This document shows positions 1 through 51,142 of a stretch of 51,142 nucleotides of DNA, piece by piece. The translations under genes were made by a program, and so were the position numbers. Under the pieces are notes generated by a model. The model saw nothing but the letters and a program-made list of their open reading frames with translations, made no database searches and was not told the origin of the DNA. Source of the DNA: Lutibacter sp. (GTDB lineage Bacteria > Bacteroidota > Bacteroidia > Flavobacteriales > Flavobacteriaceae); contig NVWM01000013.1 in assembly GCA_002733665.1 (NCBI GenBank), positions 1 to 51,142 of the forward strand, in the 5' to 3' direction. Each line of letters begins with the position of its first letter. Positions within the stretch are counted from its first letter, which is position 1.

Positions 1-58
1 TTAAGCCTATCAGCGCAGATGGTACTGCCATTACGGTGGGAGAGTATGTCATCGCCTT
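1..58 (+). rRNA. rrf: 5S ribosomal RNA, 3' end (partial)
   Basis: The window opens inside the 3' part of a 5S rRNA. The segment GATGGTACTGCC followed by GGTGGGAGAGTA and a short closing arm matches the helix IV/V region and 3' end of Bacteroidota 5S rRNA as I know it. It is followed at once by a strong terminator, as expected at the end of an rRNA operon. The 5' half, and presumably 16S and 23S, lie before base 1. The exact 3' end is estimated to within a few bases. Confidence 0.85.
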
Positions 59-63
59 TCTTT

Positions 64-101
64 AAATCCTTCAACTTTTATTAGTTGAAGGATTTTTTTT
101 T
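64..101 (+). terminator. Intrinsic terminator of the rRNA operon
   Basis: A perfect 12-bp stem (arm 64-75, AAATCCTTCAAC; arm 84-95) closes an 8-base loop and runs into a T tract. It sits directly after the 5S rRNA end. Confidence 0.93.
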
Positions 102-186
102 GTAAAATAAAAAATCATAAACGATAAGAATTAAAAAACCATATCAATTTGAGATGGTTTTTTTAATTTATAAGTATATAATTAAT

Positions 187-1329
187 TTACCCTTTAATCA
201 CACTTCTAGAAATTACAATTTTTTGAATTTCAGAAGTCCCTTCGTAAATCTGAGTAATTTTTGCATCTCGCATTAAACGCTCAACATGGTATTCTTTTAC
301 AAAACCATTTCCACCATGTATTTGAACTGCTTCAACTGTTTGTTCCATTGCAACTTTTGATGCATATAATTTTGCCATTGCACTAGATACGTCATAGTTA
401 TTACCTTGGTCTTTATCCCAAGCACATTTCATTACTAAATGACGTGCTGCTGTAATTTCAGTTGCCATATCAGCCAATTTAAAAGCAATTGCTTGATGGT
501 TACAAATCTCAGTACCAAAAGCCTTACGTTCTTTAGAATATTTTAAAGCCAACTCATATGCTCCAGCCGCAATACCTAAAGCTTGAGCAGCAATACCGAT
601 TCTACCTCCAGAAAGGGTTTTCATTGCAAATTTAAAACCAAATCCATCTTCACCAATCCTATTTTCTTTTGGAACTTTGACATCATTAAATTGAAGTGTA
701 TGAGTATCACTACCTCTAATTCCTAATTTGTCCTCTTTTGGACCTATATGAAACCCTTCCATACCCTTTTCTAGAATAAAAGCATTGATTCCTTTATGTC
801 CTTTATTTCTGTCAGTTTGTGCGATTACTAGATAAACTCCAGCACGACCACCATTGGTAATCCAATTTTTTGTTCCGTTTAACAAATAATAGTCTCCTTT
901 ATCTTCAGCAGTTGTAGCTTGTGATGTAGCATCTGAACCAGCTTCAGGTTCACTTAAGCAAAAAGCTCCAATTTGCTCTCCAGTAGCAAGTTTTGTTAAA
1001 TACTTTTGTTTTTGTTCTTCACTACCATAATTTTCTAAACCATAACAAATCAAAGAATTGTTTACAGAAACCATAACAGAGGCTGAAGCATCAATCTTTG
1101 ATAACTCCTCCATTACAAGAACATATGAAATTGCATCCATACCACTTCCTCCATATTTTGGGTCAACCATAAGTCCAAGAAATCCAACTTCACCCATTTT
1201 ACGAACTAGTTCATCAGGGAATTCTTGTTTATTATCTCTTTCTATTACTCCTGGAAGTAATTCTGCTTGTGCAAAATCTCTTGCTGCATCTCTAATCATT
1301 ATATGCTCTTCGGTAAGGCTAAAGTCCAT
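187..1329 (-). CDS. Acyl-CoA dehydrogenase
   Basis: Flavoenzyme of the acyl-CoA dehydrogenase family, catalysing alpha,beta-dehydrogenation of an acyl-CoA in fatty-acid or branched-chain breakdown and passing electrons to ETF. The signatures GAFCLSEPEAGSD and QIHGGNGFVKEYHVERLMRDAKITQIYEGTSEIQ are visible in pieces and are diagnostic, the second holding the C-terminal FAD-binding and catalytic Glu region. About 380 residues is the normal length. I start it at the Met of MDFSLTEEH (1329) because the family begins there; an upstream in-frame Met at 1368 would add 13 lysine- and asparagine-rich residues with no family counterpart. It is a single gene, convergent with the rRNA operon and divergent from anmK. 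Short-chain or isovaleryl substrate choice cannot be told. Confidence 0.93.
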   Translation of the reverse strand: MDFSLTEEHIMIRDAARDFAQAELLPGVIERDNKQEFPDELVRKMGEVGFLGLMVDPKYGGSGMDAISYVLVMEELSKIDASASVMVSVNNSLICYGLENYGSEEQKQKYLTKLATGEQIGAFCLSEPEAGSDATSQATTAEDKGDYYLLNGTKNWITNGGRAGVYLVIAQTDRNKGHKGINAFILEKGMEGFHIGPKEDKLGIRGSDTHTLQFNDVKVPKENRIGEDGFGFKFAMKTLSGGRIGIAAQALGIAAGAYELALKYSKERKAFGTEICNHQAIAFKLADMATEITAARHLVMKCAWDKDQGNNYDVSSAMAKLYASKVAMEQTVEAVQIHGGNGFVKEYHVERLMRDAKITQIYEGTSEIQKIVISRSVIKG

Positions 1330-1432
1330 TATATAAATTGGTTTTGAATTGTTTTTTGTATTTTTCAAAGATAGTGTTTTTGAGGGTAAAATAATAATAG
1401 ATAAGTTCTAATATGATTTGTATTTTTACTGA

Positions 1433-2491
1433 ATGAGTTTTGATAAAAGATTTGCAATAGGTATGATGAGTGGAACATCGTTAGATGGTGTAGATTTAGT
1501 ATATGTATCCTTTGAAAAAAGAGAAAATTATTCTTTTGAAATAATTCAAACTAAAACGTATTCTTATACTGATGAATGGAAATATAAACTTAAAGCCGCA
1601 TTCAATCAATCAGAAATAAAAATCAGACAATTAAATGTTGAGTATGGTAACTATTTAGGGAGGCTAATAAATTCATTTATTTCTGATTATCAGATAGGTG
1701 AAATTGATTTTGTTGCATCTCATGGTCATACAATATTTCATAAACCAGATGAAGGAATCACCTTACAGATTGGAAATGGAAGTGAGATTTCTAACATGAC
1801 TAATCAAAAAGTTGTATGTGATTTTAGAACACAAGACGTGAAATTTGGAGGTCAAGGAGCACCACTTGTTCCGATAGGAGATAAGTTACTTTTTGCTGAT
1901 TATAAATACTGTTTGAATCTTGGAGGTTTTGCCAATATTTCTTTTGAAAATAATGAGGAACGCATAGCATTTGACATTTGTCCTGTAAATATAGTTATGA
2001 ATCATTATGTGCAAAAAATTGGGTTGGAATATGATGATAAAGGGAAATTGGCATCACAAGGAGATATTAATTTTCAGTTGTTAAAAGAATTAAACAACCT
2101 TAAGTTTTATGATGATGATAAGCCAAAATCATTGGGTTACGAATTTGTTGTTGATGTTATTTTTCCATTGATTGATAATTACAATTTGTCAGAAAAAGAT
2201 ATACTAAGAACATTTGTAGAGCATATTGTTATTCAAATTTCGAGTAAAATAAAATTTAAAGGAGAATTGTTGATTACTGGAGGAGGAACTTTTAATACTT
2301 TTTTGATAGATGAATTGAGGAAAAAAACAAGCAATCAAATAGTTATTCCAAAAAAAGAAATTATTGATTTTAAAGAAGCCTTAATTTTTGCTTTTCTAGG
2401 ACTGTTACGTATTGATAATCAGATTAATTGCTTAAAAAGTGTGACGGGAGCAAAAAAAGACCATAGTAGCGGTCAAATTTATGTGCCTTAA
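1433..2491 (+). CDS. anmK: Anhydro-N-acetylmuramic acid kinase
   Basis: Cell-wall recycling kinase. It hydrolyses the 1,6-anhydro bond of anhydro-MurNAc and phosphorylates it to MurNAc-6-phosphate. The N-terminal phosphate-binding motif GMMSGTSLDGVD (residues 10-21) is the family signature, and a second glycine-rich motif ITGGGTFN lies near residue 282 in the actin-like ATPase fold. The 352-residue length fits the family. It starts 64 bases from the divergent acyl-CoA dehydrogenase gene, so both promoters share that gap. Downstream is the promoter and leader of the dehydrogenase gene. Confidence 0.95.
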   Translation: MSFDKRFAIGMMSGTSLDGVDLVYVSFEKRENYSFEIIQTKTYSYTDEWKYKLKAAFNQSEIKIRQLNVEYGNYLGRLINSFISDYQIGEIDFVASHGHTIFHKPDEGITLQIGNGSEISNMTNQKVVCDFRTQDVKFGGQGAPLVPIGDKLLFADYKYCLNLGGFANISFENNEERIAFDICPVNIVMNHYVQKIGLEYDDKGKLASQGDINFQLLKELNNLKFYDDDKPKSLGYEFVVDVIFPLIDNYNLSEKDILRTFVEHIVIQISSKIKFKGELLITGGGTFNTFLIDELRKKTSNQIVIPKKEIIDFKEALIFAFLGLLRIDNQINCLKSVTGAKKDHSSGQIYVP

Positions 2492-2496
2492 TTTGA

Positions 2497-2504
2497 TATA
2501 TTTG
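2497..2504 (+). promoter_or_regulatory. -7 promoter box (TATATTTG) for the 2615 dehydrogenase gene
   Basis: An exact match to the Bacteroidota -7 consensus TAnnTTTG, six bases after the anmK stop. It would place transcription start near 2511, upstream of the structured leader at 2528-2599. No clear -33 TTTG is seen at the expected distance. Confidence 0.6.
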
Positions 2505-2527
2505 TGCAACTTAATTTTATAGATGAA

Positions 2528-2599
2528 CCGAGCATGTTAAAATCATTTACATAAAAAAGATGATTAGCAGCGAACACATGTGACAATTAAAAAACAATA
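2528..2599 (+). promoter_or_regulatory. Structured 5' leader element, copy 1
   Basis: This leader is nearly identical to the one before cdd (34197-34268). Both share CCGAGCATGTTAAAATCAT, then a variable loop, then ATGATTA, AGCGAACACATGTGACA and a purine-rich tail ending in CAATA. Two nested stems can be drawn: CATGT (2533-2537) with ACATG (2576-2580), and AATCAT (2541-2546) with ATGATT (2560-2565). The loop sequence differs between copies while both stems are kept. That pattern suggests a conserved cis-acting RNA such as a riboswitch or protein-binding leader. Function unknown. Confidence 0.65.
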
Positions 2600-2614
2600 T
2601 AGACACACACACAC

Positions 2615-3847
2615 ATGAAAGAATTACTTAAAAAATACGAAAATAAAAAACCAGAAATAGTTTTTCATTGGCAAGATCAAGAAACTGATGCCGAAGGTTG
2701 GACAGTTATTAACTCACTTCGTGGAGGAGCTGCTGGAGGTGGAACAAGAATGAGAAAAGGGTTGGATATGAATGAGGTTTTATCACTTGCTAAAACGATG
2801 GAAGTGAAATTTACCGTTTCAGGACCAGCAATTGGAGGAGCAAAGTCAGGAATTAATTTTGATCCAAATGACCCAAGAAAAAGAGGTGTGTTAGAACGTT
2901 GGTATAAAGCAGTTACACCTTTATTAAAACATTATTATGGTACAGGAGGAGATTTAAATGTAGACGCAGATAAAGACGTAATTCCTATTACAGAAAGTTG
3001 TGGAGTTTGGCATCCTCAAGAGGGAATTTTTAACGGTCATTTTAAGCCAACAGAAGCGGATAAAATAAATAGAATTGGTCAATTGCGTTTAGGTGTAATT
3101 AAAGTTATCGAAAACAAAGAATTTTCTCCTGACTTATCAAGAAAATATACAGTTGCAGATATGCTAACTGGATATGGAGTTGCTGAAGCCGTGAAACATT
3201 ATTATAACATTTATGGAGGGAAAATTGCTGGCAAAAGAGCAATAGTTCAAGGTTTTGGAAATGTTGGCTCTGCAGCAGCCTTTTATTTAACTCAATTAGG
3301 CGCTAAAGTTGTCGGAATTATAGATAGAGAAGGTGGAGTTATTAATGAAAAAGGATTTTCTATGGAAGAAATGACTGCTTTGTTTTTAGCAAAAGACGGA
3401 AACAAATTAGTTGACGATAATATGATGTCTTTTGAAAAAATTAATAATAAAATTTGGAGTTTATCTGCAGAAATATTTGTTCCTGCAGCAGCTTCAAGAT
3501 TGGTAACCAAAGATCAAATCAGTCAAATGATTGAAACAGGTTTAGAGGTGATTTCTCCAGGTGCAAATGTACCATTTGCAGATAAAGAAATCTTTTTCGG
3601 ACCAATTATGGAGTATACAGATGATCAAGTTAGTTTACTTCCTGATTTTATTTCTAATTGTGGAATTGCAAGAGTTTTTGCTTACTTGATGGAATCTAGA
3701 GTTGAATTGCCAATGAAAGATAAAGCGATTTTTGAAGATACATCTAATACAATAAAAAAAGCATTGGAAAAAACATATCAGAAAAAAAACAGCAAACAAA
3801 ATATATGTAAAACCGCTTTTGAAATAGCATTGAATCAACTAATATAA
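2615..3847 (+). CDS. Glu/Leu/Phe/Val-type amino acid dehydrogenase
   Basis: NAD(P)-dependent oxidative deaminase of the glutamate/leucine dehydrogenase family, interconverting an amino acid and its 2-oxo acid plus ammonia. The N-terminal substrate domain shows the glycine-rich RGGAAGGGTRMR segment and the catalytic-lysine motif GPAIGGAKSGI (about residues 68-80). A Rossmann domain follows with VQGFGNVGSAAA near residue 210. The sequence does not decide between glutamate and branched-chain substrates. The 410-residue length fits the roughly 400-residue flavobacterial subgroup. A 104-base leader with the structured element lies in front, pointing to post-transcriptional control. nhaD follows 13 bases after the stop and may be co-transcribed. 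Confidence 0.9.
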   Translation: MKELLKKYENKKPEIVFHWQDQETDAEGWTVINSLRGGAAGGGTRMRKGLDMNEVLSLAKTMEVKFTVSGPAIGGAKSGINFDPNDPRKRGVLERWYKAVTPLLKHYYGTGGDLNVDADKDVIPITESCGVWHPQEGIFNGHFKPTEADKINRIGQLRLGVIKVIENKEFSPDLSRKYTVADMLTGYGVAEAVKHYYNIYGGKIAGKRAIVQGFGNVGSAAAFYLTQLGAKVVGIIDREGGVINEKGFSMEEMTALFLAKDGNKLVDDNMMSFEKINNKIWSLSAEIFVPAAASRLVTKDQISQMIETGLEVISPGANVPFADKEIFFGPIMEYTDDQVSLLPDFISNCGIARVFAYLMESRVELPMKDKAIFEDTSNTIKKALEKTYQKKNSKQNICKTAFEIALNQLI

Positions 3848-3860
3848 CTTTATAAAACTT

Positions 3861-5243
3861 ATGGAAACTCTTATTATCATAATATTCGTTTTAGGATATT
3901 TAGCAATAGCATTAGAACACAATACAAAATTAGATAAACTTATACCAGCATTGGCAATGATGGCTATTCTATGGGCATTAGTAGCCTTTGGTATTGAAGC
4001 ATATCCAAATTGGTTTGATTCAGGAGCCCATGAGTTGATTAATGGAGAAGGCGGGTTTTTAGGTATAGAAAGTGAAGAGAAACATCATTTACTTGAAGAG
4101 ACATTATTACACCATTTAGGTAAAACCGCCGAGATTCTATTCTTCTTATTAGGAGCGATGACTATTGTTGAAATTATTGATTATTTTGATGGATTTGCAA
4201 CGTTTAAGAATTATATAGTAACTAGAAAAAAGAAAAAATTGTTATGGATTTTTGCTTTTTTAGCATTTGTTCTATCAGCAATTATAGATAATTTAACAGC
4301 AACGATTGTTTTAATTTCAATACTTCAAAAAATTATTAAAGACCGTAACACACGTTTGTGGTTTGCAGGTTTAATCATTATCGCTGCAAATGCAGGAGGA
4401 GCATTTTCTCCTATTGGCGATGTAACCACAACAATGCTTTGGATCGGTGGTAAAGTATCTGCTTTGATGCTGGTTAAATATTTATTTATTCCATCTTTAA
4501 TATGTATGGTTGTTCCGGTAACTATAGCGTCATTTATGAAGCCTTTTAAAGGGAAAATTGATAAAGTTGACGATATAGAAAGCCAAAAATCTAAAAGTAA
4601 ATATGGATCAACAATGTTATATATTGGATTAGGAGCGATTATTTTTGTGCCATTTTTCAAAGTAATTACACATTTACCTCCTTATGTTGGTATGATGCTT
4701 TCGTTGTCTGTTGTAGGACTCTTTGCAGAGCTGTATAGTCGTTCAGAATTTAGTATTTCTCATGTTGTTGATCAAGAAGGAGATGATTCTCAAGGGCATC
4801 ACAGTCCAGTACACGCTTCATTATCAAAAATTGAAATGCCAAGCGTTTTATTTTTCTTCGGAATATTAATGGCTGTAGCAGCACTTGAATCTTTAGGTAT
4901 ATTATTTATTGGCGCCGAATCTTTAAAACAAATAATTCCAAATACAGATATTGTAGTGATGTTATTAGGTGTTGGTTCAGCAATCGTTGACAATGTGCCT
5001 TTGGTTGCAGCAAGTATGGGTATGTTCCAAGAACCTATGGACAACCCTTTATGGCATTTCGTAGCATTCTCTGCAGGTACTGGAGGAAGTATGTTAATCA
5101 TCGGTTCAGCAGCAGGAGTTGTTGCCATGGGAATGGAGAGGATAAATTTTATGTGGTATTTGAGAAAAATAGCATGGCTTGCGGCAGTTGGGTTTATTGC
5201 TGGCTCACTCGCTTTTATAGGAATGAGAGCAATTTTAGCATAA
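3861..5243 (+). CDS. nhaD: NhaD-type sodium/proton antiporter
   Basis: Inner-membrane Na+/H+ antiporter of the NhaD branch of the ion-transporter superfamily. About a dozen hydrophobic segments run through 460 residues. Conserved-looking pieces include the SAIIDNLTATIVLISIL segment (near residue 140), the AANAGGAFSPIGDVTTTMLWIGG segment (near residue 175) and a second polar membrane motif, GSAIVDNVPLVAASMGMF (near residue 375). A polar loop rich in His and Asp (about residues 305-320) is probably cytoplasmic. It fits a marine or brackish flavobacterium. It lies 13 bases after the dehydrogenase gene and is followed by a hairpin-forming repeat that can end transcription. Confidence 0.93.
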   Translation: METLIIIIFVLGYLAIALEHNTKLDKLIPALAMMAILWALVAFGIEAYPNWFDSGAHELINGEGGFLGIESEEKHHLLEETLLHHLGKTAEILFFLLGAMTIVEIIDYFDGFATFKNYIVTRKKKKLLWIFAFLAFVLSAIIDNLTATIVLISILQKIIKDRNTRLWFAGLIIIAANAGGAFSPIGDVTTTMLWIGGKVSALMLVKYLFIPSLICMVVPVTIASFMKPFKGKIDKVDDIESQKSKSKYGSTMLYIGLGAIIFVPFFKVITHLPPYVGMMLSLSVVGLFAELYSRSEFSISHVVDQEGDDSQGHHSPVHASLSKIEMPSVLFFFGILMAVAALESLGILFIGAESLKQIIPNTDIVVMLLGVGSAIVDNVPLVAASMGMFQEPMDNPLWHFVAFSAGTGGSMLIIGSAAGVVAMGMERINFMWYLRKIAWLAAVGFIAGSLAFIGMRAILA

Positions 5244-5256
5244 TAAAAAAGAATAG

Positions 5257-5340
5257 AAACTGTCATTTTGAGCGAAGCCGAAAAATCTTACAAACTAATT
5301 TAGTTTTAAATTCTTCATTTCATTCAGAATGACAGTTTTT
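5257..5340. repeat. REP-like inverted-repeat element after nhaD
   Basis: Outer arms of about 15 bases (5257-5271 and 5323-5338, core ACTGTCATT) are inverted repeats, and a perfect inner palindrome (AAACTAA/TTAGTTT, 5292-5306) lies between. It contains the core GAGCGAAGCCGAA, also seen in variant form at 39022-39034 and near 6113. The right arm runs into T residues, so it could also terminate nhaD transcription. Confidence 0.7.
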
Positions 5341-5416
5341 AATTTTATATAATACAACAATTACAATTTCTAAACATTAATTTCGTTACAGTAACGTATA
5401 TAAAATAAGAAAATCA

Positions 5417-6097
5417 ATGCAACAAGAAGCACAAGAAGTTTTAGACGAAGCCTTATCAGAAGAGAAAACACTATCTATCTATAATTTAATTATGGATGGC
5501 GGTATAGGAGGACAAGTAGTAATTGCTATTTTATTAATCTTATTGATAACAGCACTATACATTTATTTTGAAAGAGTTTTTGCAATCAATGCTACCTCTA
5601 AAACCGATGATAATTTTATGAATCAAATAAAAGATCAGGTTTCAAACGGAAAATTAGATGCAGCAAAAGTACTGTGTGCACAAACGAATTCTCCTGAAGC
5701 AAGATTGATAGAAAAAGGAATTTCAAGAATAGGAAAACCGTTGGATGACATTAATACTGCCATTGAAAGTGCCGGAACTCTCGAAGTCTATAAACTCGAA
5801 AAGAATGTAAGTATTTTAGCAACAGTTGCAGGAGCAGCGCCAATGATTGGTTTCTTGGGAACTGTAATTGGTATGATTTTGGCATTCCATGAAATGGCAA
5901 CTAGTGGCGGACAAGCAGATATGGGAGCATTGGCAGGAGGAATTAATACAGCAATGACAACAACTGTTGCAGGATTAGTTGTTGGGATTATTGCATATAT
6001 TGCTTACAATCATATTGTTGTTAAAACCAATAAAGTGGTGCATCAAATGGAAGCAAAAGCAGTTGAATTTTTAGATTTATTAAACGAACCAGTTTAG
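5417..6097 (+). CDS. exbB: MotA/TolQ/ExbB proton-channel family protein
   Basis: Inner-membrane proton-channel subunit that, with ExbD, uses proton motive force to energise TonB-dependent outer-membrane transport. It shows the three-helix layout of the family: one helix near residues 30-52 and two in the conserved C-terminal half (TVAGAAPMIGFLGTVIGMI about 136-155, and AMTTTVAGLVVGIIAYIAYN about 178-198). The polar Thr residues of the channel motif are present. 226 residues is normal. exbD and a TonB-like gene follow in order, but a 92-base gap with a small repeat separates it from exbD. Confidence 0.93.
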   Translation: MQQEAQEVLDEALSEEKTLSIYNLIMDGGIGGQVVIAILLILLITALYIYFERVFAINATSKTDDNFMNQIKDQVSNGKLDAAKVLCAQTNSPEARLIEKGISRIGKPLDDINTAIESAGTLEVYKLEKNVSILATVAGAAPMIGFLGTVIGMILAFHEMATSGGQADMGALAGGINTAMTTTVAGLVVGIIAYIAYNHIVVKTNKVVHQMEAKAVEFLDLLNEPV

Positions 6098-6101
6098 TTT
6101 T

Positions 6102-6174
6102 GTCATTCCTGCGAAATCGAAGATTCACGAATACATTATTAAAAATAAGTCTAGAAGAGTAAGGCAGGAATCCA
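6102..6174. repeat. Small inverted repeat between exbB and exbD
   Basis: The gap begins with GTCATTCCTGCGAAATCGAA and ends with AAGGCAGGAATCC, so CATTCCTGC and GCAGGAATc form inverted ends around about 50 bases. The GCGAAATCGAA part resembles the core of the elements at 5257 and 39000. It looks like a small mobile repeat inserted within an operon. Confidence 0.6.
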
Positions 6175-6189
6175 TTCATTATAAAAATT

Positions 6190-6576
6190 ATGAAATTTAA
6201 AGGAAGAAATAAAGTAAGTCCAGAATTCAGTATGAGTTCAATGACAGATATTGTATTCTTGTTATTGGTGTTTTTTATGCTGACATCTAATGCGCCAAAT
6301 GCGTTGGACATGATTTTGCCAACAGCCAAAGGAAAGTCTACCAACACAAAAACTGTTTCGGTAAGTATTAAGAAGAACTCTCGGTTTTATATAAATGGCT
6401 CGAAAGTGAAAAAATCAGAAATAGAAGGACAATTAAGAAATTTATTGGCAAATAGCGAAAGTAAAACAGTTCTTTTAAGAGCAGAAGAAGGTGTGCCAAT
6501 CGAACAAGCAGTTTCGGTAATGGATATCGCAAATAGAAATAGATTTAAAGTGATTTTGGCAGTAAAGCCTAAATAA
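6190..6576 (+). CDS. exbD: ExbD/TolR-family biopolymer transport protein
   Basis: Single-span inner-membrane partner of ExbB. A short cytoplasmic basic N-terminus (KFKGRNKVSPEFSMSS) is followed by one membrane helix, MTDIVFLLLVFFML (about residues 18-32), carrying the conserved proton-accepting Asp, and then a periplasmic domain of about 95 residues. The 128-residue length is typical. Its stop codon directly abuts the start codon of the TonB-like gene. Confidence 0.93.
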   Translation: MKFKGRNKVSPEFSMSSMTDIVFLLLVFFMLTSNAPNALDMILPTAKGKSTNTKTVSVSIKKNSRFYINGSKVKKSEIEGQLRNLLANSESKTVLLRAEEGVPIEQAVSVMDIANRNRFKVILAVKPK

Positions 6577-7461
6577 ATGAAAGGTTTAAATACTATACAT
6601 AAACGAAAGTCAGCAACTATAACTACAATAATAGTATTGTTGTTATTGCTGTGTATTTTCTTTTTCGGATTAAAATATATGGATCCGCCAATAGAATCTG
6701 GAATTGCTGTTAATTTCGGAACTTCAAATGTTGGTAGTGGAAACATTCAGCCTTTAGAACCAGTTAAAACACAACCAAATCCAGAAGTTACAGAAGAAGT
6801 TTCTCAAGAAGAAGTTGTAGAGGAAGTTGTTGAGGAATCTACACCAGATAACTCGCCAACCGAAGATGTGGTTACGCAAGAATCAGAAGAATCTATCAAA
6901 ATCAGAAAAGAAAAAGAAGCAGAACGGAAAGAGCAAGCTGAGGCTGATAGAGTTGCAAAAGTAAAGGCTGAAGCAAAACGTGTAGCTAAAGCCGAAGCAG
7001 CGCGTAAGAAAAAGATAGAAGACGATAAAAGACGTAAGTTGGATGAACTTATGGGAGGATTAAATACTTCTGATGGTACAACTACAGGAGGCGAAGGAGA
7101 TGACAATACAGCAGGAGATAAAGGAAATGAAAATGGAGACCCAAATGCTGATGGCTACTATGGAAATGGTGGAACTGGAGGTGGCGGAGACTATCAATTA
7201 GGAAGTAGGAAAGCAACATATAGACCAAAACCTAAGTATGATTGTGGTAATGTTGAAGGTTTAGTTGTAATTGAGGTTATGGTAGATAGAACAGGAAAAG
7301 TTATAAACGCAACACAAAATCTTAAAAAATCTAAAACTTCTAATCAGTGTTTAGTTAATAGAGCTATAGAGGCAGCTAAGAAAACTACTTGGGATGCAGA
7401 TTCTAAGGCTGGAGCGAAACAAGTTGGGACAATAAGATATAATTTTTCTTTATCTAATTAA
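6577..7461 (+). CDS. TonB-like energy-transducer protein
   Basis: Periplasm-spanning protein expected to link the ExbB-ExbD motor to outer-membrane receptors. Visible parts are a short cytoplasmic N-terminus, one membrane helix (TTIIVLLLLLCIFFFGLKYM, about residues 14-33), an acidic Val/Glu-rich stretch (about 70-105), a highly charged Lys/Glu/Ala segment likely to be helical (about 105-160), a Gly/Asp/Asn-rich linker (about 165-205), and a C-terminal domain ending in the TonB-type GTIRYNFSLSN strand. The C-terminal GLVVIEVMVDRTGKV segment is the usual start of this domain. It follows exbD with no gap and overlaps folC by one base. Confidence 0.87.
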   Translation: MKGLNTIHKRKSATITTIIVLLLLLCIFFFGLKYMDPPIESGIAVNFGTSNVGSGNIQPLEPVKTQPNPEVTEEVSQEEVVEEVVEESTPDNSPTEDVVTQESEESIKIRKEKEAERKEQAEADRVAKVKAEAKRVAKAEAARKKKIEDDKRRKLDELMGGLNTSDGTTTGGEGDDNTAGDKGNENGDPNADGYYGNGGTGGGGDYQLGSRKATYRPKPKYDCGNVEGLVVIEVMVDRTGKVINATQNLKKSKTSNQCLVNRAIEAAKKTTWDADSKAGAKQVGTIRYNFSLSN

Positions 7462-8675
7462 TGACATATCAAGAAACTTTAGACTGGATGTTTTCTCAGT
7501 TACCTATGTATCAAAATCAAGGCAAAACCGCCTTTAAAAAAGACTTAACTAATAGTATTTTATTTTCAGAACATCTTCATTCTCCTGAACAGAAATTTAA
7601 ATCTGTTCACGTTGCAGGAACAAACGGAAAAGGCTCAACAAGCCACATGATTGCATCTATATTACAAGAAGCAGGTTATAAAGTTGGTCTATACACATCA
7701 CCTCATTTAAAAGATTTTAGAGAGCGAATCAAAATTAATGGTCAACCAATTTCAGAAAGCGAAGTTGTCGATTTTATTGCAGATAATAAACCGTTTTTTA
7801 ATAAGAACAACCTATCATTTTTTGAAATGACTGTTGGATTGGCATTTCATAGTTTTGCGAAACACACTATTGATGTTGCTATTATTGAAGTTGGTCTTGG
7901 GGGACGTTTAGATTCAACAAATATCATTACACCATTGGTTTCGGTGGTTACAAATATTGGTTTTGACCATACACAAATGCTTGGAAATACCTTACCAGAA
8001 ATAGCATTTGAAAAAGCAGGAATTATTAAAAATGAAGTTCCAGTTGTTGTCGGTGAATATCAAGCAGCCATTCATTCCGTTTTTTATCAGAAAGCGATAG
8101 AAACACATTCTAATTTATTTTTGGCTGATAAAAATATCAAGGAAGATTATATTTCGGATTTAAAAGGAAGTTATCAATCAAAGAATATCAAAACAGCAGT
8201 ACAAACTATAAAGGTATTGCAAGATAGTTTTTCAATTTCTGAAGAAAATATCAGTAAAGGATTGCAAAATGTTATCAAAAACACAGAATTGTTAGGTCGA
8301 TGGCAACTATTGAGTGAAAAACCATTGACTATTTGTGATACAGCACACAATAAAGAAGGTTTGACCTATGTGATGGAACAAGTGAAGGCACAAGAATTTG
8401 ATATGTTACATATTGTATTGGGAGTTGTAAATGACAAAGATTTAGATTCCATTTTACCACTATTTCCAACAAAAGCAACATATTATTTTTGCAAACCAGC
8501 TATTCCACGAGGTTTAGAAGCCTCAATTTTAAAAAAGAAATCTGCTGAATATAATTTGAAAGGTAAGGAGTATTCTTCTGTAAATAAAGCACTTGAAAAC
8601 GCTATGAGGAACTCGTCAGATACAGATTTAATTTTTATTGGAGGAAGTACATTTGTAGTTGCAGAAATAGTTTAA
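7461..8675 (+). CDS. folC: Bifunctional folylpolyglutamate synthase/dihydrofolate synthase
   Basis: Cytosolic ATP-dependent Mur-family ligase that makes dihydrofolate from dihydropteroate and glutamate and adds further glutamates. The ATP-binding loop HVAGTNGKGSTSHMIA (about residues 50-65), the EVGLGGRLDSTNI motif (near 142) and the C-terminal DTAHNKEGL motif (near 294) are all present. The 404-residue length is usual for flavobacteria. Its ATG overlaps the TonB-like stop codon by one base, implying translational coupling and one operon from exbD or exbB onward. Confidence 0.95.
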   Translation: MTYQETLDWMFSQLPMYQNQGKTAFKKDLTNSILFSEHLHSPEQKFKSVHVAGTNGKGSTSHMIASILQEAGYKVGLYTSPHLKDFRERIKINGQPISESEVVDFIADNKPFFNKNNLSFFEMTVGLAFHSFAKHTIDVAIIEVGLGGRLDSTNIITPLVSVVTNIGFDHTQMLGNTLPEIAFEKAGIIKNEVPVVVGEYQAAIHSVFYQKAIETHSNLFLADKNIKEDYISDLKGSYQSKNIKTAVQTIKVLQDSFSISEENISKGLQNVIKNTELLGRWQLLSEKPLTICDTAHNKEGLTYVMEQVKAQEFDMLHIVLGVVNDKDLDSILPLFPTKATYYFCKPAIPRGLEASILKKKSAEYNLKGKEYSSVNKALENAMRNSSDTDLIFIGGSTFVVAEIV

Positions 8676-8693
8676 TATTTTTTATCAAAAACT

Positions 8694-8723
8694 TTGTGAG
8701 AATAAAAAACTCACTTATATTTG
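8694..8723 (+). promoter_or_regulatory. Promoter of tRNA-Val
   Basis: TTTG (8694-8697), an 18-base spacer and TATATTTG (8716-8723) match the Bacteroidota -33/-7 consensus. The -7 box ends 10 bases before the mature tRNA. Confidence 0.8.
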
Positions 8724-8733
8724 CATCCGCTTA

Positions 8734-8808
8734 GGGCAATTAGCTCAGTTGGTTCAGAGCACCTCGTTTACACCGAGGGGGTCGGGGGTTCGAATCCCTC
8801 ATTGCCCA
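8734..8808 (+). tRNA. tRNA-Val (anticodon TAC)
   Basis: 75-base cloverleaf: acceptor arm GGGCAAT with ATTGCCC, D arm, anticodon stem CCTCG/CGAGG with loop TTTACAC giving anticodon TAC, T arm with GGTTCGAATCC, and discriminator A. CCA is not encoded. The last 16 bases plus the next base recur at 8967-8983. Confidence 0.97.
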
Positions 8809-8818
8809 CATCAATTAC

Positions 8819-8849
8819 AATCCTGATGATTTTTCATCAGGATTTTTTG
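8819..8849 (+). terminator. Terminator after tRNA-Val
   Basis: An 11-bp perfect stem (AATCCTGATGA with its complement), a TTTT loop and a T run. A near copy follows the duplicated tRNA end at 8992-9022. Confidence 0.9.
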
Positions 8850-8966
8850 TTTTCAAAAAAAAAGAGGAATGTATTCATTATTTTTTTTGAAAATAAAAAA
8901 TATAATTGTGCAAAGCACAAAAGGATTGTATTTGCAGTAGCGGTTTCATTGTAGGGAACATAAAAT

Positions 8967-8983
8967 AATCCCTCATTGCCCAC
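8967..8983 (+). repeat. Direct repeat of the tRNA-Val 3' end (possible attachment-site remnant)
   Basis: AATCCCTCATTGCCCAC repeats 8793-8809 exactly, 174 bases downstream. The rest of a tRNA cannot be folded here, so it is only a 3' fragment. The following terminator is duplicated too. It could be an att site from tRNA-targeting integration, or the decayed second copy of a tandem tRNA duplication. A TATTTG-like box near 8929 is compatible with the second idea. Together with the terminators, this accounts for the gene-free stretch 8809-9199. Confidence 0.75.
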
Positions 8984-8991
8984 CAAAGTAA

Positions 8992-9022
8992 AATCCTGAT
9001 GAAATTTTCATCAGGATTTTTT
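8992..9022 (+). terminator. Second copy of the tRNA-Val terminator
   Basis: A 13-bp stem (AATCCTGATGAAA with its complement) followed by T residues. It is nearly identical to 8819-8849 and moves as a unit with the duplicated tRNA end. Confidence 0.85.
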
Positions 9023-9138
9023 GTTTTCAAAAATTTTTGAAAAATTACTTTTACCCATCGTGAAGAATTAAACTTATGCAGCTTAGAAATTAACTAAAGA
9101 CCTGCGTACAGTATCTAAAATAAATTATTTAATAAAAA

Positions 9139-9156
9139 TAGACAATATTTAGTCTA
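9139..9156. promoter_or_regulatory. Palindromic operator 1 upstream of the HipB-like gene
   Basis: The 18-base sequence TAGACAATATTTAGTCTA has inverted half sites AGAC and GTCT around eight bases. An identical copy lies 41 bp downstream, about four helical turns. This matches the autoregulatory operator pattern of HipB repressors (half sites separated by eight bases), though the half-site sequence differs from the E. coli one. Confidence 0.75.
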
Positions 9157-9179
9157 AATATAAATATAAAACGTATATT

Positions 9180-9197
9180 TAGACAATATTTAGTCTA
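9180..9197. promoter_or_regulatory. Palindromic operator 2, overlapping the HipB-like start region
   Basis: Exact repeat of the 9139-9156 operator, ending two bases before the ATG at 9200. A repressor bound here would block promoter escape, and the leader must be very short, because no Shine-Dalgarno-like sequence fits between operator and start codon. Confidence 0.75.
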
Positions 9198-9199
9198 TT

Positions 9200-9487
9200 A
9201 TGAATAATTTTTCAATACAAAAAACACCAAAAAATATTGCGAAAGAGATTGCTGCAAAGTTTAAAAAACTCCGTAAACAAACAAAATTGTCTCGAAAAGA
9301 ACTTGCAGAACGTTCTGGAGTGTCAGAAAGTAGTATTAAACGTTTTGAGACTACAGGTCAAATAGCATTCGTGTCATTGTTGAAAGTAAGTCAAACTATT
9401 GAACGAATAGATGATTTTGGAACTATTTTCTTAATTAATGATAGTGAATCGGTAATAGATTTATTTAGTGATAAAATGAAACTATAA
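9200..9487 (+). CDS. hipB: XRE-family antitoxin/repressor (HipB-like)
   Basis: 95-residue DNA-binding protein. Residues about 15-60 form a Cro/C1-type helix-turn-helix with the recognition segment LSRKELAERSGVSESSIKRFE. It is expected to bind the two AGAC-N8-GTCT palindromes just upstream, repress the operon and neutralise the HipA-like kinase. The stop codon shares one base with the ATG of the next gene, the usual antitoxin-toxin coupling. It is the first gene after the tRNA-Val duplication and may be part of an acquired block. Confidence 0.87.
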   Translation: MNNFSIQKTPKNIAKEIAAKFKKLRKQTKLSRKELAERSGVSESSIKRFETTGQIAFVSLLKVSQTIERIDDFGTIFLINDSESVIDLFSDKMKL

Positions 9488-10722
9488 TGGCGTTGTTAGA
9501 AAGACTTACCGTTGTGTTAAATTTTGGAACCTCTTTAATAGAGGTTGGAGAAATAGTAACAAATAAAAAGAAATATTTTTTTAAGTATTACCCAAGTTTT
9601 TTAGAGCGGAAAATAGAAATATCACCATTTAAACTTCCTTTAAATTCAAAAATTCAAACTCCAAGTGAATTATTTTTTGATGGTCTTTTTGGCGTTTTTA
9701 ATGATAGTTTGCCAGATGGTTGGGGACGTTTATTGGTCGATAGGCATCTTTTAAAAAATGGCTTTCAATTGCAACAAATTACTGCCCTTGATAGGTTATC
9801 ACTTATTAACAATAATGGTTTAGGTGCATTAGAATATAAGCCTCAAGAAAAAATTGTATCAGAAAAATACAATAGCATTCAGTTAGATACTATTGCGCAA
9901 GACATGCAAGTTGTATTGCAAGGAGAAAGTAATGTTGTAATAGAAGAATTGTATAATTTAGGAGGATCTTCTGGTGGTGCAAGACCTAAAATAATGGTAG
10001 GTTATAATGAGAAAACAAATAAATTGGTACATGATAAGGCTATATTGCCCAAAGATTTTGAACATTGGATTATAAAATTTCCTTCTAGTACAGATATGCA
10101 AGACATTGCTCAAATAGAATATGCTTACTATTTAATGGCGGTAAATGCTGGTATTTCTATGAGCAAGTCACAACTTTTTAAAAGTAAAAAAAATGATTAT
10201 TTTTTTGGAACAAAAAGGTTTGATAGAGATAAAAATAACAAACTACATTTGCATTCTGCAAGTGGTTTATTACATGATAATTTTAGGTTGAGTAGTTTAG
10301 ATTATGGTCATATAATGAATGCGGCTTTTCAATTAGAAAATCACATAAATGGGTATGAAAAAGTTTTTCGTTTGGCATGTTTTAATATGCTTGCACACAA
10401 TAGAGATGATCATAGTAAAAATTTTGCATTTTTGATGAATGAAAAAGGCAAGTGGCAATTTGCACCTGCTTATGATCTTACTTTTTCATCATCATCACAT
10501 GGGCAACACAGTACAACTATTAATGGAGAAGGAGTAAATCCTACTCAAAAACATTTATTAAAATTGGCAGAAAATTTTGATATGAAAAATGCAGTACATA
10601 TTTTAGAAGAAGTAAAACAATCAATAAATAATTGGACTACTTTTGCTAATCAAGCAAATGTGAGTAAAGCATCAACAAAATTAATAGAGAAGGTCATAGA
10701 AAATCAATTAAAAAACTATTAA
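9487..10722 (+). CDS. hipA: HipA-family serine/threonine kinase toxin
   Basis: Full-length HipA-like kinase of 411 residues. The N-terminal lobe carries LFGVFNDSLPDGWGRLLVDR (about 67-86), the HipA N1 signature. A Gly/Ser loop LGGSSGGARPK (158-168) corresponds to the ATP-proximal, auto-phosphorylated loop. NRDDHSKN (305-312) is the catalytic loop, with Asp307 as the probable base, and APAYDL (326-331, Asp330) is the metal-binding motif. In E. coli the relative phosphorylates glutamyl-tRNA synthetase; the target here cannot be inferred. All catalytic residues appear intact. It is coupled to the HipB-like gene and followed by a long hairpin. Confidence 0.92.
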   Translation: MALLERLTVVLNFGTSLIEVGEIVTNKKKYFFKYYPSFLERKIEISPFKLPLNSKIQTPSELFFDGLFGVFNDSLPDGWGRLLVDRHLLKNGFQLQQITALDRLSLINNNGLGALEYKPQEKIVSEKYNSIQLDTIAQDMQVVLQGESNVVIEELYNLGGSSGGARPKIMVGYNEKTNKLVHDKAILPKDFEHWIIKFPSSTDMQDIAQIEYAYYLMAVNAGISMSKSQLFKSKKNDYFFGTKRFDRDKNNKLHLHSASGLLHDNFRLSSLDYGHIMNAAFQLENHINGYEKVFRLACFNMLAHNRDDHSKNFAFLMNEKGKWQFAPAYDLTFSSSSHGQHSTTINGEGVNPTQKHLLKLAENFDMKNAVHILEEVKQSINNWTTFANQANVSKASTKLIEKVIENQLKNY

Positions 10723-10818
10723 TACAAATACACTGCACAAGTGCTAATTATCTTTACATCTGTAAGATAATAAAGTGCGTTTGCTATGATATAAATTTTT
10801 AATCACTTAATAAAAAAA

Positions 10819-10871
10819 GCAATGAGAAATATTATATTAATTGTTGATACAATTAATCAAAATGTCATTGC
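10819..10871. repeat. Long imperfect hairpin downstream of hipA
   Basis: The ends GCAATGA and TCATTGC pair, and an inner 9-bp stem ATTAATTGT/ACAATTAAT closes on TGAT. Internal loops interrupt the middle. It is followed by an AT-rich tail with a T run, so it may end hipBA transcription or be a small structured RNA. The rest of the gap 10723-11045 shows no convincing open frame; a 6-bp inverted repeat GCAAGT/ACTTGC lies near 11014. Confidence 0.55.
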
Positions 10872-11046
10872 ATAATTTTTAAAGTAATGGGCATTCAAAT
10901 AGAAATAACAGTTTTTTTGTTTAAGACTTTTTTAATTATTGGATTTGATTTTTATATGAGTTAGTTTGCCTTAATTAAAGGTGAAAAGCAGTTTCGTAGA
11001 ATAATAATTTAGCAAGTTGACTTGCCAGAGCACCAATTTATTTCCT

Positions 11047-11140
11047 CAAAAAAAAGTCCTACCGAAGCAGGACTAAAGATTTTCATCTACGGCATATAGC
11101 CTTATTGTGATAAGATTAAAGATTAGAATAATTTTTTTCA
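11047..11140 (-). ncRNA. Predicted tracrRNA of the type II-C system
   Basis: Read on the minus strand, the anti-repeat (11104-11128) pairs with the CRISPR repeat. There are 15 consecutive pairs opposite GATTAAAGATTAGAA, a two-base mismatch bulge, then about eight more pairs (some G-U) with the repeat's GTTGTGGT end. Downstream come a nexus-like hairpin GGC-TATAT-GCC, a small AGAT-GAAA-ATCT hairpin, and an 8-bp terminator stem with a UUCG-type loop (11055-11074) running into T residues (11048-11054). This is the order expected of a tracrRNA. It is divergent from cas9 and 86 bases before its start. Confidence 0.9.
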
Positions 11141-11145
11141 CATAT

Positions 11146-11153
11146 CAAATGTA
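11146..11153 (-). promoter_or_regulatory. -7 promoter box for the tracrRNA
   Basis: On the minus strand this reads TACATTTG, an exact match to TAnnTTTG, placed about six bases before the expected tracrRNA 5' end. No good -33 TTTG is seen. Confidence 0.65.
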
Positions 11154-11225
11154 CAAATTTATTGTTTAATAAAAAACTTTTCTTAAATTTATAGTACTTA
11201 TAAAAATTGCTAAACAATATATAAT

Positions 11226-14200
11226 ATGTCAAAAATTTTAGGATTAGATTTAGGTACCAACTCTATTGGTTGGGCTTTAATCGATGATGGGAATAAAAAA
11301 ATACTTGGAATGGGGAGTCGTATATTTCCTGAAGGAGTTGTTAATTTGGGAGAAGGCGAAGGACGTGAAACTTCAAAAAATGCTAGTAGAACTGAAGCAA
11401 GAGGAATTAGGCGTCAAATTTTTAGAAGGCGATTACGCAAACGTTATCTTCTACGAGAACTTGCTAAAAATGGTCTATGTCCCTTAGATTATACCTTAGT
11501 TAAAGTGTGGAATGAAAAAGAAATATTTAAAAACACTCAATTGCAAGAATGGTTTAAATTAAATCCTTATGACTTACGCTCAAAAGCAATTAAAGAAAAA
11601 ATTTCTTTAGTTGAATTAGGCAGAATTTTTTACCACATGATTCAGCGTAGAGGATTTCAAAGTAATAGCCGAAGTGCTGGAACTGACAATAACGAAAAGA
11701 GTGTCATTTTTAATGGAGATTCCAAAATCGGTAAAATTGGTATTGCTGAAACTGCTCAAAGTATAAAAAGCAACAAAACACTTGGGTCCTATCTCCATTC
11801 AATTTCTCCGAAAGAAAACACACCTTATTCAGGTGAATTAGAACGTATCAGAAACAGATACACAACTCGTCAGATGTACATTGATGAGTTTGAAACTATT
11901 TGGGAGTATCAAAAAAAGTATCATTCTGTATTAACACAAAATCTAAAAACAATCTTTGGAGGTAGAAAAAAAGATGGATATGCAGAAGATGGAGTGCTGT
12001 TTCATCAAAGACCTTTACGCTCTCAAAAACATTTAGTTGGGTATTGTGCTTTTGAGTCTAAAAAAACAAAATGTCCTATTAGTGCCATTCCAAACGAGTT
12101 AAGAAGAGTTTATGAATGGGTAAATAATTTAAAGTGTGATATTGCTGGGGAATCAGTAAAATTTACATCAGAAGAAAGAAAAAAAATTATCGATTTATTG
12201 CTATCTAAAGAGAAAGTAAGGTTTAAACAGATTAGAAAAACAATCAATAAATTAGAAAGTTACCATCAATTTAATTATAAAGATGATGATTATATAATAG
12301 GTACACATACTATTAGTAATTTATCTAATAAAAAATTTTTTGGAGAAAAATGGTTTGATTTTACAGAAAAGGAACAAGAAGATATTTGGCATATACTTTC
12401 CTTTTTTGAGGATAGAGAAAAACTAAAGCAATATGCTATTGAAAAATGGGGATTTGATGAGGAAAAAGCCACATTGATTTCTAAATTCAATTTAAAAGAT
12501 GAATATGCCAATTTAAGCAGAAAAGCAATTAGTAATATTTTGCCTTTTTTAAAATTAGGGTTTCAATACGATGTTGCTGTTGGTCTTGGCGGAGTTAAAA
12601 ATACTTTAGGTAGTAAATGGGAGGAAAACAAACAATTCATATTAGATAATGTCCCAGAAATAGTACGTTCTAATTTAAAAGGAGGTTATATCGAGCCTCT
12701 AAAAATGATGCTTAAAAATGAATTTCACCTTTCTGATAAACAGTTTGGTAAATTATATCATCATAGTAGTTCGATTAAAACGGTTAAATTATTAGATAAA
12801 TTACCAGTTAATTTAAAAGCAGATACAGAAATTCAAAGTATAAAAAATCCTGTTGTAATTACAGCACTATTTGAGATTAGAAAGTTGGTAAATGAACTAA
12901 TTGATACTTATGGAAAGTCTGATGCAATAAAAGTTGAATTGGCAAGAGACTTGAAAGCATCTAAAAAAAACAGGTATGAAACAAGAAGAAAACAACAGCA
13001 ATTAGAAAAACAAAATGATAGAGTAAAAGACGAATTAGAAAAATTAGGACAGCGAATAAATCATACAACTATTTTAAAATACAAGTTGTGGGAAGAATGT
13101 GATAAAAGATGTCCTTTTACAGGAAAAAATATTGAAGTAAATGAGTTGTTTTCTGGAGAAATACAAATAGAGCATATTTTCCCTTGGAGTAGGTCATTAA
13201 ACGATAGTTTTATGAACAAAACACTTTGTTTTGCTGATGAAAATAGAGCGAAAGGTAATTTGACTCCCTATGAATTCTATAGCAAACTAGGAGAAGAAAA
13301 ATGGGAAGAAATAAAATTACAAGCATTAAGTTGTTTTAAAACGAAACCTAATTATCCTAATGCTTATCATAAATTCAAACAATTTGTTAAGAAAAAGCAT
13401 GACGATGATTTTATAAGTCGTCAGTTAAATGATACTCGTTACATAAGTAAAGAAGCAAAAAATTATTTAAGTAAAATTTGTAATAATGTGCAAGTTGCTC
13501 CAGGACAAATGACTGCAACTTTACGCCATCATTGGGGTTTAAATTCTATTTTGAATAAAGATGATGATACTAAATCAAGAGATGACCATCGCCATCATGC
13601 AGTAGATGCTTTGGTAATGGCATGTTCTACAAGAAGTCATTTACAAGAATTAACAAAAAGAAATAGATATCAAAAAAATCATGAACTTAAAGATTTTGAG
13701 ATGCCTTGGCTATATTTTAGGCAAGATGCAGAAAAATCTGTTGAGCAAATATTAGTGTCTCATAAAAAAACAAATAATGTGTTAACGATAAGAACACATA
13801 AAACAAAGAAACATGGAATAGTATATAAAAATACAGGTGTTGCGGCTCGAGGGCAATTACATAAAGAAACTGTATATGGTAAAAGGACTGCTCCAGATGG
13901 TGTTGAAGCATTTCATGTACGAAAACCAATTGACAGTTTGACAACCAAAAAACAGATTGATAAAGTAGTTGATGAAACAATACGCTTCCTTATTTTAAAA
14001 AGGGTTGATGAATTGGGTGGCTTCATAAAAGGAAAGGTTCCTGATGGTGCTTTTTATGCTGTAGATGAAGGAGGTAATAAACTAGCACAATTATTTTTAC
14101 CAAATAAGAATGGGAATCCAGTGCCAATTAAAAAGGTACGTATGCGAGAAAATATTGGAGGAGCAGAACCATTAAAAGAGACTATAAATCAACATGTAAA

Positions 14201-14618
14201 CCCTCGTAATAATCATCATGTACTTATTTATAAAGATTTTGATGATAATTTGAGAGAGCAGGTAGTTACATTTTGGACTGCTGTTGAACGTAAAAGACAA
14301 AAACAATCCGTATTTCAATTGCCTGAAGATGGTAAAGAAGTTGTTACTACTTTACAAATTAATGATATATTTCTATTAGGATTAAAAAGTGATGATATTG
14401 ATTGGGAACAACCTAATTATGAAATACTGAAGAAGCATTTGTATAGAGTTCAGAAATTAACATCTAAAGATTATTTCTTTAGAAAGCATAATTCATCAAC
14501 TATTACAGATGATGATTATAAGCAAATAAGAGGTTTTGGAGAAGGGAAAACAGGTTGGCTTACCTTTAATCCAATAAAAGTCAAAATTTCAGTTTCGGGT
14601 AAAATTGAAAAAATATGA
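11226..14618 (+). CDS. cas9: CRISPR-associated endonuclease Cas9 (compact, type II-C)
   Basis: RNA-guided DNA nuclease of 1130 residues. RuvC-I is at the N-terminus (ILGLDLGTNSIGWALI, catalytic Asp8). An arginine-rich bridge helix lies at about 55-80 (RGIRRQIFRRRLRKR). RuvC-II has VELARDL with Glu571. The HNH domain has IQIEHIFPWSRS with His650 and following Asn residues, and RuvC-III has HHAVDA (His791, Asp794). All nuclease residues are present, so it should cut both strands. About 300 residues follow as wedge and PAM-interacting region. It is close in size to Neisseria II-C Cas9 (1082) and shorter than the roughly 1400-residue flavobacterial forms I know. No csn2 or cas4 is nearby. Its last codons overlap the HIRAN gene. 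Confidence 0.97.
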   Translation: MSKILGLDLGTNSIGWALIDDGNKKILGMGSRIFPEGVVNLGEGEGRETSKNASRTEARGIRRQIFRRRLRKRYLLRELAKNGLCPLDYTLVKVWNEKEIFKNTQLQEWFKLNPYDLRSKAIKEKISLVELGRIFYHMIQRRGFQSNSRSAGTDNNEKSVIFNGDSKIGKIGIAETAQSIKSNKTLGSYLHSISPKENTPYSGELERIRNRYTTRQMYIDEFETIWEYQKKYHSVLTQNLKTIFGGRKKDGYAEDGVLFHQRPLRSQKHLVGYCAFESKKTKCPISAIPNELRRVYEWVNNLKCDIAGESVKFTSEERKKIIDLLLSKEKVRFKQIRKTINKLESYHQFNYKDDDYIIGTHTISNLSNKKFFGEKWFDFTEKEQEDIWHILSFFEDREKLKQYAIEKWGFDEEKATLISKFNLKDEYANLSRKAISNILPFLKLGFQYDVAVGLGGVKNTLGSKWEENKQFILDNVPEIVRSNLKGGYIEPLKMMLKNEFHLSDKQFGKLYHHSSSIKTVKLLDKLPVNLKADTEIQSIKNPVVITALFEIRKLVNELIDTYGKSDAIKVELARDLKASKKNRYETRRKQQQLEKQNDRVKDELEKLGQRINHTTILKYKLWEECDKRCPFTGKNIEVNELFSGEIQIEHIFPWSRSLNDSFMNKTLCFADENRAKGNLTPYEFYSKLGEEKWEEIKLQALSCFKTKPNYPNAYHKFKQFVKKKHDDDFISRQLNDTRYISKEAKNYLSKICNNVQVAPGQMTATLRHHWGLNSILNKDDDTKSRDDHRHHAVDALVMACSTRSHLQELTKRNRYQKNHELKDFEMPWLYFRQDAEKSVEQILVSHKKTNNVLTIRTHKTKKHGIVYKNTGVAARGQLHKETVYGKRTAPDGVEAFHVRKPIDSLTTKKQIDKVVDETIRFLILKRVDELGGFIKGKVPDGAFYAVDEGGNKLAQLFLPNKNGNPVPIKKVRMRENIGGAEPLKETINQHVNPRNNHHVLIYKDFDDNLREQVVTFWTAVERKRQKQSVFQLPEDGKEVVTTLQINDIFLLGLKSDDIDWEQPNYEILKKHLYRVQKLTSKDYFFRKHNSSTITDDDYKQIRGFGEGKTGWLTFNPIKVKISVSGKIEKI

Positions 14619-15097
14619 AGCGCAAAGAGTTTTTAAAAAGTTTAGGAATAGGAGCATTAGGCTTAAGTGCTTTTTCTTTTCAAGAAATTATAGATAGAAG
14701 ACCTGTAATAATATATGATAATTATTTGCGAGGGACTTTTACATACAATTTAGAGACCATTTATAAGCAATTAAATGTTGGGCAAGAATTAATTTTACAG
14801 CGAGAAATAAACAATGAATACGACAAGTATGCTATTGCAGTTTTCTATAATAAGCATAAATTAGGATATATTGCTGCTTATGAAAATATTGTTTTAGCAA
14901 ACATGTTAGACGCAAATGTAAATTTAACTTCAGTAATAAGCTATTTAAATAAGGGTGAAAATAAAAATAGAGAAATTGCAATACAAGTTTTTTGTAATTT
15001 AATATCTCCAACACCTTTGCTAATTACTGAACTTGAAAAGCGTTCTGACGATGAAGATGACTTGTACAGAAAGAAAATCTATTTTGATAATAATTAA
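14615..15097 (+). CDS. HIRAN-domain protein coupled to cas9
   Basis: 160 residues; its ATG overlaps the cas9 TGA by four bases (ATGA), implying translational coupling. Residues about 36-127 fit a HIRAN domain: a glycine-preceded hydrophobic strand (NVGQELILQ), the hallmark REINNEYDKYAIAV (63-76), LGYIAAYENIVLANML (83-98) and a closing IAIQVF strand. HIRAN domains bind DNA ends or stalled forks in HLTF/Rad5-type proteins and occur alone in bacteria. Unexpectedly, residues 1-22 (KRKEFLKSLGIGALGLSAF) look like a Tat- or Sec-type signal or membrane anchor, with KRK in place of the twin Arg. A role in spacer uptake, DNA-end recognition or defence is my inference from position only. Confidence 0.82.
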   Translation: MKRKEFLKSLGIGALGLSAFSFQEIIDRRPVIIYDNYLRGTFTYNLETIYKQLNVGQELILQREINNEYDKYAIAVFYNKHKLGYIAAYENIVLANMLDANVNLTSVISYLNKGENKNREIAIQVFCNLISPTPLLITELEKRSDDEDDLYRKKIYFDNN

Positions 15098-15124
15098 TAC
15101 ACAAATTTAGTTCTTTGACATATT

Positions 15125-16476
15125 TCTTAACCTTGATTAAAGATTAGAAAAAACGATATTTATTTCTAAAAAACTCTTTTGTACTATTCCGTTGTGGTTT
15201 GATTAAAGATTAGAAAAAACGATATTCTTAATAGAGCAGGGAAGAGGAATAACGGTGTTGTGGTTTGATTAAAGATTAGAAAAAACGATATTCTTGCGCA
15301 TCTTTTATATAAGCTTCTCTTGGTTGTGGTTTGATTAAAGATTAGAAAAAACGATATTAGCCTCTGCTCCAGGTTTAAGTAGTGCACTGTTGTGGTTTGA
15401 TTAAAGATTAGAAAAAACGATATTGGTTGATGATGGACAAATAACCAAACAAGGGTTGTGGTTTGATTAAAGATTAGAAAAAACGATATTCTTACCTGAA
15501 AAGATTAGAAACAGAGCATTGTTGTGGTTTGATTAAAGATTAGAAAAAACGATATTTTCCGCAGGAAAAAACAAGCATATAGATAGTTGTGGTTTGATTA
15601 AAGATTAGAAAAAACGATATTAAAGCAACAAATTACGCCAAAGCAAAAACAGTTGTGGTTTGATTAAAGATTAGAAAAAACGATATTTCGTAAAGCACAA
15701 TAATAAAATGACAATAAGTTGTGGTTTGATTAAAGATTAGAAAAAACGATATTATGCGAATTAGATAGATACCCAGAGTTCCGTTGTGGTTTGATTAAAG
15801 ATTAGAAAAAACGATATTCAAGGAACTGGTATTATAGCCTCTGATTTGTTGTGGTTTGATTAAAGATTAGAAAAAACGATATTCTCCTTGAAACATACCA
15901 TTCCACATATATGTTGTGGTTTGATTAAAGATTAGAAAAAACGATATTTCAAAAGTTGTTGGATGTATTGTAACACATGTTGTGGTTTGATTAAAGATTA
16001 GAAAAAACGATATTCTTTATCTGTTCCAACAATAATATCTTCTTGTTGTGGTTTGATTAAAGATTAGAAAAAACGATATTTTATTAGGAGCATCAACTTA
16101 CGTGAAGTAAGTTGTGGTTTGATTAAAGATTAGAAAAAACGATATTACCATCTGCCCTAATTGTTCGCATACACGTGTTGTGGTTTGATTAAAGATTAGA
16201 AAAAACGATATTATTGGGTCCTGGAGAATGCTGTTTTGTATGGTTGTGGTTTGATTAAAGATTAGAAAAAACGATATTTATATAGACTGCTTCTTTTACA
16301 TCGTATTTGTTGTGGTTTGATTAAAGATTAGAAAAAACGATATTACTACAGAACCTAATAATGTAAAGGAGATTGTTGTGGTTTGATTAAAGATTAGAAA
16401 AAACGATATTATGGTTTTCCTTTTACATAGTCTACCAATTGTTGTGGTTTGATTAAAGATTAGAAAAAACGATATT
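15125..16476 (+). CRISPR. CRISPR array: 21 repeats, 20 spacers
   Basis: There are twenty apparently identical 36-base repeats (first at 15191, last at 16441; begin GTTGTGGTTTG, middle GATTAAAGATTAG, end AACGATATT) plus one degenerate repeat at 15125-15160 whose first nine or so bases have decayed. Spacers are 30 bases, except four of 29 (those before 15586, 15783, 15848 and 15913). All spacers differ; none obviously matches this window. Orientation is set by the tracrRNA: the repeat strand shown is the crRNA strand. The degenerate repeat is therefore at the 5' end of transcription, and the newest spacers are probably at the 16476 side, next to cas2. Confidence 0.98.
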
Positions 16477-16527
16477 AGCAATCTCCTTAGATGCTATATA
16501 TCAATTGATTATTTAAAAATGTCGTGT
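16477..16527. promoter_or_regulatory. Probable CRISPR leader region
   Basis: A short AT-rich segment between the last intact repeat and the hairpin before cas2. It is assigned as the leader only because the opposite array end carries the degenerate repeat, which normally marks the oldest end. No integration-host-factor site or promoter stands out. Confidence 0.4.
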
Positions 16528-16577
16528 AAAAAAATGCTCCTTATAAAGACATAATTGCTTTATTTGGAGCATTTTTT
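16528..16577. terminator. Bidirectional terminator between the array and cas2
   Basis: The outer stem AAAAAATGCTCC with GGAGCATTTTTT and the inner stem ATAAAG/CTTTAT make a long hairpin with A runs on the left and T runs on the right. It can stop array transcripts from the left and cas1-cas2 transcripts from the right. Confidence 0.9.
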
Positions 16578-16585
16578 GATTTCTA

Positions 16586-16915
16586 TCAAAATAATTCTAA
16601 CTGCAAAGGTGGCGGTTCCTTTGGTGTCTCAACTCTACCCCAAAAGTTCATAATATTACCATATTGTTTATCAGTAATTCTTAGTACACTTACCTTTCCT
16701 AATGGTGGCAACAAGTGTTTAATTCTTTTTTCATGAGCATCAGCACTTTCACTACTTGCACAATGCCTCATATACACAGAGTACTGCATCATTGTAAACC
16801 CATTTTTTAATAGGTTTTTACGAAATTGTTGAGCATTTCGTCTATCTTTTTTTGTTTCAGTTGGTAAATCAAAAAATACAAATAACCACATAATACGATA
16901 ACCGTTTAATTCCAT
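16586..16915 (-). CDS. cas2: CRISPR-associated endonuclease Cas2
   Basis: Adaptation-complex subunit that bridges two Cas1 dimers during spacer integration. The start MELNGYRIMWLFVFFDLPTETKKDRR is typical of type II Cas2, with the conserved Asp at the end of the first beta strand (FFDLP). QYSVYMRHC follows in the ferredoxin-like fold. I use the Met at 16915 (109 residues), which overlaps the cas1 end by 10 bases; an upstream Met at 16957 would add 14 residues lacking family similarity. It is transcribed towards the array. Confidence 0.93.
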   Translation of the reverse strand: MELNGYRIMWLFVFFDLPTETKKDRRNAQQFRKNLLKNGFTMMQYSVYMRHCASSESADAHEKRIKHLLPPLGKVSVLRITDKQYGNIMNFWGRVETPKEPPPLQLELF

Positions 16916-17790
16916 AATTTGGGATAAATTATTTTCCTTGTTTTGCCCATAAAACACTGCTGTAAACTACTTGTGGTTCTAGATATGCCAACCATTAAAG
17001 GGCTTTTGTATCCATCAAAATACACAGTTTCTGTAAGTACGTTTAATAATTCTGTTTTAATCGGTGTGATTAAATCCTGCTCATCATATCGTTGCATAAT
17101 TTCAATTACTTTAGCATCTACTAATGGTCTAAAGGGTTCCATAATATCATCAGCCAAACAAAAGGCATTGTATTTATTATGATGATGAATACCAAGAGTA
17201 GTTAATAAACCACTTCCAGATAATGCTCTTGCCACAGCAGCTCTCAAAACAATGTACCCATAGTTTAAAAATAAGTTTGGATATTTACCATAGCGTTCTC
17301 GTTTAAAATTAAAATCAAATAAATGCTTCCAATAATAGGCGGCTGCAACACCCTCTCTATTATCAGTATCACCACTTAAAACTTTTGAAGCGTAATAATC
17401 CATAGGGTTATTTTCGCAGTTCATTCTGTTCAATAATTCAGATTGATTTTCAATTTTTGACTTAACAATTTGTTGCCATAATTGCTTTTTTAAAGGTTCA
17501 GAAGCGTTAATTTGATTTCTAAATAATTCTTGTTGAATGTGGTGACTGTCTAAATTCAATAACATACTTTGTGGCATGTGCTTATTATCGCAAAAAATGA
17601 CACTAGTATTATTTGATGATAATTTTGATAAAGCAGGTATGGAAATATAAGACTCTTGATGCTCAATGACAATAAATCCAATATCTTCTATTGGCACTGT
17701 TGTTTCTCTTTCAGAAGTTTTTATAACTAGTTGCTCATATTTAGTAGTTAATGAGCATTTATTTCCAAAGAATAAAGTTCTTTTTATCAT
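16906..17790 (-). CDS. cas1: CRISPR-associated endonuclease Cas1 (type II)
   Basis: Spacer integrase, 294 residues. The beta-rich N-terminal domain begins MIKRTLFFGNKCSL. The catalytic triad is visible as Glu146 (DNREG), a His cluster at 202-204 (GIHHHN) and Glu218 (LADDIMEPF). The sequence is of the type II-C subgroup. It is the first gene of a cas1-cas2 operon on the strand opposite cas9, starting 134 bases from the divergent 17925 gene. Its separation from cas9 by the array is unlike the usual cas9-cas1-cas2-array order. Confidence 0.96.
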   Translation of the reverse strand: MIKRTLFFGNKCSLTTKYEQLVIKTSERETTVPIEDIGFIVIEHQESYISIPALSKLSSNNTSVIFCDNKHMPQSMLLNLDSHHIQQELFRNQINASEPLKKQLWQQIVKSKIENQSELLNRMNCENNPMDYYASKVLSGDTDNREGVAAAYYWKHLFDFNFKRERYGKYPNLFLNYGYIVLRAAVARALSGSGLLTTLGIHHHNKYNAFCLADDIMEPFRPLVDAKVIEIMQRYDEQDLITPIKTELLNVLTETVYFDGYKSPLMVGISRTTSSLQQCFMGKTRKIIYPKLWN

Positions 17791-17924
17791 AGTTTTTTTA
17801 ATAAAGATATAAAAAATGATACTAAGATGAAGTAATCACAAGAATATTTAGCAATGAGAAAGATATAAGAAATAGTATTTCTAATTAATTGTATATTTAC
17901 AATTCAATCGTAAAAAGAATATTC

Positions 17925-18353
17925 ATGGAAACTCAAAATTATAAAAATCACAGAAAAATGGTTACTGGATTTCACTACGTAACATTTGCAATAACGGTTA
18001 TATTATTAATAGGCACTGTTATAAACATTATAAAATCATCAGCAGATAATATATATTCAGCATCTTTACTCGTCTTAGTGCCTCTTTTGTTTTTAATTTT
18101 TGGTTACTATATGCGTTCGTTTGCATTAAGAGCACAAGATAGAGCAATACGAGCAGAAGAAAATTTTAGGCATTATTTATTAGCAGGAAAACCATTTAGT
18201 AAAGACTTAAAAATGCGTCAAATTATTGGTTTACGCTTTGCATCAGATGATGAATTTTTAGAACTTGCAAAAAGAGCGGTTTCGGAAAATTTATCAGAAA
18301 ATAAAATAAAAAAATCTATCAAAAATTGGAAAACCGATACTTATAGAGTATAA
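17925..18353 (+). CDS. DUF6526-like small membrane protein
   Basis: 142 residues. METQNYKNHRKMVTGFHYV precedes two hydrophobic segments (about 20-40 and 48-66), then a basic cytoplasmic tail with regularly spaced Arg and Glu and a conserved-looking KMRQIIGLRFASDDEFLELAKRAV. I recognise it as the flavobacterial DUF6526 family from its start; function is unknown. I start at 17925 rather than the upstream in-frame 17889, because the family begins METQNY and a promoter-like TATATTTA at 17892 lies between. It is divergent from cas1 and marks the probable right edge of the accessory block. Confidence 0.75.
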   Translation: METQNYKNHRKMVTGFHYVTFAITVILLIGTVINIIKSSADNIYSASLLVLVPLLFLIFGYYMRSFALRAQDRAIRAEENFRHYLLAGKPFSKDLKMRQIIGLRFASDDEFLELAKRAVSENLSENKIKKSIKNWKTDTYRV

Positions 18354-18428
18354 ATTAAATTTATTGGACTTTATGTTTCCTGTAATATTTAATTTTAAAT
18401 TGCGACTTATAAAATCTAACGAAACTTA

Positions 18429-19700
18429 ATGTTTAATTCTAAGCAAAAATTTACTTATAAAGTAGTATATTCTACTAAGGATATAAATTTAACAGATTGG
18501 AATTCATTTTCAACTGATAATATTTTTCTTGATTTAGATTACCTAGAAACAGTTGAAGAAACGGTTAGTGACGTACATCAGTTTATATATGCTTTGTATT
18601 ATGATGAGAAAGGAAAACCAATTGGAAAATCAATTTTTCAAGTATTAAAGTATGATGCTAGTACGTTTAATTTTGATAGTGTTCCTTGTAGGTTTCAAAA
18701 TAAAATTTTAAGAAAATTTTTAAACAAACAGCTAACCATACTTATAGCAGGAAATATTTTTGCAACAGGAGAAAATGTTTTTTATTTTCAAAAAAACATT
18801 GAAGATGATATTATTTTTGAAAATATAAATAATGTTATAAATCAATTGCTTCAAAAAAATAAATCTATTAATTATATTGTTTTCAAAGAATTTTATCCAG
18901 AGAATAATTCGGTTAAAACTATATTAGAAAATCAACAATTTTTAAACTTTAATATAGATGCGAATATGGTTTTTGATTTAAAGAATCACTGGAATGATTT
19001 TGATGATATAATGCAAGACTATCGAACTAAATATAGATCTAGATTTAATAAAGTATTAATTAATTCTAAACATTTAGTTGTTAAAGATTTTAATGTGAGT
19101 GATATAAAAAAACATTCAGAAAGATTTCAAAATTTATATAATCAAGTTTTGAAAAACTCAAACTTTAATTTGGGGATTTTTAATATCAACACGTTTATAG
19201 GGCTTAAAGAAAAGTTATCAGATAAGTATAAGATTTTTGGCTATTTTGTTGATGATAAGTTAATAGGATTTAGATCTTCATTTGTTAAGAATAGTACATT
19301 AGAAACGAGTTTTGTTGGGATTGACTATGAATATAGTTTGAAATATAAATTGTATCCAAAAATGCTTGTTGATTTTATAAACGATGGCTTAAAAAATAAC
19401 GCTACTTCTATTGGTTTTGGTAGAACTGCAGAAACCATGAAGAGTGCTTTTGGAGCAAAACCACTAAATATGAATTTATTTATTAGACCACGATCTAAAG
19501 CTGGTAAGTTTTTATTGCGATTAATTGTCCAGAATATCAATCCATCTGAATTTAAATTGCGGCAACCATTTAAAAGAGAGTTTAATACAGATCAAAATAC
19601 ACTTGCTGACAGTAGTACAATAAAAATTAAGGAACATCGTAATAGTTTTATGAATTTTAACTTTTATCCTTTTAATAGAAACAAAATTTCAAAGATTTAG
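18429..19700 (+). CDS. FemAB/GNAT-like acyltransferase fold protein
   Basis: 423 residues with no signal peptide. The second half has features of the GNAT/FemAB fold: FGYFVDDKLIGFRSSFVKNSTLETSFVGIDYEYS (about 275-310), a strand-loop-strand typical of the acyl-CoA or aminoacyl-tRNA site, and KSAFGAKPLNMNLFIRP near the end of the fold. Such flavobacterial proteins are annotated as GNAT or peptidoglycan-bridge-type transferases, but the substrate is unknown. The N-terminal half is unassigned. It lies 9 bases before the YdjM-like gene and is probably co-transcribed with it. Confidence 0.6.
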   Translation: MFNSKQKFTYKVVYSTKDINLTDWNSFSTDNIFLDLDYLETVEETVSDVHQFIYALYYDEKGKPIGKSIFQVLKYDASTFNFDSVPCRFQNKILRKFLNKQLTILIAGNIFATGENVFYFQKNIEDDIIFENINNVINQLLQKNKSINYIVFKEFYPENNSVKTILENQQFLNFNIDANMVFDLKNHWNDFDDIMQDYRTKYRSRFNKVLINSKHLVVKDFNVSDIKKHSERFQNLYNQVLKNSNFNLGIFNINTFIGLKEKLSDKYKIFGYFVDDKLIGFRSSFVKNSTLETSFVGIDYEYSLKYKLYPKMLVDFINDGLKNNATSIGFGRTAETMKSAFGAKPLNMNLFIRPRSKAGKFLLRLIVQNINPSEFKLRQPFKREFNTDQNTLADSSTIKIKEHRNSFMNFNFYPFNRNKISKI

Positions 19701-19709
19701 TAAAATTAA

Positions 19710-20759
19710 ATGGATTCATTAACACAAATAGTTTTAGGAGCAGCAGTTGGAGAAGTTATTTTAGGTAAAAAACTTGGGAATAGAGCCGTGTTTTGGGGAG
19801 CCATTGCAGGAACAATTCCAGATTTTGATGTTTTTCTAAATTTTATAGTCTCAGATAAATTGTCTGCAACATTAATGCATCGCGCATTTTCACATTCCTT
19901 TTTATTTGTAATTACCATTGCACCTCTTTTGGGTTATTTGTTCACTAAAATGTTTAAGAAAAGCAAAGCCACTTTTCGAGATTGGTCAATACTTTTTTTC
20001 TGGGGATTTCTGACTCATATTTTATTGGATGTACAAACAACTTATGGCACGCAATTACTTTGGCCTTTCCATAATCGATTGGCAATAAGTAATGTTTTTG
20101 TTGTCGACCCGTTTTATACGTTGCCCTTTTTGATTTTTGTGATTGTAACGATGTTCTATAAACGTACAAATCCAAAGAGAGCAAGAATTAATAGGATTGG
20201 ATTATATGTAAGTTCAGGTTATTTAATACTAACACTAGTATTCAAAATGTTTACCTATCAAAAATTTACAAAAAATTTAGAAAGTCAACAAATAGATTAT
20301 AATCGTATTGAAACTGGTCCAACTCCTCTAAACGCAATACTTTGGTATGCAAATGTTGAAACAGATAATCATTATTATGTTGGATATTATTCGCTATTGG
20401 ATAAAGATGATAACATTCAATTTAAAAAGTTTGACAAGAATCATCAATTGAGAAATCAACTAAAAGAGTATAATAATTTTAAACGGATGAATCGTTTTTC
20501 TAAGGATTGGTATTTTCTAAGTGAAGCAAATGATATTATTTATTATAACAATATACGTTTTGGAACTTTCGGATTTAAAAATGAAGATAGACAATTTGTA
20601 TTTAATCAACAGGTGAAAATTATTGGTGACGATATTCAGTTTGTGGAAAGGGATAGAAACCCAAAATCACTTGCTGATAATAAAGATGAAAAGAATGAAG
20701 ATTCCTTTTTTAAACTATTTTTTAATAGTTTGATCAAAAGGGTTTTGGGGAATAAATAA
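19710..20759 (+). CDS. YdjM-like membrane-bound metal-dependent hydrolase family protein
   Basis: 349 residues, starting MDSLTQIVLGAAVGEVILG, the family's usual start. The conserved polar residues in membrane segments are present: PDFDVFL (about 37-43), HRAFSHSFLF (about 58-67) and THILLDVQTTYG (about 102-113), the proposed metal ligands. About four to five membrane helices are followed by a soluble C-terminal half of about 180 residues rich in Tyr, Asp and Lys. The biochemical activity of this family is not established. A perfect terminator follows the stop. Confidence 0.8.
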   Translation: MDSLTQIVLGAAVGEVILGKKLGNRAVFWGAIAGTIPDFDVFLNFIVSDKLSATLMHRAFSHSFLFVITIAPLLGYLFTKMFKKSKATFRDWSILFFWGFLTHILLDVQTTYGTQLLWPFHNRLAISNVFVVDPFYTLPFLIFVIVTMFYKRTNPKRARINRIGLYVSSGYLILTLVFKMFTYQKFTKNLESQQIDYNRIETGPTPLNAILWYANVETDNHYYVGYYSLLDKDDNIQFKKFDKNHQLRNQLKEYNNFKRMNRFSKDWYFLSEANDIIYYNNIRFGTFGFKNEDRQFVFNQQVKIIGDDIQFVERDRNPKSLADNKDEKNEDSFFKLFFNSLIKRVLGNK

Positions 20760-20793
20760 AAAACGCTTTAAAATATATTTTAAAGCGTTTTTG
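20757..20793. terminator. Bidirectional terminator
   Basis: The palindrome AACGCTTTAAAATA with its complement is flanked by A and T runs. It serves the YdjM-like gene from the left and the DUF1761 gene from the right. Confidence 0.9.
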
Positions 20794-20816
20794 TAAATAT
20801 GTTTATGAAAAGAATT

Positions 20817-21305
20817 CTACATATAAGCGCAAATAACTCCACCCATTAATCCAAGTGTTACAATCCAATATCCTGAGTTTATTAGAATGTTTTTAAACCC
20901 TTTTCGTTCAAACATTGCGTTTGTTGCTATCACTGGCATTGCAAAAAAGAAACCAGCAAGTACTCCATGTAAAACTCCATGTTTAAATGTTCTGAAGTTT
21001 GTGCCATATTTAGCCATAAAGTCTGCAAAATATTGAGTAGAACTTTCATCTAATTCAGATCCACCGAGAGTAGATAAAACTCCAAATTGATGAATAGACA
21101 TTTGCATAATTACCGACGCAATCAAAATGCTAAATACGTAACTTAGAAAGAATATAAGAGGCATATTTGCTCCTTTCATTTTTTCTTCTGTAAGTCCTGT
21201 TGAGTTCATCCAAGCAGTACCAAATACTTTTGGGTTGTACCAAATAAAGCCCATGATTAACGGTATTAATGCCGCTATTAATAAGATGTAATAATTTAAT
21301 TCCAT
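20817..21305 (-). CDS. DUF1761 domain membrane protein
   Basis: 162 residues with four hydrophobic segments (about 5-20, 50-70, 108-128 and 142-160). The early IPLIMGFIWYNPKVFGTAWM is the DUF1761 signature (GFxWYxPxxFGxxWM). Function unknown; the family is widespread in Bacteroidota. It is a single gene, convergent with the YdjM-like gene across a shared terminator. Confidence 0.85.
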   Translation of the reverse strand: MELNYYILLIAALIPLIMGFIWYNPKVFGTAWMNSTGLTEEKMKGANMPLIFFLSYVFSILIASVIMQMSIHQFGVLSTLGGSELDESSTQYFADFMAKYGTNFRTFKHGVLHGVLAGFFFAMPVIATNAMFERKGFKNILINSGYWIVTLGLMGGVICAYM

Positions 21306-21366
21306 GATAAAAAGTTTTTTAGTTACATTTCAAATATAACGATTTTATTTTGCATGGATAAATTTA

Positions 21367-21969
21367 CTATGTTGTTATATAGTGATATAGAATACGGAAA
21401 GAGAATAAAATCATTAAAATTCCAGAGACTTTATAAATCAAAAATATTTTTTTAGAATTCAATAAAGGAGTTAATTTTTTTGCCAAGATAACTTTAACAA
21501 TATCAATTGTTAAAATTCCAAATACTAGAGAGAATAAGAAATAAGAACCGTTTTCTTGATATTTTTCAAAACCATATTTAGCAATTAAAACCCAAAACCC
21601 TAAAACAAATGGGTTGAAGAAATTAACACTAAATCCTTTTATAAAGTTTTGAAAGTGAGTAAGGTTAGAAACTTTATTTTTCAATTCAATATTTTTAGTT
21701 TTAAGTATATAGGAGACTCCAAATCCAAATAAAATAAGGAAACCAATGATTCCAAGATATTCATTTAAAAAATGATTTTCTAATAATATATTAACTCCAA
21801 AGAATGAAATGATTGATGTGTAAATAATATCACCTAAAAAAATTCCAAGACTTACTCCAAAACCAGATTTAAAACCATTTCTAATTGTAGCGTTGATTAA
21901 AATAAAAACAACAGGACCAATTATGAAAAGCGTTGTTAAACCGATAAGAAAACCTTCTAGTATATCCAT
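21367..21969 (-). CDS. LysE/RhtB-family amino acid exporter
   Basis: Inner-membrane efflux permease with about six hydrophobic helices in 200 residues. MDILEGFLIGLTTLFIIGPVVFILINATIRNG carries the family's N-terminal GPVxxxxxxxxxxxG pattern, and FSVNFFNPFVLGFWV (about 113-127) is the conserved second-half NPxxxxFW motif. I use the ATG at 21969; a TTG one codon upstream also reads in frame. The substrate is unknown. It lies between two minus/plus switches and is probably monocistronic. Confidence 0.85.
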   Translation of the reverse strand: MDILEGFLIGLTTLFIIGPVVFILINATIRNGFKSGFGVSLGIFLGDIIYTSIISFFGVNILLENHFLNEYLGIIGFLILFGFGVSYILKTKNIELKNKVSNLTHFQNFIKGFSVNFFNPFVLGFWVLIAKYGFEKYQENGSYFLFSLVFGILTIDIVKVILAKKLTPLLNSKKIFLIYKVSGILMILFSFRILYHYITT

Positions 21970-22072
21970 CAAATTATGCTTCAGTAAAAAAACAATGTAT
22001 GTCTTTTTTTGTAATTTAAAACTAATAACTAAGGATATAAAATAATTTCATTCAATATCTAAAAAATTAGAT

Positions 22073-22102
22073 TTTGAGTGGTTTTAATTAGTTGTATATT
22101 TA
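22073..22102 (+). promoter_or_regulatory. Promoter of the 22124 lipoprotein hydrolase
   Basis: TTTG (22073-22076), an 18-base spacer and TATATTTA (22095-22102), one base off the TAnnTTTG box, 21 bases before the ATG. Confidence 0.6.
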
Positions 22103-22123
22103 CATTTCACTTTTTTATTTATT

Positions 22124-22945
22124 ATGAAGAAAATACTATTTTATACACTTTGTTGTTTTGCATTTATTTCTTGCAACACAAAAGAGAGGAAGCCACAGAA
22201 TATAATTGAAAAAAACACAGAAGTTACTGTTGAAAATGACACTATTGAAGTTCCCAATATATTTGTTGTAAAAACGAGATTTCCTTCAGCGGATGGCTTA
22301 CTCATTTCGGCTGATTTGTATGAAGTGAATGGTAAAAAGCCAATAGTTCTATTATGTCACCAAGCAGGATTTAGTAGGGGTGAATATAAAGATACTGCTA
22401 TAAAATTAAATTATTTAGGCTATTCTTGTTTAGCTATTGACCAACGGTCAGGAGAAATAGCAAACGAAATATCAAACGAAACTGCTCAACGAGCAAAAGA
22501 AAAAGGCTTGCCAACAAGTTATTTAGATGCACGTCAAGATATTGAATCTGCAATTGATTATTTGTATGACATGAATGGAAATCAACCGATACTATTAGTT
22601 GGTAGTTCGTATTCAGCATCTCTAGTGTTGCTGATAGGTAAAGAAAATGAGAAAGTTAAGGCAGTTGCAGCATTTAGTCCTGGAGAATATTTGAAAGGAA
22701 TTAAAATGAGTGATAAACTTCAAGATTATAAGAAGTCTGTTTTTGTGACTTCATCTAAAAATGAAATTCAACAAATCAAAGGCTTGAAAATAGGTGTAAC
22801 GAAAGGGAAACTAGTTCATTTTGAACCATTAACTGACGGTATACACGGTTCAAGAGCGCTTTGGAAATCTACTAAAGGCAATGATAAATACTGGGAAGCA
22901 TTTGAAGGGTTCTTAGATATGTTTGATCAGAAAATAGAAGAGTAA
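22124..22945 (+). CDS. Alpha/beta-hydrolase lipoprotein
   Basis: 273 residues. The signal peptide MKKILFYTLCCFAFISC ends in a lipobox Cys, so it should be a membrane-anchored lipoprotein facing the periplasm or surface. The hydrolase fold shows strand-turn PIVLLCHQAGFSRGEY (oxyanion region), CLAIDQRSG, the nucleophile elbow LLVGSSYSASLVL (Ser within GSSYS) and a C-terminal DGIHGSRAL His. It resembles dienelactone-hydrolase-like or acetyl-esterase-like proteins; the substrate is unknown. It is followed by the long pfkA leader. Confidence 0.82.
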   Translation: MKKILFYTLCCFAFISCNTKERKPQNIIEKNTEVTVENDTIEVPNIFVVKTRFPSADGLLISADLYEVNGKKPIVLLCHQAGFSRGEYKDTAIKLNYLGYSCLAIDQRSGEIANEISNETAQRAKEKGLPTSYLDARQDIESAIDYLYDMNGNQPILLVGSSYSASLVLLIGKENEKVKAVAAFSPGEYLKGIKMSDKLQDYKKSVFVTSSKNEIQQIKGLKIGVTKGKLVHFEPLTDGIHGSRALWKSTKGNDKYWEAFEGFLDMFDQKIEE

Positions 22946-23041
22946 AGACAAATCTATTTTTCTCTTTAGTGTTTTTCGAATCCTTATTAATTGTCTTCAT
23001 TTATTCAAAATAATTTACTTAAAACACCTTTTTTATAGATT

Positions 23042-23133
23042 GTATATTTATGAAATCGATGTGATCGAATTACGCTAAAAACATAGGAAACTAAGCCTAC
23101 AAATCGTAAATTTGTAATACTATATATTTTAAA
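23042..23133 (+). promoter_or_regulatory. pfkA upstream region with two promoter-like boxes and hairpins
   Basis: TATATTTA (23042-23049) and TAAATTTG (23107-23114) are two candidate -7 boxes. Between them lie short hairpins: TCGAT-GTG-ATCGA, TAGG-AAACTAAG-CCTA, and TACAAAT paired with ATTTGTA overlapping the second box. Folding of the last hairpin would compete with the second box only at the DNA level. This may be two promoters or one promoter with a structured leader. Confidence 0.4.
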
Positions 23134-24117
23134 ATGAATAAAGTTAATAAAATAGCAGTTTTAACTTCAGGAGGAGATTCTCCAGGGATGAATGCTGCAA
23201 TTAGATCAGTAGTTAGAGCATGTGCATACTATAATATTGAAAGTGTTGGAATATATCGAGGATATCAAGGAATGATTGAAGGAGATTTTAAAGAATTGAA
23301 TGCTCGAAGCGTAAATAATATTATTAATAAAGGAGGAACTATCTTAAAAACAGCTCGTTCAGAGGAGTTTAGAACAGTTGAAGGGCGCAAAAAGGCTTTT
23401 GAAAATCTTAAAAAGAAGAATATTGATGCTTTTGTTGTTATTGGTGGTGATGGAAGTTTTACAGGAGCAGAGATATTTAATGAAGAATTTAATTTCCCAG
23501 TAATTGGAATTCCTGGAACTATAGATAATGATATTTTTGGAACTAATTTTACACTTGGTTATGATACTGCCCTAAATACGGCTGTAGAGGCTATAGATAA
23601 AATTAGAGACACTGCAAGTTCACATAATAGGTTGTTTTTTGTTGAAGTTATGGGTCGTGATGTTGGACATATTGCATTGAATGTAGGTGTAGGAGCTGGA
23701 GCAGAAGAGATATTAATTCCTGAAGAAGATTTAGGTTTAGATAGATTGTTGGAGTCGCTTAAAAAAAGTCGAAAATCTGGAAAAACATCAAGTATTGTAG
23801 TAGTAGCAGAAGGAGATAAGACAGGAGAGAATGTTTTTGAATTGGCAAAGTATGTAGAAGAAAACATGCCTAATTATGAAGTTAGAGTGTCCGTTTTAGG
23901 GCACATGCAGCGAGGAGGTGCGCCATCTTGTTTTGATAGGGTATTGGCAAGTAGAATGGGAGTAAAAGCAGTAGAAGTTTTATTAGAAGGAAAATCAAAT
24001 TTTATGGTTGGTATTCATGATAATGAAATAACATTAACATCATTAGACCTTGCAATAAAAGGAGAAACTAAAATAAACACAGAACTAATAAAGGTTTCTG
24101 ATATAATGACAACATAA
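23134..24117 (+). CDS. pfkA: ATP-dependent 6-phosphofructokinase
   Basis: Glycolytic kinase converting fructose-6-phosphate to fructose-1,6-bisphosphate. The ATP site LTSGGDSPGMNAAIRSVVR is near residue 10, VIGGDGSFTGA near 103, and the catalytic PGTIDNDI near 127. FFVEVMGRDVGHIAL and VLGHMQRGGAPSCFDR complete the sugar-phosphate site. The Gly of GGDGS favours ATP rather than pyrophosphate as donor. 327 residues is typical. It is first of a compact run pfkA-gapA-GlcNAc kinase with gaps of 15 and 16 bases. Confidence 0.97.
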   Translation: MNKVNKIAVLTSGGDSPGMNAAIRSVVRACAYYNIESVGIYRGYQGMIEGDFKELNARSVNNIINKGGTILKTARSEEFRTVEGRKKAFENLKKKNIDAFVVIGGDGSFTGAEIFNEEFNFPVIGIPGTIDNDIFGTNFTLGYDTALNTAVEAIDKIRDTASSHNRLFFVEVMGRDVGHIALNVGVGAGAEEILIPEEDLGLDRLLESLKKSRKSGKTSSIVVVAEGDKTGENVFELAKYVEENMPNYEVRVSVLGHMQRGGAPSCFDRVLASRMGVKAVEVLLEGKSNFMVGIHDNEITLTSLDLAIKGETKINTELIKVSDIMTT

Positions 24118-24132
24118 AAGAAAAAAAATAGA

Positions 24133-25134
24133 ATGGCAAAAACAAAAATTGGAATTAATGGATTTGGTAGAATAGGAAGAATTGCTTTTAGAATAGCAAT
24201 GAAAAATCCAAAAGTTCAAGTTGTAGGAATTAATGATTTATTAGATATAGATCATTTAGCATATTTATTAAAATACGATTCAGTTCATGGTAAATTTGAT
24301 GGTGATATTTCTGTAAAAAAAGGAAATTTAGTTATAGACGGAAATGAAATTAGAGTTTCTGCGGAAAGAAATCCAGAAGATTTAAAATGGGATGAAGTAG
24401 GAGTTGAAGTTGTTTTAGATTGTACAGGAATTTTTAAAACATTAGAGAGTGCAGGAACTCATTTAAAAGCAGGAGCAAAGAAAGTGATAATTTCAGCACC
24501 TTCTGCTGATGCACCAATGTTTGTTATGGGAGTTAATCATGATAAAGTTAAGGCGTCAGATACAGTAGTTTCAAACGCTTCATGTACTACAAACTGTTTA
24601 GCACCAATTGTTAAAGTGATAAATGACAACTTTGGTATTGTTGAAGGGTTAATGACCACAATTCATGCAGCAACTTCTACTCAATATACAGTTGATAGTG
24701 CATCAAGAAAAAATTATAGATTAGGAAGGTCGGCAATAAATAATATCATTCCAACATCTACAGGCGCTGCAAAAGCAGTTGGAAAAGTATTGCCAGAAGT
24801 AGATGGGAAATTAACAGGAATGGCATTTAGAGTTCCTACAGCGAATGTTTCGGTTGTAGACTTGACAGTTAGAACTGAAAAAAGCACAACGATTCAAGAA
24901 TTAAAAAAAGCACTTAAAAATGCCTCAGAAAATGAAATGAAAGGTGTTCTAGGTTATACGGAAGAACAAGTAGTTTCTCAAGATTTCGTATCCGAATCAA
25001 GAACAAGTGTTTTTGATGCAGGAGCTAGTGTTAGGTTGAATGACAACTTTTTCAAATTAGTTTCTTGGTATGATAACGAATATGGGTATTCATCAAAATT
25101 AATTGATTTAGCACTTCATATAAATTCACTATAA
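24133..25134 (+). CDS. gapA: Glyceraldehyde-3-phosphate dehydrogenase
   Basis: Phosphorylating NAD-dependent GAPDH, 333 residues. The Rossmann start [16 protein letters not shown] is at residue 4, the catalytic Cys lies in [12 protein letters not shown] (about 150), the catalytic His in [10 protein letters not shown], and the C-terminal [10 protein letters not shown] motif is intact. Near-perfect match to the family in length and motifs. It is in the glycolytic operon directly after pfkA. Confidence 0.97.
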
Positions 25135-25150
25135 ACAAATCTATTAAAAA

Positions 25151-26008
25151 ATGATTTTAATTGCTGATGGAGGCTCGACAAAATGCGATTGGATAGTACT
25201 TGATGATAGAGGCGAAATTCTCTTAAAAACAAGAACTAAAGGGCTGAATCCTGCAGTTTTTAAGAAAGAAATCATCAAAAATAGACTTGTTGAAAACGAA
25301 GCTTTAAAAAAGTATAAGACCAAGATAAGAGAAGTTTACTTTTATGGTGCTGGATGTGGAACAAAAAATCCGTGTATAATGCTCAAAGATGTTTTTGAGG
25401 ATTACTTTTCTAATGCAATTGTTGCTGTAAAAGAAGATACCTATGCAGCTACTTATGCAGTCACTTCAGAACCTGGAATTGTTTGTATCCTTGGAACAGG
25501 CTCAAATAGTAGTTTTTTTGACGGTAAGACTATCCATACATCTATACCTTCGTTAGGTTATATTCTGATGGATGAAGCTAGTGGTAATTATTTTGGTAAA
25601 AAATTAATTCGTGATTATTTTTACAAGAAAATGCCTGAGGAGTTACGCTTAAAATTTGCTTCGCAGTATGATTTAAATGCAGATGAAATTAAATTGAACA
25701 TTTATAAAAAGGAAAATCCCAATACATATTTAGCCAATTTTGCAGAATTTATGTTTAAAAGCGAACAAAACGAATACTTTACTTCAGTGCTTAAAAAGGG
25801 AATTAAAGATTTTTTTAAAAACAGAATTAAGCCGTACGATAATTATAAAGAAGTTCCTGTTCATTTTGTAGGTTCAATTGCTTACTTTTCTTCGGATGTT
25901 ATCAATCAAGTAGCAAAAAAATACAATGTAAAAATTGGAAATATTGTAAGAAGACCTATAGATGGATTGATAGAATATCACAGAAAGAAATTACAAATAA
26001 TCAAGTAA
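25151..26008 (+). CDS. BadF/BadG-type N-acetylglucosamine kinase
   Basis: 285-residue ASKHA-fold kinase. Phosphate 1 motif LIADGGSTKCDW at the N-terminus, adenosine-side motif GIVCILGTGSNSSFF (about 110), and SLGYILMDEASGNYFGKKL typical of the GlcNAc/glucosamine kinase subgroup. It probably phosphorylates GlcNAc salvaged from cell wall or chitin, which fits with anmK elsewhere in the window. It is third in the pfkA-gapA run. Its 3' end overlaps the convergent murF 3' end by 18 bases. Confidence 0.82.
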   Translation: MILIADGGSTKCDWIVLDDRGEILLKTRTKGLNPAVFKKEIIKNRLVENEALKKYKTKIREVYFYGAGCGTKNPCIMLKDVFEDYFSNAIVAVKEDTYAATYAVTSEPGIVCILGTGSNSSFFDGKTIHTSIPSLGYILMDEASGNYFGKKLIRDYFYKKMPEELRLKFASQYDLNADEIKLNIYKKENPNTYLANFAEFMFKSEQNEYFTSVLKKGIKDFFKNRIKPYDNYKEVPVHFVGSIAYFSSDVINQVAKKYNVKIGNIVRRPIDGLIEYHRKKLQIIK

Positions 26009-27247
26009 CCTTTCAAGTGACATTCCACGTGACCCTTTAATCAATAATGTTGAGTTTTTAAATGTAGAAGAGTCTATATTTTTAATAAAATCATCAAAGC
26101 ATTCATATTTGGATGCTTTTTTTGTGCTTGTTTTGGAAAAAGTTTCTCCGATTAAATAAACTGATTTTAAGTCTATTTTTTCGCATATATCTGCAATAAT
26201 TTGATGTTCTTCTAAAGCAGAATTTCCAAGTTCAAACATATCACCTAAAACAACAATTTTTGAAGAATCTGATAATGAATCAAAATTTTCAAGAGCCACT
26301 TTCATACTACTCGGATTTGCATTGTACGCGTCTAAAATAATTTTAACATCTTCTTTTTCAACTATTTGAGAACGATTGTTTGTTGAGGTGTAATTTTCTA
26401 CAGCATTTTTTATTTTAAATTTATCAATTTCAAAGTAGCCTCCAATTGTAATCGCTGCTGCAACATTTGTGTAGTTGTATGCTCCAATTAATTGACTGTT
26501 TATCTCAATATTTTTGTATGATAATTTCACAAAAGGATTTGCTTCAAGAAACGTTAAACTTTTACCAAAAGGAATAGTGTGAATGCCTTCAGATTGTTTT
26601 AACTGAGTTTCGTCATCTTGATTGACAAAAACTTTCCCATTTGTTGATTTTAAGAAATTATACAACTCAGATTTTGCTTTAATAACACCATCAAGATTTC
26701 CAAACCCTTCTAGATGTGCTTTTCCAAAGTTGGTAATATATCCAAAATTAGGTTGAGCAATACTACATAAAAATTCAATTTCTTTTAGATGATTTGCTCC
26801 CATTTCTACAATCCCAAACGCTGTTTTATTGGTCATTGAAAGTAGTGTTAAGGGAACTCCTATATGATTGTTCAGATTACCTTTAGTTGCAGTTGTATTA
26901 AATTTTTGTGATAAGACAGTATTAATTAATTCTTTGGTAGTTGTTTTACCATTACTTCCAGTAAGAGAAAGAATCGGAATGTTTAAAGCCTTTCTATGGT
27001 GTTTTGCTAAATCTTGTAAACATTTTAAGACATTATCTACTAAAATGATTTTCTTATTGGTTTGATATTCCTTTTCATCAACAATAGAAAAATTGGCACC
27101 TTTTTTTATTGCTTCCTCTGCAAATTTATTACCATTAAAATTATCCCCTTTTAATGCGAAAAAGAGTGTGTTTTTTCGAATTGAGCGTGTGTCTGTATCT
27201 ACTAAGTAGTGTTTGGAATAAAGTTTATATATTTCCTCAGTTGTCAT
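25991..27247 (-). CDS. murF: UDP-N-acetylmuramoyl-tripeptide--D-alanyl-D-alanine ligase
   Basis: Cytoplasmic peptidoglycan ligase adding D-Ala-D-Ala to UDP-MurNAc-tripeptide. The N-terminal uridine-binding part shows DTRSIRKNTLFFALKGDNFNG, the ATP loop LSLTGSNGKTTTKEL is at about residue 95, MGANHLKEIEFLC follows, and the C-terminal domain starts near residue 300 (ILDAYNANPSSM, VLGDMFELG). 418 residues is normal. It lies downstream of gldJ on the same strand but is separated by a terminator hairpin. Confidence 0.95.
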   Translation of the reverse strand: MTTEEIYKLYSKHYLVDTDTRSIRKNTLFFALKGDNFNGNKFAEEAIKKGANFSIVDEKEYQTNKKIILVDNVLKCLQDLAKHHRKALNIPILSLTGSNGKTTTKELINTVLSQKFNTTATKGNLNNHIGVPLTLLSMTNKTAFGIVEMGANHLKEIEFLCSIAQPNFGYITNFGKAHLEGFGNLDGVIKAKSELYNFLKSTNGKVFVNQDDETQLKQSEGIHTIPFGKSLTFLEANPFVKLSYKNIEINSQLIGAYNYTNVAAAITIGGYFEIDKFKIKNAVENYTSTNNRSQIVEKEDVKIILDAYNANPSSMKVALENFDSLSDSSKIVVLGDMFELGNSALEEHQIIADICEKIDLKSVYLIGETFSKTSTKKASKYECFDDFIKNIDSSTFKNSTLLIKGSRGMSLERLLDYL

Positions 27248-27261
27248 AAGATAAAAATAAA

Positions 27262-27290
27262 AAAAACCTCGTTAATAAAACGAGGTTTTT
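27262..27290 (-). terminator. Terminator between gldJ and murF
   Basis: AAAACCTCGTT pairs with its complement around a short AT loop, with A and T runs on both sides. It would end gldJ transcription. Confidence 0.85.
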
Positions 27291-27311
27291 AAGAATATTA
27301 TATAATAATAA

Positions 27312-28994
27312 TTATTTTATTTTTTCAGTAGTACGTTTTCTTCTTTTTGGTGTCATTGCTCCAAGTTTATCAGTAGCACATCTAAATCCAATATAACTAG
27401 TAGCCATATATTCTGGTAAATGTCTTCTTTGTGCAGGATCTAACCAGTACTCTCTGTCTTTCCAAGAACCTCCTTTATATACTCTTGAATCATCACTAAT
27501 TAAAGTTGTTCTATATTCATCATCATATTCTTGTATTCTAAGACCGCTTTCTCCCATATTATTTGGTATGATTGGAGAGTTGTACATTCTAGGTTGTGAC
27601 TCTAGTTCATCCTCATCTTTATCATATAGTTTAGTTGAGGCAAGATCACCATCTTTTGAATCAATATTATATGATTTCTCATAATTGTTTCTCATAAAAG
27701 CATCACGCTTTGTTATAGGAATAAATTTGATAGTTCCAGGTAAATCTACAGGAACAATTTTTCCATTATCCAACGTGTCAAATACAATGGTATTATAATC
27801 TACAATTACAACTTTACCATTTTCATCAATCTTCTTTTTAGTAAATACATTTCCACGATAGTAATTGAAATCATTAGCATCTGTGTCAATTATAGGTCTA
27901 TAAACATCTGCAACCCATTCTGCAACATTTCCAGACATATCATATAATCCATATGCATTAGGATCATAAGACTTAATAGACATTGTAATGTCTCCTCCAT
28001 CACTACTCCAACCAGCAGGACCACTATAATCCCCACGACCTTGTTTAAAGTTTGCTACTTGATCACCTTTAAAGCGTCTACCTTTGTTTCGAGTATACTT
28101 TCCATTCCAAGCATATTTTTTACGACCTCTTATGTTATTGTATTCTCTATTTTCTGTATCTGCTTTTGCTGCAAATTCCCATTCTGCTTCTGATGGTAAT
28201 CTGAATTTTGGAGAAAGGATTCCGTCAGATATTTTAACATGTCTTCCTGTAAATTCTCCTCTTGCGCCTCTCTTTTCTCCTTTTTTCTTTCTTACAGGTA
28301 TTCCTTTTTTGTAAATAGAAGAATCACCTTGAAATAATGATGTAGGACTTTGTAAATAAGTATCAGTGCTAAAATAGTTATTACCATCAAGTTTTAATGA
28401 ATCCATTAGATAAGGGTTGTTCATTATACCTTTATCAACTAAAATCTTTTCAGAAACTCTATCACTTCTCCATTTACAGTATTCATTTGCTTGTCTCCAA
28501 CTAACTCCAACTACAGGGTAATCTGAATAAGAAGGGTGACGCAAATAGTTTTCAGTAAGCAACTCATTTGCACCTAATGTATGTCTCCAAACTAAAGTAT
28601 CTGGTAAAGCACTTGTATAGATATGCTTGTTTTGCTCATCTGATTTAGGAAATATTTTTTCTAACCATTCTAAATAGAAAAGATATTCTTCATTGGTAAC
28701 TTCAGTTTCGTCAAGAAAGAAAGAACGTACCTGCATTTTTACAGGAGTTGTATTCCAGTCAAATAAAACATCGTCTTGTACGTGTCCCATTGTAAATGTT
28801 CCTCCTTCAATCAATACCATTCCTGGAGGAGTTTGTTGTCCTTTATATTTTTTGCCTTCAGAAAATCCAGCCTTTGCTTTATCTTTAGAACTCCATCCTG
28901 TTAGAGAGGTGCTGTTCTTGTTTGTTCTGTTATGACATCCAACTAATAGTGTAGCCAATAGAATAATTAATAAATTTACCTTAACAATTCTCAT
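27312..28994 (-). CDS. gldJ: Gliding-motility lipoprotein GldJ
   Basis: 560-residue lipoprotein (signal ending LLATLLVGC) needed for flavobacterial gliding and for stability of the type IX secretion machinery. The SUMF1/formylglycine-enzyme-like fold is clear: GMVLIEGGTFTMG (about 58-70), DETEVTNEEYLFYLEWL (about 94-110), YPVVGVSWRQANEYCKWRS, RLPSEAEWEFAAKA and the final SYIGFRCA. The enzyme's paired catalytic Cys are not evident, as expected for this structural relative. It is divergent from porU across 182 bases, so secretion and motility genes share a control region. Confidence 0.95.
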   Translation of the reverse strand: MRIVKVNLLIILLATLLVGCHNRTNKNSTSLTGWSSKDKAKAGFSEGKKYKGQQTPPGMVLIEGGTFTMGHVQDDVLFDWNTTPVKMQVRSFFLDETEVTNEEYLFYLEWLEKIFPKSDEQNKHIYTSALPDTLVWRHTLGANELLTENYLRHPSYSDYPVVGVSWRQANEYCKWRSDRVSEKILVDKGIMNNPYLMDSLKLDGNNYFSTDTYLQSPTSLFQGDSSIYKKGIPVRKKKGEKRGARGEFTGRHVKISDGILSPKFRLPSEAEWEFAAKADTENREYNNIRGRKKYAWNGKYTRNKGRRFKGDQVANFKQGRGDYSGPAGWSSDGGDITMSIKSYDPNAYGLYDMSGNVAEWVADVYRPIIDTDANDFNYYRGNVFTKKKIDENGKVVIVDYNTIVFDTLDNGKIVPVDLPGTIKFIPITKRDAFMRNNYEKSYNIDSKDGDLASTKLYDKDEDELESQPRMYNSPIIPNNMGESGLRIQEYDDEYRTTLISDDSRVYKGGSWKDREYWLDPAQRRHLPEYMATSYIGFRCATDKLGAMTPKRRKRTTEKIK

Positions 28995-29176
28995 TTTGTT
29001 TAACTTTAGGGTTTCTTTAGTGTCGCAAGATACACCAAATAACGATTTTTACAAGTTTTTTTAATAGAATGTAATTCCTATTATTGTTCTCTATAACGAT
29101 TGTTTTTTTTCTTTATTATGTGTAATGTTGTATTGTATTAAAATATCTAATCAAATTATACGTTTATTAATGTAAT

Positions 29177-32100
29177 ATGAATAAAACTAAGCATCTATTT
29201 CTATATATAACGCTCTCATTTGTTGTGAGTTACGCTCAAAATAACATAAGTGAAAGAGTAGAATTGGAGTGGAACGACAATACTTCAGTTACTACAAGTC
29301 GAAATAACAAATTACAAGTTCCTACAGTTACAGGTCAATTTCTTGATGAAGATTTGTTACCTATTTACACAAAATCATGGAAAATCACTAAAGGTTATGC
29401 AATAGATTCATATAAAATTACCAACGTAAATTATCAAATAATCACAGCTAATTTCTCAAAAAACACCACTTTAAATAAAATACCAGCAACAATACAAAGT
29501 AAATTAAATGTAGCTACATCAAGAGATGAATCAGAAGTTATTTTAACCTTAACACCTCTAATAAAAGAAGGGTCCCTAGTTAAAAAAGTCATTTCATTTA
29601 ATATAGAATATAAACTCAAACGAAAACTTTCAAGTAGACTTACAAATTCAAAAAGCGCCTTTAATTCAGTGCTATCTACTGGAACATGGTATAAGTTTTC
29701 TGTTGATACAACAGGAGTTTTTAAAATAGACCGTTCTTTTTTACAAAGTTTAGGTGTAAATACTTCGAGTATCAATCCGAAGAATATAAAAATTTATGGA
29801 AACGGAGGGAATATGTTGCCGTTTTTGAATAGCGACTTTAGGTATGATGACTTAGAAGAGAATGCTATTTTTGTTAGTGGAGAAGATGATAATAAATTTG
29901 ACTCAAGCGATTTTATCCTCTTTTATGCTAAAGGATCAGATGCATGGAAAGTAGATATGTCAGGACTAAATACGAGGCATCAAAAAAATATTTTTTCTGA
30001 TAAATCCTATTATTTTATAAATGTTGATGGCAATGCTGGAAAACGTATTCAAAATGATACACCAATAACAACAGTTTCGAATCAACAAATAACATCTTAT
30101 AATGATTATGATTTTTATGAAAAAGAAGATCATAATATAGTAGCTATTGGTCAACAATGGTTTGGAGAAAATTTGACTATAGAAAATGTTCAGACTTTCA
30201 CTATTCCGTTTAAAAATATTGATACTTCTCAAGATATTCAAATAAGAGTAAGAGGAGTTGTAGAATCTGAAACAACAAGTCAAATGGCTGTAAAAGTAAA
30301 TGGTCAAGATTTATACACCATTAATTTCCCTGCGATAACAAACTCACTTGTGCATGCGATTGCACGAGAAAATATTGGGAGTCTTTCTGCCGTAAACGAA
30401 GCCGTTACAGTAGAAATAACATTCAATAACAATGGGAATCCTTCAGCAAAAGCACATTTAGATTATATTGAAGTTATTGGGAAAAAACTTTTAACTGTTG
30501 ATGATAAGCAATTTGGTTTTAGAAGTTTTGACGCTGCAAATGGATTAGGAACCGTTCAATATCAGATTCAAAATGCAACCGAAATTTGGGATGTAACAGA
30601 TTTTGTAAATCCTGTAAAAATCACAAATCAATCTGCAACAGGTGGTTTTGAGTTTAATGCTACAGCAGGAATACTTAAAGAATATGTAGCCTTAAATGAT
30701 ACAGATTATTTTACGCCAGAAAAACTGCCGAATAGTTTGGTAGAAAATCAAAATTTACACGCTCTTGAAGATATTGATTATGTAATTGTAACTCGTGATT
30801 TTTTGATTGGAGAAGCTGAAAGATTAGCAGATTTTCATCGAAATAGAGGATTAACAGTAGAAGTAGTAGATTTAGAAAAAATTTACAATGAATTTTCTTC
30901 TGGAAGTCCAGATTTAACAGCAATCCGTGATTTCACTAAATATTTATACGACAATGCAACACTTCCTGAAAAACGAATTAAATATTTATGTTTGTTTGGT
31001 GATGCTTCTTACGATTATAAAGATAGGATTAATGGTAATAATAATATTGTGCCAGCGCTACAATCTAATGAAAGTTTCAATCTAGCAACTTCTTATATTA
31101 CTGATGATTACTATGGCATGATGGATGCCAATGAAGGATTGTTAGGAGGGGCAGATAGACAAGATGTGGCTACAGGTAGAATTCCCGTATCTGATGTTAT
31201 ACAAGCTTCAAATGCTATAAATAAAATAATAAATTATAACAGTACAAATTCTTATGGAGATTGGCGAAATCAGATTACTTTAATTGCTGATGATATTGAC
31301 GCTTCCGGAGAAGAAATTTTACAAGAAAGTTTAGAAAGAATTGCAGATTCTATTAAGGTTCGTAAACCAATCTTGAATGTTAAGAAAATTTATGCTGATG
31401 CATATGTACAGCAAACATCCTCAGGAGGAGAACGTTATCCTGATGTAAATACTGAAATATCTAACGCTGTTGAAAGAGGAACGTTAATGGCAAATTACTT
31501 CGGACACGGTGGAGAAGATGGTTGGGCAGGAGAACGAATTTTAGAAATTTCAGAAATTCAAGGTTGGAGTAATTTTAATACACTTCCTTTGATTATTACA
31601 ATTACTTGTGAATTTTCAAAATTTGATAACCCTTTGCGATTGGCTGGAGGAGAATATATTGTTTGGAATAAAGATGGAGGATCAATATCTTTAATTACAA
31701 CAACACGTGAAATATATATAAACGTAGGAAGGATATTTAATGAAAGATTGATGAAGGTGTTGTTAACATTTAATGACGAAGATTTTACAATCGCAGAAGC
31801 ATTAATGATAGTTAAGAATCAAACGACTACAAGTCAACGATTATTTATTTATTATTTAGGCGATCCTGCAATGAAATTGGCAGTTCCCAAAGCAGATGTT
31901 AGATTAACACAAATGAATGGTGTTGATATTGCAACATCTTTAGATACTATTAAGGCATTGTCTCATGTGACTTTTAACGGAATTGTAACAGATCCTTCTG
32001 GAAATTTATTAACGGATTATAATGGCGAGTTATCTGCAACAGTTTTTGATAAAGAAATAATAAGAACAACACTTGATAATGATAACTTTGGAATTACGAT

Positions 32101-32974
32101 GGAGTTTGATGCATTAGAAAGTAAAATATTCAGAGGTAGAGCAGCAGTAGAAAACGGTTTATTTACATTTGATTTTATTGCGCCAAGAGATTTGCGTATT
32201 GCATACGGAAAAGGAAAACTTAGTTTTTATGCTGATAATGATATTATTGACAAAGCAGGATATAATTTTGATGTAACAATTGGAGGAATTAATGAAAATG
32301 CTCCTGAAGACAATATTGGGCCAGAAATACAATTATATATGAATGATGAATCATTTGTAGATGGAGGAAATACAAATGCTTCTCCTTTGTTTTTAGCAGT
32401 GTTGGAAGATGAAAATGGAATTAACACATCAATTACCGCAGTTGACCATGATATTGTTGCGGTTTTAGACGGTGATACTGCCAATCCATTTATACTAAAC
32501 GATTACTATCAAACGGAATTAAACGACTATACAAAAGGAAAAGTGAAATATCCTTTACGTAATCTAGAAACAGGAATGCATACCATAGAATTATGTGCTT
32601 GGGATACATACAATAATCCGTCTTGCGCTACGTTAACATTTGTTGTAGTCAATGATGCAGATATGGTGTTGGATAATGTATTGAATTACCCAAATCCGTT
32701 TATAAATCATACAGAATTTTGGTTTAATCATAACAAACCAAATGAACCATTAGAAGTTCAAATTCAGATATTTACAGTATCTGGAAAATTGGTAAAAACG
32801 ATTAATCAATTAGTTCAATCAACAGGGAATTTATCTCGTTCAGTAACTTGGAATGGATTGGATGATTTTGGAGATAAAATTGGAAAAGGTGTGTATGTGT
32901 ACAAATTAAATGTAAAAAGCACTTTATCTAATGCAAAGGCAGAAAAATATGAGAAGTTAGTTATACTTCAATAA
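29177..32974 (+). CDS. porU: Type IX secretion system sortase PorU
   Basis: 1265-residue surface protease-like sortase that removes C-terminal signals from T9SS cargo and attaches them to A-LPS. A signal peptide (residues 1-20) comes first, then an N-terminal beta-rich region. The gingipain-like C25 domain (about 545-900) has the catalytic pair His777 (YFGHGGEDGW) and Cys811 (TITCEFSKFD). C-terminal Ig-like domains end with a FlgD-like segment starting NYPNPF (about 1168). All catalytic residues look intact. porV follows 49 bases downstream, the usual T9SS pairing. Confidence 0.95.
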   Translation: MNKTKHLFLYITLSFVVSYAQNNISERVELEWNDNTSVTTSRNNKLQVPTVTGQFLDEDLLPIYTKSWKITKGYAIDSYKITNVNYQIITANFSKNTTLNKIPATIQSKLNVATSRDESEVILTLTPLIKEGSLVKKVISFNIEYKLKRKLSSRLTNSKSAFNSVLSTGTWYKFSVDTTGVFKIDRSFLQSLGVNTSSINPKNIKIYGNGGNMLPFLNSDFRYDDLEENAIFVSGEDDNKFDSSDFILFYAKGSDAWKVDMSGLNTRHQKNIFSDKSYYFINVDGNAGKRIQNDTPITTVSNQQITSYNDYDFYEKEDHNIVAIGQQWFGENLTIENVQTFTIPFKNIDTSQDIQIRVRGVVESETTSQMAVKVNGQDLYTINFPAITNSLVHAIARENIGSLSAVNEAVTVEITFNNNGNPSAKAHLDYIEVIGKKLLTVDDKQFGFRSFDAANGLGTVQYQIQNATEIWDVTDFVNPVKITNQSATGGFEFNATAGILKEYVALNDTDYFTPEKLPNSLVENQNLHALEDIDYVIVTRDFLIGEAERLADFHRNRGLTVEVVDLEKIYNEFSSGSPDLTAIRDFTKYLYDNATLPEKRIKYLCLFGDASYDYKDRINGNNNIVPALQSNESFNLATSYITDDYYGMMDANEGLLGGADRQDVATGRIPVSDVIQASNAINKIINYNSTNSYGDWRNQITLIADDIDASGEEILQESLERIADSIKVRKPILNVKKIYADAYVQQTSSGGERYPDVNTEISNAVERGTLMANYFGHGGEDGWAGERILEISEIQGWSNFNTLPLIITITCEFSKFDNPLRLAGGEYIVWNKDGGSISLITTTREIYINVGRIFNERLMKVLLTFNDEDFTIAEALMIVKNQTTTSQRLFIYYLGDPAMKLAVPKADVRLTQMNGVDIATSLDTIKALSHVTFNGIVTDPSGNLLTDYNGELSATVFDKEIIRTTLDNDNFGITMEFDALESKIFRGRAAVENGLFTFDFIAPRDLRIAYGKGKLSFYADNDIIDKAGYNFDVTIGGINENAPEDNIGPEIQLYMNDESFVDGGNTNASPLFLAVLEDENGINTSITAVDHDIVAVLDGDTANPFILNDYYQTELNDYTKGKVKYPLRNLETGMHTIELCAWDTYNNPSCATLTFVVVNDADMVLDNVLNYPNPFINHTEFWFNHNKPNEPLEVQIQIFTVSGKLVKTINQLVQSTGNLSRSVTWNGLDDFGDKIGKGVYVYKLNVKSTLSNAKAEKYEKLVILQ

Positions 32975-33023
32975 AAAAAACAGATATTTGTAATATCGCT
33001 TAAAAGAAACAAAAACTAAATAA

Positions 33024-34175
33024 ATGAAAAACTTACTATTAACGTTACTTATAGTATTAATTACTATACCTACTATAAACGCACAAGACGAACCAAATCC
33101 TATAACAACTGCAGCACCCTTTTTATTGATAGTTCCTGATGCGCGTGCAGGAGGAATGGGAGACGTTGGAGTTGCAACTTCTGCTGATGCAAATTCACAG
33201 CATCATAATCCAGCAAAATATGCATTTTTAAATTCACAGTTCGCTGTTGGAGTTAATTATACTCCTTGGATGAGAGAATTGGTAAACGATGTTTTTTTAG
33301 GAGGATTTTCAGTAGGAAATAGATTAAATGATAGAAGTGCTTGGGCTGCAAGTTTAAAATACTTTACACTTGGTGAAATTGAATTGCGAGAAACGGGAGA
33401 TCCAAACGAAACGGTTATAATTGAGAAACCAAGCGAAATGTCATTTGACGGAACATATGCTCTTAAATTGAACGAAACATTTGCAATGGGAGTTACCTTA
33501 AGATATATTCGTTCGGATTTTGCTTTGAAAGTTGCTAATTCAGAATTAAAAACTGTGAACACTTTTGGAGTAGATATCTCTGGATATTATCAATCAGAAG
33601 AAAATAACTACGGAGATTTTAATGGTAAATGGCGTGGAGGATTTAATCTTTCTAATATAGGTCCAAAAGTAACTTATTCAGATGGTGGACGTGAAAATTT
33701 TATACCAACCAACTTAAAACTTGGTGGAGGTTTTGATTTTATTTTAGATGACTATAATACAATAGCAGCAACGTTAGAGTTTACCAAGCTATTAGTTCCA
33801 ACACCGCCATTAAGAGATCCTATTACAGGAGATATTATTGAAGGAAAAGATGATGAAGTAGGATTCTTTAAAGGAATGTTCCAATCGTTTGGAGATGCTC
33901 CAGGAGGTTTTAGCGAAGAAATGAAAGAATTTACTTGGGCACTTGGTGTAGAGTATATGTATGACAATGCTTTTGCAATTCGTACTGGATATTTTAATGA
34001 AAATGACTTAAAAGGAGGACGTAAATATTTCACATTAGGAGCAGGATTTAAGTTTAAAAGTAGTAATATAGATATCTCATATTTATTTAACTCTTCTGAT
34101 GTTAATAATCCGTTAGAGAATACATTGCGTTTTTCTTTAGCGTTTGATTTCGGAGATTTATATGAAGATTATTAA
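33024..34175 (+). CDS. porV: Type IX secretion system outer-membrane protein PorV
   Basis: 383-residue outer-membrane beta-barrel that shuttles cargo from the SprA translocon to PorU. The signal peptide (KNLLLTLLIVLITIPTINA) is followed by the PorV hallmark APFLLIVPDARAGGMGDVGVATS (about 31-53) and alternating barrel strands ending in aromatic-rich LRFSLAFDFGDL. Length and order porU-porV are standard. Confidence 0.96.
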   Translation: MKNLLLTLLIVLITIPTINAQDEPNPITTAAPFLLIVPDARAGGMGDVGVATSADANSQHHNPAKYAFLNSQFAVGVNYTPWMRELVNDVFLGGFSVGNRLNDRSAWAASLKYFTLGEIELRETGDPNETVIIEKPSEMSFDGTYALKLNETFAMGVTLRYIRSDFALKVANSELKTVNTFGVDISGYYQSEENNYGDFNGKWRGGFNLSNIGPKVTYSDGGRENFIPTNLKLGGGFDFILDDYNTIAATLEFTKLLVPTPPLRDPITGDIIEGKDDEVGFFKGMFQSFGDAPGGFSEEMKEFTWALGVEYMYDNAFAIRTGYFNENDLKGGRKYFTLGAGFKFKSSNIDISYLFNSSDVNNPLENTLRFSLAFDFGDLYEDY

Positions 34176-34196
34176 TTGCATAGATCTTAATATAAA

Positions 34197-34268
34197 CCGA
34201 GCATGTTAAAATCATCTTCATCCAAGAGAATGATTAATAGCGAACACATGTGACAGTTAAAAACAATA
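34197..34268 (+). promoter_or_regulatory. Structured 5' leader element, copy 2 (before cdd)
   Basis: Second copy of the element at 2528-2599. It has the same CCGAGCATGTTAAAATCAT, a different loop of about 14 bases, the same ATGATTA and AGCGAACACATGTGACA, and a shortened tail ending CAATA, 9 bases before the cdd ATG. Stems: AATCAT (34210-34215) with ATGATT (34230-34235); CATGT (34202-34206) with ACATG (34246-34250). No clear -7 box precedes it, so it may be transcribed from porU-porV. Confidence 0.65.
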
Positions 34269-34277
34269 GATATACAC

Positions 34278-34760
34278 ATGAAAAAAATTCAATTATCAAC
34301 ATCAATTACCGTTTTTGAAACTGTAGATGAACTTCCAAAAGATGTACAAGTGTTGATGAATGAAGCGGTTAAGATTAGAAAAACTGCATACGCTCCATAT
34401 TCTCAATTTCATGTTGGTACTGCGTTTTTATTAGAAAACGGTGAAACAGTAACAGGAAATAATCAAGAAAACGCCGCGTATCCTTCAGGAATGTGTGCTG
34501 AGAGAGTTGCAGTTTGGAAAGCGTCTTCTGAGTTTCCAAACGTTAAGATTCTAAAAATAGCAATTACTGCAACTTCACAGAAAAATCCCGTAACAGAGCC
34601 TGTTGCACCTTGTGGTGCATGTCGTCAAACTTTATCAGAATATGAGATAAAGCAAGAGTCTAATATCGAAATTTATTTTATGGGAGAATCTGGTAAAATA
34701 ATAAAAACGAACTCACTTCACGATCTACTTCCACTTGCTTTTGATAAGTCGTTTCTGTAG
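34278..34760 (+). CDS. cdd: Cytidine deaminase
   Basis: Zinc enzyme deaminating cytidine and deoxycytidine to uridine and deoxyuridine in pyrimidine salvage. The substrate-binding APYSQFHVGTAFLLENG (about 39-55), first zinc motif NAAYPSGMCAERVA (Cys and catalytic Glu, about 66-79; here Cys replaces His as in other small Cdd) and second zinc motif APCGACRQTLSEY (two Cys) are complete. 160 residues suits the homotetrameric form with a small extension. It follows porV, as in many flavobacteria, and is preceded by the conserved leader. Confidence 0.95.
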   Translation: MKKIQLSTSITVFETVDELPKDVQVLMNEAVKIRKTAYAPYSQFHVGTAFLLENGETVTGNNQENAAYPSGMCAERVAVWKASSEFPNVKILKIAITATSQKNPVTEPVAPCGACRQTLSEYEIKQESNIEIYFMGESGKIIKTNSLHDLLPLAFDKSFL

Positions 34761-34870
34761 TTGAAAACTCTATATTTTAAAGTTCTTTTTTATTAAAATG
34801 TTGTTTTTTAGTTGCTTATGTGAATAATTTATTTTAAACTTGTTACTTATTAACCCCACAAACAAACAAT

Positions 34871-35512
34871 ATGTTTAAAAAAATTACCCTAGCTATAGCA
34901 GCACTCGTTGTGCTATATAGTTGTCAAAACGAGGATGAGTTAATCAATCAATTTAACACATCAGAACCCACAAGTTTATTTGAATTTAGCGTATCAACTC
35001 AGGATGTAACAGGTTTATTTTCAAGAAATACAGATACTGCTTGCTCTTCAACAGATCTCATTGCAGGTCAAAATTACGATGCAGGTAGAGTTGATGTTGA
35101 AATTGTAAATGAAGATGGTGTAGAATATGTTTACATTACTTATATTACAGAAGGTGACTGGATTCTTAAGCTCACGCATTTATATGCTGGAGATAGAGAT
35201 GGTATTCCTGAAACTAAAAAGGGAAATCCTAAACCAGGAGTTTTTGAAAAAAGAGTAGACTACTCTGCAAATGTTATTTCAGATTTTGAAATAGAGTATA
35301 AGATTCTAGCTGATGCATTTGAAGATTGTTTTTATATTGCTGCTCATGCAGAAGTTGAAAAAGTTGACGGAAGTCAAAGCGAAACTGCTTGGGGATAAGG
35401 AGAAGAGTTTGAAGTAAACAGTTGGGCAATGTATTACGAATTTTGTAAATCTTCATGTGTAGATGATGGTGGTGATGATGATGGAGTCGATTTAATACTT
35501 GGTGAATTGTAA
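34871..35512 (+). pseudogene. Hypothetical lipoprotein interrupted by one in-frame stop
   Basis: The frame opens with a lipoprotein signal (MFKKITLAIAALVVLYSC) and runs 175 codons to TAA at 35396-35398. It stays open in the same frame for a further 37 codons to TAA at 35510-35512. The sequence across the stop reads SETAWG, stop, GEEFEVNSWAMYYEFC. Similar flavobacterial lipoproteins, as I recall, have AWGEGxxF...NWAMYF there, so a single GAA-to-TAA change is the simplest explanation. The tail carries an acidic Asp/Gly run. The truncated 175-residue product may still be made and surface-anchored. Function unknown. A sequencing error cannot be excluded. Confidence 0.65.
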
Positions 35513-35540
35513 TTGTCTTACCGAATACGAATAATTCCTA

Positions 35541-35577
35541 AAAAGCTGTCTAAAATTATATTTTAGGCAGTTTTTAT
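35541..35577. terminator. Bidirectional terminator between the broken lipoprotein gene and pafA
   Basis: CTGTCTAAAAT pairs with ATTTTAGGCAG (one G-U) with A and T runs at both sides; the right T run overlaps the pafA stop region. Confidence 0.85.
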
Positions 35578-37244
35578 TTTAACACATCTTCAATCACATT
35601 ACCAGTATTTCCACTGGTAAATTCAATATTTAATATAGTAGAAATCGTTGGAGCGATGTCAGTTATAGGATGGTAAATGCTTGATTCTCCTTTTTTGATA
35701 CCGTTTCCATAAAAAAGTAACGGAACGTGTGTATTATAATTATAACCTGTTCCGTGTGTAGTTCCTCCTTTATTTTTATAATAATCTGTAATTGAAGAAG
35801 GCGTGTACACAAATACAATATCACCAGATATTTTCTGATTATAACTATTTTGAACTAAACTCATAAATCCTTCAGTGAAATCTGTAGTTTGAAGTGTCTT
35901 TGCAGTTATAGTTCTATAAATGTCTTTGTAATCAATCAAATCATCAGCAATACTTTGTTGAACTTCAGCAAGGTTCAGTTTTAACTTTTTAATTTCTTTT
36001 TTGTTTAAATATATTGTATTGTTTGATATGTGTTCAATTAATTTTTCTGTTCCATATAGTTCTGTTGCTATATTTTTAATGTGTTTTCGTAATTTTTTCT
36101 TATCAATATATCTTGCAGGAATAGATTGATCTTTTAAGTAGTTTGGCACTTCAGTAGCACCATGATCTGCAGTTAAAAACAATGTGTAATTGTTTTTACC
36201 AACTTGAGTATCGAGAAATAATAAAAATCGTTCTAAATCTTTGTCCAGTCTAATGTATGCATCTTCAATCTCCTTAGAAGACACACCAAAACCATGACCA
36301 ATATAATCTGTACTTGAAAAACTAACGGCTAATAAATCTGTAAATTGACTTTTACCAAGATTTTCTTCTTTAATCGCTTCGATTGCAAAATCTAATGTCA
36401 AACTATTGCCAAAAGGCGTCTCGCTAATTAAACTATAATTCCCGTTTTCTGCTCTTAATTTTGGTAACTCATAAGGGAAGGTTGCAGTAGGTTTTCCTGT
36501 AAATTTTTGCTCATAATTATTATCGTCAGATGTACTTTCGGTATACGTAGAAATATCATAGTAAGTATTCCAAGTTTTGCTTAAATATTCATCAACTTTT
36601 TTGGTTTTATTAAAATCACGAACCCATTTTGGTAGCTCACTCATGTAATAACTACTCGAAATAAAACTCCCTATATCATTTCCATCATACCAATATGCAG
36701 CATTTGCACTGTGTCCTGCAGGTAATATGGCTCCACGATCTTTAATACTTATACCAATAACTTTTCCATTCATATTTTGTGACAAATGAAGTTGGTCACC
36801 AATAGTGCTAACTTGATTTCTATGTGGAGATTTTTCTCCTTTTTTTGAAGGACTTCCAATAGATGTGTATCTGTCATCGCCTACACAGTTAATCATTTTT
36901 TTTGAATTTTTATCATACCAGTCATTTGCTATAACACCATGATTGTCAGGTGTTGTGCCAGTATAGATAGAAGTGTGTCCAACAGCAGTTTTAGTAGAAG
37001 AATAATTTAGATGTATATTTTTTAGGTTATAGCCATTATTCATTAACCGTTTAAAACCTCCATCACTATATTTATTATAAAAACGCGTTAAATAATCATA
37101 ACGCATCTGATCAACTACAATCCCAATAACCAATTTTGGTTTTGAGTTTTCGATAACTTTATTTTCTGAAATTTGAGTAGTTTCTTGTGCTTTGCAACTT
37201 GTTGATAATAATAAAATTGCTGATAGTAATAAAATTTTTTTCAT
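35574..37244 (-). CDS. pafA: PafA-type alkaline phosphatase
   Basis: Phosphate-irrepressible phosphomonoesterase of the alkaline phosphatase superfamily, 556 residues. The signal peptide ends LLLSTSCKAQ with a lipobox-like Cys, suggesting an outer-membrane lipoprotein. The metal ligand in VIGIVVDQMRYDYL (Asp45), the nucleophile region STKTAVGHTSIYTG (Thr86 by alignment to the PafA family), Asn107 in ANDWYDK, the Lys/Arg pair in SIKDRGAILPAG, and FLTADHGATEVP with metal-binding Asp and His are all visible. Thr nucleophile plus Lys/Arg pair point to a monoesterase rather than a diesterase. Single gene. Confidence 0.92.
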   Translation of the reverse strand: MKKILLLSAILLLSTSCKAQETTQISENKVIENSKPKLVIGIVVDQMRYDYLTRFYNKYSDGGFKRLMNNGYNLKNIHLNYSSTKTAVGHTSIYTGTTPDNHGVIANDWYDKNSKKMINCVGDDRYTSIGSPSKKGEKSPHRNQVSTIGDQLHLSQNMNGKVIGISIKDRGAILPAGHSANAAYWYDGNDIGSFISSSYYMSELPKWVRDFNKTKKVDEYLSKTWNTYYDISTYTESTSDDNNYEQKFTGKPTATFPYELPKLRAENGNYSLISETPFGNSLTLDFAIEAIKEENLGKSQFTDLLAVSFSSTDYIGHGFGVSSKEIEDAYIRLDKDLERFLLFLDTQVGKNNYTLFLTADHGATEVPNYLKDQSIPARYIDKKKLRKHIKNIATELYGTEKLIEHISNNTIYLNKKEIKKLKLNLAEVQQSIADDLIDYKDIYRTITAKTLQTTDFTEGFMSLVQNSYNQKISGDIVFVYTPSSITDYYKNKGGTTHGTGYNYNTHVPLLFYGNGIKKGESSIYHPITDIAPTISTILNIEFTSGNTGNVIEDVLK

Positions 37245-37342
37245 TTATTTTGAAGTTGATACACTATAAACAAAGATACAATTTTATGATATAAAAGGTC
37301 TATAGATTACATTAATTTAATATTTTAGCAAAAAGGAATTGA

Positions 37343-38083
37343 ATGAATTATATTGAACATATTGGTAAATACTTTATGATGCTGAGGCAAGTCTTTAAAC
37401 GTCCACAAAAGTGGAAAGTATTTAGAGAAACTTTTTTCCGCGAAGTAGAAGATTTAGGATTAAAATCTTTAGGGATCATTATGTTTATTTCTTTTTTTAT
37501 TGGAGGCGTTGTCGCTATTCAAACTGCTTTAAATGTTGATAGTCCATTTATACCTAAATATTTGATAGGTTTTGCAACCAAACGCTCTATGATTTTAGAG
37601 TTTGGGCCAACATTTACTTCTATAATTTTGGCAGGAAAAGTAGGCTCTTATATAGCGTCAAGTATGGGTACTATGCGTGTGACAGAACAAATAGATGCAT
37701 TGGAAGTAATGGGAATTAACTCATTAAGTTATTTGGTGTTGCCAAAAGTATTGGCAGCCTTAATTTTTTATCCTTTATTAGTATTAATTGCTATGTTTCT
37801 TGGAATTTATGGAGGATGGGCAGCAGGAATATTAACTGATTTATTTTATTCAGTTGATTATATTGATGGTGTTCAGTTAGATTTCAACCCATATTTCATA
37901 AAATATGCAATAATAAAAACAATAGTTTTCGCATTTGTTATAGCCACAATTCCTGCCTATCATGGTTATTATGTAAAAGGAGGCTCTTTAGAAGTTGGGA
38001 GAGCAAGTACGCAAGCCGTAGTCTGGACAAGTGTTGTGATTATTTTGTTGAATTATTTTTTAACTCAAATGCTTTTAGGATAA
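37343..38083 (+). CDS. mlaE: MlaE-family ABC transporter permease
   Basis: Inner-membrane permease of the MlaE/YrbE family, which with MlaF energises lipid movement between membranes. 246 residues; about five hydrophobic segments; the family motifs RSMILEFGPTFTSIILAGKVGSYIASSMGTMRVTEQIDALEVMG (cited in parts: GPxxxxxxxxGxxGSxxASxxGxMxxxEQIDALxxMG) are complete. The stop overlaps the mlaF ATG by one base. The mce-domain partner is not in the window. Confidence 0.93.
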   Translation: MNYIEHIGKYFMMLRQVFKRPQKWKVFRETFFREVEDLGLKSLGIIMFISFFIGGVVAIQTALNVDSPFIPKYLIGFATKRSMILEFGPTFTSIILAGKVGSYIASSMGTMRVTEQIDALEVMGINSLSYLVLPKVLAALIFYPLLVLIAMFLGIYGGWAAGILTDLFYSVDYIDGVQLDFNPYFIKYAIIKTIVFAFVIATIPAYHGYYVKGGSLEVGRASTQAVVWTSVVIILLNYFLTQMLLG

Positions 38084-38850
38084 TGATAGAAGTCAAAAAT
38101 TTACATAAAAGTTTTGGTGAAGCCCATATTTTAAAAGGAATTTCAAGTACTTTTGAAAAAGGAAAAGTCAATATGATTATTGGGCAAAGTGGTTCTGGAA
38201 AAACTGTGTTTTTAAAATGTTTACTTGGATTACATACACCAGAAGAAGGAGAGATATCTTTTGACGGCAGAGTGTATTCTAAATTAGATATTGACGAAAA
38301 ACGATTGCTAAGAACTGAAATAGGAATGCTTTTTCAAGGAGGTGCATTGTTTGATTCACTTACAGTAGAAGAAAATATAATGTTCCCTCTAAAAATGTTT
38401 GCCAATCAATCAAAAAAAGAAATGCTTGAAAGAGTAAATTTTGTTTTAGATAGAGTAAACCTTCCAGATTCAAATTTAAAATTCCCTGCTGAATTATCAG
38501 GAGGAATGCAAAAACGTGTTGCAATTGCAAGAGCGATTGTTATGAATCCTAAATATTTATTTTGTGATGAGCCTAATTCTGGATTAGATCCTCAAACAGC
38601 AACAGTTATAGATAATTTAATTCAAGAAATAACAGATGAATATCAGATGATAACAGTTGTAAATTCACATGATATGAATTCTGTAATGGAAATAGGTGAG
38701 AAAATAATATTTTTAAAAGACGGTAAAAAGGCATGGGAAGGAACCAATAAAGAAATCTTCGTTACTGATAATCAGGCAATCGTAAACTTTGTGTATTCTT
38801 CTAATTTATTTAAAAAAGTTCGCGAATCATATTTAAAAGAAAGTAAATAA
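38083..38850 (+). CDS. mlaF: MlaF-family ABC transporter ATP-binding protein
   Basis: 255-residue ATPase partner of the preceding permease. Walker A GQSGSGKT (about 34-41), Q-loop MLFQGGALFDSL, signature LSGGMQKRVAIARAI, Walker B YLFCDEPNSGLDP and the switch His in VNSHDM are all present. Translationally coupled to mlaE. It is followed by the tRNA-Lys promoter, which begins just after its stop. Confidence 0.94.
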   Translation: MIEVKNLHKSFGEAHILKGISSTFEKGKVNMIIGQSGSGKTVFLKCLLGLHTPEEGEISFDGRVYSKLDIDEKRLLRTEIGMLFQGGALFDSLTVEENIMFPLKMFANQSKKEMLERVNFVLDRVNLPDSNLKFPAELSGGMQKRVAIARAIVMNPKYLFCDEPNSGLDPQTATVIDNLIQEITDEYQMITVVNSHDMNSVMEIGEKIIFLKDGKKAWEGTNKEIFVTDNQAIVNFVYSSNLFKKVRESYLKESK

Positions 38851-38858
38851 TAAAACTA

Positions 38859-38889
38859 TTTGTTTTCTATCAAAAGAAATTTATATTTG
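38859..38889 (+). promoter_or_regulatory. Promoter of tRNA-Lys
   Basis: TTTG (38859-38862), a 19-base spacer and TATATTTG (38882-38889), with the same layout as the tRNA-Val promoter. Confidence 0.8.
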
Positions 38890-38913
38890 CACCCGCAAAA
38901 AGCGTATAAGGAA

Positions 38914-38986
38914 GACTTGGTAGCTCAGTTGGTAGAGCACCTCCCTTTTAAGGAGGTGGTCCTGGGTTCGAGCCCCAGCCAAGTCA
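38914..38986 (+). tRNA. tRNA-Lys (anticodon TTT)
   Basis: 73-base cloverleaf: acceptor GACTTGG with CCAAGTC, anticodon stem CCTCC/GGAGG with loop CTTTTAA giving TTT, T arm CTGGG-TTCGAGC-CCCAG, discriminator A. CCA is not encoded. The last 17 bases plus four downstream bases recur at 39037-39057. Confidence 0.97.
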
Positions 38987-38990
38987 CAAA

Positions 38991-39057
38991 TTTTATAATA
39001 GTAAGGCGAGAAGTTTATCCTGAGCGAAGTCGAAGGGAGCCCCAGCCAAGTCACAAA
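38991..39057. repeat. Short REP-like insert plus duplicated tRNA-Lys 3' end
   Basis: The 21-base sequence at 38970-38990 (GAGCCCCAGCCAAGTCACAAA split as GAGCCCCAGCC and AAGTCACAAA) is repeated exactly at 39037-39057. The 46 bases between contain CTGAGCGAAGTCGAAGG, the same core as the repeat at 5257. This looks like a small element flanked by a target duplication, or a slipped tandem duplication of the tRNA end. Confidence 0.7.
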
Positions 39058-39062
39058 AGAAT

Positions 39063-39094
39063 AAGACCGAAGAAATTTCTTCGGTCTTTTTTTT
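39063..39094 (+). terminator. Terminator after the tRNA-Lys region
   Basis: A near-perfect palindrome AAGACCGAAGAAA/TTTCTTCGGTCTT followed by T residues. It can also act on the convergent DUF389 gene. Confidence 0.9.
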
Positions 39095-39121
39095 GGTTTA
39101 CAGTTAAAATATTGAAGTAAA

Positions 39122-40540
39122 TTATTCTCTTACGACTCTTAAAGTATCTAAGTCTAAACTTGTCTTTAAGAATTTTTTTAAGTTGGCTTCCTGTATATCT
39201 TTATTAGGAATAGAATCATACCAAACTGTTGTAAATACAGCAATGGTGTCTGTAGATTCAAAATTTGTAGAAATCACATTAGAAAATTTAAGAGATTTTA
39301 ATCCTTGATGATAGATTTTTACTTCTTTACTTAATTGTGAGAAAGGAACTTTATAATACTTGCTTAACTCTGCTTCAAGTACTTTTATTTTATCTTCACT
39401 TTGCTTTATTTTTTCGTCACGAGAGGATATAATTTGTTGATTACGAGAATATAATTCACTTAAATTTTGTACTTCTGCTCGTAAATCTGAATCATCTGCT
39501 CCTTGTTGGATATTTAATTTTGTTGTTGGTAATCCATATTCTACAAGTTTTGTTTCCCACTGTTTAATTTCATCTTTAGTTAGGTTTCTTCCGTATAAAA
39601 CTAATTTAATACTATTGTTTTGATAATTTATATTTTCATCTTCTTCATCAATGATACTAATATCATTTGCTTTCATTTCTTCAATAAAAGTTTTTGCAAT
39701 ATCTTCAAAACTATTTTTCTTATAAAGCCCATAAAAAGTATAAACACTAAATCCAAAAACAAGAATAGCGACAAAAGTTGCTAATTGAGCAATGCGTCTT
39801 CTTTTTGCAGAATTGATATATTTTACCATCGGAAAACGCAAAAACTTAACAATAATAAAAGCAGCCAATGCTATAAAAATTGTATTAATGGTAAATAAAA
39901 ACATTGCGCCAAAAAAGTATTCTAAGTCCCATATTGCAAGTCCATATCCTGCGGTACATAAAGGCGGCATTAATGCAGTTGCAATGGCAACACCTGCAAT
40001 AGTATTGGTTTGTTTTGAACGCCTGCTTAAGGCAATAATTAATGCCAAACCACCAGCAATAGCAATGAAAACATCTCGAACATCTGGTGCGGTTCGAGCC
40101 TCTAATTCTGGAGTTAATTCTTGAAAAATAGGAATTTTAAAGAACAAAAATGAAGTGATTAAGCTCAAGCCTATCATCACACCAAGGTTTACCAACGAAC
40201 GTCTTAAAGTATCAATGTCGTTAATTCCAATAGACAATCCAACACCTAAAATGGGGCCCATTAAAGGCGATATAAGCATTGCACCAATAACTACAGCTGC
40301 TGAGTTTGCATTTAGACCAATAGATGCAATTAAAATTGAAAAAACAAGAATCCATGCAGTATGACCTTGCATAGAGATATTGTCTTTTACATCTTGTATT
40401 GTGCCACTTTTATCGGTATCATTTCTGATATCTAAGGTTTTCTTTAAAAATAGTTTGAAATCTCCCCAGATACTTCCAAAATTTTCAGGAGTGTTTTCTT
40501 CAACAGTTTGTTCTATCTTTTTTTCAAATTTTGATTCCAT
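39122..40540 (-). CDS. DUF389 (TIGR00341-like) membrane protein
   Basis: 472 residues. The central DUF389 region (about 70-235) has several hydrophobic helices with the family motifs GLNANSAAVVIGAMLISPLMGPILGVG (cited as NSAAVVIGAMLISPLMGPI) and a Gly-rich GGLALIIALSRRSK. One further helix follows near 255, and a C-terminal soluble part includes a coiled-coil stretch (about 345-385, SRNQQIISSRDEKIKQSEDK). Function is not established. It is last in a minus-strand run sprT-like, manC, DUF389 with gaps of 2 and 9 bases. Confidence 0.85.
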   Translation of the reverse strand: MESKFEKKIEQTVEENTPENFGSIWGDFKLFLKKTLDIRNDTDKSGTIQDVKDNISMQGHTAWILVFSILIASIGLNANSAAVVIGAMLISPLMGPILGVGLSIGINDIDTLRRSLVNLGVMIGLSLITSFLFFKIPIFQELTPELEARTAPDVRDVFIAIAGGLALIIALSRRSKQTNTIAGVAIATALMPPLCTAGYGLAIWDLEYFFGAMFLFTINTIFIALAAFIIVKFLRFPMVKYINSAKRRRIAQLATFVAILVFGFSVYTFYGLYKKNSFEDIAKTFIEEMKANDISIIDEEDENINYQNNSIKLVLYGRNLTKDEIKQWETKLVEYGLPTTKLNIQQGADDSDLRAEVQNLSELYSRNQQIISSRDEKIKQSEDKIKVLEAELSKYYKVPFSQLSKEVKIYHQGLKSLKFSNVISTNFESTDTIAVFTTVWYDSIPNKDIQEANLKKFLKTSLDLDTLRVVRE

Positions 40541-40549
40541 ATAGTTTTT

Positions 40550-41626
40550 TTATACAAATTCTTCTCCAAAATCAATTCTTACTTGATTGGAAATTTGCTT
40601 AATATCTTGCTCATCATTTTTTGGACAAATAAGTAAAACATTTTCTTTTTCTATGACAATATAATCATTTAACCCTTGTATTACAACACGTTTCCCACTT
40701 TGAGTGCGCACCATGTTGTTTGATGCGTTTCTAAAAATAGTTTTTCCTCCAACAGAAGCATTTTGTTGCTCGTCTTTTGGAAGTTTATCGTAAAGTGAAC
40801 CCCAAGTTCCAAGATCATTCCAATCGAAATTTACAGGAAGTACGTGAACGTTTGCTGCTTTTTCAAGAATACCATAATCAATAGAGACGTTTTCAGCTTT
40901 CTTATAATTAGTGTCTATGAAATCATCTTCAAATTCTGTGTTGTATACATTGTTTGCTGTGCAAAATAATGTGTACATTTCTGGTAAATTCGTTTTAAAT
41001 GCTTTTAAAATACTTTTGACACTCCATATAAAAATTCCCGCATTCCAAAGGTATTCGCCACTTTCTACAAACTTTTTTGCAGTATCTAAATTTGGTTTTT
41101 CTGTAAATTGTTTTACTTTTTTTATATCATTATCATTATTTTCAAACTGAATATAACCATAACCTGTATTTGGTGAATTTGGTTGAATTCCAAGTGTCAT
41201 TAACACATCATTTTTTTGACAAAACTCGAAAGAGGTTTCAATATTATTGATAAACTCAACTTCATTTTCAATCCAATGATCACTAGGTGCAATAAGCATA
41301 ACTCCTTCAGGATTTATTGCATGAATTTTTAAAGCAGCATAGAGGATACAGGGCGATGTATTTCGCAAACAAGGCTCTAATAATAATTGTTTTGAAGTGG
41401 TATTTTCTAATTGTTCTAAAACTATTTTTTTATACCTTTTATTGGTTGATATTAATATGTTTTCAGTCGGAATTAATCGTTCTAATCGGCTATACGTTTT
41501 TTGAATAAGCGAATCTCCAGTTCCCAGCATGTCATGAAACTGTTTTGGATATTCTTGTGTGCTCATCGGCCAAAAACGAGAGCCAACTCCTCCAGCCATT
41601 ATAACTGCGTAATAATTTTTATTCAT
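40550..41626 (-). CDS. manC: Mannose-1-phosphate guanylyltransferase
   Basis: Nucleotidyltransferase making GDP-mannose from mannose-1-phosphate and GTP for polysaccharide or glycoprotein synthesis. Pyrophosphorylase motif VIMAGGVGSRFWPMS (about 8-22) with the activator Lys in EYPKQF, then IAPSDHWI (about 114-121), FTEKPNLDTAKKF and YLWNAGIFIWS, and FDWNDLGTWGSLY. 358 residues means no C-terminal isomerase domain. Operon with the sprT-like gene (2-base gap). Confidence 0.94.
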   Translation of the reverse strand: MNKNYYAVIMAGGVGSRFWPMSTQEYPKQFHDMLGTGDSLIQKTYSRLERLIPTENILISTNKRYKKIVLEQLENTTSKQLLLEPCLRNTSPCILYAALKIHAINPEGVMLIAPSDHWIENEVEFINNIETSFEFCQKNDVLMTLGIQPNSPNTGYGYIQFENNDNDIKKVKQFTEKPNLDTAKKFVESGEYLWNAGIFIWSVKSILKAFKTNLPEMYTLFCTANNVYNTEFEDDFIDTNYKKAENVSIDYGILEKAANVHVLPVNFDWNDLGTWGSLYDKLPKDEQQNASVGGKTIFRNASNNMVRTQSGKRVVIQGLNDYIVIEKENVLLICPKNDEQDIKQISNQVRIDFGEEFV

Positions 41627-41628
41627 GA

Positions 41629-42225
41629 TTATTTTACGATTACCAATTCAACTTCAGCATTTTGGTTGAACAAGTATAATTTTTTAGTTTTCAATTCAAG
41701 ACACTCATGTCGTGTGCGCCTTTTGTTTCCTTTGCGAAATATACGATTTTTAAAAATAAAATCACTTCCTAATGGAATTTCAAAAATAAAATTCTTGTCT
41801 GACTTTTCACTAAATTGTTTCATAGCTAATGCCAATTTAACATCAGAATCAGTACTTGCTTTTGGATTTTTTAAATAATTCGCAAGATGTGAAAGTATTT
41901 CTTTTGGATATATTTCTGGATGAATAAAAGGCAACATTAAATGCTGAAAAGTTTGTTTCCATTCTTTTCCATGAGGTCGTGCACGCTTGTGATTTAAATG
42001 TGTCACTAAATGAGCAATCTCATGAATCAAGGTTAATAAAAATTGATACTTGTTGAGGTTTATATTAACTGTAATTTGGTACATCCTGTTTTTTAACAGC
42101 CTAAAATCACCATGTTTGGTTTCACGTTTGTTAACTACTTTTAATCGATGAGGATATTTGTTTAGTAAATCAATAACTAAAGGTACAGCAGCTTTTGGAA
42201 TGTGTTTTTCAAGGATTTTGTTCAT
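41629..42225 (-). CDS. SprT-like zinc protease-domain protein
   Basis: 198 residues. The zinc-binding motif LIHEIAHLVTHLNH (HExxH, about 66-79) lies in an N-terminal helical domain, as in SprT/Spartan proteins. The C-terminal third (FKNRIFRKGNKRRTRHECLELKTKKLYLF) lacks a clear four-Cys zinc ribbon. The role is unproven in bacteria. First gene of the sprT-manC-DUF389 run. Confidence 0.85.
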   Translation of the reverse strand: MNKILEKHIPKAAVPLVIDLLNKYPHRLKVVNKRETKHGDFRLLKNRMYQITVNINLNKYQFLLTLIHEIAHLVTHLNHKRARPHGKEWKQTFQHLMLPFIHPEIYPKEILSHLANYLKNPKASTDSDVKLALAMKQFSEKSDKNFIFEIPLGSDFIFKNRIFRKGNKRRTRHECLELKTKKLYLFNQNAEVELVIVK

Positions 42226-42289
42226 CTATTGCAAAGATAAATATTTCTTATCTTTATGGTCATTAAAACGAAATTAATAAAAAAAACAG

Positions 42290-42685
42290 ATGAATACTAA
42301 AACAGTAATGATTATAAGTGCTCTATTTTTAGGAGTTCTAGGAATTACACTTTCTTTTTTTACTCAAGAAGTTGATGCGTATTTGAATAATGGCTCTAAT
42401 ACAACAAGTACCCTTTTTTTACAACTCCTCGGAGCATTGTATTTAGGGTTTGCTATAATGAATTGGATGGCAAAAGATACTCGTATTGGTGGAATTTATA
42501 ATAGACCAATCGCAATTGGAAATTTCATGCATTTTGGAGTTGGAGCGCTCGCATTAATTAAAATAGTCTCAAAGGTAGAATTAAACCAAAAAATTATTAT
42601 TGTATTGGCTATAGTTTATTCAATCTTCGCTTTATGTTTTGCGTTCATTTTTAGAATAAACCCTAAAATGGACATTAAAAAATAA
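42290..42685 (+). CDS. Small four-helix membrane protein, function unknown
   Basis: 131 residues with four hydrophobic segments (about 5-24, 44-62, 77-97 and 103-122). No motif points to a function; the layout of short helices and GGIYNRPIAIGNFMHF loop recalls small DUF4345-like proteins, but I cannot assign it. Monocistronic: divergent from the sprT-like gene and convergent with the SDR gene 4 bases away. Confidence 0.7.
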   Translation: MNTKTVMIISALFLGVLGITLSFFTQEVDAYLNNGSNTTSTLFLQLLGALYLGFAIMNWMAKDTRIGGIYNRPIAIGNFMHFGVGALALIKIVSKVELNQKIIIVLAIVYSIFALCFAFIFRINPKMDIKK

Positions 42686-42689
42686 AATT

Positions 42690-43370
42690 TTATGGTGTAG
42701 AGCTTGAAACTTGCAGCACTTTTCCGTTGTAGAATTTATTTCCGGTCAATGCAAAATCATAGATGTAAGTTGCCATTTCAAGTGCAGATGTTGGTGCTTT
42801 ATAATCAGGAAAAGCCTCTTCTAACATTTCTGTTTGCACTGCGCCAAGTGCCAATACATTAAATGAAATTTCACTGTCTTTATATTCTTCAGCCAATAAC
42901 TCAGTGAGCGTAATTACTGCACCTTTTGATGAACTATACGCCGAAAGTCCAGGAAACTTTACACTTCCTTGAATTCCTCCCATACTGCTGATAGTTACAA
43001 CGTGACTTTGTTTGTTTAAAAACGGAATCATTCTACGCGTTAATTCTGCAACTGCAAAAACATTGACTTTATAAACGTCTAAAAAATCTTGAGCTGTGGT
43101 TTCTGAAAAAGGTTTGTTGGCTAATTTCCCTGCGTTGTTAATAAGGACATCAACTTTTTTCCAATTACTATCTACAAATGAAACTATTTTTTCTAATTCC
43201 TTTTCTTCAGAAATATCAACAGATAAGGGTGTTAAATTATCAAGATTTAATTTTTCTAAAGAAGAAATATTTCTTGAAACTGCTAAAACATTACAGTTGT
43301 TTTTTGCAAATAGCTGCACTAATTCAAAACCAATTCCTCTACTTGCGCCTGTTACAATTATGTTTTTCAT
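42690..43370 (-). CDS. Short-chain dehydrogenase/reductase
   Basis: 226-residue NAD(P)-dependent oxidoreductase. Cofactor motif VTGASRGIGFEL (about 5-16), NNAGKLAN (about 78-85), catalytic Ser in ISSMGG and YSSSK (Tyr and Lys of the active site). Arg after the first beta strand (VSRN) favours NADPH. Substrate unknown. Its ATG overlaps the stop codon of the upstream lipoprotein gene by one base. Confidence 0.93.
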   Translation of the reverse strand: MKNIIVTGASRGIGFELVQLFAKNNCNVLAVSRNISSLEKLNLDNLTPLSVDISEEKELEKIVSFVDSNWKKVDVLINNAGKLANKPFSETTAQDFLDVYKVNVFAVAELTRRMIPFLNKQSHVVTISSMGGIQGSVKFPGLSAYSSSKGAVITLTELLAEEYKDSEISFNVLALGAVQTEMLEEAFPDYKAPTSALEMATYIYDFALTGNKFYNGKVLQVSSSTP

Positions 43371-44884
43371 CAGTCAAAAATTATATGTTGATATGCACCA
43401 ATATCTGGAGTTAACGTTCTGTCTATTCCTAAAATATCTAAAGGAACTTGCATTGCTTCAGCATTGCTTGCTTGATTGTTGCCTGCAGAATCTTCGCCAA
43501 TAATTAAATCATTTTGAAAAGGATCTCTAAAGTTTGGAGTTTCATTGACTATATTATTTTGAAAATGGACAACGTCTGAGAAATCATATTCTGAAATTCC
43601 ATCAAAATTATTATTAAAATCATTAAAGCCAATCAAATTATTTTTGAAGTTGTAATTAAATGCAGATCCAGCAACATTGTCTAAAATCAATTCAATATTA
43701 TTACTTCCGTAGATGATACAGTTGGTAAAATTTGCTTCAACCAAATCCCGTGTTTCAATAATTTCAATCCCATTATCTATATAAGTAAAGAAGTTGTTTA
43801 TCAAAACAGTTGGAAAATTTCTAAAACTATTATTCCAATAATTTGCAAATGTTGAATGAGTGAAATTGTAAGTTCCTCCAATAATACAGGCCAAAGAAGC
43901 TTGTCCAGAGTTATTTATCACGATATTTTCACCTAAAATATTGGCTTCTCTGCCTAAAATTCCGTAGTTGGAATTATTATATAATTGTGTGTTTTTGATT
44001 GTTAAAGTAGGAACTGAGTTACTACCAATAGAATCCATCAGAATGCCAACTGTTCCATTTTTGATAGTTGTATGATTTATTTCATGATTTTTACTTCCTG
44101 CTCTTAACCAAATAACGCCCCATTGTCCGGGAGTCTCACTAAAACTGGGTTCTAATCTATCACCTTCAATAATAACTTCATTACCAAGTTCACCTTCTAT
44201 TTTTAGAGTTGCATCTTTATCGACAATCAATCCAGAATTGGCATGAAAATGTATTTTTGCTCCTGCATTTATGGTTAGCGTCTTGTTCTCTGCAACGGCT
44301 GCATATCCATAGACAACATAAGGTTTTTCGTTGGTAAAAGTCAATTCACTATCATCAAGAAAACGTCCTTGAATTGTAGTTTCGCTACCATCCAACGTTA
44401 AAACATCAATTTCTCTTGTTATAGGATCTTGATTTGGCTTAATAAATATAGCGTCTTGAACCAATGTTATTAAATGAACATCTTGCATATTACCACCATT
44501 ATCAAACAGAATTTCATCGGTGTATAAAGGGTTAACAACTTGTGTGTAATCAACTGTAGTTTCTACAAAAATATAGATACTGTCTTTTGCAAGAATTTCA
44601 ATATTGTCAAAGATTTTTCCTGGAATTCCATCTACATTCAAACGATAATTTGAACTTTCTCCCAATGCCAAACGAACGCTAGGAATATTTATGTCATTAT
44701 TACTTTTGTTATATACTTTAAGATTGTAGGTGCTCGAACCAATGTTTGTGAAAACAGTGTCTAAATAAACGGTGTCTTTTGAAAAACTGAGTTCGCCAGT
44801 ACTTGCTACTGTTTCGAAATCATCACGACAAGAAGCGACTAAAACAAGTATAATAAGTGTGAAAAATATCCAGTAGTTTTTCAT
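43370..44884 (-). CDS. Large lipoprotein with beta-helix-like repeats
   Basis: 504 residues, lipoprotein signal ending LVLVASC. An N-terminal beta domain (about 30-150) contains DTVYLDTVFTNIGSSTYNLKVYN, typical of a choice-of-anchor or Ig-like fold. The remainder (about 190-450) has short repeats of strand-turn pattern (INAGAKIHFHANSGLIV, IKNTQLYNNSNYGILG, FTNCIIYGSNNIEL) like a right-handed parallel beta-helix. The C-terminal DILGIDRTLTPDIGAYQH is a frequent ending in such proteins. Likely surface-exposed; function unknown. Coupled to the SDR gene. Confidence 0.75.
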   Translation of the reverse strand: MKNYWIFFTLIILVLVASCRDDFETVASTGELSFSKDTVYLDTVFTNIGSSTYNLKVYNKSNNDINIPSVRLALGESSNYRLNVDGIPGKIFDNIEILAKDSIYIFVETTVDYTQVVNPLYTDEILFDNGGNMQDVHLITLVQDAIFIKPNQDPITREIDVLTLDGSETTIQGRFLDDSELTFTNEKPYVVYGYAAVAENKTLTINAGAKIHFHANSGLIVDKDATLKIEGELGNEVIIEGDRLEPSFSETPGQWGVIWLRAGSKNHEINHTTIKNGTVGILMDSIGSNSVPTLTIKNTQLYNNSNYGILGREANILGENIVINNSGQASLACIIGGTYNFTHSTFANYWNNSFRNFPTVLINNFFTYIDNGIEIIETRDLVEANFTNCIIYGSNNIELILDNVAGSAFNYNFKNNLIGFNDFNNNFDGISEYDFSDVVHFQNNIVNETPNFRDPFQNDLIIGEDSAGNNQASNAEAMQVPLDILGIDRTLTPDIGAYQHIIFD

Positions 44885-44924
44885 GAATTTTCTTTAAATG
44901 ATATTTGTAAAAATAAAACAAAAA

Positions 44925-45039
44925 CGTCAGTTCGAGTAAAATTCTGATAAGAATTTTGCTTCAAAAATATTTATAAATTAAAACATCTATTCTCGATACA
45001 ATTTTTCTTTGTTTCACACAAAAATTACTCGAACTGACG
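44925..45039. repeat. MITE-like inverted-repeat element
   Basis: Ends CGTCAGTTCGAGTAA and TTACTCGAACTGACG are inverted repeats about 115 bases apart, with a second interior pair AATT/AATT and the segment TCTCGATACAATTTTTC. The element fills most of the gap between two minus-strand genes and lacks an open frame. It is of a type I recall as frequent between flavobacterial genes. Confidence 0.75.
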
Positions 45040-45070
45040 ATGATTTATTATAAACAAAAATCAAAGATAA

Positions 45071-46102
45071 TTATTGCCTTTTTATCAATTCTATTTCAAA
45101 CAATTTGTCCCAGTTTTTTCCAGTAACATAGAGTTTTTTGGTGCTTTTGTCATAAGCAATACCATTTAAAACGTCTAACGTTTTGTGTTGTTCTACTTTG
45201 TCTTTAAGTCCATTAAGGTTTGCTACTCCATCAACTTTTCCAGTAGTTGCATCAACTATAATAATAGAGTTTTGCTGGTAGATGTTTGCATATATTTTTC
45301 CGTCAATATATTCTAATTCGTTTAGTCTTTCAACTTTACGTTTGTTTGTATAAGCTTCAATAAAGTTTTCTTCTGCTTTCGTTTCTGGATTTAAAAACCA
45401 AATACGTTCTGTGCCGTCAGATTTTATAAGTTTCTCACCATTATTAGTTAATCCCCAACCTTCAAGGCTGTTTTTGTATTTAAATGTTCCTTCTTGCTCA
45501 AAAGTTTCAAAATCATACACAAATCCAAGCCCTTTTCTATAAGTTAGCATTATAATTTCATCACCAAATCTTGTCATTCCTTCACCAAAATACTGCTTAT
45601 CTAAATCTATTTTTTGTACTACTTTTCCTGTTTTTAATTCTACTTTCCTTAAAGATGAAGAGCCGTTTTGACCAGTGCTTTCGTATAAAAAACCATTGTG
45701 AATTTCAAGACCTTGTGTGTAAGCGTTTTTGTCATGAGGATAGGTGTTGATGATTTTGTAATCATAAACCTCAGGTTCAACATCTGCTAAAAAGTAAACG
45801 TTAGTTGTTACTTTTTTTGTTTTACCAGTATAAAAAACAAGTGCAGAAACAGTATGTCTTCCTAATTTGTAGTTTGATATATCTAACGTTGTACTAAAAT
45901 CAGCAGTGCTTTCAATCTTTTGATTGTCAATAGAAAATTGAACTGAGTCAATAGGATTGCCGTTTTTATCAGTCAAAGAAATCTCTAATATTTTACTGAT
46001 ATTCAGTTTGTTGGGTGTATTTAACTTGAATTTGTAGTCACTCTCACAAGAGAAGAAGACAATTGAAATCAATAGAATTACAAAACTATTTTTTATTGAC
46101 AT
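45071..46102 (-). CDS. Glutaminyl-peptide cyclotransferase lipoprotein
   Basis: 343 residues. Lipoprotein signal ending SIVFFSC, a short Ig-like domain (about 25-105), then a five-bladed propeller of the bacterial glutamine cyclotransferase type: YPHDKNAYTQGLEIHNGFLYESTGQNGSSSLRKVEL (cited in parts: TQGLE, LYESTG, SSLRKV), FGEGMTRF, EGWGLTN, LNELEYIDGKIYANIY and LDVLNGIAYD. It converts N-terminal Gln of peptides to pyroglutamate outside the cytoplasm. The following gene towards lower coordinates is separated by the 44925 element. Confidence 0.92.
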   Translation of the reverse strand: MSIKNSFVILLISIVFFSCESDYKFKLNTPNKLNISKILEISLTDKNGNPIDSVQFSIDNQKIESTADFSTTLDISNYKLGRHTVSALVFYTGKTKKVTTNVYFLADVEPEVYDYKIINTYPHDKNAYTQGLEIHNGFLYESTGQNGSSSLRKVELKTGKVVQKIDLDKQYFGEGMTRFGDEIIMLTYRKGLGFVYDFETFEQEGTFKYKNSLEGWGLTNNGEKLIKSDGTERIWFLNPETKAEENFIEAYTNKRKVERLNELEYIDGKIYANIYQQNSIIIVDATTGKVDGVANLNGLKDKVEQHKTLDVLNGIAYDKSTKKLYVTGKNWDKLFEIELIKRQ

Positions 46103-46154
46103 GTTATAAATCTTTTAAACGTTTAATTTTTATACAAATAAAACACTTTTATTA

Positions 46155-46184
46155 TTTGAAATATCAAAAATAAGGTTAAATTTG
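46155..46184 (+). promoter_or_regulatory. Promoter of the L31 gene
   Basis: TTTG (46155-46158), an 18-base spacer and TAAATTTG (46177-46184), 51 bases before the L31 start codon. Confidence 0.75.
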
Positions 46185-46235
46185 CAGTCTCAAAAATAGT
46201 AACGTCAAAAAGCGTTTCGAATAAAAACAAAAACA

Positions 46236-46487
46236 ATGAGAAAAGGTATACACCCAGAAAATTATAGAATGATGGCATTTAAAGATATGTCAAACGGAGA
46301 CGTATTTTTAACACGTTCAACTGCTGAGGCAAAAGAAACACTTGATGTTGATGGTGTTGAGTATCCTTTAGTGAAGTTAGAGATTTCAAGAACTTCACAC
46401 CCTTTCTATACAGGTAAGAAGAAATTAATTGATACTGCAGGACGTATTGATAAGTTCAAAACTAAATATGCTAAGTTTAAGAAATAA
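46236..46487 (+). CDS. rpmE2: Type B 50S ribosomal protein L31
   Basis: 83-residue ribosomal protein. It starts MRKGIHPENYRMMAFKDMS and has SHPFYTGKKKLIDTAGRIDKF, the L31 signature. The Cys residues of the zinc-binding form are absent, making it type B (zinc-independent). It has its own promoter and a perfect terminator. Confidence 0.97.
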   Translation: MRKGIHPENYRMMAFKDMSNGDVFLTRSTAEAKETLDVDGVEYPLVKLEISRTSHPFYTGKKKLIDTAGRIDKFKTKYAKFKK

Positions 46488-46509
46488 GCAGATTAGTTAT
46501 ATAAAATTG

Positions 46510-46541
46510 AAAATCCTCAACGTACGTTGAGGATTTTTTTT
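46510..46541 (+). terminator. Terminator after L31
   Basis: Palindrome AATCCTCAACGTACGTTGAG and complement, followed by eight T residues. Confidence 0.93.
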
Positions 46542-46620
46542 GTTTTACACTTTTTAGTAGTTATTTCTAAAAATAACGTAACTAATGCGTATTGTTTAAT
46601 TTTATGTATTGGTTTGTATA

Positions 46621-46741
46621 AGAATAGTAGCGGGTTTCAAGGTGCTTTCCTTACAAATTATCACTAAACTTTATATAAAACACCCACTTTGAATTTAGCA
46701 CTAAAACCGCTATTATTTTTATGCTTTGTTAGCGGTTCGGC
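46621..46741. repeat. Folded repeat flanking a cassette-like gene (attC-like in shape)
   Basis: AATAGTAGCGGGTTT pairs with AAAACCGCTATT 65 bases later, GTGCT with AGCAC inside it, and ACCGCTA can also pair with TAGCGGT at the right end. The arrangement makes a long imperfect hairpin abutting the stop of the 46743 gene. I recall very similar sequence following unrelated genes in many flavobacterial genomes, so I read it as a mobile cassette repeat. No integrase is nearby, and no canonical GTTRRRY core is seen. Confidence 0.55.
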
Positions 46742-46742
46742 T

Positions 46743-47384
46743 TCATTTTAATAGTTTCTTTTTGTATGATTTGGTTGCAAGATTTATAAGAATAACTCCT
46801 ACAATTGTAGGTATTAAAAAATTAAGCGTATTATTATTAAATACATTTTGAATTGAAGTAAATGCAGTAACAGCGGCTATAAAAGAAATACACATTCTTT
46901 TCAAGTGTTCAAAATACCAATCAGATTTTCCGTACTTCTGCTTTCTAATTGGTTTTTTAAATATATACTTGGCAATATCTTCAATTGTTGTAAATAGAAA
47001 AATTAATCCAAAAACAAGAAATATAGTAGCAAAAGAATTTTGACCTTTCAAATAAAGGTTTATTGAATAGTATAGCATAGAAATAGCAACAAGCCCTCCT
47101 ATACTGAAAATCGATTTTTCAAATAATGTTATTGCTTTGGTTTTCAAGTGTCCAATTCGTGAACCCGTTAATGCAAAATAAAAGCCAAAGATACCAATAG
47201 TAGTTATTAGTGCTCCACCAAGGTATGCTCCCGATATTAGAAGAATAAGCCAACTATACAAATATACCTGTCCAATGATTTTGTGTATTGCCCCTCCTTT
47301 TTTAAGTAGAATTTGTAAAATTCCTATTATAAATATAATTACGCCAATTATTGAATGTAATTGTAAAATAATTTCTCTTTCCAT
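46743..47384 (-). CDS. Hypothetical multi-pass membrane protein (cassette-like)
   Basis: 213 residues with six to seven hydrophobic segments. The start MEREIILQLHSIIGVIIFIIGILQILLKKGGAIHKIIGQVYLYSW resembles DUF2306-like proteins (cited in parts: LHSIIGV, GGAIHKIIGQVY). A KYGKSDWYFEHLKRM loop precedes the last two helices. Function unknown. It is isolated on the minus strand between plus-strand genes and bracketed by TTAGCGGT-type repeats on both sides, suggesting a recently acquired single-gene cassette. Confidence 0.72.
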   Translation of the reverse strand: MEREIILQLHSIIGVIIFIIGILQILLKKGGAIHKIIGQVYLYSWLILLISGAYLGGALITTIGIFGFYFALTGSRIGHLKTKAITLFEKSIFSIGGLVAISMLYYSINLYLKGQNSFATIFLVFGLIFLFTTIEDIAKYIFKKPIRKQKYGKSDWYFEHLKRMCISFIAAVTAFTSIQNVFNNNTLNFLIPTIVGVILINLATKSYKKKLLK

Positions 47385-47410
47385 TTAACTATAATTATTT
47401 GGTATTATTC

Positions 47411-47460
47411 GCTGACCGCTAATGGTTAAGATAATGTTCCGTTTTAATGAACTTTATCTT
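47411..47460. repeat. Right-hand cassette flank and hairpin
   Basis: CTGACCGCTAATGG (complement TTAGCGGTCAG) mirrors GTTAGCGGTTCGG at the left flank of the cassette. It is followed by AAGATAATGTTC paired with GAACTTTATCTT (47428-47460). No gene lies between this and the start at 47611. Confidence 0.5.
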
Positions 47461-47610
47461 ACGATAGGTAAAGTTAGTTAAAAAAAATGAGAAAGTCAAG
47501 TAATAAAAGATGCTCATTTTTCGAATTTTTTTATTTGTAACAATTTATTTTTGAATATCATTGATTTGGTAATTTGTTAAAAATCACTAACTTGTGAAAA
47601 AAAATTAACT

Positions 47611-48717
47611 ATGCCTATTTTCATGGACCGCCATAATATTCCAAGACAAGTTACTGCTGAACATGTAGCAGAAATGCATAAATTAGATTTAGAGATTGAA
47701 CATCTTTATAATTGCCGAGGTATTACCTATTGGTGTGATGAAAAAAAAGGAAATGCATTTTGTTTGATTGAAGCGCCAAACAAAGAATCTATTCAAAAAA
47801 TGCATGATCACGCTCATGGAGAATTTCCTGCTGATATTATAGAAGTAGATGAAAAATTAATTGCTTCATTTTTGGGAAGAATAGACGATCCTGAAAATCT
47901 TTCTGGGAATGACCTTAATATTATAGATGATTCTGCTTTTAGAGTGATTATGGTTATTGAAACAAATAATTACCTAAATAGAATAGAAGCGAATCAATTA
48001 AGTGTCTTTACTCAAAAACTTCATAAAAGTGTTTTAAAATCTATTAAGAAATTTAAAGGAAGTGTTGTAAAACAAGATAATTGTAGTTATTTAGTTTCTT
48101 TTACTTCTATTTCTGATGCTATTTCTTGCGCTTTAAAAATTCAATCGAATATAAATTATATTACACCAAAGTTTGATGGTTATCATAGATTATTGAATAT
48201 AGCAATTGGCTCAGGAGATCCTGTAACTGATAAAGATACGATCTTTGAAGATGTTATTTCACTTGCAACCAGAATGTGTGAAGTTGTTGACGGAAAAATT
48301 GTGATTTCTTCTCAGGTTAAAAATTTATTTGTAATTGAGAATAGAAACCTTGAACTCGATAGTAATTTGGTAAGGCCATTAAACCCAGTTGAAGAGAAAT
48401 TTCTTACTCAATTAATGAATTATATGGAAAAAGTATGGTCTGATCCAAATATTAAAACTGAGCATCTAAGTTCAGAATTAGGGTATAGTAAATCTCAATT
48501 GTATCGAAAATTAAAATCCTTGACCAACAAATCTCCAAATAATTTTATAAAAGAAATGAAACTAAATAAATCTTTAAATTTATTTCATAATAAATTGGGG
48601 AACGTTTCAGAAATAGCCTTTGAAGTAGGCTTTAATAGTCCTGCATATTTCACAAAATGTTTTTATGAAAAATTCGGAATTCTTCCATCAAAATATACAC
48701 AGCAGCATATTTTTTAA
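47611..48717 (+). CDS. DUF4242 / cyclase-like / AraC-type HTH regulator
   Basis: 368 residues in three parts. Residues 1-95 match DUF4242 (MDRHNIPRQVTAEHVAEMH, with Cys and HDHAHGEFP residues that could bind metal, as in nickel-binding relatives). Residues about 110-235 read like a class III nucleotide-cyclase homology domain: FKGSVVKQDNCSYLVSFTSISDAISCALKIQ, LLNIAIGSGDPV, ISLATRMCEVVDGKIVISSQV. It lacks the usual metal-binding Asp pattern, so it is probably a sensor. Residues about 270-368 form an AraC-type double helix-turn-helix (YSKSQLYRKLKSLT, VSEIAFEVGFNSPAYFTKCFYEKFG). It probably controls the FAD oxidoreductase 101 bases downstream. Confidence 0.82.
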   Translation: MPIFMDRHNIPRQVTAEHVAEMHKLDLEIEHLYNCRGITYWCDEKKGNAFCLIEAPNKESIQKMHDHAHGEFPADIIEVDEKLIASFLGRIDDPENLSGNDLNIIDDSAFRVIMVIETNNYLNRIEANQLSVFTQKLHKSVLKSIKKFKGSVVKQDNCSYLVSFTSISDAISCALKIQSNINYITPKFDGYHRLLNIAIGSGDPVTDKDTIFEDVISLATRMCEVVDGKIVISSQVKNLFVIENRNLELDSNLVRPLNPVEEKFLTQLMNYMEKVWSDPNIKTEHLSSELGYSKSQLYRKLKSLTNKSPNNFIKEMKLNKSLNLFHNKLGNVSEIAFEVGFNSPAYFTKCFYEKFGILPSKYTQQHIF

Positions 48718-48818
48718 ATAACAATGGTTCAAATGTGATATTTTTTGAATCAAATGAACAAGTTGCTTTTTGTTTGTCTTCCTAATTTTGTGAAAACTAA
48801 TTTAAAAATATTTGTATT

Positions 48819-49565
48819 ATGATGAACACTGTAAAAAATTTAGACGCTTCTGTTATTGAAGTTTTTGCTTCTCAATTGAGAGGAGAGTTGGTTATGCCTT
48901 CAGATACGACTTATAATGAAACCAGAAAGGTATATAATGGGATGATTGATAAACGTCCTGGAATGTTTGCAATGTGTGTTGATGTAGCTGATGTAATTGC
49001 TTCAGTAAATTTTGGTAGAGACAACAATTTATTGGTTGCTGTTAGAGGAGGAGGACATAATGGAGGAGGATTAGGACTGTGCGATGAAGGGTTGGTGATT
49101 GATTTGTCAGGAATTAAATTTGTAAGAGTTGATACTTCTGATAATACGGTAAGAGTTGGTGGAGGAAATCTTTGGGGAGAAGTAGATCATGCAACACATC
49201 CATTTGGTTTGGCTGTTCCAGCAGGAATAATTTCAACAACAGGAGTTGGAGGACTAACACTTGGAGGAGGAGTTGGGCATTTGTCACGTAAATATGGATT
49301 AACGATAGACAATTTATTAGAAGCAGATATGGTTTTGGCTGATGGTTCTTTTGTAACCGTTAATGAAAATCAAAACACCGATTTATTTTGGGCAATTCGA
49401 GGAGGAGGAGGTAACTTTGGAATTGTAACTTCCTTTAAATTTCAAGCACATCCTGTAAAAACGGTTATTGGTGGTCCAACTTTGTGGCCAATTGAGAAAA
49501 CAGAAGAAATTATGGAATGGTATCATGATTTTATTCAAAATGCTCCAGATGAACTAAATGGATTC
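48819..49565 (+). CDS. FAD-binding oxidoreductase, truncated at the junction
   Basis: PCMH/berberine-bridge-type flavoprotein. The FAD-binding domain shows VRGGGHNGGGLGLCDEGLVIDLS (cited as VRGGGHNGGG; its His is the usual covalent FAD ligand), PAGIISTTGVGGLTLGGGVGHLSRKYGLTIDN (cited as GGLTLGGGVGHLSRKYGL), and RGGGGNFGIVTSF. The second covalent Cys of bicovalent members (YGLxCDN) is Ile here. About 249 bacterial codons remain of an expected 450-480. The sequence then changes to GC-rich eukaryotic DNA after PDELNG, and the open frame to 49742 beyond that point is accidental. Substrate unknown. Confidence 0.88.
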
Positions 49566-49702
49566 ATCACTGCCTGTGTCGGCGGCGTGTTCTTCTCCTC
49601 GAGCCTTCTCCTTACCAAACTCTTGAACTCGTCGGTCTCCATTGTCTTGGTCATGCGAACCGCAAGCTTCAAGAGATCGTCCTTGGAAAGTGGCGCAGAC
49701 AT
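49566..49702 (-). CDS. Possible first exon of an unidentified eukaryotic gene (partial)
   Basis: On the minus strand an open frame begins MSAPLSKDDLLKLAVRMTK and continues TMETDEFKSLVRRRLEEKN up to the bacterial junction. It has an A at -3 before the ATG and a charged, helix-like composition. I do not recognise the family. It is cut by the junction, so neither its length nor its 3' end can be judged. An ATG two helical turns upstream in frame (49717) is a weaker alternative. Confidence 0.35.
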
Positions 49703-50118
49703 TTCTAGCGTGATCAACTGTGACGTAAACGATTGTCGATAAGGCCTTTAATGGTCCAATGGACGCGCTCGTTGTGTCTCGTGTCTCTCTCTCTTGGGTC
49801 GGCAACAAACAGAGAGGGTATGAGATGAGCGATGATGTCAGTGCACCAAAGGCTGCTACCACGGCATACCACCCCACCCAACTCGACTCAAGAAGGCAGC
49901 AAGTTATCGCGTCCCCGCACGTGTGCGAATAGGAGATAGATGGCCGTATGGATGCGCTGCAGCATATGGTTGCGCTGACTCGCTCTATGCTATGGTACGT
50001 CGTCGCGATACCACATGCACGGCTTGCAATTGCATAGGGGGAGAAAGAGGGTCGTACTGTGCGGAACGTCGCCCAACACCAACCCTCTGTTCGGATCACC
50101 TCAAACGCACATGTATCG

Positions 50119-50400
50119 TCACCACGCCACGCACCCGCCTGTCTGCTCCACCATGGCGTCAATCACATCGTCGTCTTCCATGCCAATGTCGTCGGGCGTC
50201 TTGTTTTCGTCAATGGGGGAGCCATCGAAGAGAAAACGAACAGAGGATCGGGAAATGCCTTGCTTCTTGCAGTAGGCATCCATCAGCTTCTTGAGTTGGG
50301 TCCCCCTCTTGATCTTGAAGTACATCTCAGCGCCATCCGCGTTTACCACCTTGAGAGACACCTGCGGGACCTCAGCCTTTACTTCACCTTGATCGGCCAT
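50119..50400 (-). CDS. SUMO (small ubiquitin-like modifier) precursor
   Basis: 93-residue complete reading frame. The acidic N-terminal tail MADQGEVKAEVPQ precedes the beta-grasp fold with VSLKVVNADGAEMYFKIKRG, TQLKKLMDAYCKKQG (helix), SVRFLFDGSPIDENKTPDDIGM and DDDVIDAMVEQTGG. These align residue for residue with eukaryotic SUMO, including the partner-binding groove and the C-terminal diglycine. A four-residue tail CVAW after the GG would be removed by a SUMO protease to give the mature form. It is eukaryotic, encoded in one uninterrupted exon, and starts 185 bases from the upstream RCC1 gene's stop. Confidence 0.93.
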   Translation of the reverse strand: MADQGEVKAEVPQVSLKVVNADGAEMYFKIKRGTQLKKLMDAYCKKQGISRSSVRFLFDGSPIDENKTPDDIGMEDDDVIDAMVEQTGGCVAW

Positions 50401-50584
50401 AAGCGAGGAGTAAGAGGTATCCTGAATTTGACCTATGACCGATGCAATCGGGAAGCAAGGGGGCACAAGCATTGCCAGCAACATGCCAAGGGCACCTGCC
50501 GACGGCACACATACAGCAATCTCTTCCATACATCGCCCTATCCTCTCTCGCATCCGATCCGCGTGCCATCTTACGTATACGTAA

Positions 50585-51142
50585 TCACGTTAGGGTGAGG
50601 GACGGTGGGGCAAACTGAATGCCACTGCTTCTGCCTGCGTGGCGTAGCCTTCTCCCAGCAAGCCACCCGATGCCCACCATCGCCACAGATACGACACACA
50701 CAAGGGCAATCATTTTAGTGGAGAAGAACGCATCGTGGGCATCCTCCTCTGGGCTGCTTGGGATGCTGTTGGAGGAGCGCAACCCTGCGTTGTTGTGGGA
50801 GGTCACGTCGGATGGATTTGACCCTCGAGACGACGGCGGGCCCCCACTGTTGGATCCTGCGTGACGGGGGAGCTGTGGGGCACGGCTGAAGGAAACATTG
50901 GAGATATCTTCGTCCCACCTCGATGCCGCTCGGAGCGACAAAATACCATCGTCGTCCGATGTGTCTTCGTCCTCCATGGGCATCAGCATCATCAGGCCCT
51001 CGTCCAAGGCCACGCCATCCTCGGCCACAAGCAGTGCCGTGTGTTTGGCACCGCATGATATGGACAGGGCTCGATAACCATCGGCGAGGTGCACCTGCTC
51101 CCACGACGCCGCATCCACGTTTGTGCCCAGGCCCAGCTGGCC
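50585..51142 (-). CDS. RCC1-repeat protein with C-terminal membrane anchor (3' part)
   Basis: The frame is open to the window edge and begins, reading minus, GQLGLGTNVDAASWEQVHL followed by ALSISCGAKHTALLV, a clear RCC1 beta-propeller repeat. About 90 low-complexity Ser/Asp/Pro-rich residues follow, then a single hydrophobic helix (MIALVCVVSVAMVGIGWLAG) with basic residues after it and a short tail ending SLTLT. That is a tail-anchored topology with the propeller in the cytosol. The 5' part lies beyond base 51,142. Eukaryotic; exact function unknown. Confidence 0.8.
   Translation of the reverse strand, partial: GQLGLGTNVDAASWEQVHLADGYRALSISCGAKHTALLVAEDGVALDEGLMMLMPMEDEDTSDDDGILSLRAASRWDEDISNVSFSRAPQLPRHAGSNSGGPPSSRGSNPSDVTSHNNAGLRSSNSIPSSPEEDAHDAFFSTKMIALVCVVSVAMVGIGWLAGRRLRHAGRSSGIQFAPPSLTLT

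What the first reader, a model, noticed from the sequence alone, without database searches (positions are those of the whole stretch)
14615..15097. HIRAN-domain gene translationally coupled to cas9
The ATG of a HIRAN-domain gene overlaps the cas9 stop (ATGA), and the gene lies between cas9 and the array, in the position normally held by adaptation genes. HIRAN domains are known in HLTF/Rad5 proteins for binding DNA ends or fork DNA. I know of no described role in type II CRISPR. An end-binding helper for spacer capture or for processing Cas9 breaks is possible. The signal-like N-terminus is at odds with a cytosolic role, and could instead anchor the complex at the membrane where phage DNA enters. 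This is the best candidate for an undescribed component.
Basis: partly seen in the sequence, partly recalled or inferred. Interest (0 to 1): 0.8.

Follow-up and report, generated by a model that had tools for sequence, protein, structure and literature searches.

The report
DNA-end-binding partner gene of Cas9
Beside the gene for the DNA-cutting enzyme Cas9, some bacteria of the phylum Bacteroidota carry a small extra gene whose product belongs to a protein family that in humans holds on to cut DNA ends, and it likely helps the CRISPR system catch the ends that Cas9 makes.

Summary
Observation confirmed; the linkage is real. The 160-aa HIRAN gene overlaps the cas9 stop (ATGA). A genome scan for its family, blind to gene context, gave 37 loci: in 30 the gene is next to cas9 on the same strand, one more is tied to cas9 by a 55-bp contig overlap. 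Three gene orders occur. Four copies are solo; two loci are cut off. The family has its own signature, the HIRAN fold and most, not all, residues of human HLTF's end-binding pocket, and is under purifying selection. In tree shape it follows Cas1, not Cas9, though distance tests showed neither. It is rare: 2 of 83 cas9-bearing genomes drawn from the window's family. Best reading, inferred: a Cas9-indifferent 3'-end binder that hands ends from Cas9 cuts to Cas1-Cas2, a role like that proposed for Csn2 in type II-A. Passages read show that HLTF's isolated HIRAN domain binds the 3' end freed in Cas9 cleavage complexes. The N-terminus is Tat-like without the twin arginine; its role is open. Some likely prior surveys could not be read.

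The parts
14615..15097 (+). HIRAN-domain accessory gene (160 aa): Tat-like N-terminus (1-20), HIRAN barrel with family signature IYDNY (33-37), C-terminal RxDDxxDxYR motif (143-152)
   Evidence: ORF; PF08797; family conservation; fold
14615..14618 (+). ATGA overlap of the cas9 stop and the HIRAN start
   Evidence: sequence; the same -4 overlap in L004, L005, L006, L027
11226..14618 (+). cas9, type II-C, 1130 aa
   Evidence: TIGR01865 629.9 bits, HNH_4 and RuvC_III
15191..16476 (.). CRISPR array, 20 exact 36-nt repeats, 29-30 nt spacers, 93 nt after the HIRAN stop; a degenerate repeat-like stretch lies just upstream near 15132-15161
   Evidence: upstream stretch by eye
16586..16957 (-). cas2
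   Evidence: PF09827
16906..17790 (-). cas1
   Evidence: PF01867; PADLOC Cas1_II
11114..11128 (.). 15-nt exact match to the repeat upstream of cas9, a candidate anti-repeat of a tracrRNA (not tested further)

Best explanation
This is a conserved accessory gene of Bacteroidota type II-C CRISPR-Cas loci, and its HIRAN-domain protein is predicted to bind the free 3' DNA ends that Cas9 cutting exposes and would likely hand them to Cas1-Cas2 for spacer capture. Shown here: the linkage to cas9, the HIRAN fold (as a predicted model) and most pocket residues, purifying selection, and a tree shape that agrees with Cas1 and not with Cas9. Inferred: binding of 3' ends, by homology to human HLTF; action on Cas9's product rather than on Cas9's surface, because the gene is kept when Cas9 is swapped; and delivery to Cas1-Cas2, by analogy to the end-binding protein Csn2 of type II-A. 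Not explained: the conserved Tat-like N-terminus, which may tether the protein to the membrane or bind a partner.
Against: No binding or adaptation assay. Yeast Rad5's HIRAN binds ssDNA without 3'-OH specificity (PMC7804152 passages). HLTF N90 has no conserved counterpart, nor, by my hand alignment, R71. Adjacency is constant to cas9, not to cas1. Distance (Mantel) tests on the same 23 loci were not significant for either gene. HIRAN presence is about as scattered on the Cas1 tree (14 changes) as on the Cas9 tree (15). Agreement with Cas1 may only reflect descent with the host while Cas9 is exchanged. The HIRAN frame is broken in 2 of the 37 loci (L037, L038). Four solo copies exist; the held genome of C. 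bilenii (L007) has no cas9 hit, yet its copy and that of C. gingivalis are 80% identical with synonymous sites saturated. Riemerella anatipestifer II-C acquires spacers with three cas genes (PMC6008519 passages).
Confidence: 0.4

Rival explanations
1. Interference helper (a pro-CRISPR factor): it binds the freed 3' non-target strand in the Cas9 post-cleavage complex and speeds Cas9 release or blocks repair of the invader, with no role in spacer capture.
For: Adjacency and same strand as cas9 in all three layouts; HLTF HIRAN acts on exactly this end (PMC11237066 passages); PcrIIC1 is a precedent for a II-C accessory that boosts Cas9 (PMC13153721 passages); Csn2 inhibits NHEJ (PMC5727150 abstract).
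Against: No motor domain; in HLTF the isolated HIRAN domain inhibited Cas9 removal. The HIRAN tree does not agree with the Cas9 tree.
Confidence: 0.27
2. Membrane-placed DNA-end sentinel: the Tat-like N-terminus holds the protein at the inner membrane, where it meets ends of entering phage DNA.
For: N-terminal residues 1-20 are about as conserved (2.90 bits) as HIRAN residues 61-99 (3.12), against 1.55 in the linker 21-30; a distant HIRAN protein has a Tat-type motif with two arginines; TatC is in the host genome.
Against: The second arginine is missing (position 4 mostly S, K, N, L); the hydrophobic stretch is short (by eye); the first 17 residues are modelled with low confidence, which fits other roles too.
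Confidence: 0.12
3. Passenger: the slot beside cas9 takes mobile cargo (toxin-antitoxin pairs, transposase-like genes), and HIRAN is one such guest without CRISPR function.
For: 14-15 presence changes on the Cas9 and Cas1 trees; a ParDE-like pair sits in the same slot in L109, whose Cas9 is sister to that of L005; rare overall (2 of 83 cas9 genomes); frame broken in L037 and L038.
Against: 31 of 37 family members found without regard to context are at cas9; the order differs but the strand does not; purifying selection also where Cas9 was exchanged.
Confidence: 0.11
4. Brake: it covers ends at self-targeted breaks and so limits damage by, or adaptation from, the host's own DNA.
For: End binding would fit; sporadic presence fits an optional safeguard.
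Against: Nothing here speaks for it directly.
Confidence: 0.1

Closest known systems
HIRAN domain of human HLTF (PDB 4s0n, 4xzf, 5bnh)
   Different: Stand-alone 160 aa, no SNF2 motor or RING; N90 (and by hand alignment R71) not kept; own IYDNY strand, N-terminal motif and C-terminal RADDxxDxYR
Csn2 (type II-A) and Cas4 (type II-B)
   Same: Fourth gene of a type II locus; Csn2 is proposed to act on DNA ends in adaptation
   Different: Unrelated by sequence: Pfam finds only HIRAN; sporadic, not subtype-defining; found beside unrelated Cas9s
PcrIIC1, pro-CRISPR factor of II-C CbCas9
   Same: Accessory gene in some II-C loci
   Different: PIN-domain protein that binds the Cas9 C-terminal helix (PMC13153721 passages); here HIRAN, no PIN match, and no agreement with the Cas9 tree
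lp_0118 (PDB 3k2y) and PADLOC candidate PDC-M03B
   Different: lp_0118 is named uncharacterized; PDC-M03B models are longer (232-255), with the match in their C-terminal half; no cas9 link examined here
HipN and HipL HIRAN proteins
   Same: Prokaryotic HIRAN proposed to sense DNA ends of invaders (PMC8262856 passages)
   Different: Fused to HipS-like or kinase domains

Membership tests
HIRAN domain (PF08797) | Profile score over the curated cut-off | tested here: met
   45.1 bits against 24.7
HIRAN domain (PF08797) | Beta-barrel fold of HLTF HIRAN | tested here: met
HIRAN domain (PF08797) | Residues of the 3'-end pocket | tested here: inconclusive
   D94, N91, Y93 and position 110 equivalents kept; N90 not, R71 not by hand alignment; numbering counted with anchors
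HIRAN domain (PF08797) | Binding of free 3' ends | not testable with these tools
   needs a binding assay
Type II-C CRISPR-Cas | cas9, cas1, cas2, no csn2 or cas4 | tested here: met
   between cas9 and cas1 the only ORFs of 80 aa or more are HIRAN and cas2
Type II-C CRISPR-Cas | tracrRNA | tested here: inconclusive
   15-nt repeat match at 11114-11128 upstream of cas9
Csn2 / Cas4 | Sequence family | tested here: not met
   Pfam gives HIRAN only, NCBIfam one weak TatB_1 hit below its cut-off, PADLOC PDC-M03B only
PcrIIC1 | PIN domain | tested here: not met
   no PIN match in Pfam at E <= 1
Tat signal peptide | Twin arginine before FLK | tested here: not met
   R3 in 72 of 74, but position 4 is S 35, K 13, N 7, L 5 of 74 as the four commonest; window has R-K

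The most novel reading that the evidence does not exclude
The long-missing fourth gene of type II-C: a membrane-tethered, Cas9-indifferent DNA-end catcher, unrelated to Csn2 and Cas4, that feeds ends from Cas9 cuts and from entering phage DNA into Cas1-Cas2, and that reinvents in bacteria the HIRAN-on-Cas9-break encounter seen with human HLTF.
Probability: 0.17. Interest if true: 0.9.

Novelty: new variant of a known kind. Interest (0 to 1): 0.72.

Why it matters
How type II-C systems, described as having only three cas genes, choose and process DNA for new spacers is little known. A conserved fourth gene with a DNA-end-binding fold would make that question directly testable. Its persistence beside unrelated Cas9s suggests a portable helper that need not be matched to one Cas9. 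If it works on Cas9 breaks as HLTF's HIRAN does, it could also serve to steer what happens to Cas9-cut ends.

Tried and rejected
Phage or plasmid origin: no relative in viral contigs with the protein or the alignment, none in phage records, one distant plasmid hit next to a manganese catalase gene. Mantel tests on tree distances gave no signal (HIRAN-Cas9 0.12, p 0.16; HIRAN-Cas1 -0.08, p 0.75; Cas9-Cas1 0.16, p 0.10); the topological test was made after these, so it is a second look, and the distance test does not support it. A first Mantel run kept only 10 loci because of a parsing slip and is dropped. HIRAN presence on the Cas1 tree versus the Cas9 tree did not separate the two ideas (14 and 15 changes; forced by starred branches 8 and 14). 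REP-transposase-like genes are not clearly enriched in HIRAN loci (8 of 31 against 5 of 57, Fisher p 0.056). A true Tat signal was rejected on the missing second arginine. PcrIIC1 identity was rejected (PIN, not HIRAN). Promoter-like sites around the gene were no more than chance (4 found, 4.6 expected).

Literature: seven searches that paired HIRAN or II-C accessory words with Cas9 or CRISPR terms. Searches found no paper. Searches listed all their papers (23 and 30). Searches listed only the top 20 of 4,093, 30 of 5,052 and 20 of 152, and 7 and 8 seem mostly to catch the name Hirano. None of the titles and abstract starts listed describes a bacterial HIRAN-cas9 link; of these papers I read passages of a few only. 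The main texts of PMC10910872 and PMC13153721 hold the word HIRAN 0 times; PMC12669027 holds 'hiran' twice, and the passage shown is the author name Hirano. No supplement was read. Zhang et al. 2024 (Nature), Chylinski 2014, a 2018 PNAS paper and the HLTF paper PMC4475461 are not held. Prior listing in these is possible.

Full report
Observation. The gene at 14615-15097 (+) encodes 160 aa and shares ATGA with the cas9 stop. It scores 45.1 bits to Pfam HIRAN, cut-off 24.7, and is the only HIRAN match in the held genome. Cas9 is full length (TIGR01865, 629.9 bits). The array has 20 exact repeats, starting 93 nt after the HIRAN stop. cas2 and cas1 lie beyond it on the opposite strand.

The family. 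A search of 5.8 billion proteins gave 40 proteins at E <= 1e-3 among 70 candidates, the window's own included, all 148-168 aa long. Their alignment shows a shared N-terminus, MKRSDFLKSLGLGAxGL by majority. In a 75-sequence set the strand IYDNY is almost invariant (Y34 75, D35 74, N36 75, Y37 73 of 75), and the C-terminus keeps a RADDxxDxYR motif (D149 73, Y151 74, R152 74 of 74). Many of the other HIRAN proteins fetched have VAGF- or VAGT-like strands there instead.

Linkage. A scan of 84,980 species genomes with the alignment, by two conserved peptide patterns and blind to context, returned 37 loci. In 29, cas9 is next to the gene on the same strand, gap at most 332 nt; L011 adds a cas9 end at 1-696 with HIRAN following. 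L026 stops 306 nt after HIRAN at a contig end that shares exactly 55 bp with the start of a contig of the same genome whose cas9 match begins at base 124. That makes 31 of 37. L010 has the array but its cas9 side is cut off; L035 is cut off too. Four are solo: L007, L014, L019, L025. L019 is syntenic upstream with L015, but has no cas genes and a DDE transposase beside it, so it looks like a remnant. Two of the four solo genomes (L014, L025) have cas9 elsewhere. As a control, 25 loci of other HIRAN matches were fetched with up to 1.5-kb flanks (8 more matches were not fetched); 2 of the 25 had cas9 in reach (L079, L088), and in L088 the genes are divergent.

Layouts. (A) cas9-HIRAN, then array, cas2-cas1 on the opposite strand: window, L004, L006, L008; L027 has this gene order but no array was found between; L005 is cut off after HIRAN. 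(B) cas9-HIRAN-cas1-cas2: L002, L003, L009, L011, L012, L016, L017, L018, L020, L023; in L003, L011, L016 and L018 other genes lie between HIRAN and cas1. (C) HIRAN-cas9-cas1-cas2: 15 loci, among them L030 with cas1-cas2 reversed and L021 and L028 cut off within cas9. In L037 and L038 the HIRAN frame is broken. By NCBI names the carriers span at least six families: Flavobacteriaceae, Weeksellaceae, Sphingobacteriaceae, Cyclobacteriaceae, Porphyromonadaceae, Crocinitomicaceae.

How common. Among 397 genomes drawn from the window's family, 8 matched the alignment, only two at full length (G000 and G088; the HIRAN protein of G088 is identical to that of L006); 83 had cas9 over the cut-off. Among 395 genomes of the phylum, 28 matched, all but the window at E 1e-23 or weaker; 65 had cas9 over the cut-off. 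So the family mostly implies cas9, but cas9 rarely implies the family. On a tree of 82 Cas9s, the 26 with HIRAN need 14 changes, 13 forced by starred branches; the 56 without come from the best-scoring loci of two capped searches, so the share of carriers there means nothing. Near relatives differ: L048 and L055 go from cas9 to the array, L065 lacks HIRAN, and L109 has a ParDE-like pair in that slot.

Cas9 or Cas1. For 23 loci with all three genes, the HIRAN tree agrees with Cas1 (6 shared splits of 20; quartets 0.536, null 0.333, p 0.002, the least that 500 shuffles allow) and not with Cas9 (1 split; 0.345, p 0.30); Cas1 against Cas9 gives 3 splits and 0.418, p 0.010. The plainest case is L020 and L023, two Pedobacter glucosidilyticus records. 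This matches the in-place Cas9 exchange reported for Flavobacteriales II-C (PMC12669027, passages). Distance correlations over the same loci were not significant, and presence on the two trees needs similar numbers of changes, so the tie to Cas1 is supported by one of three tests. Pairwise dN/dS was 0.08, 0.03, 0.22, 0.13 and 0.11 for five of eight pairs (0.22 is L015 against the solo L019); three pairs had saturated synonymous sites.

Mechanism. PMC11237066 (passages) reports that HLTF needs its HIRAN domain and the 3' end freed by the RuvC cut to remove Cas9, and that the isolated domain binds best where that end is exposed. PMC7804152 (passages) warns that Rad5's HIRAN lacks 3'-OH specificity. 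Type II-C is described as having three cas genes, with Csn2 and Cas4 essential for adaptation in II-A and II-B (PMC6008519, passages); Csn2 prefers DNA ends (PMC6620040, passages). From adjacency to cas9, indifference to the Cas9 lineage, and cas1 in all 28 cas9 loci not cut short, I infer a 3'-end binder acting between Cas9 cutting and Cas1-Cas2 capture. The binding and the hand-over are untested.

N-terminus. Residues 1-20 average 2.90 bits against 3.12 for residues 61-99 and 1.55 for the linker 21-30; R3 (72 of 74), F6 (74 of 74) and G11 (71 of 75) stand out. A cleaved signal is rarely so conserved (recalled, not tested). The twin arginine of Tat is absent, though a distant HIRAN protein with no cas genes annotated around it has one and TatC is in this genome. 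A partner-binding or membrane-touching segment that came from a Tat signal is my guess.

Verdict. The linkage is firm, the biochemical role inferred. PcrIIC1 shows that II-C accessories exist, so this is a new variant of a known kind. Whether earlier surveys list it could not be fully checked.

Noticed in passing
L003, L011, L013, L015, L016, L022, L038 (HIRAN loci); L159, L191 (no HIRAN): A REP-associated tyrosine-transposase-like gene lies just before cas1 on the same strand (NCBIfam REP_Tyr_transpos, below its cut-off, in the three tested: L015, L016, L022).
   Followed up: partly
L109 4926-5433: ParD/ParE-like pair between cas9 and the array, in the slot that holds HIRAN in L005, whose Cas9 is sister (ParD just under its cut-off). 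L008 has two small ORFs at 12662-13164 between array and cas2 that look similar (not profiled).
   Followed up: partly
L079 965-2235 (G482; also L190): A HIRAN gene of another subfamily (246 aa, VAGF type) with a nucleotidyltransferase-like gene between cas9 and cas1, perhaps a second recruitment.
   Followed up: partly
L020 and L023: Same species, near-identical HIRAN and Cas1, unrelated Cas9: in-place Cas9 exchange.
   Followed up: yes
L015 13406-14017, L016 8492-9079: PRiA4_ORF3-family gene (Pfam for L015; its homologue in L016) before the transposase-like gene and cas1; a related hit lies near cas9 in L155.
   Followed up: no
window 9200-10722: HTH gene and HipA-like kinase gene (a hipBA-like pair) upstream of cas9.
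   Followed up: no
L130 7995-8399: Pelagibacterium plasmid HIRAN protein with a Tat-type motif (SRRLFLA), next to a manganese catalase gene.
   Followed up: partly
L007 2410-6120: In Capnocytophaga bilenii a DpdF/RecQ-like helicase with DUF559 is the third gene upstream of the solo HIRAN gene.
   Followed up: no
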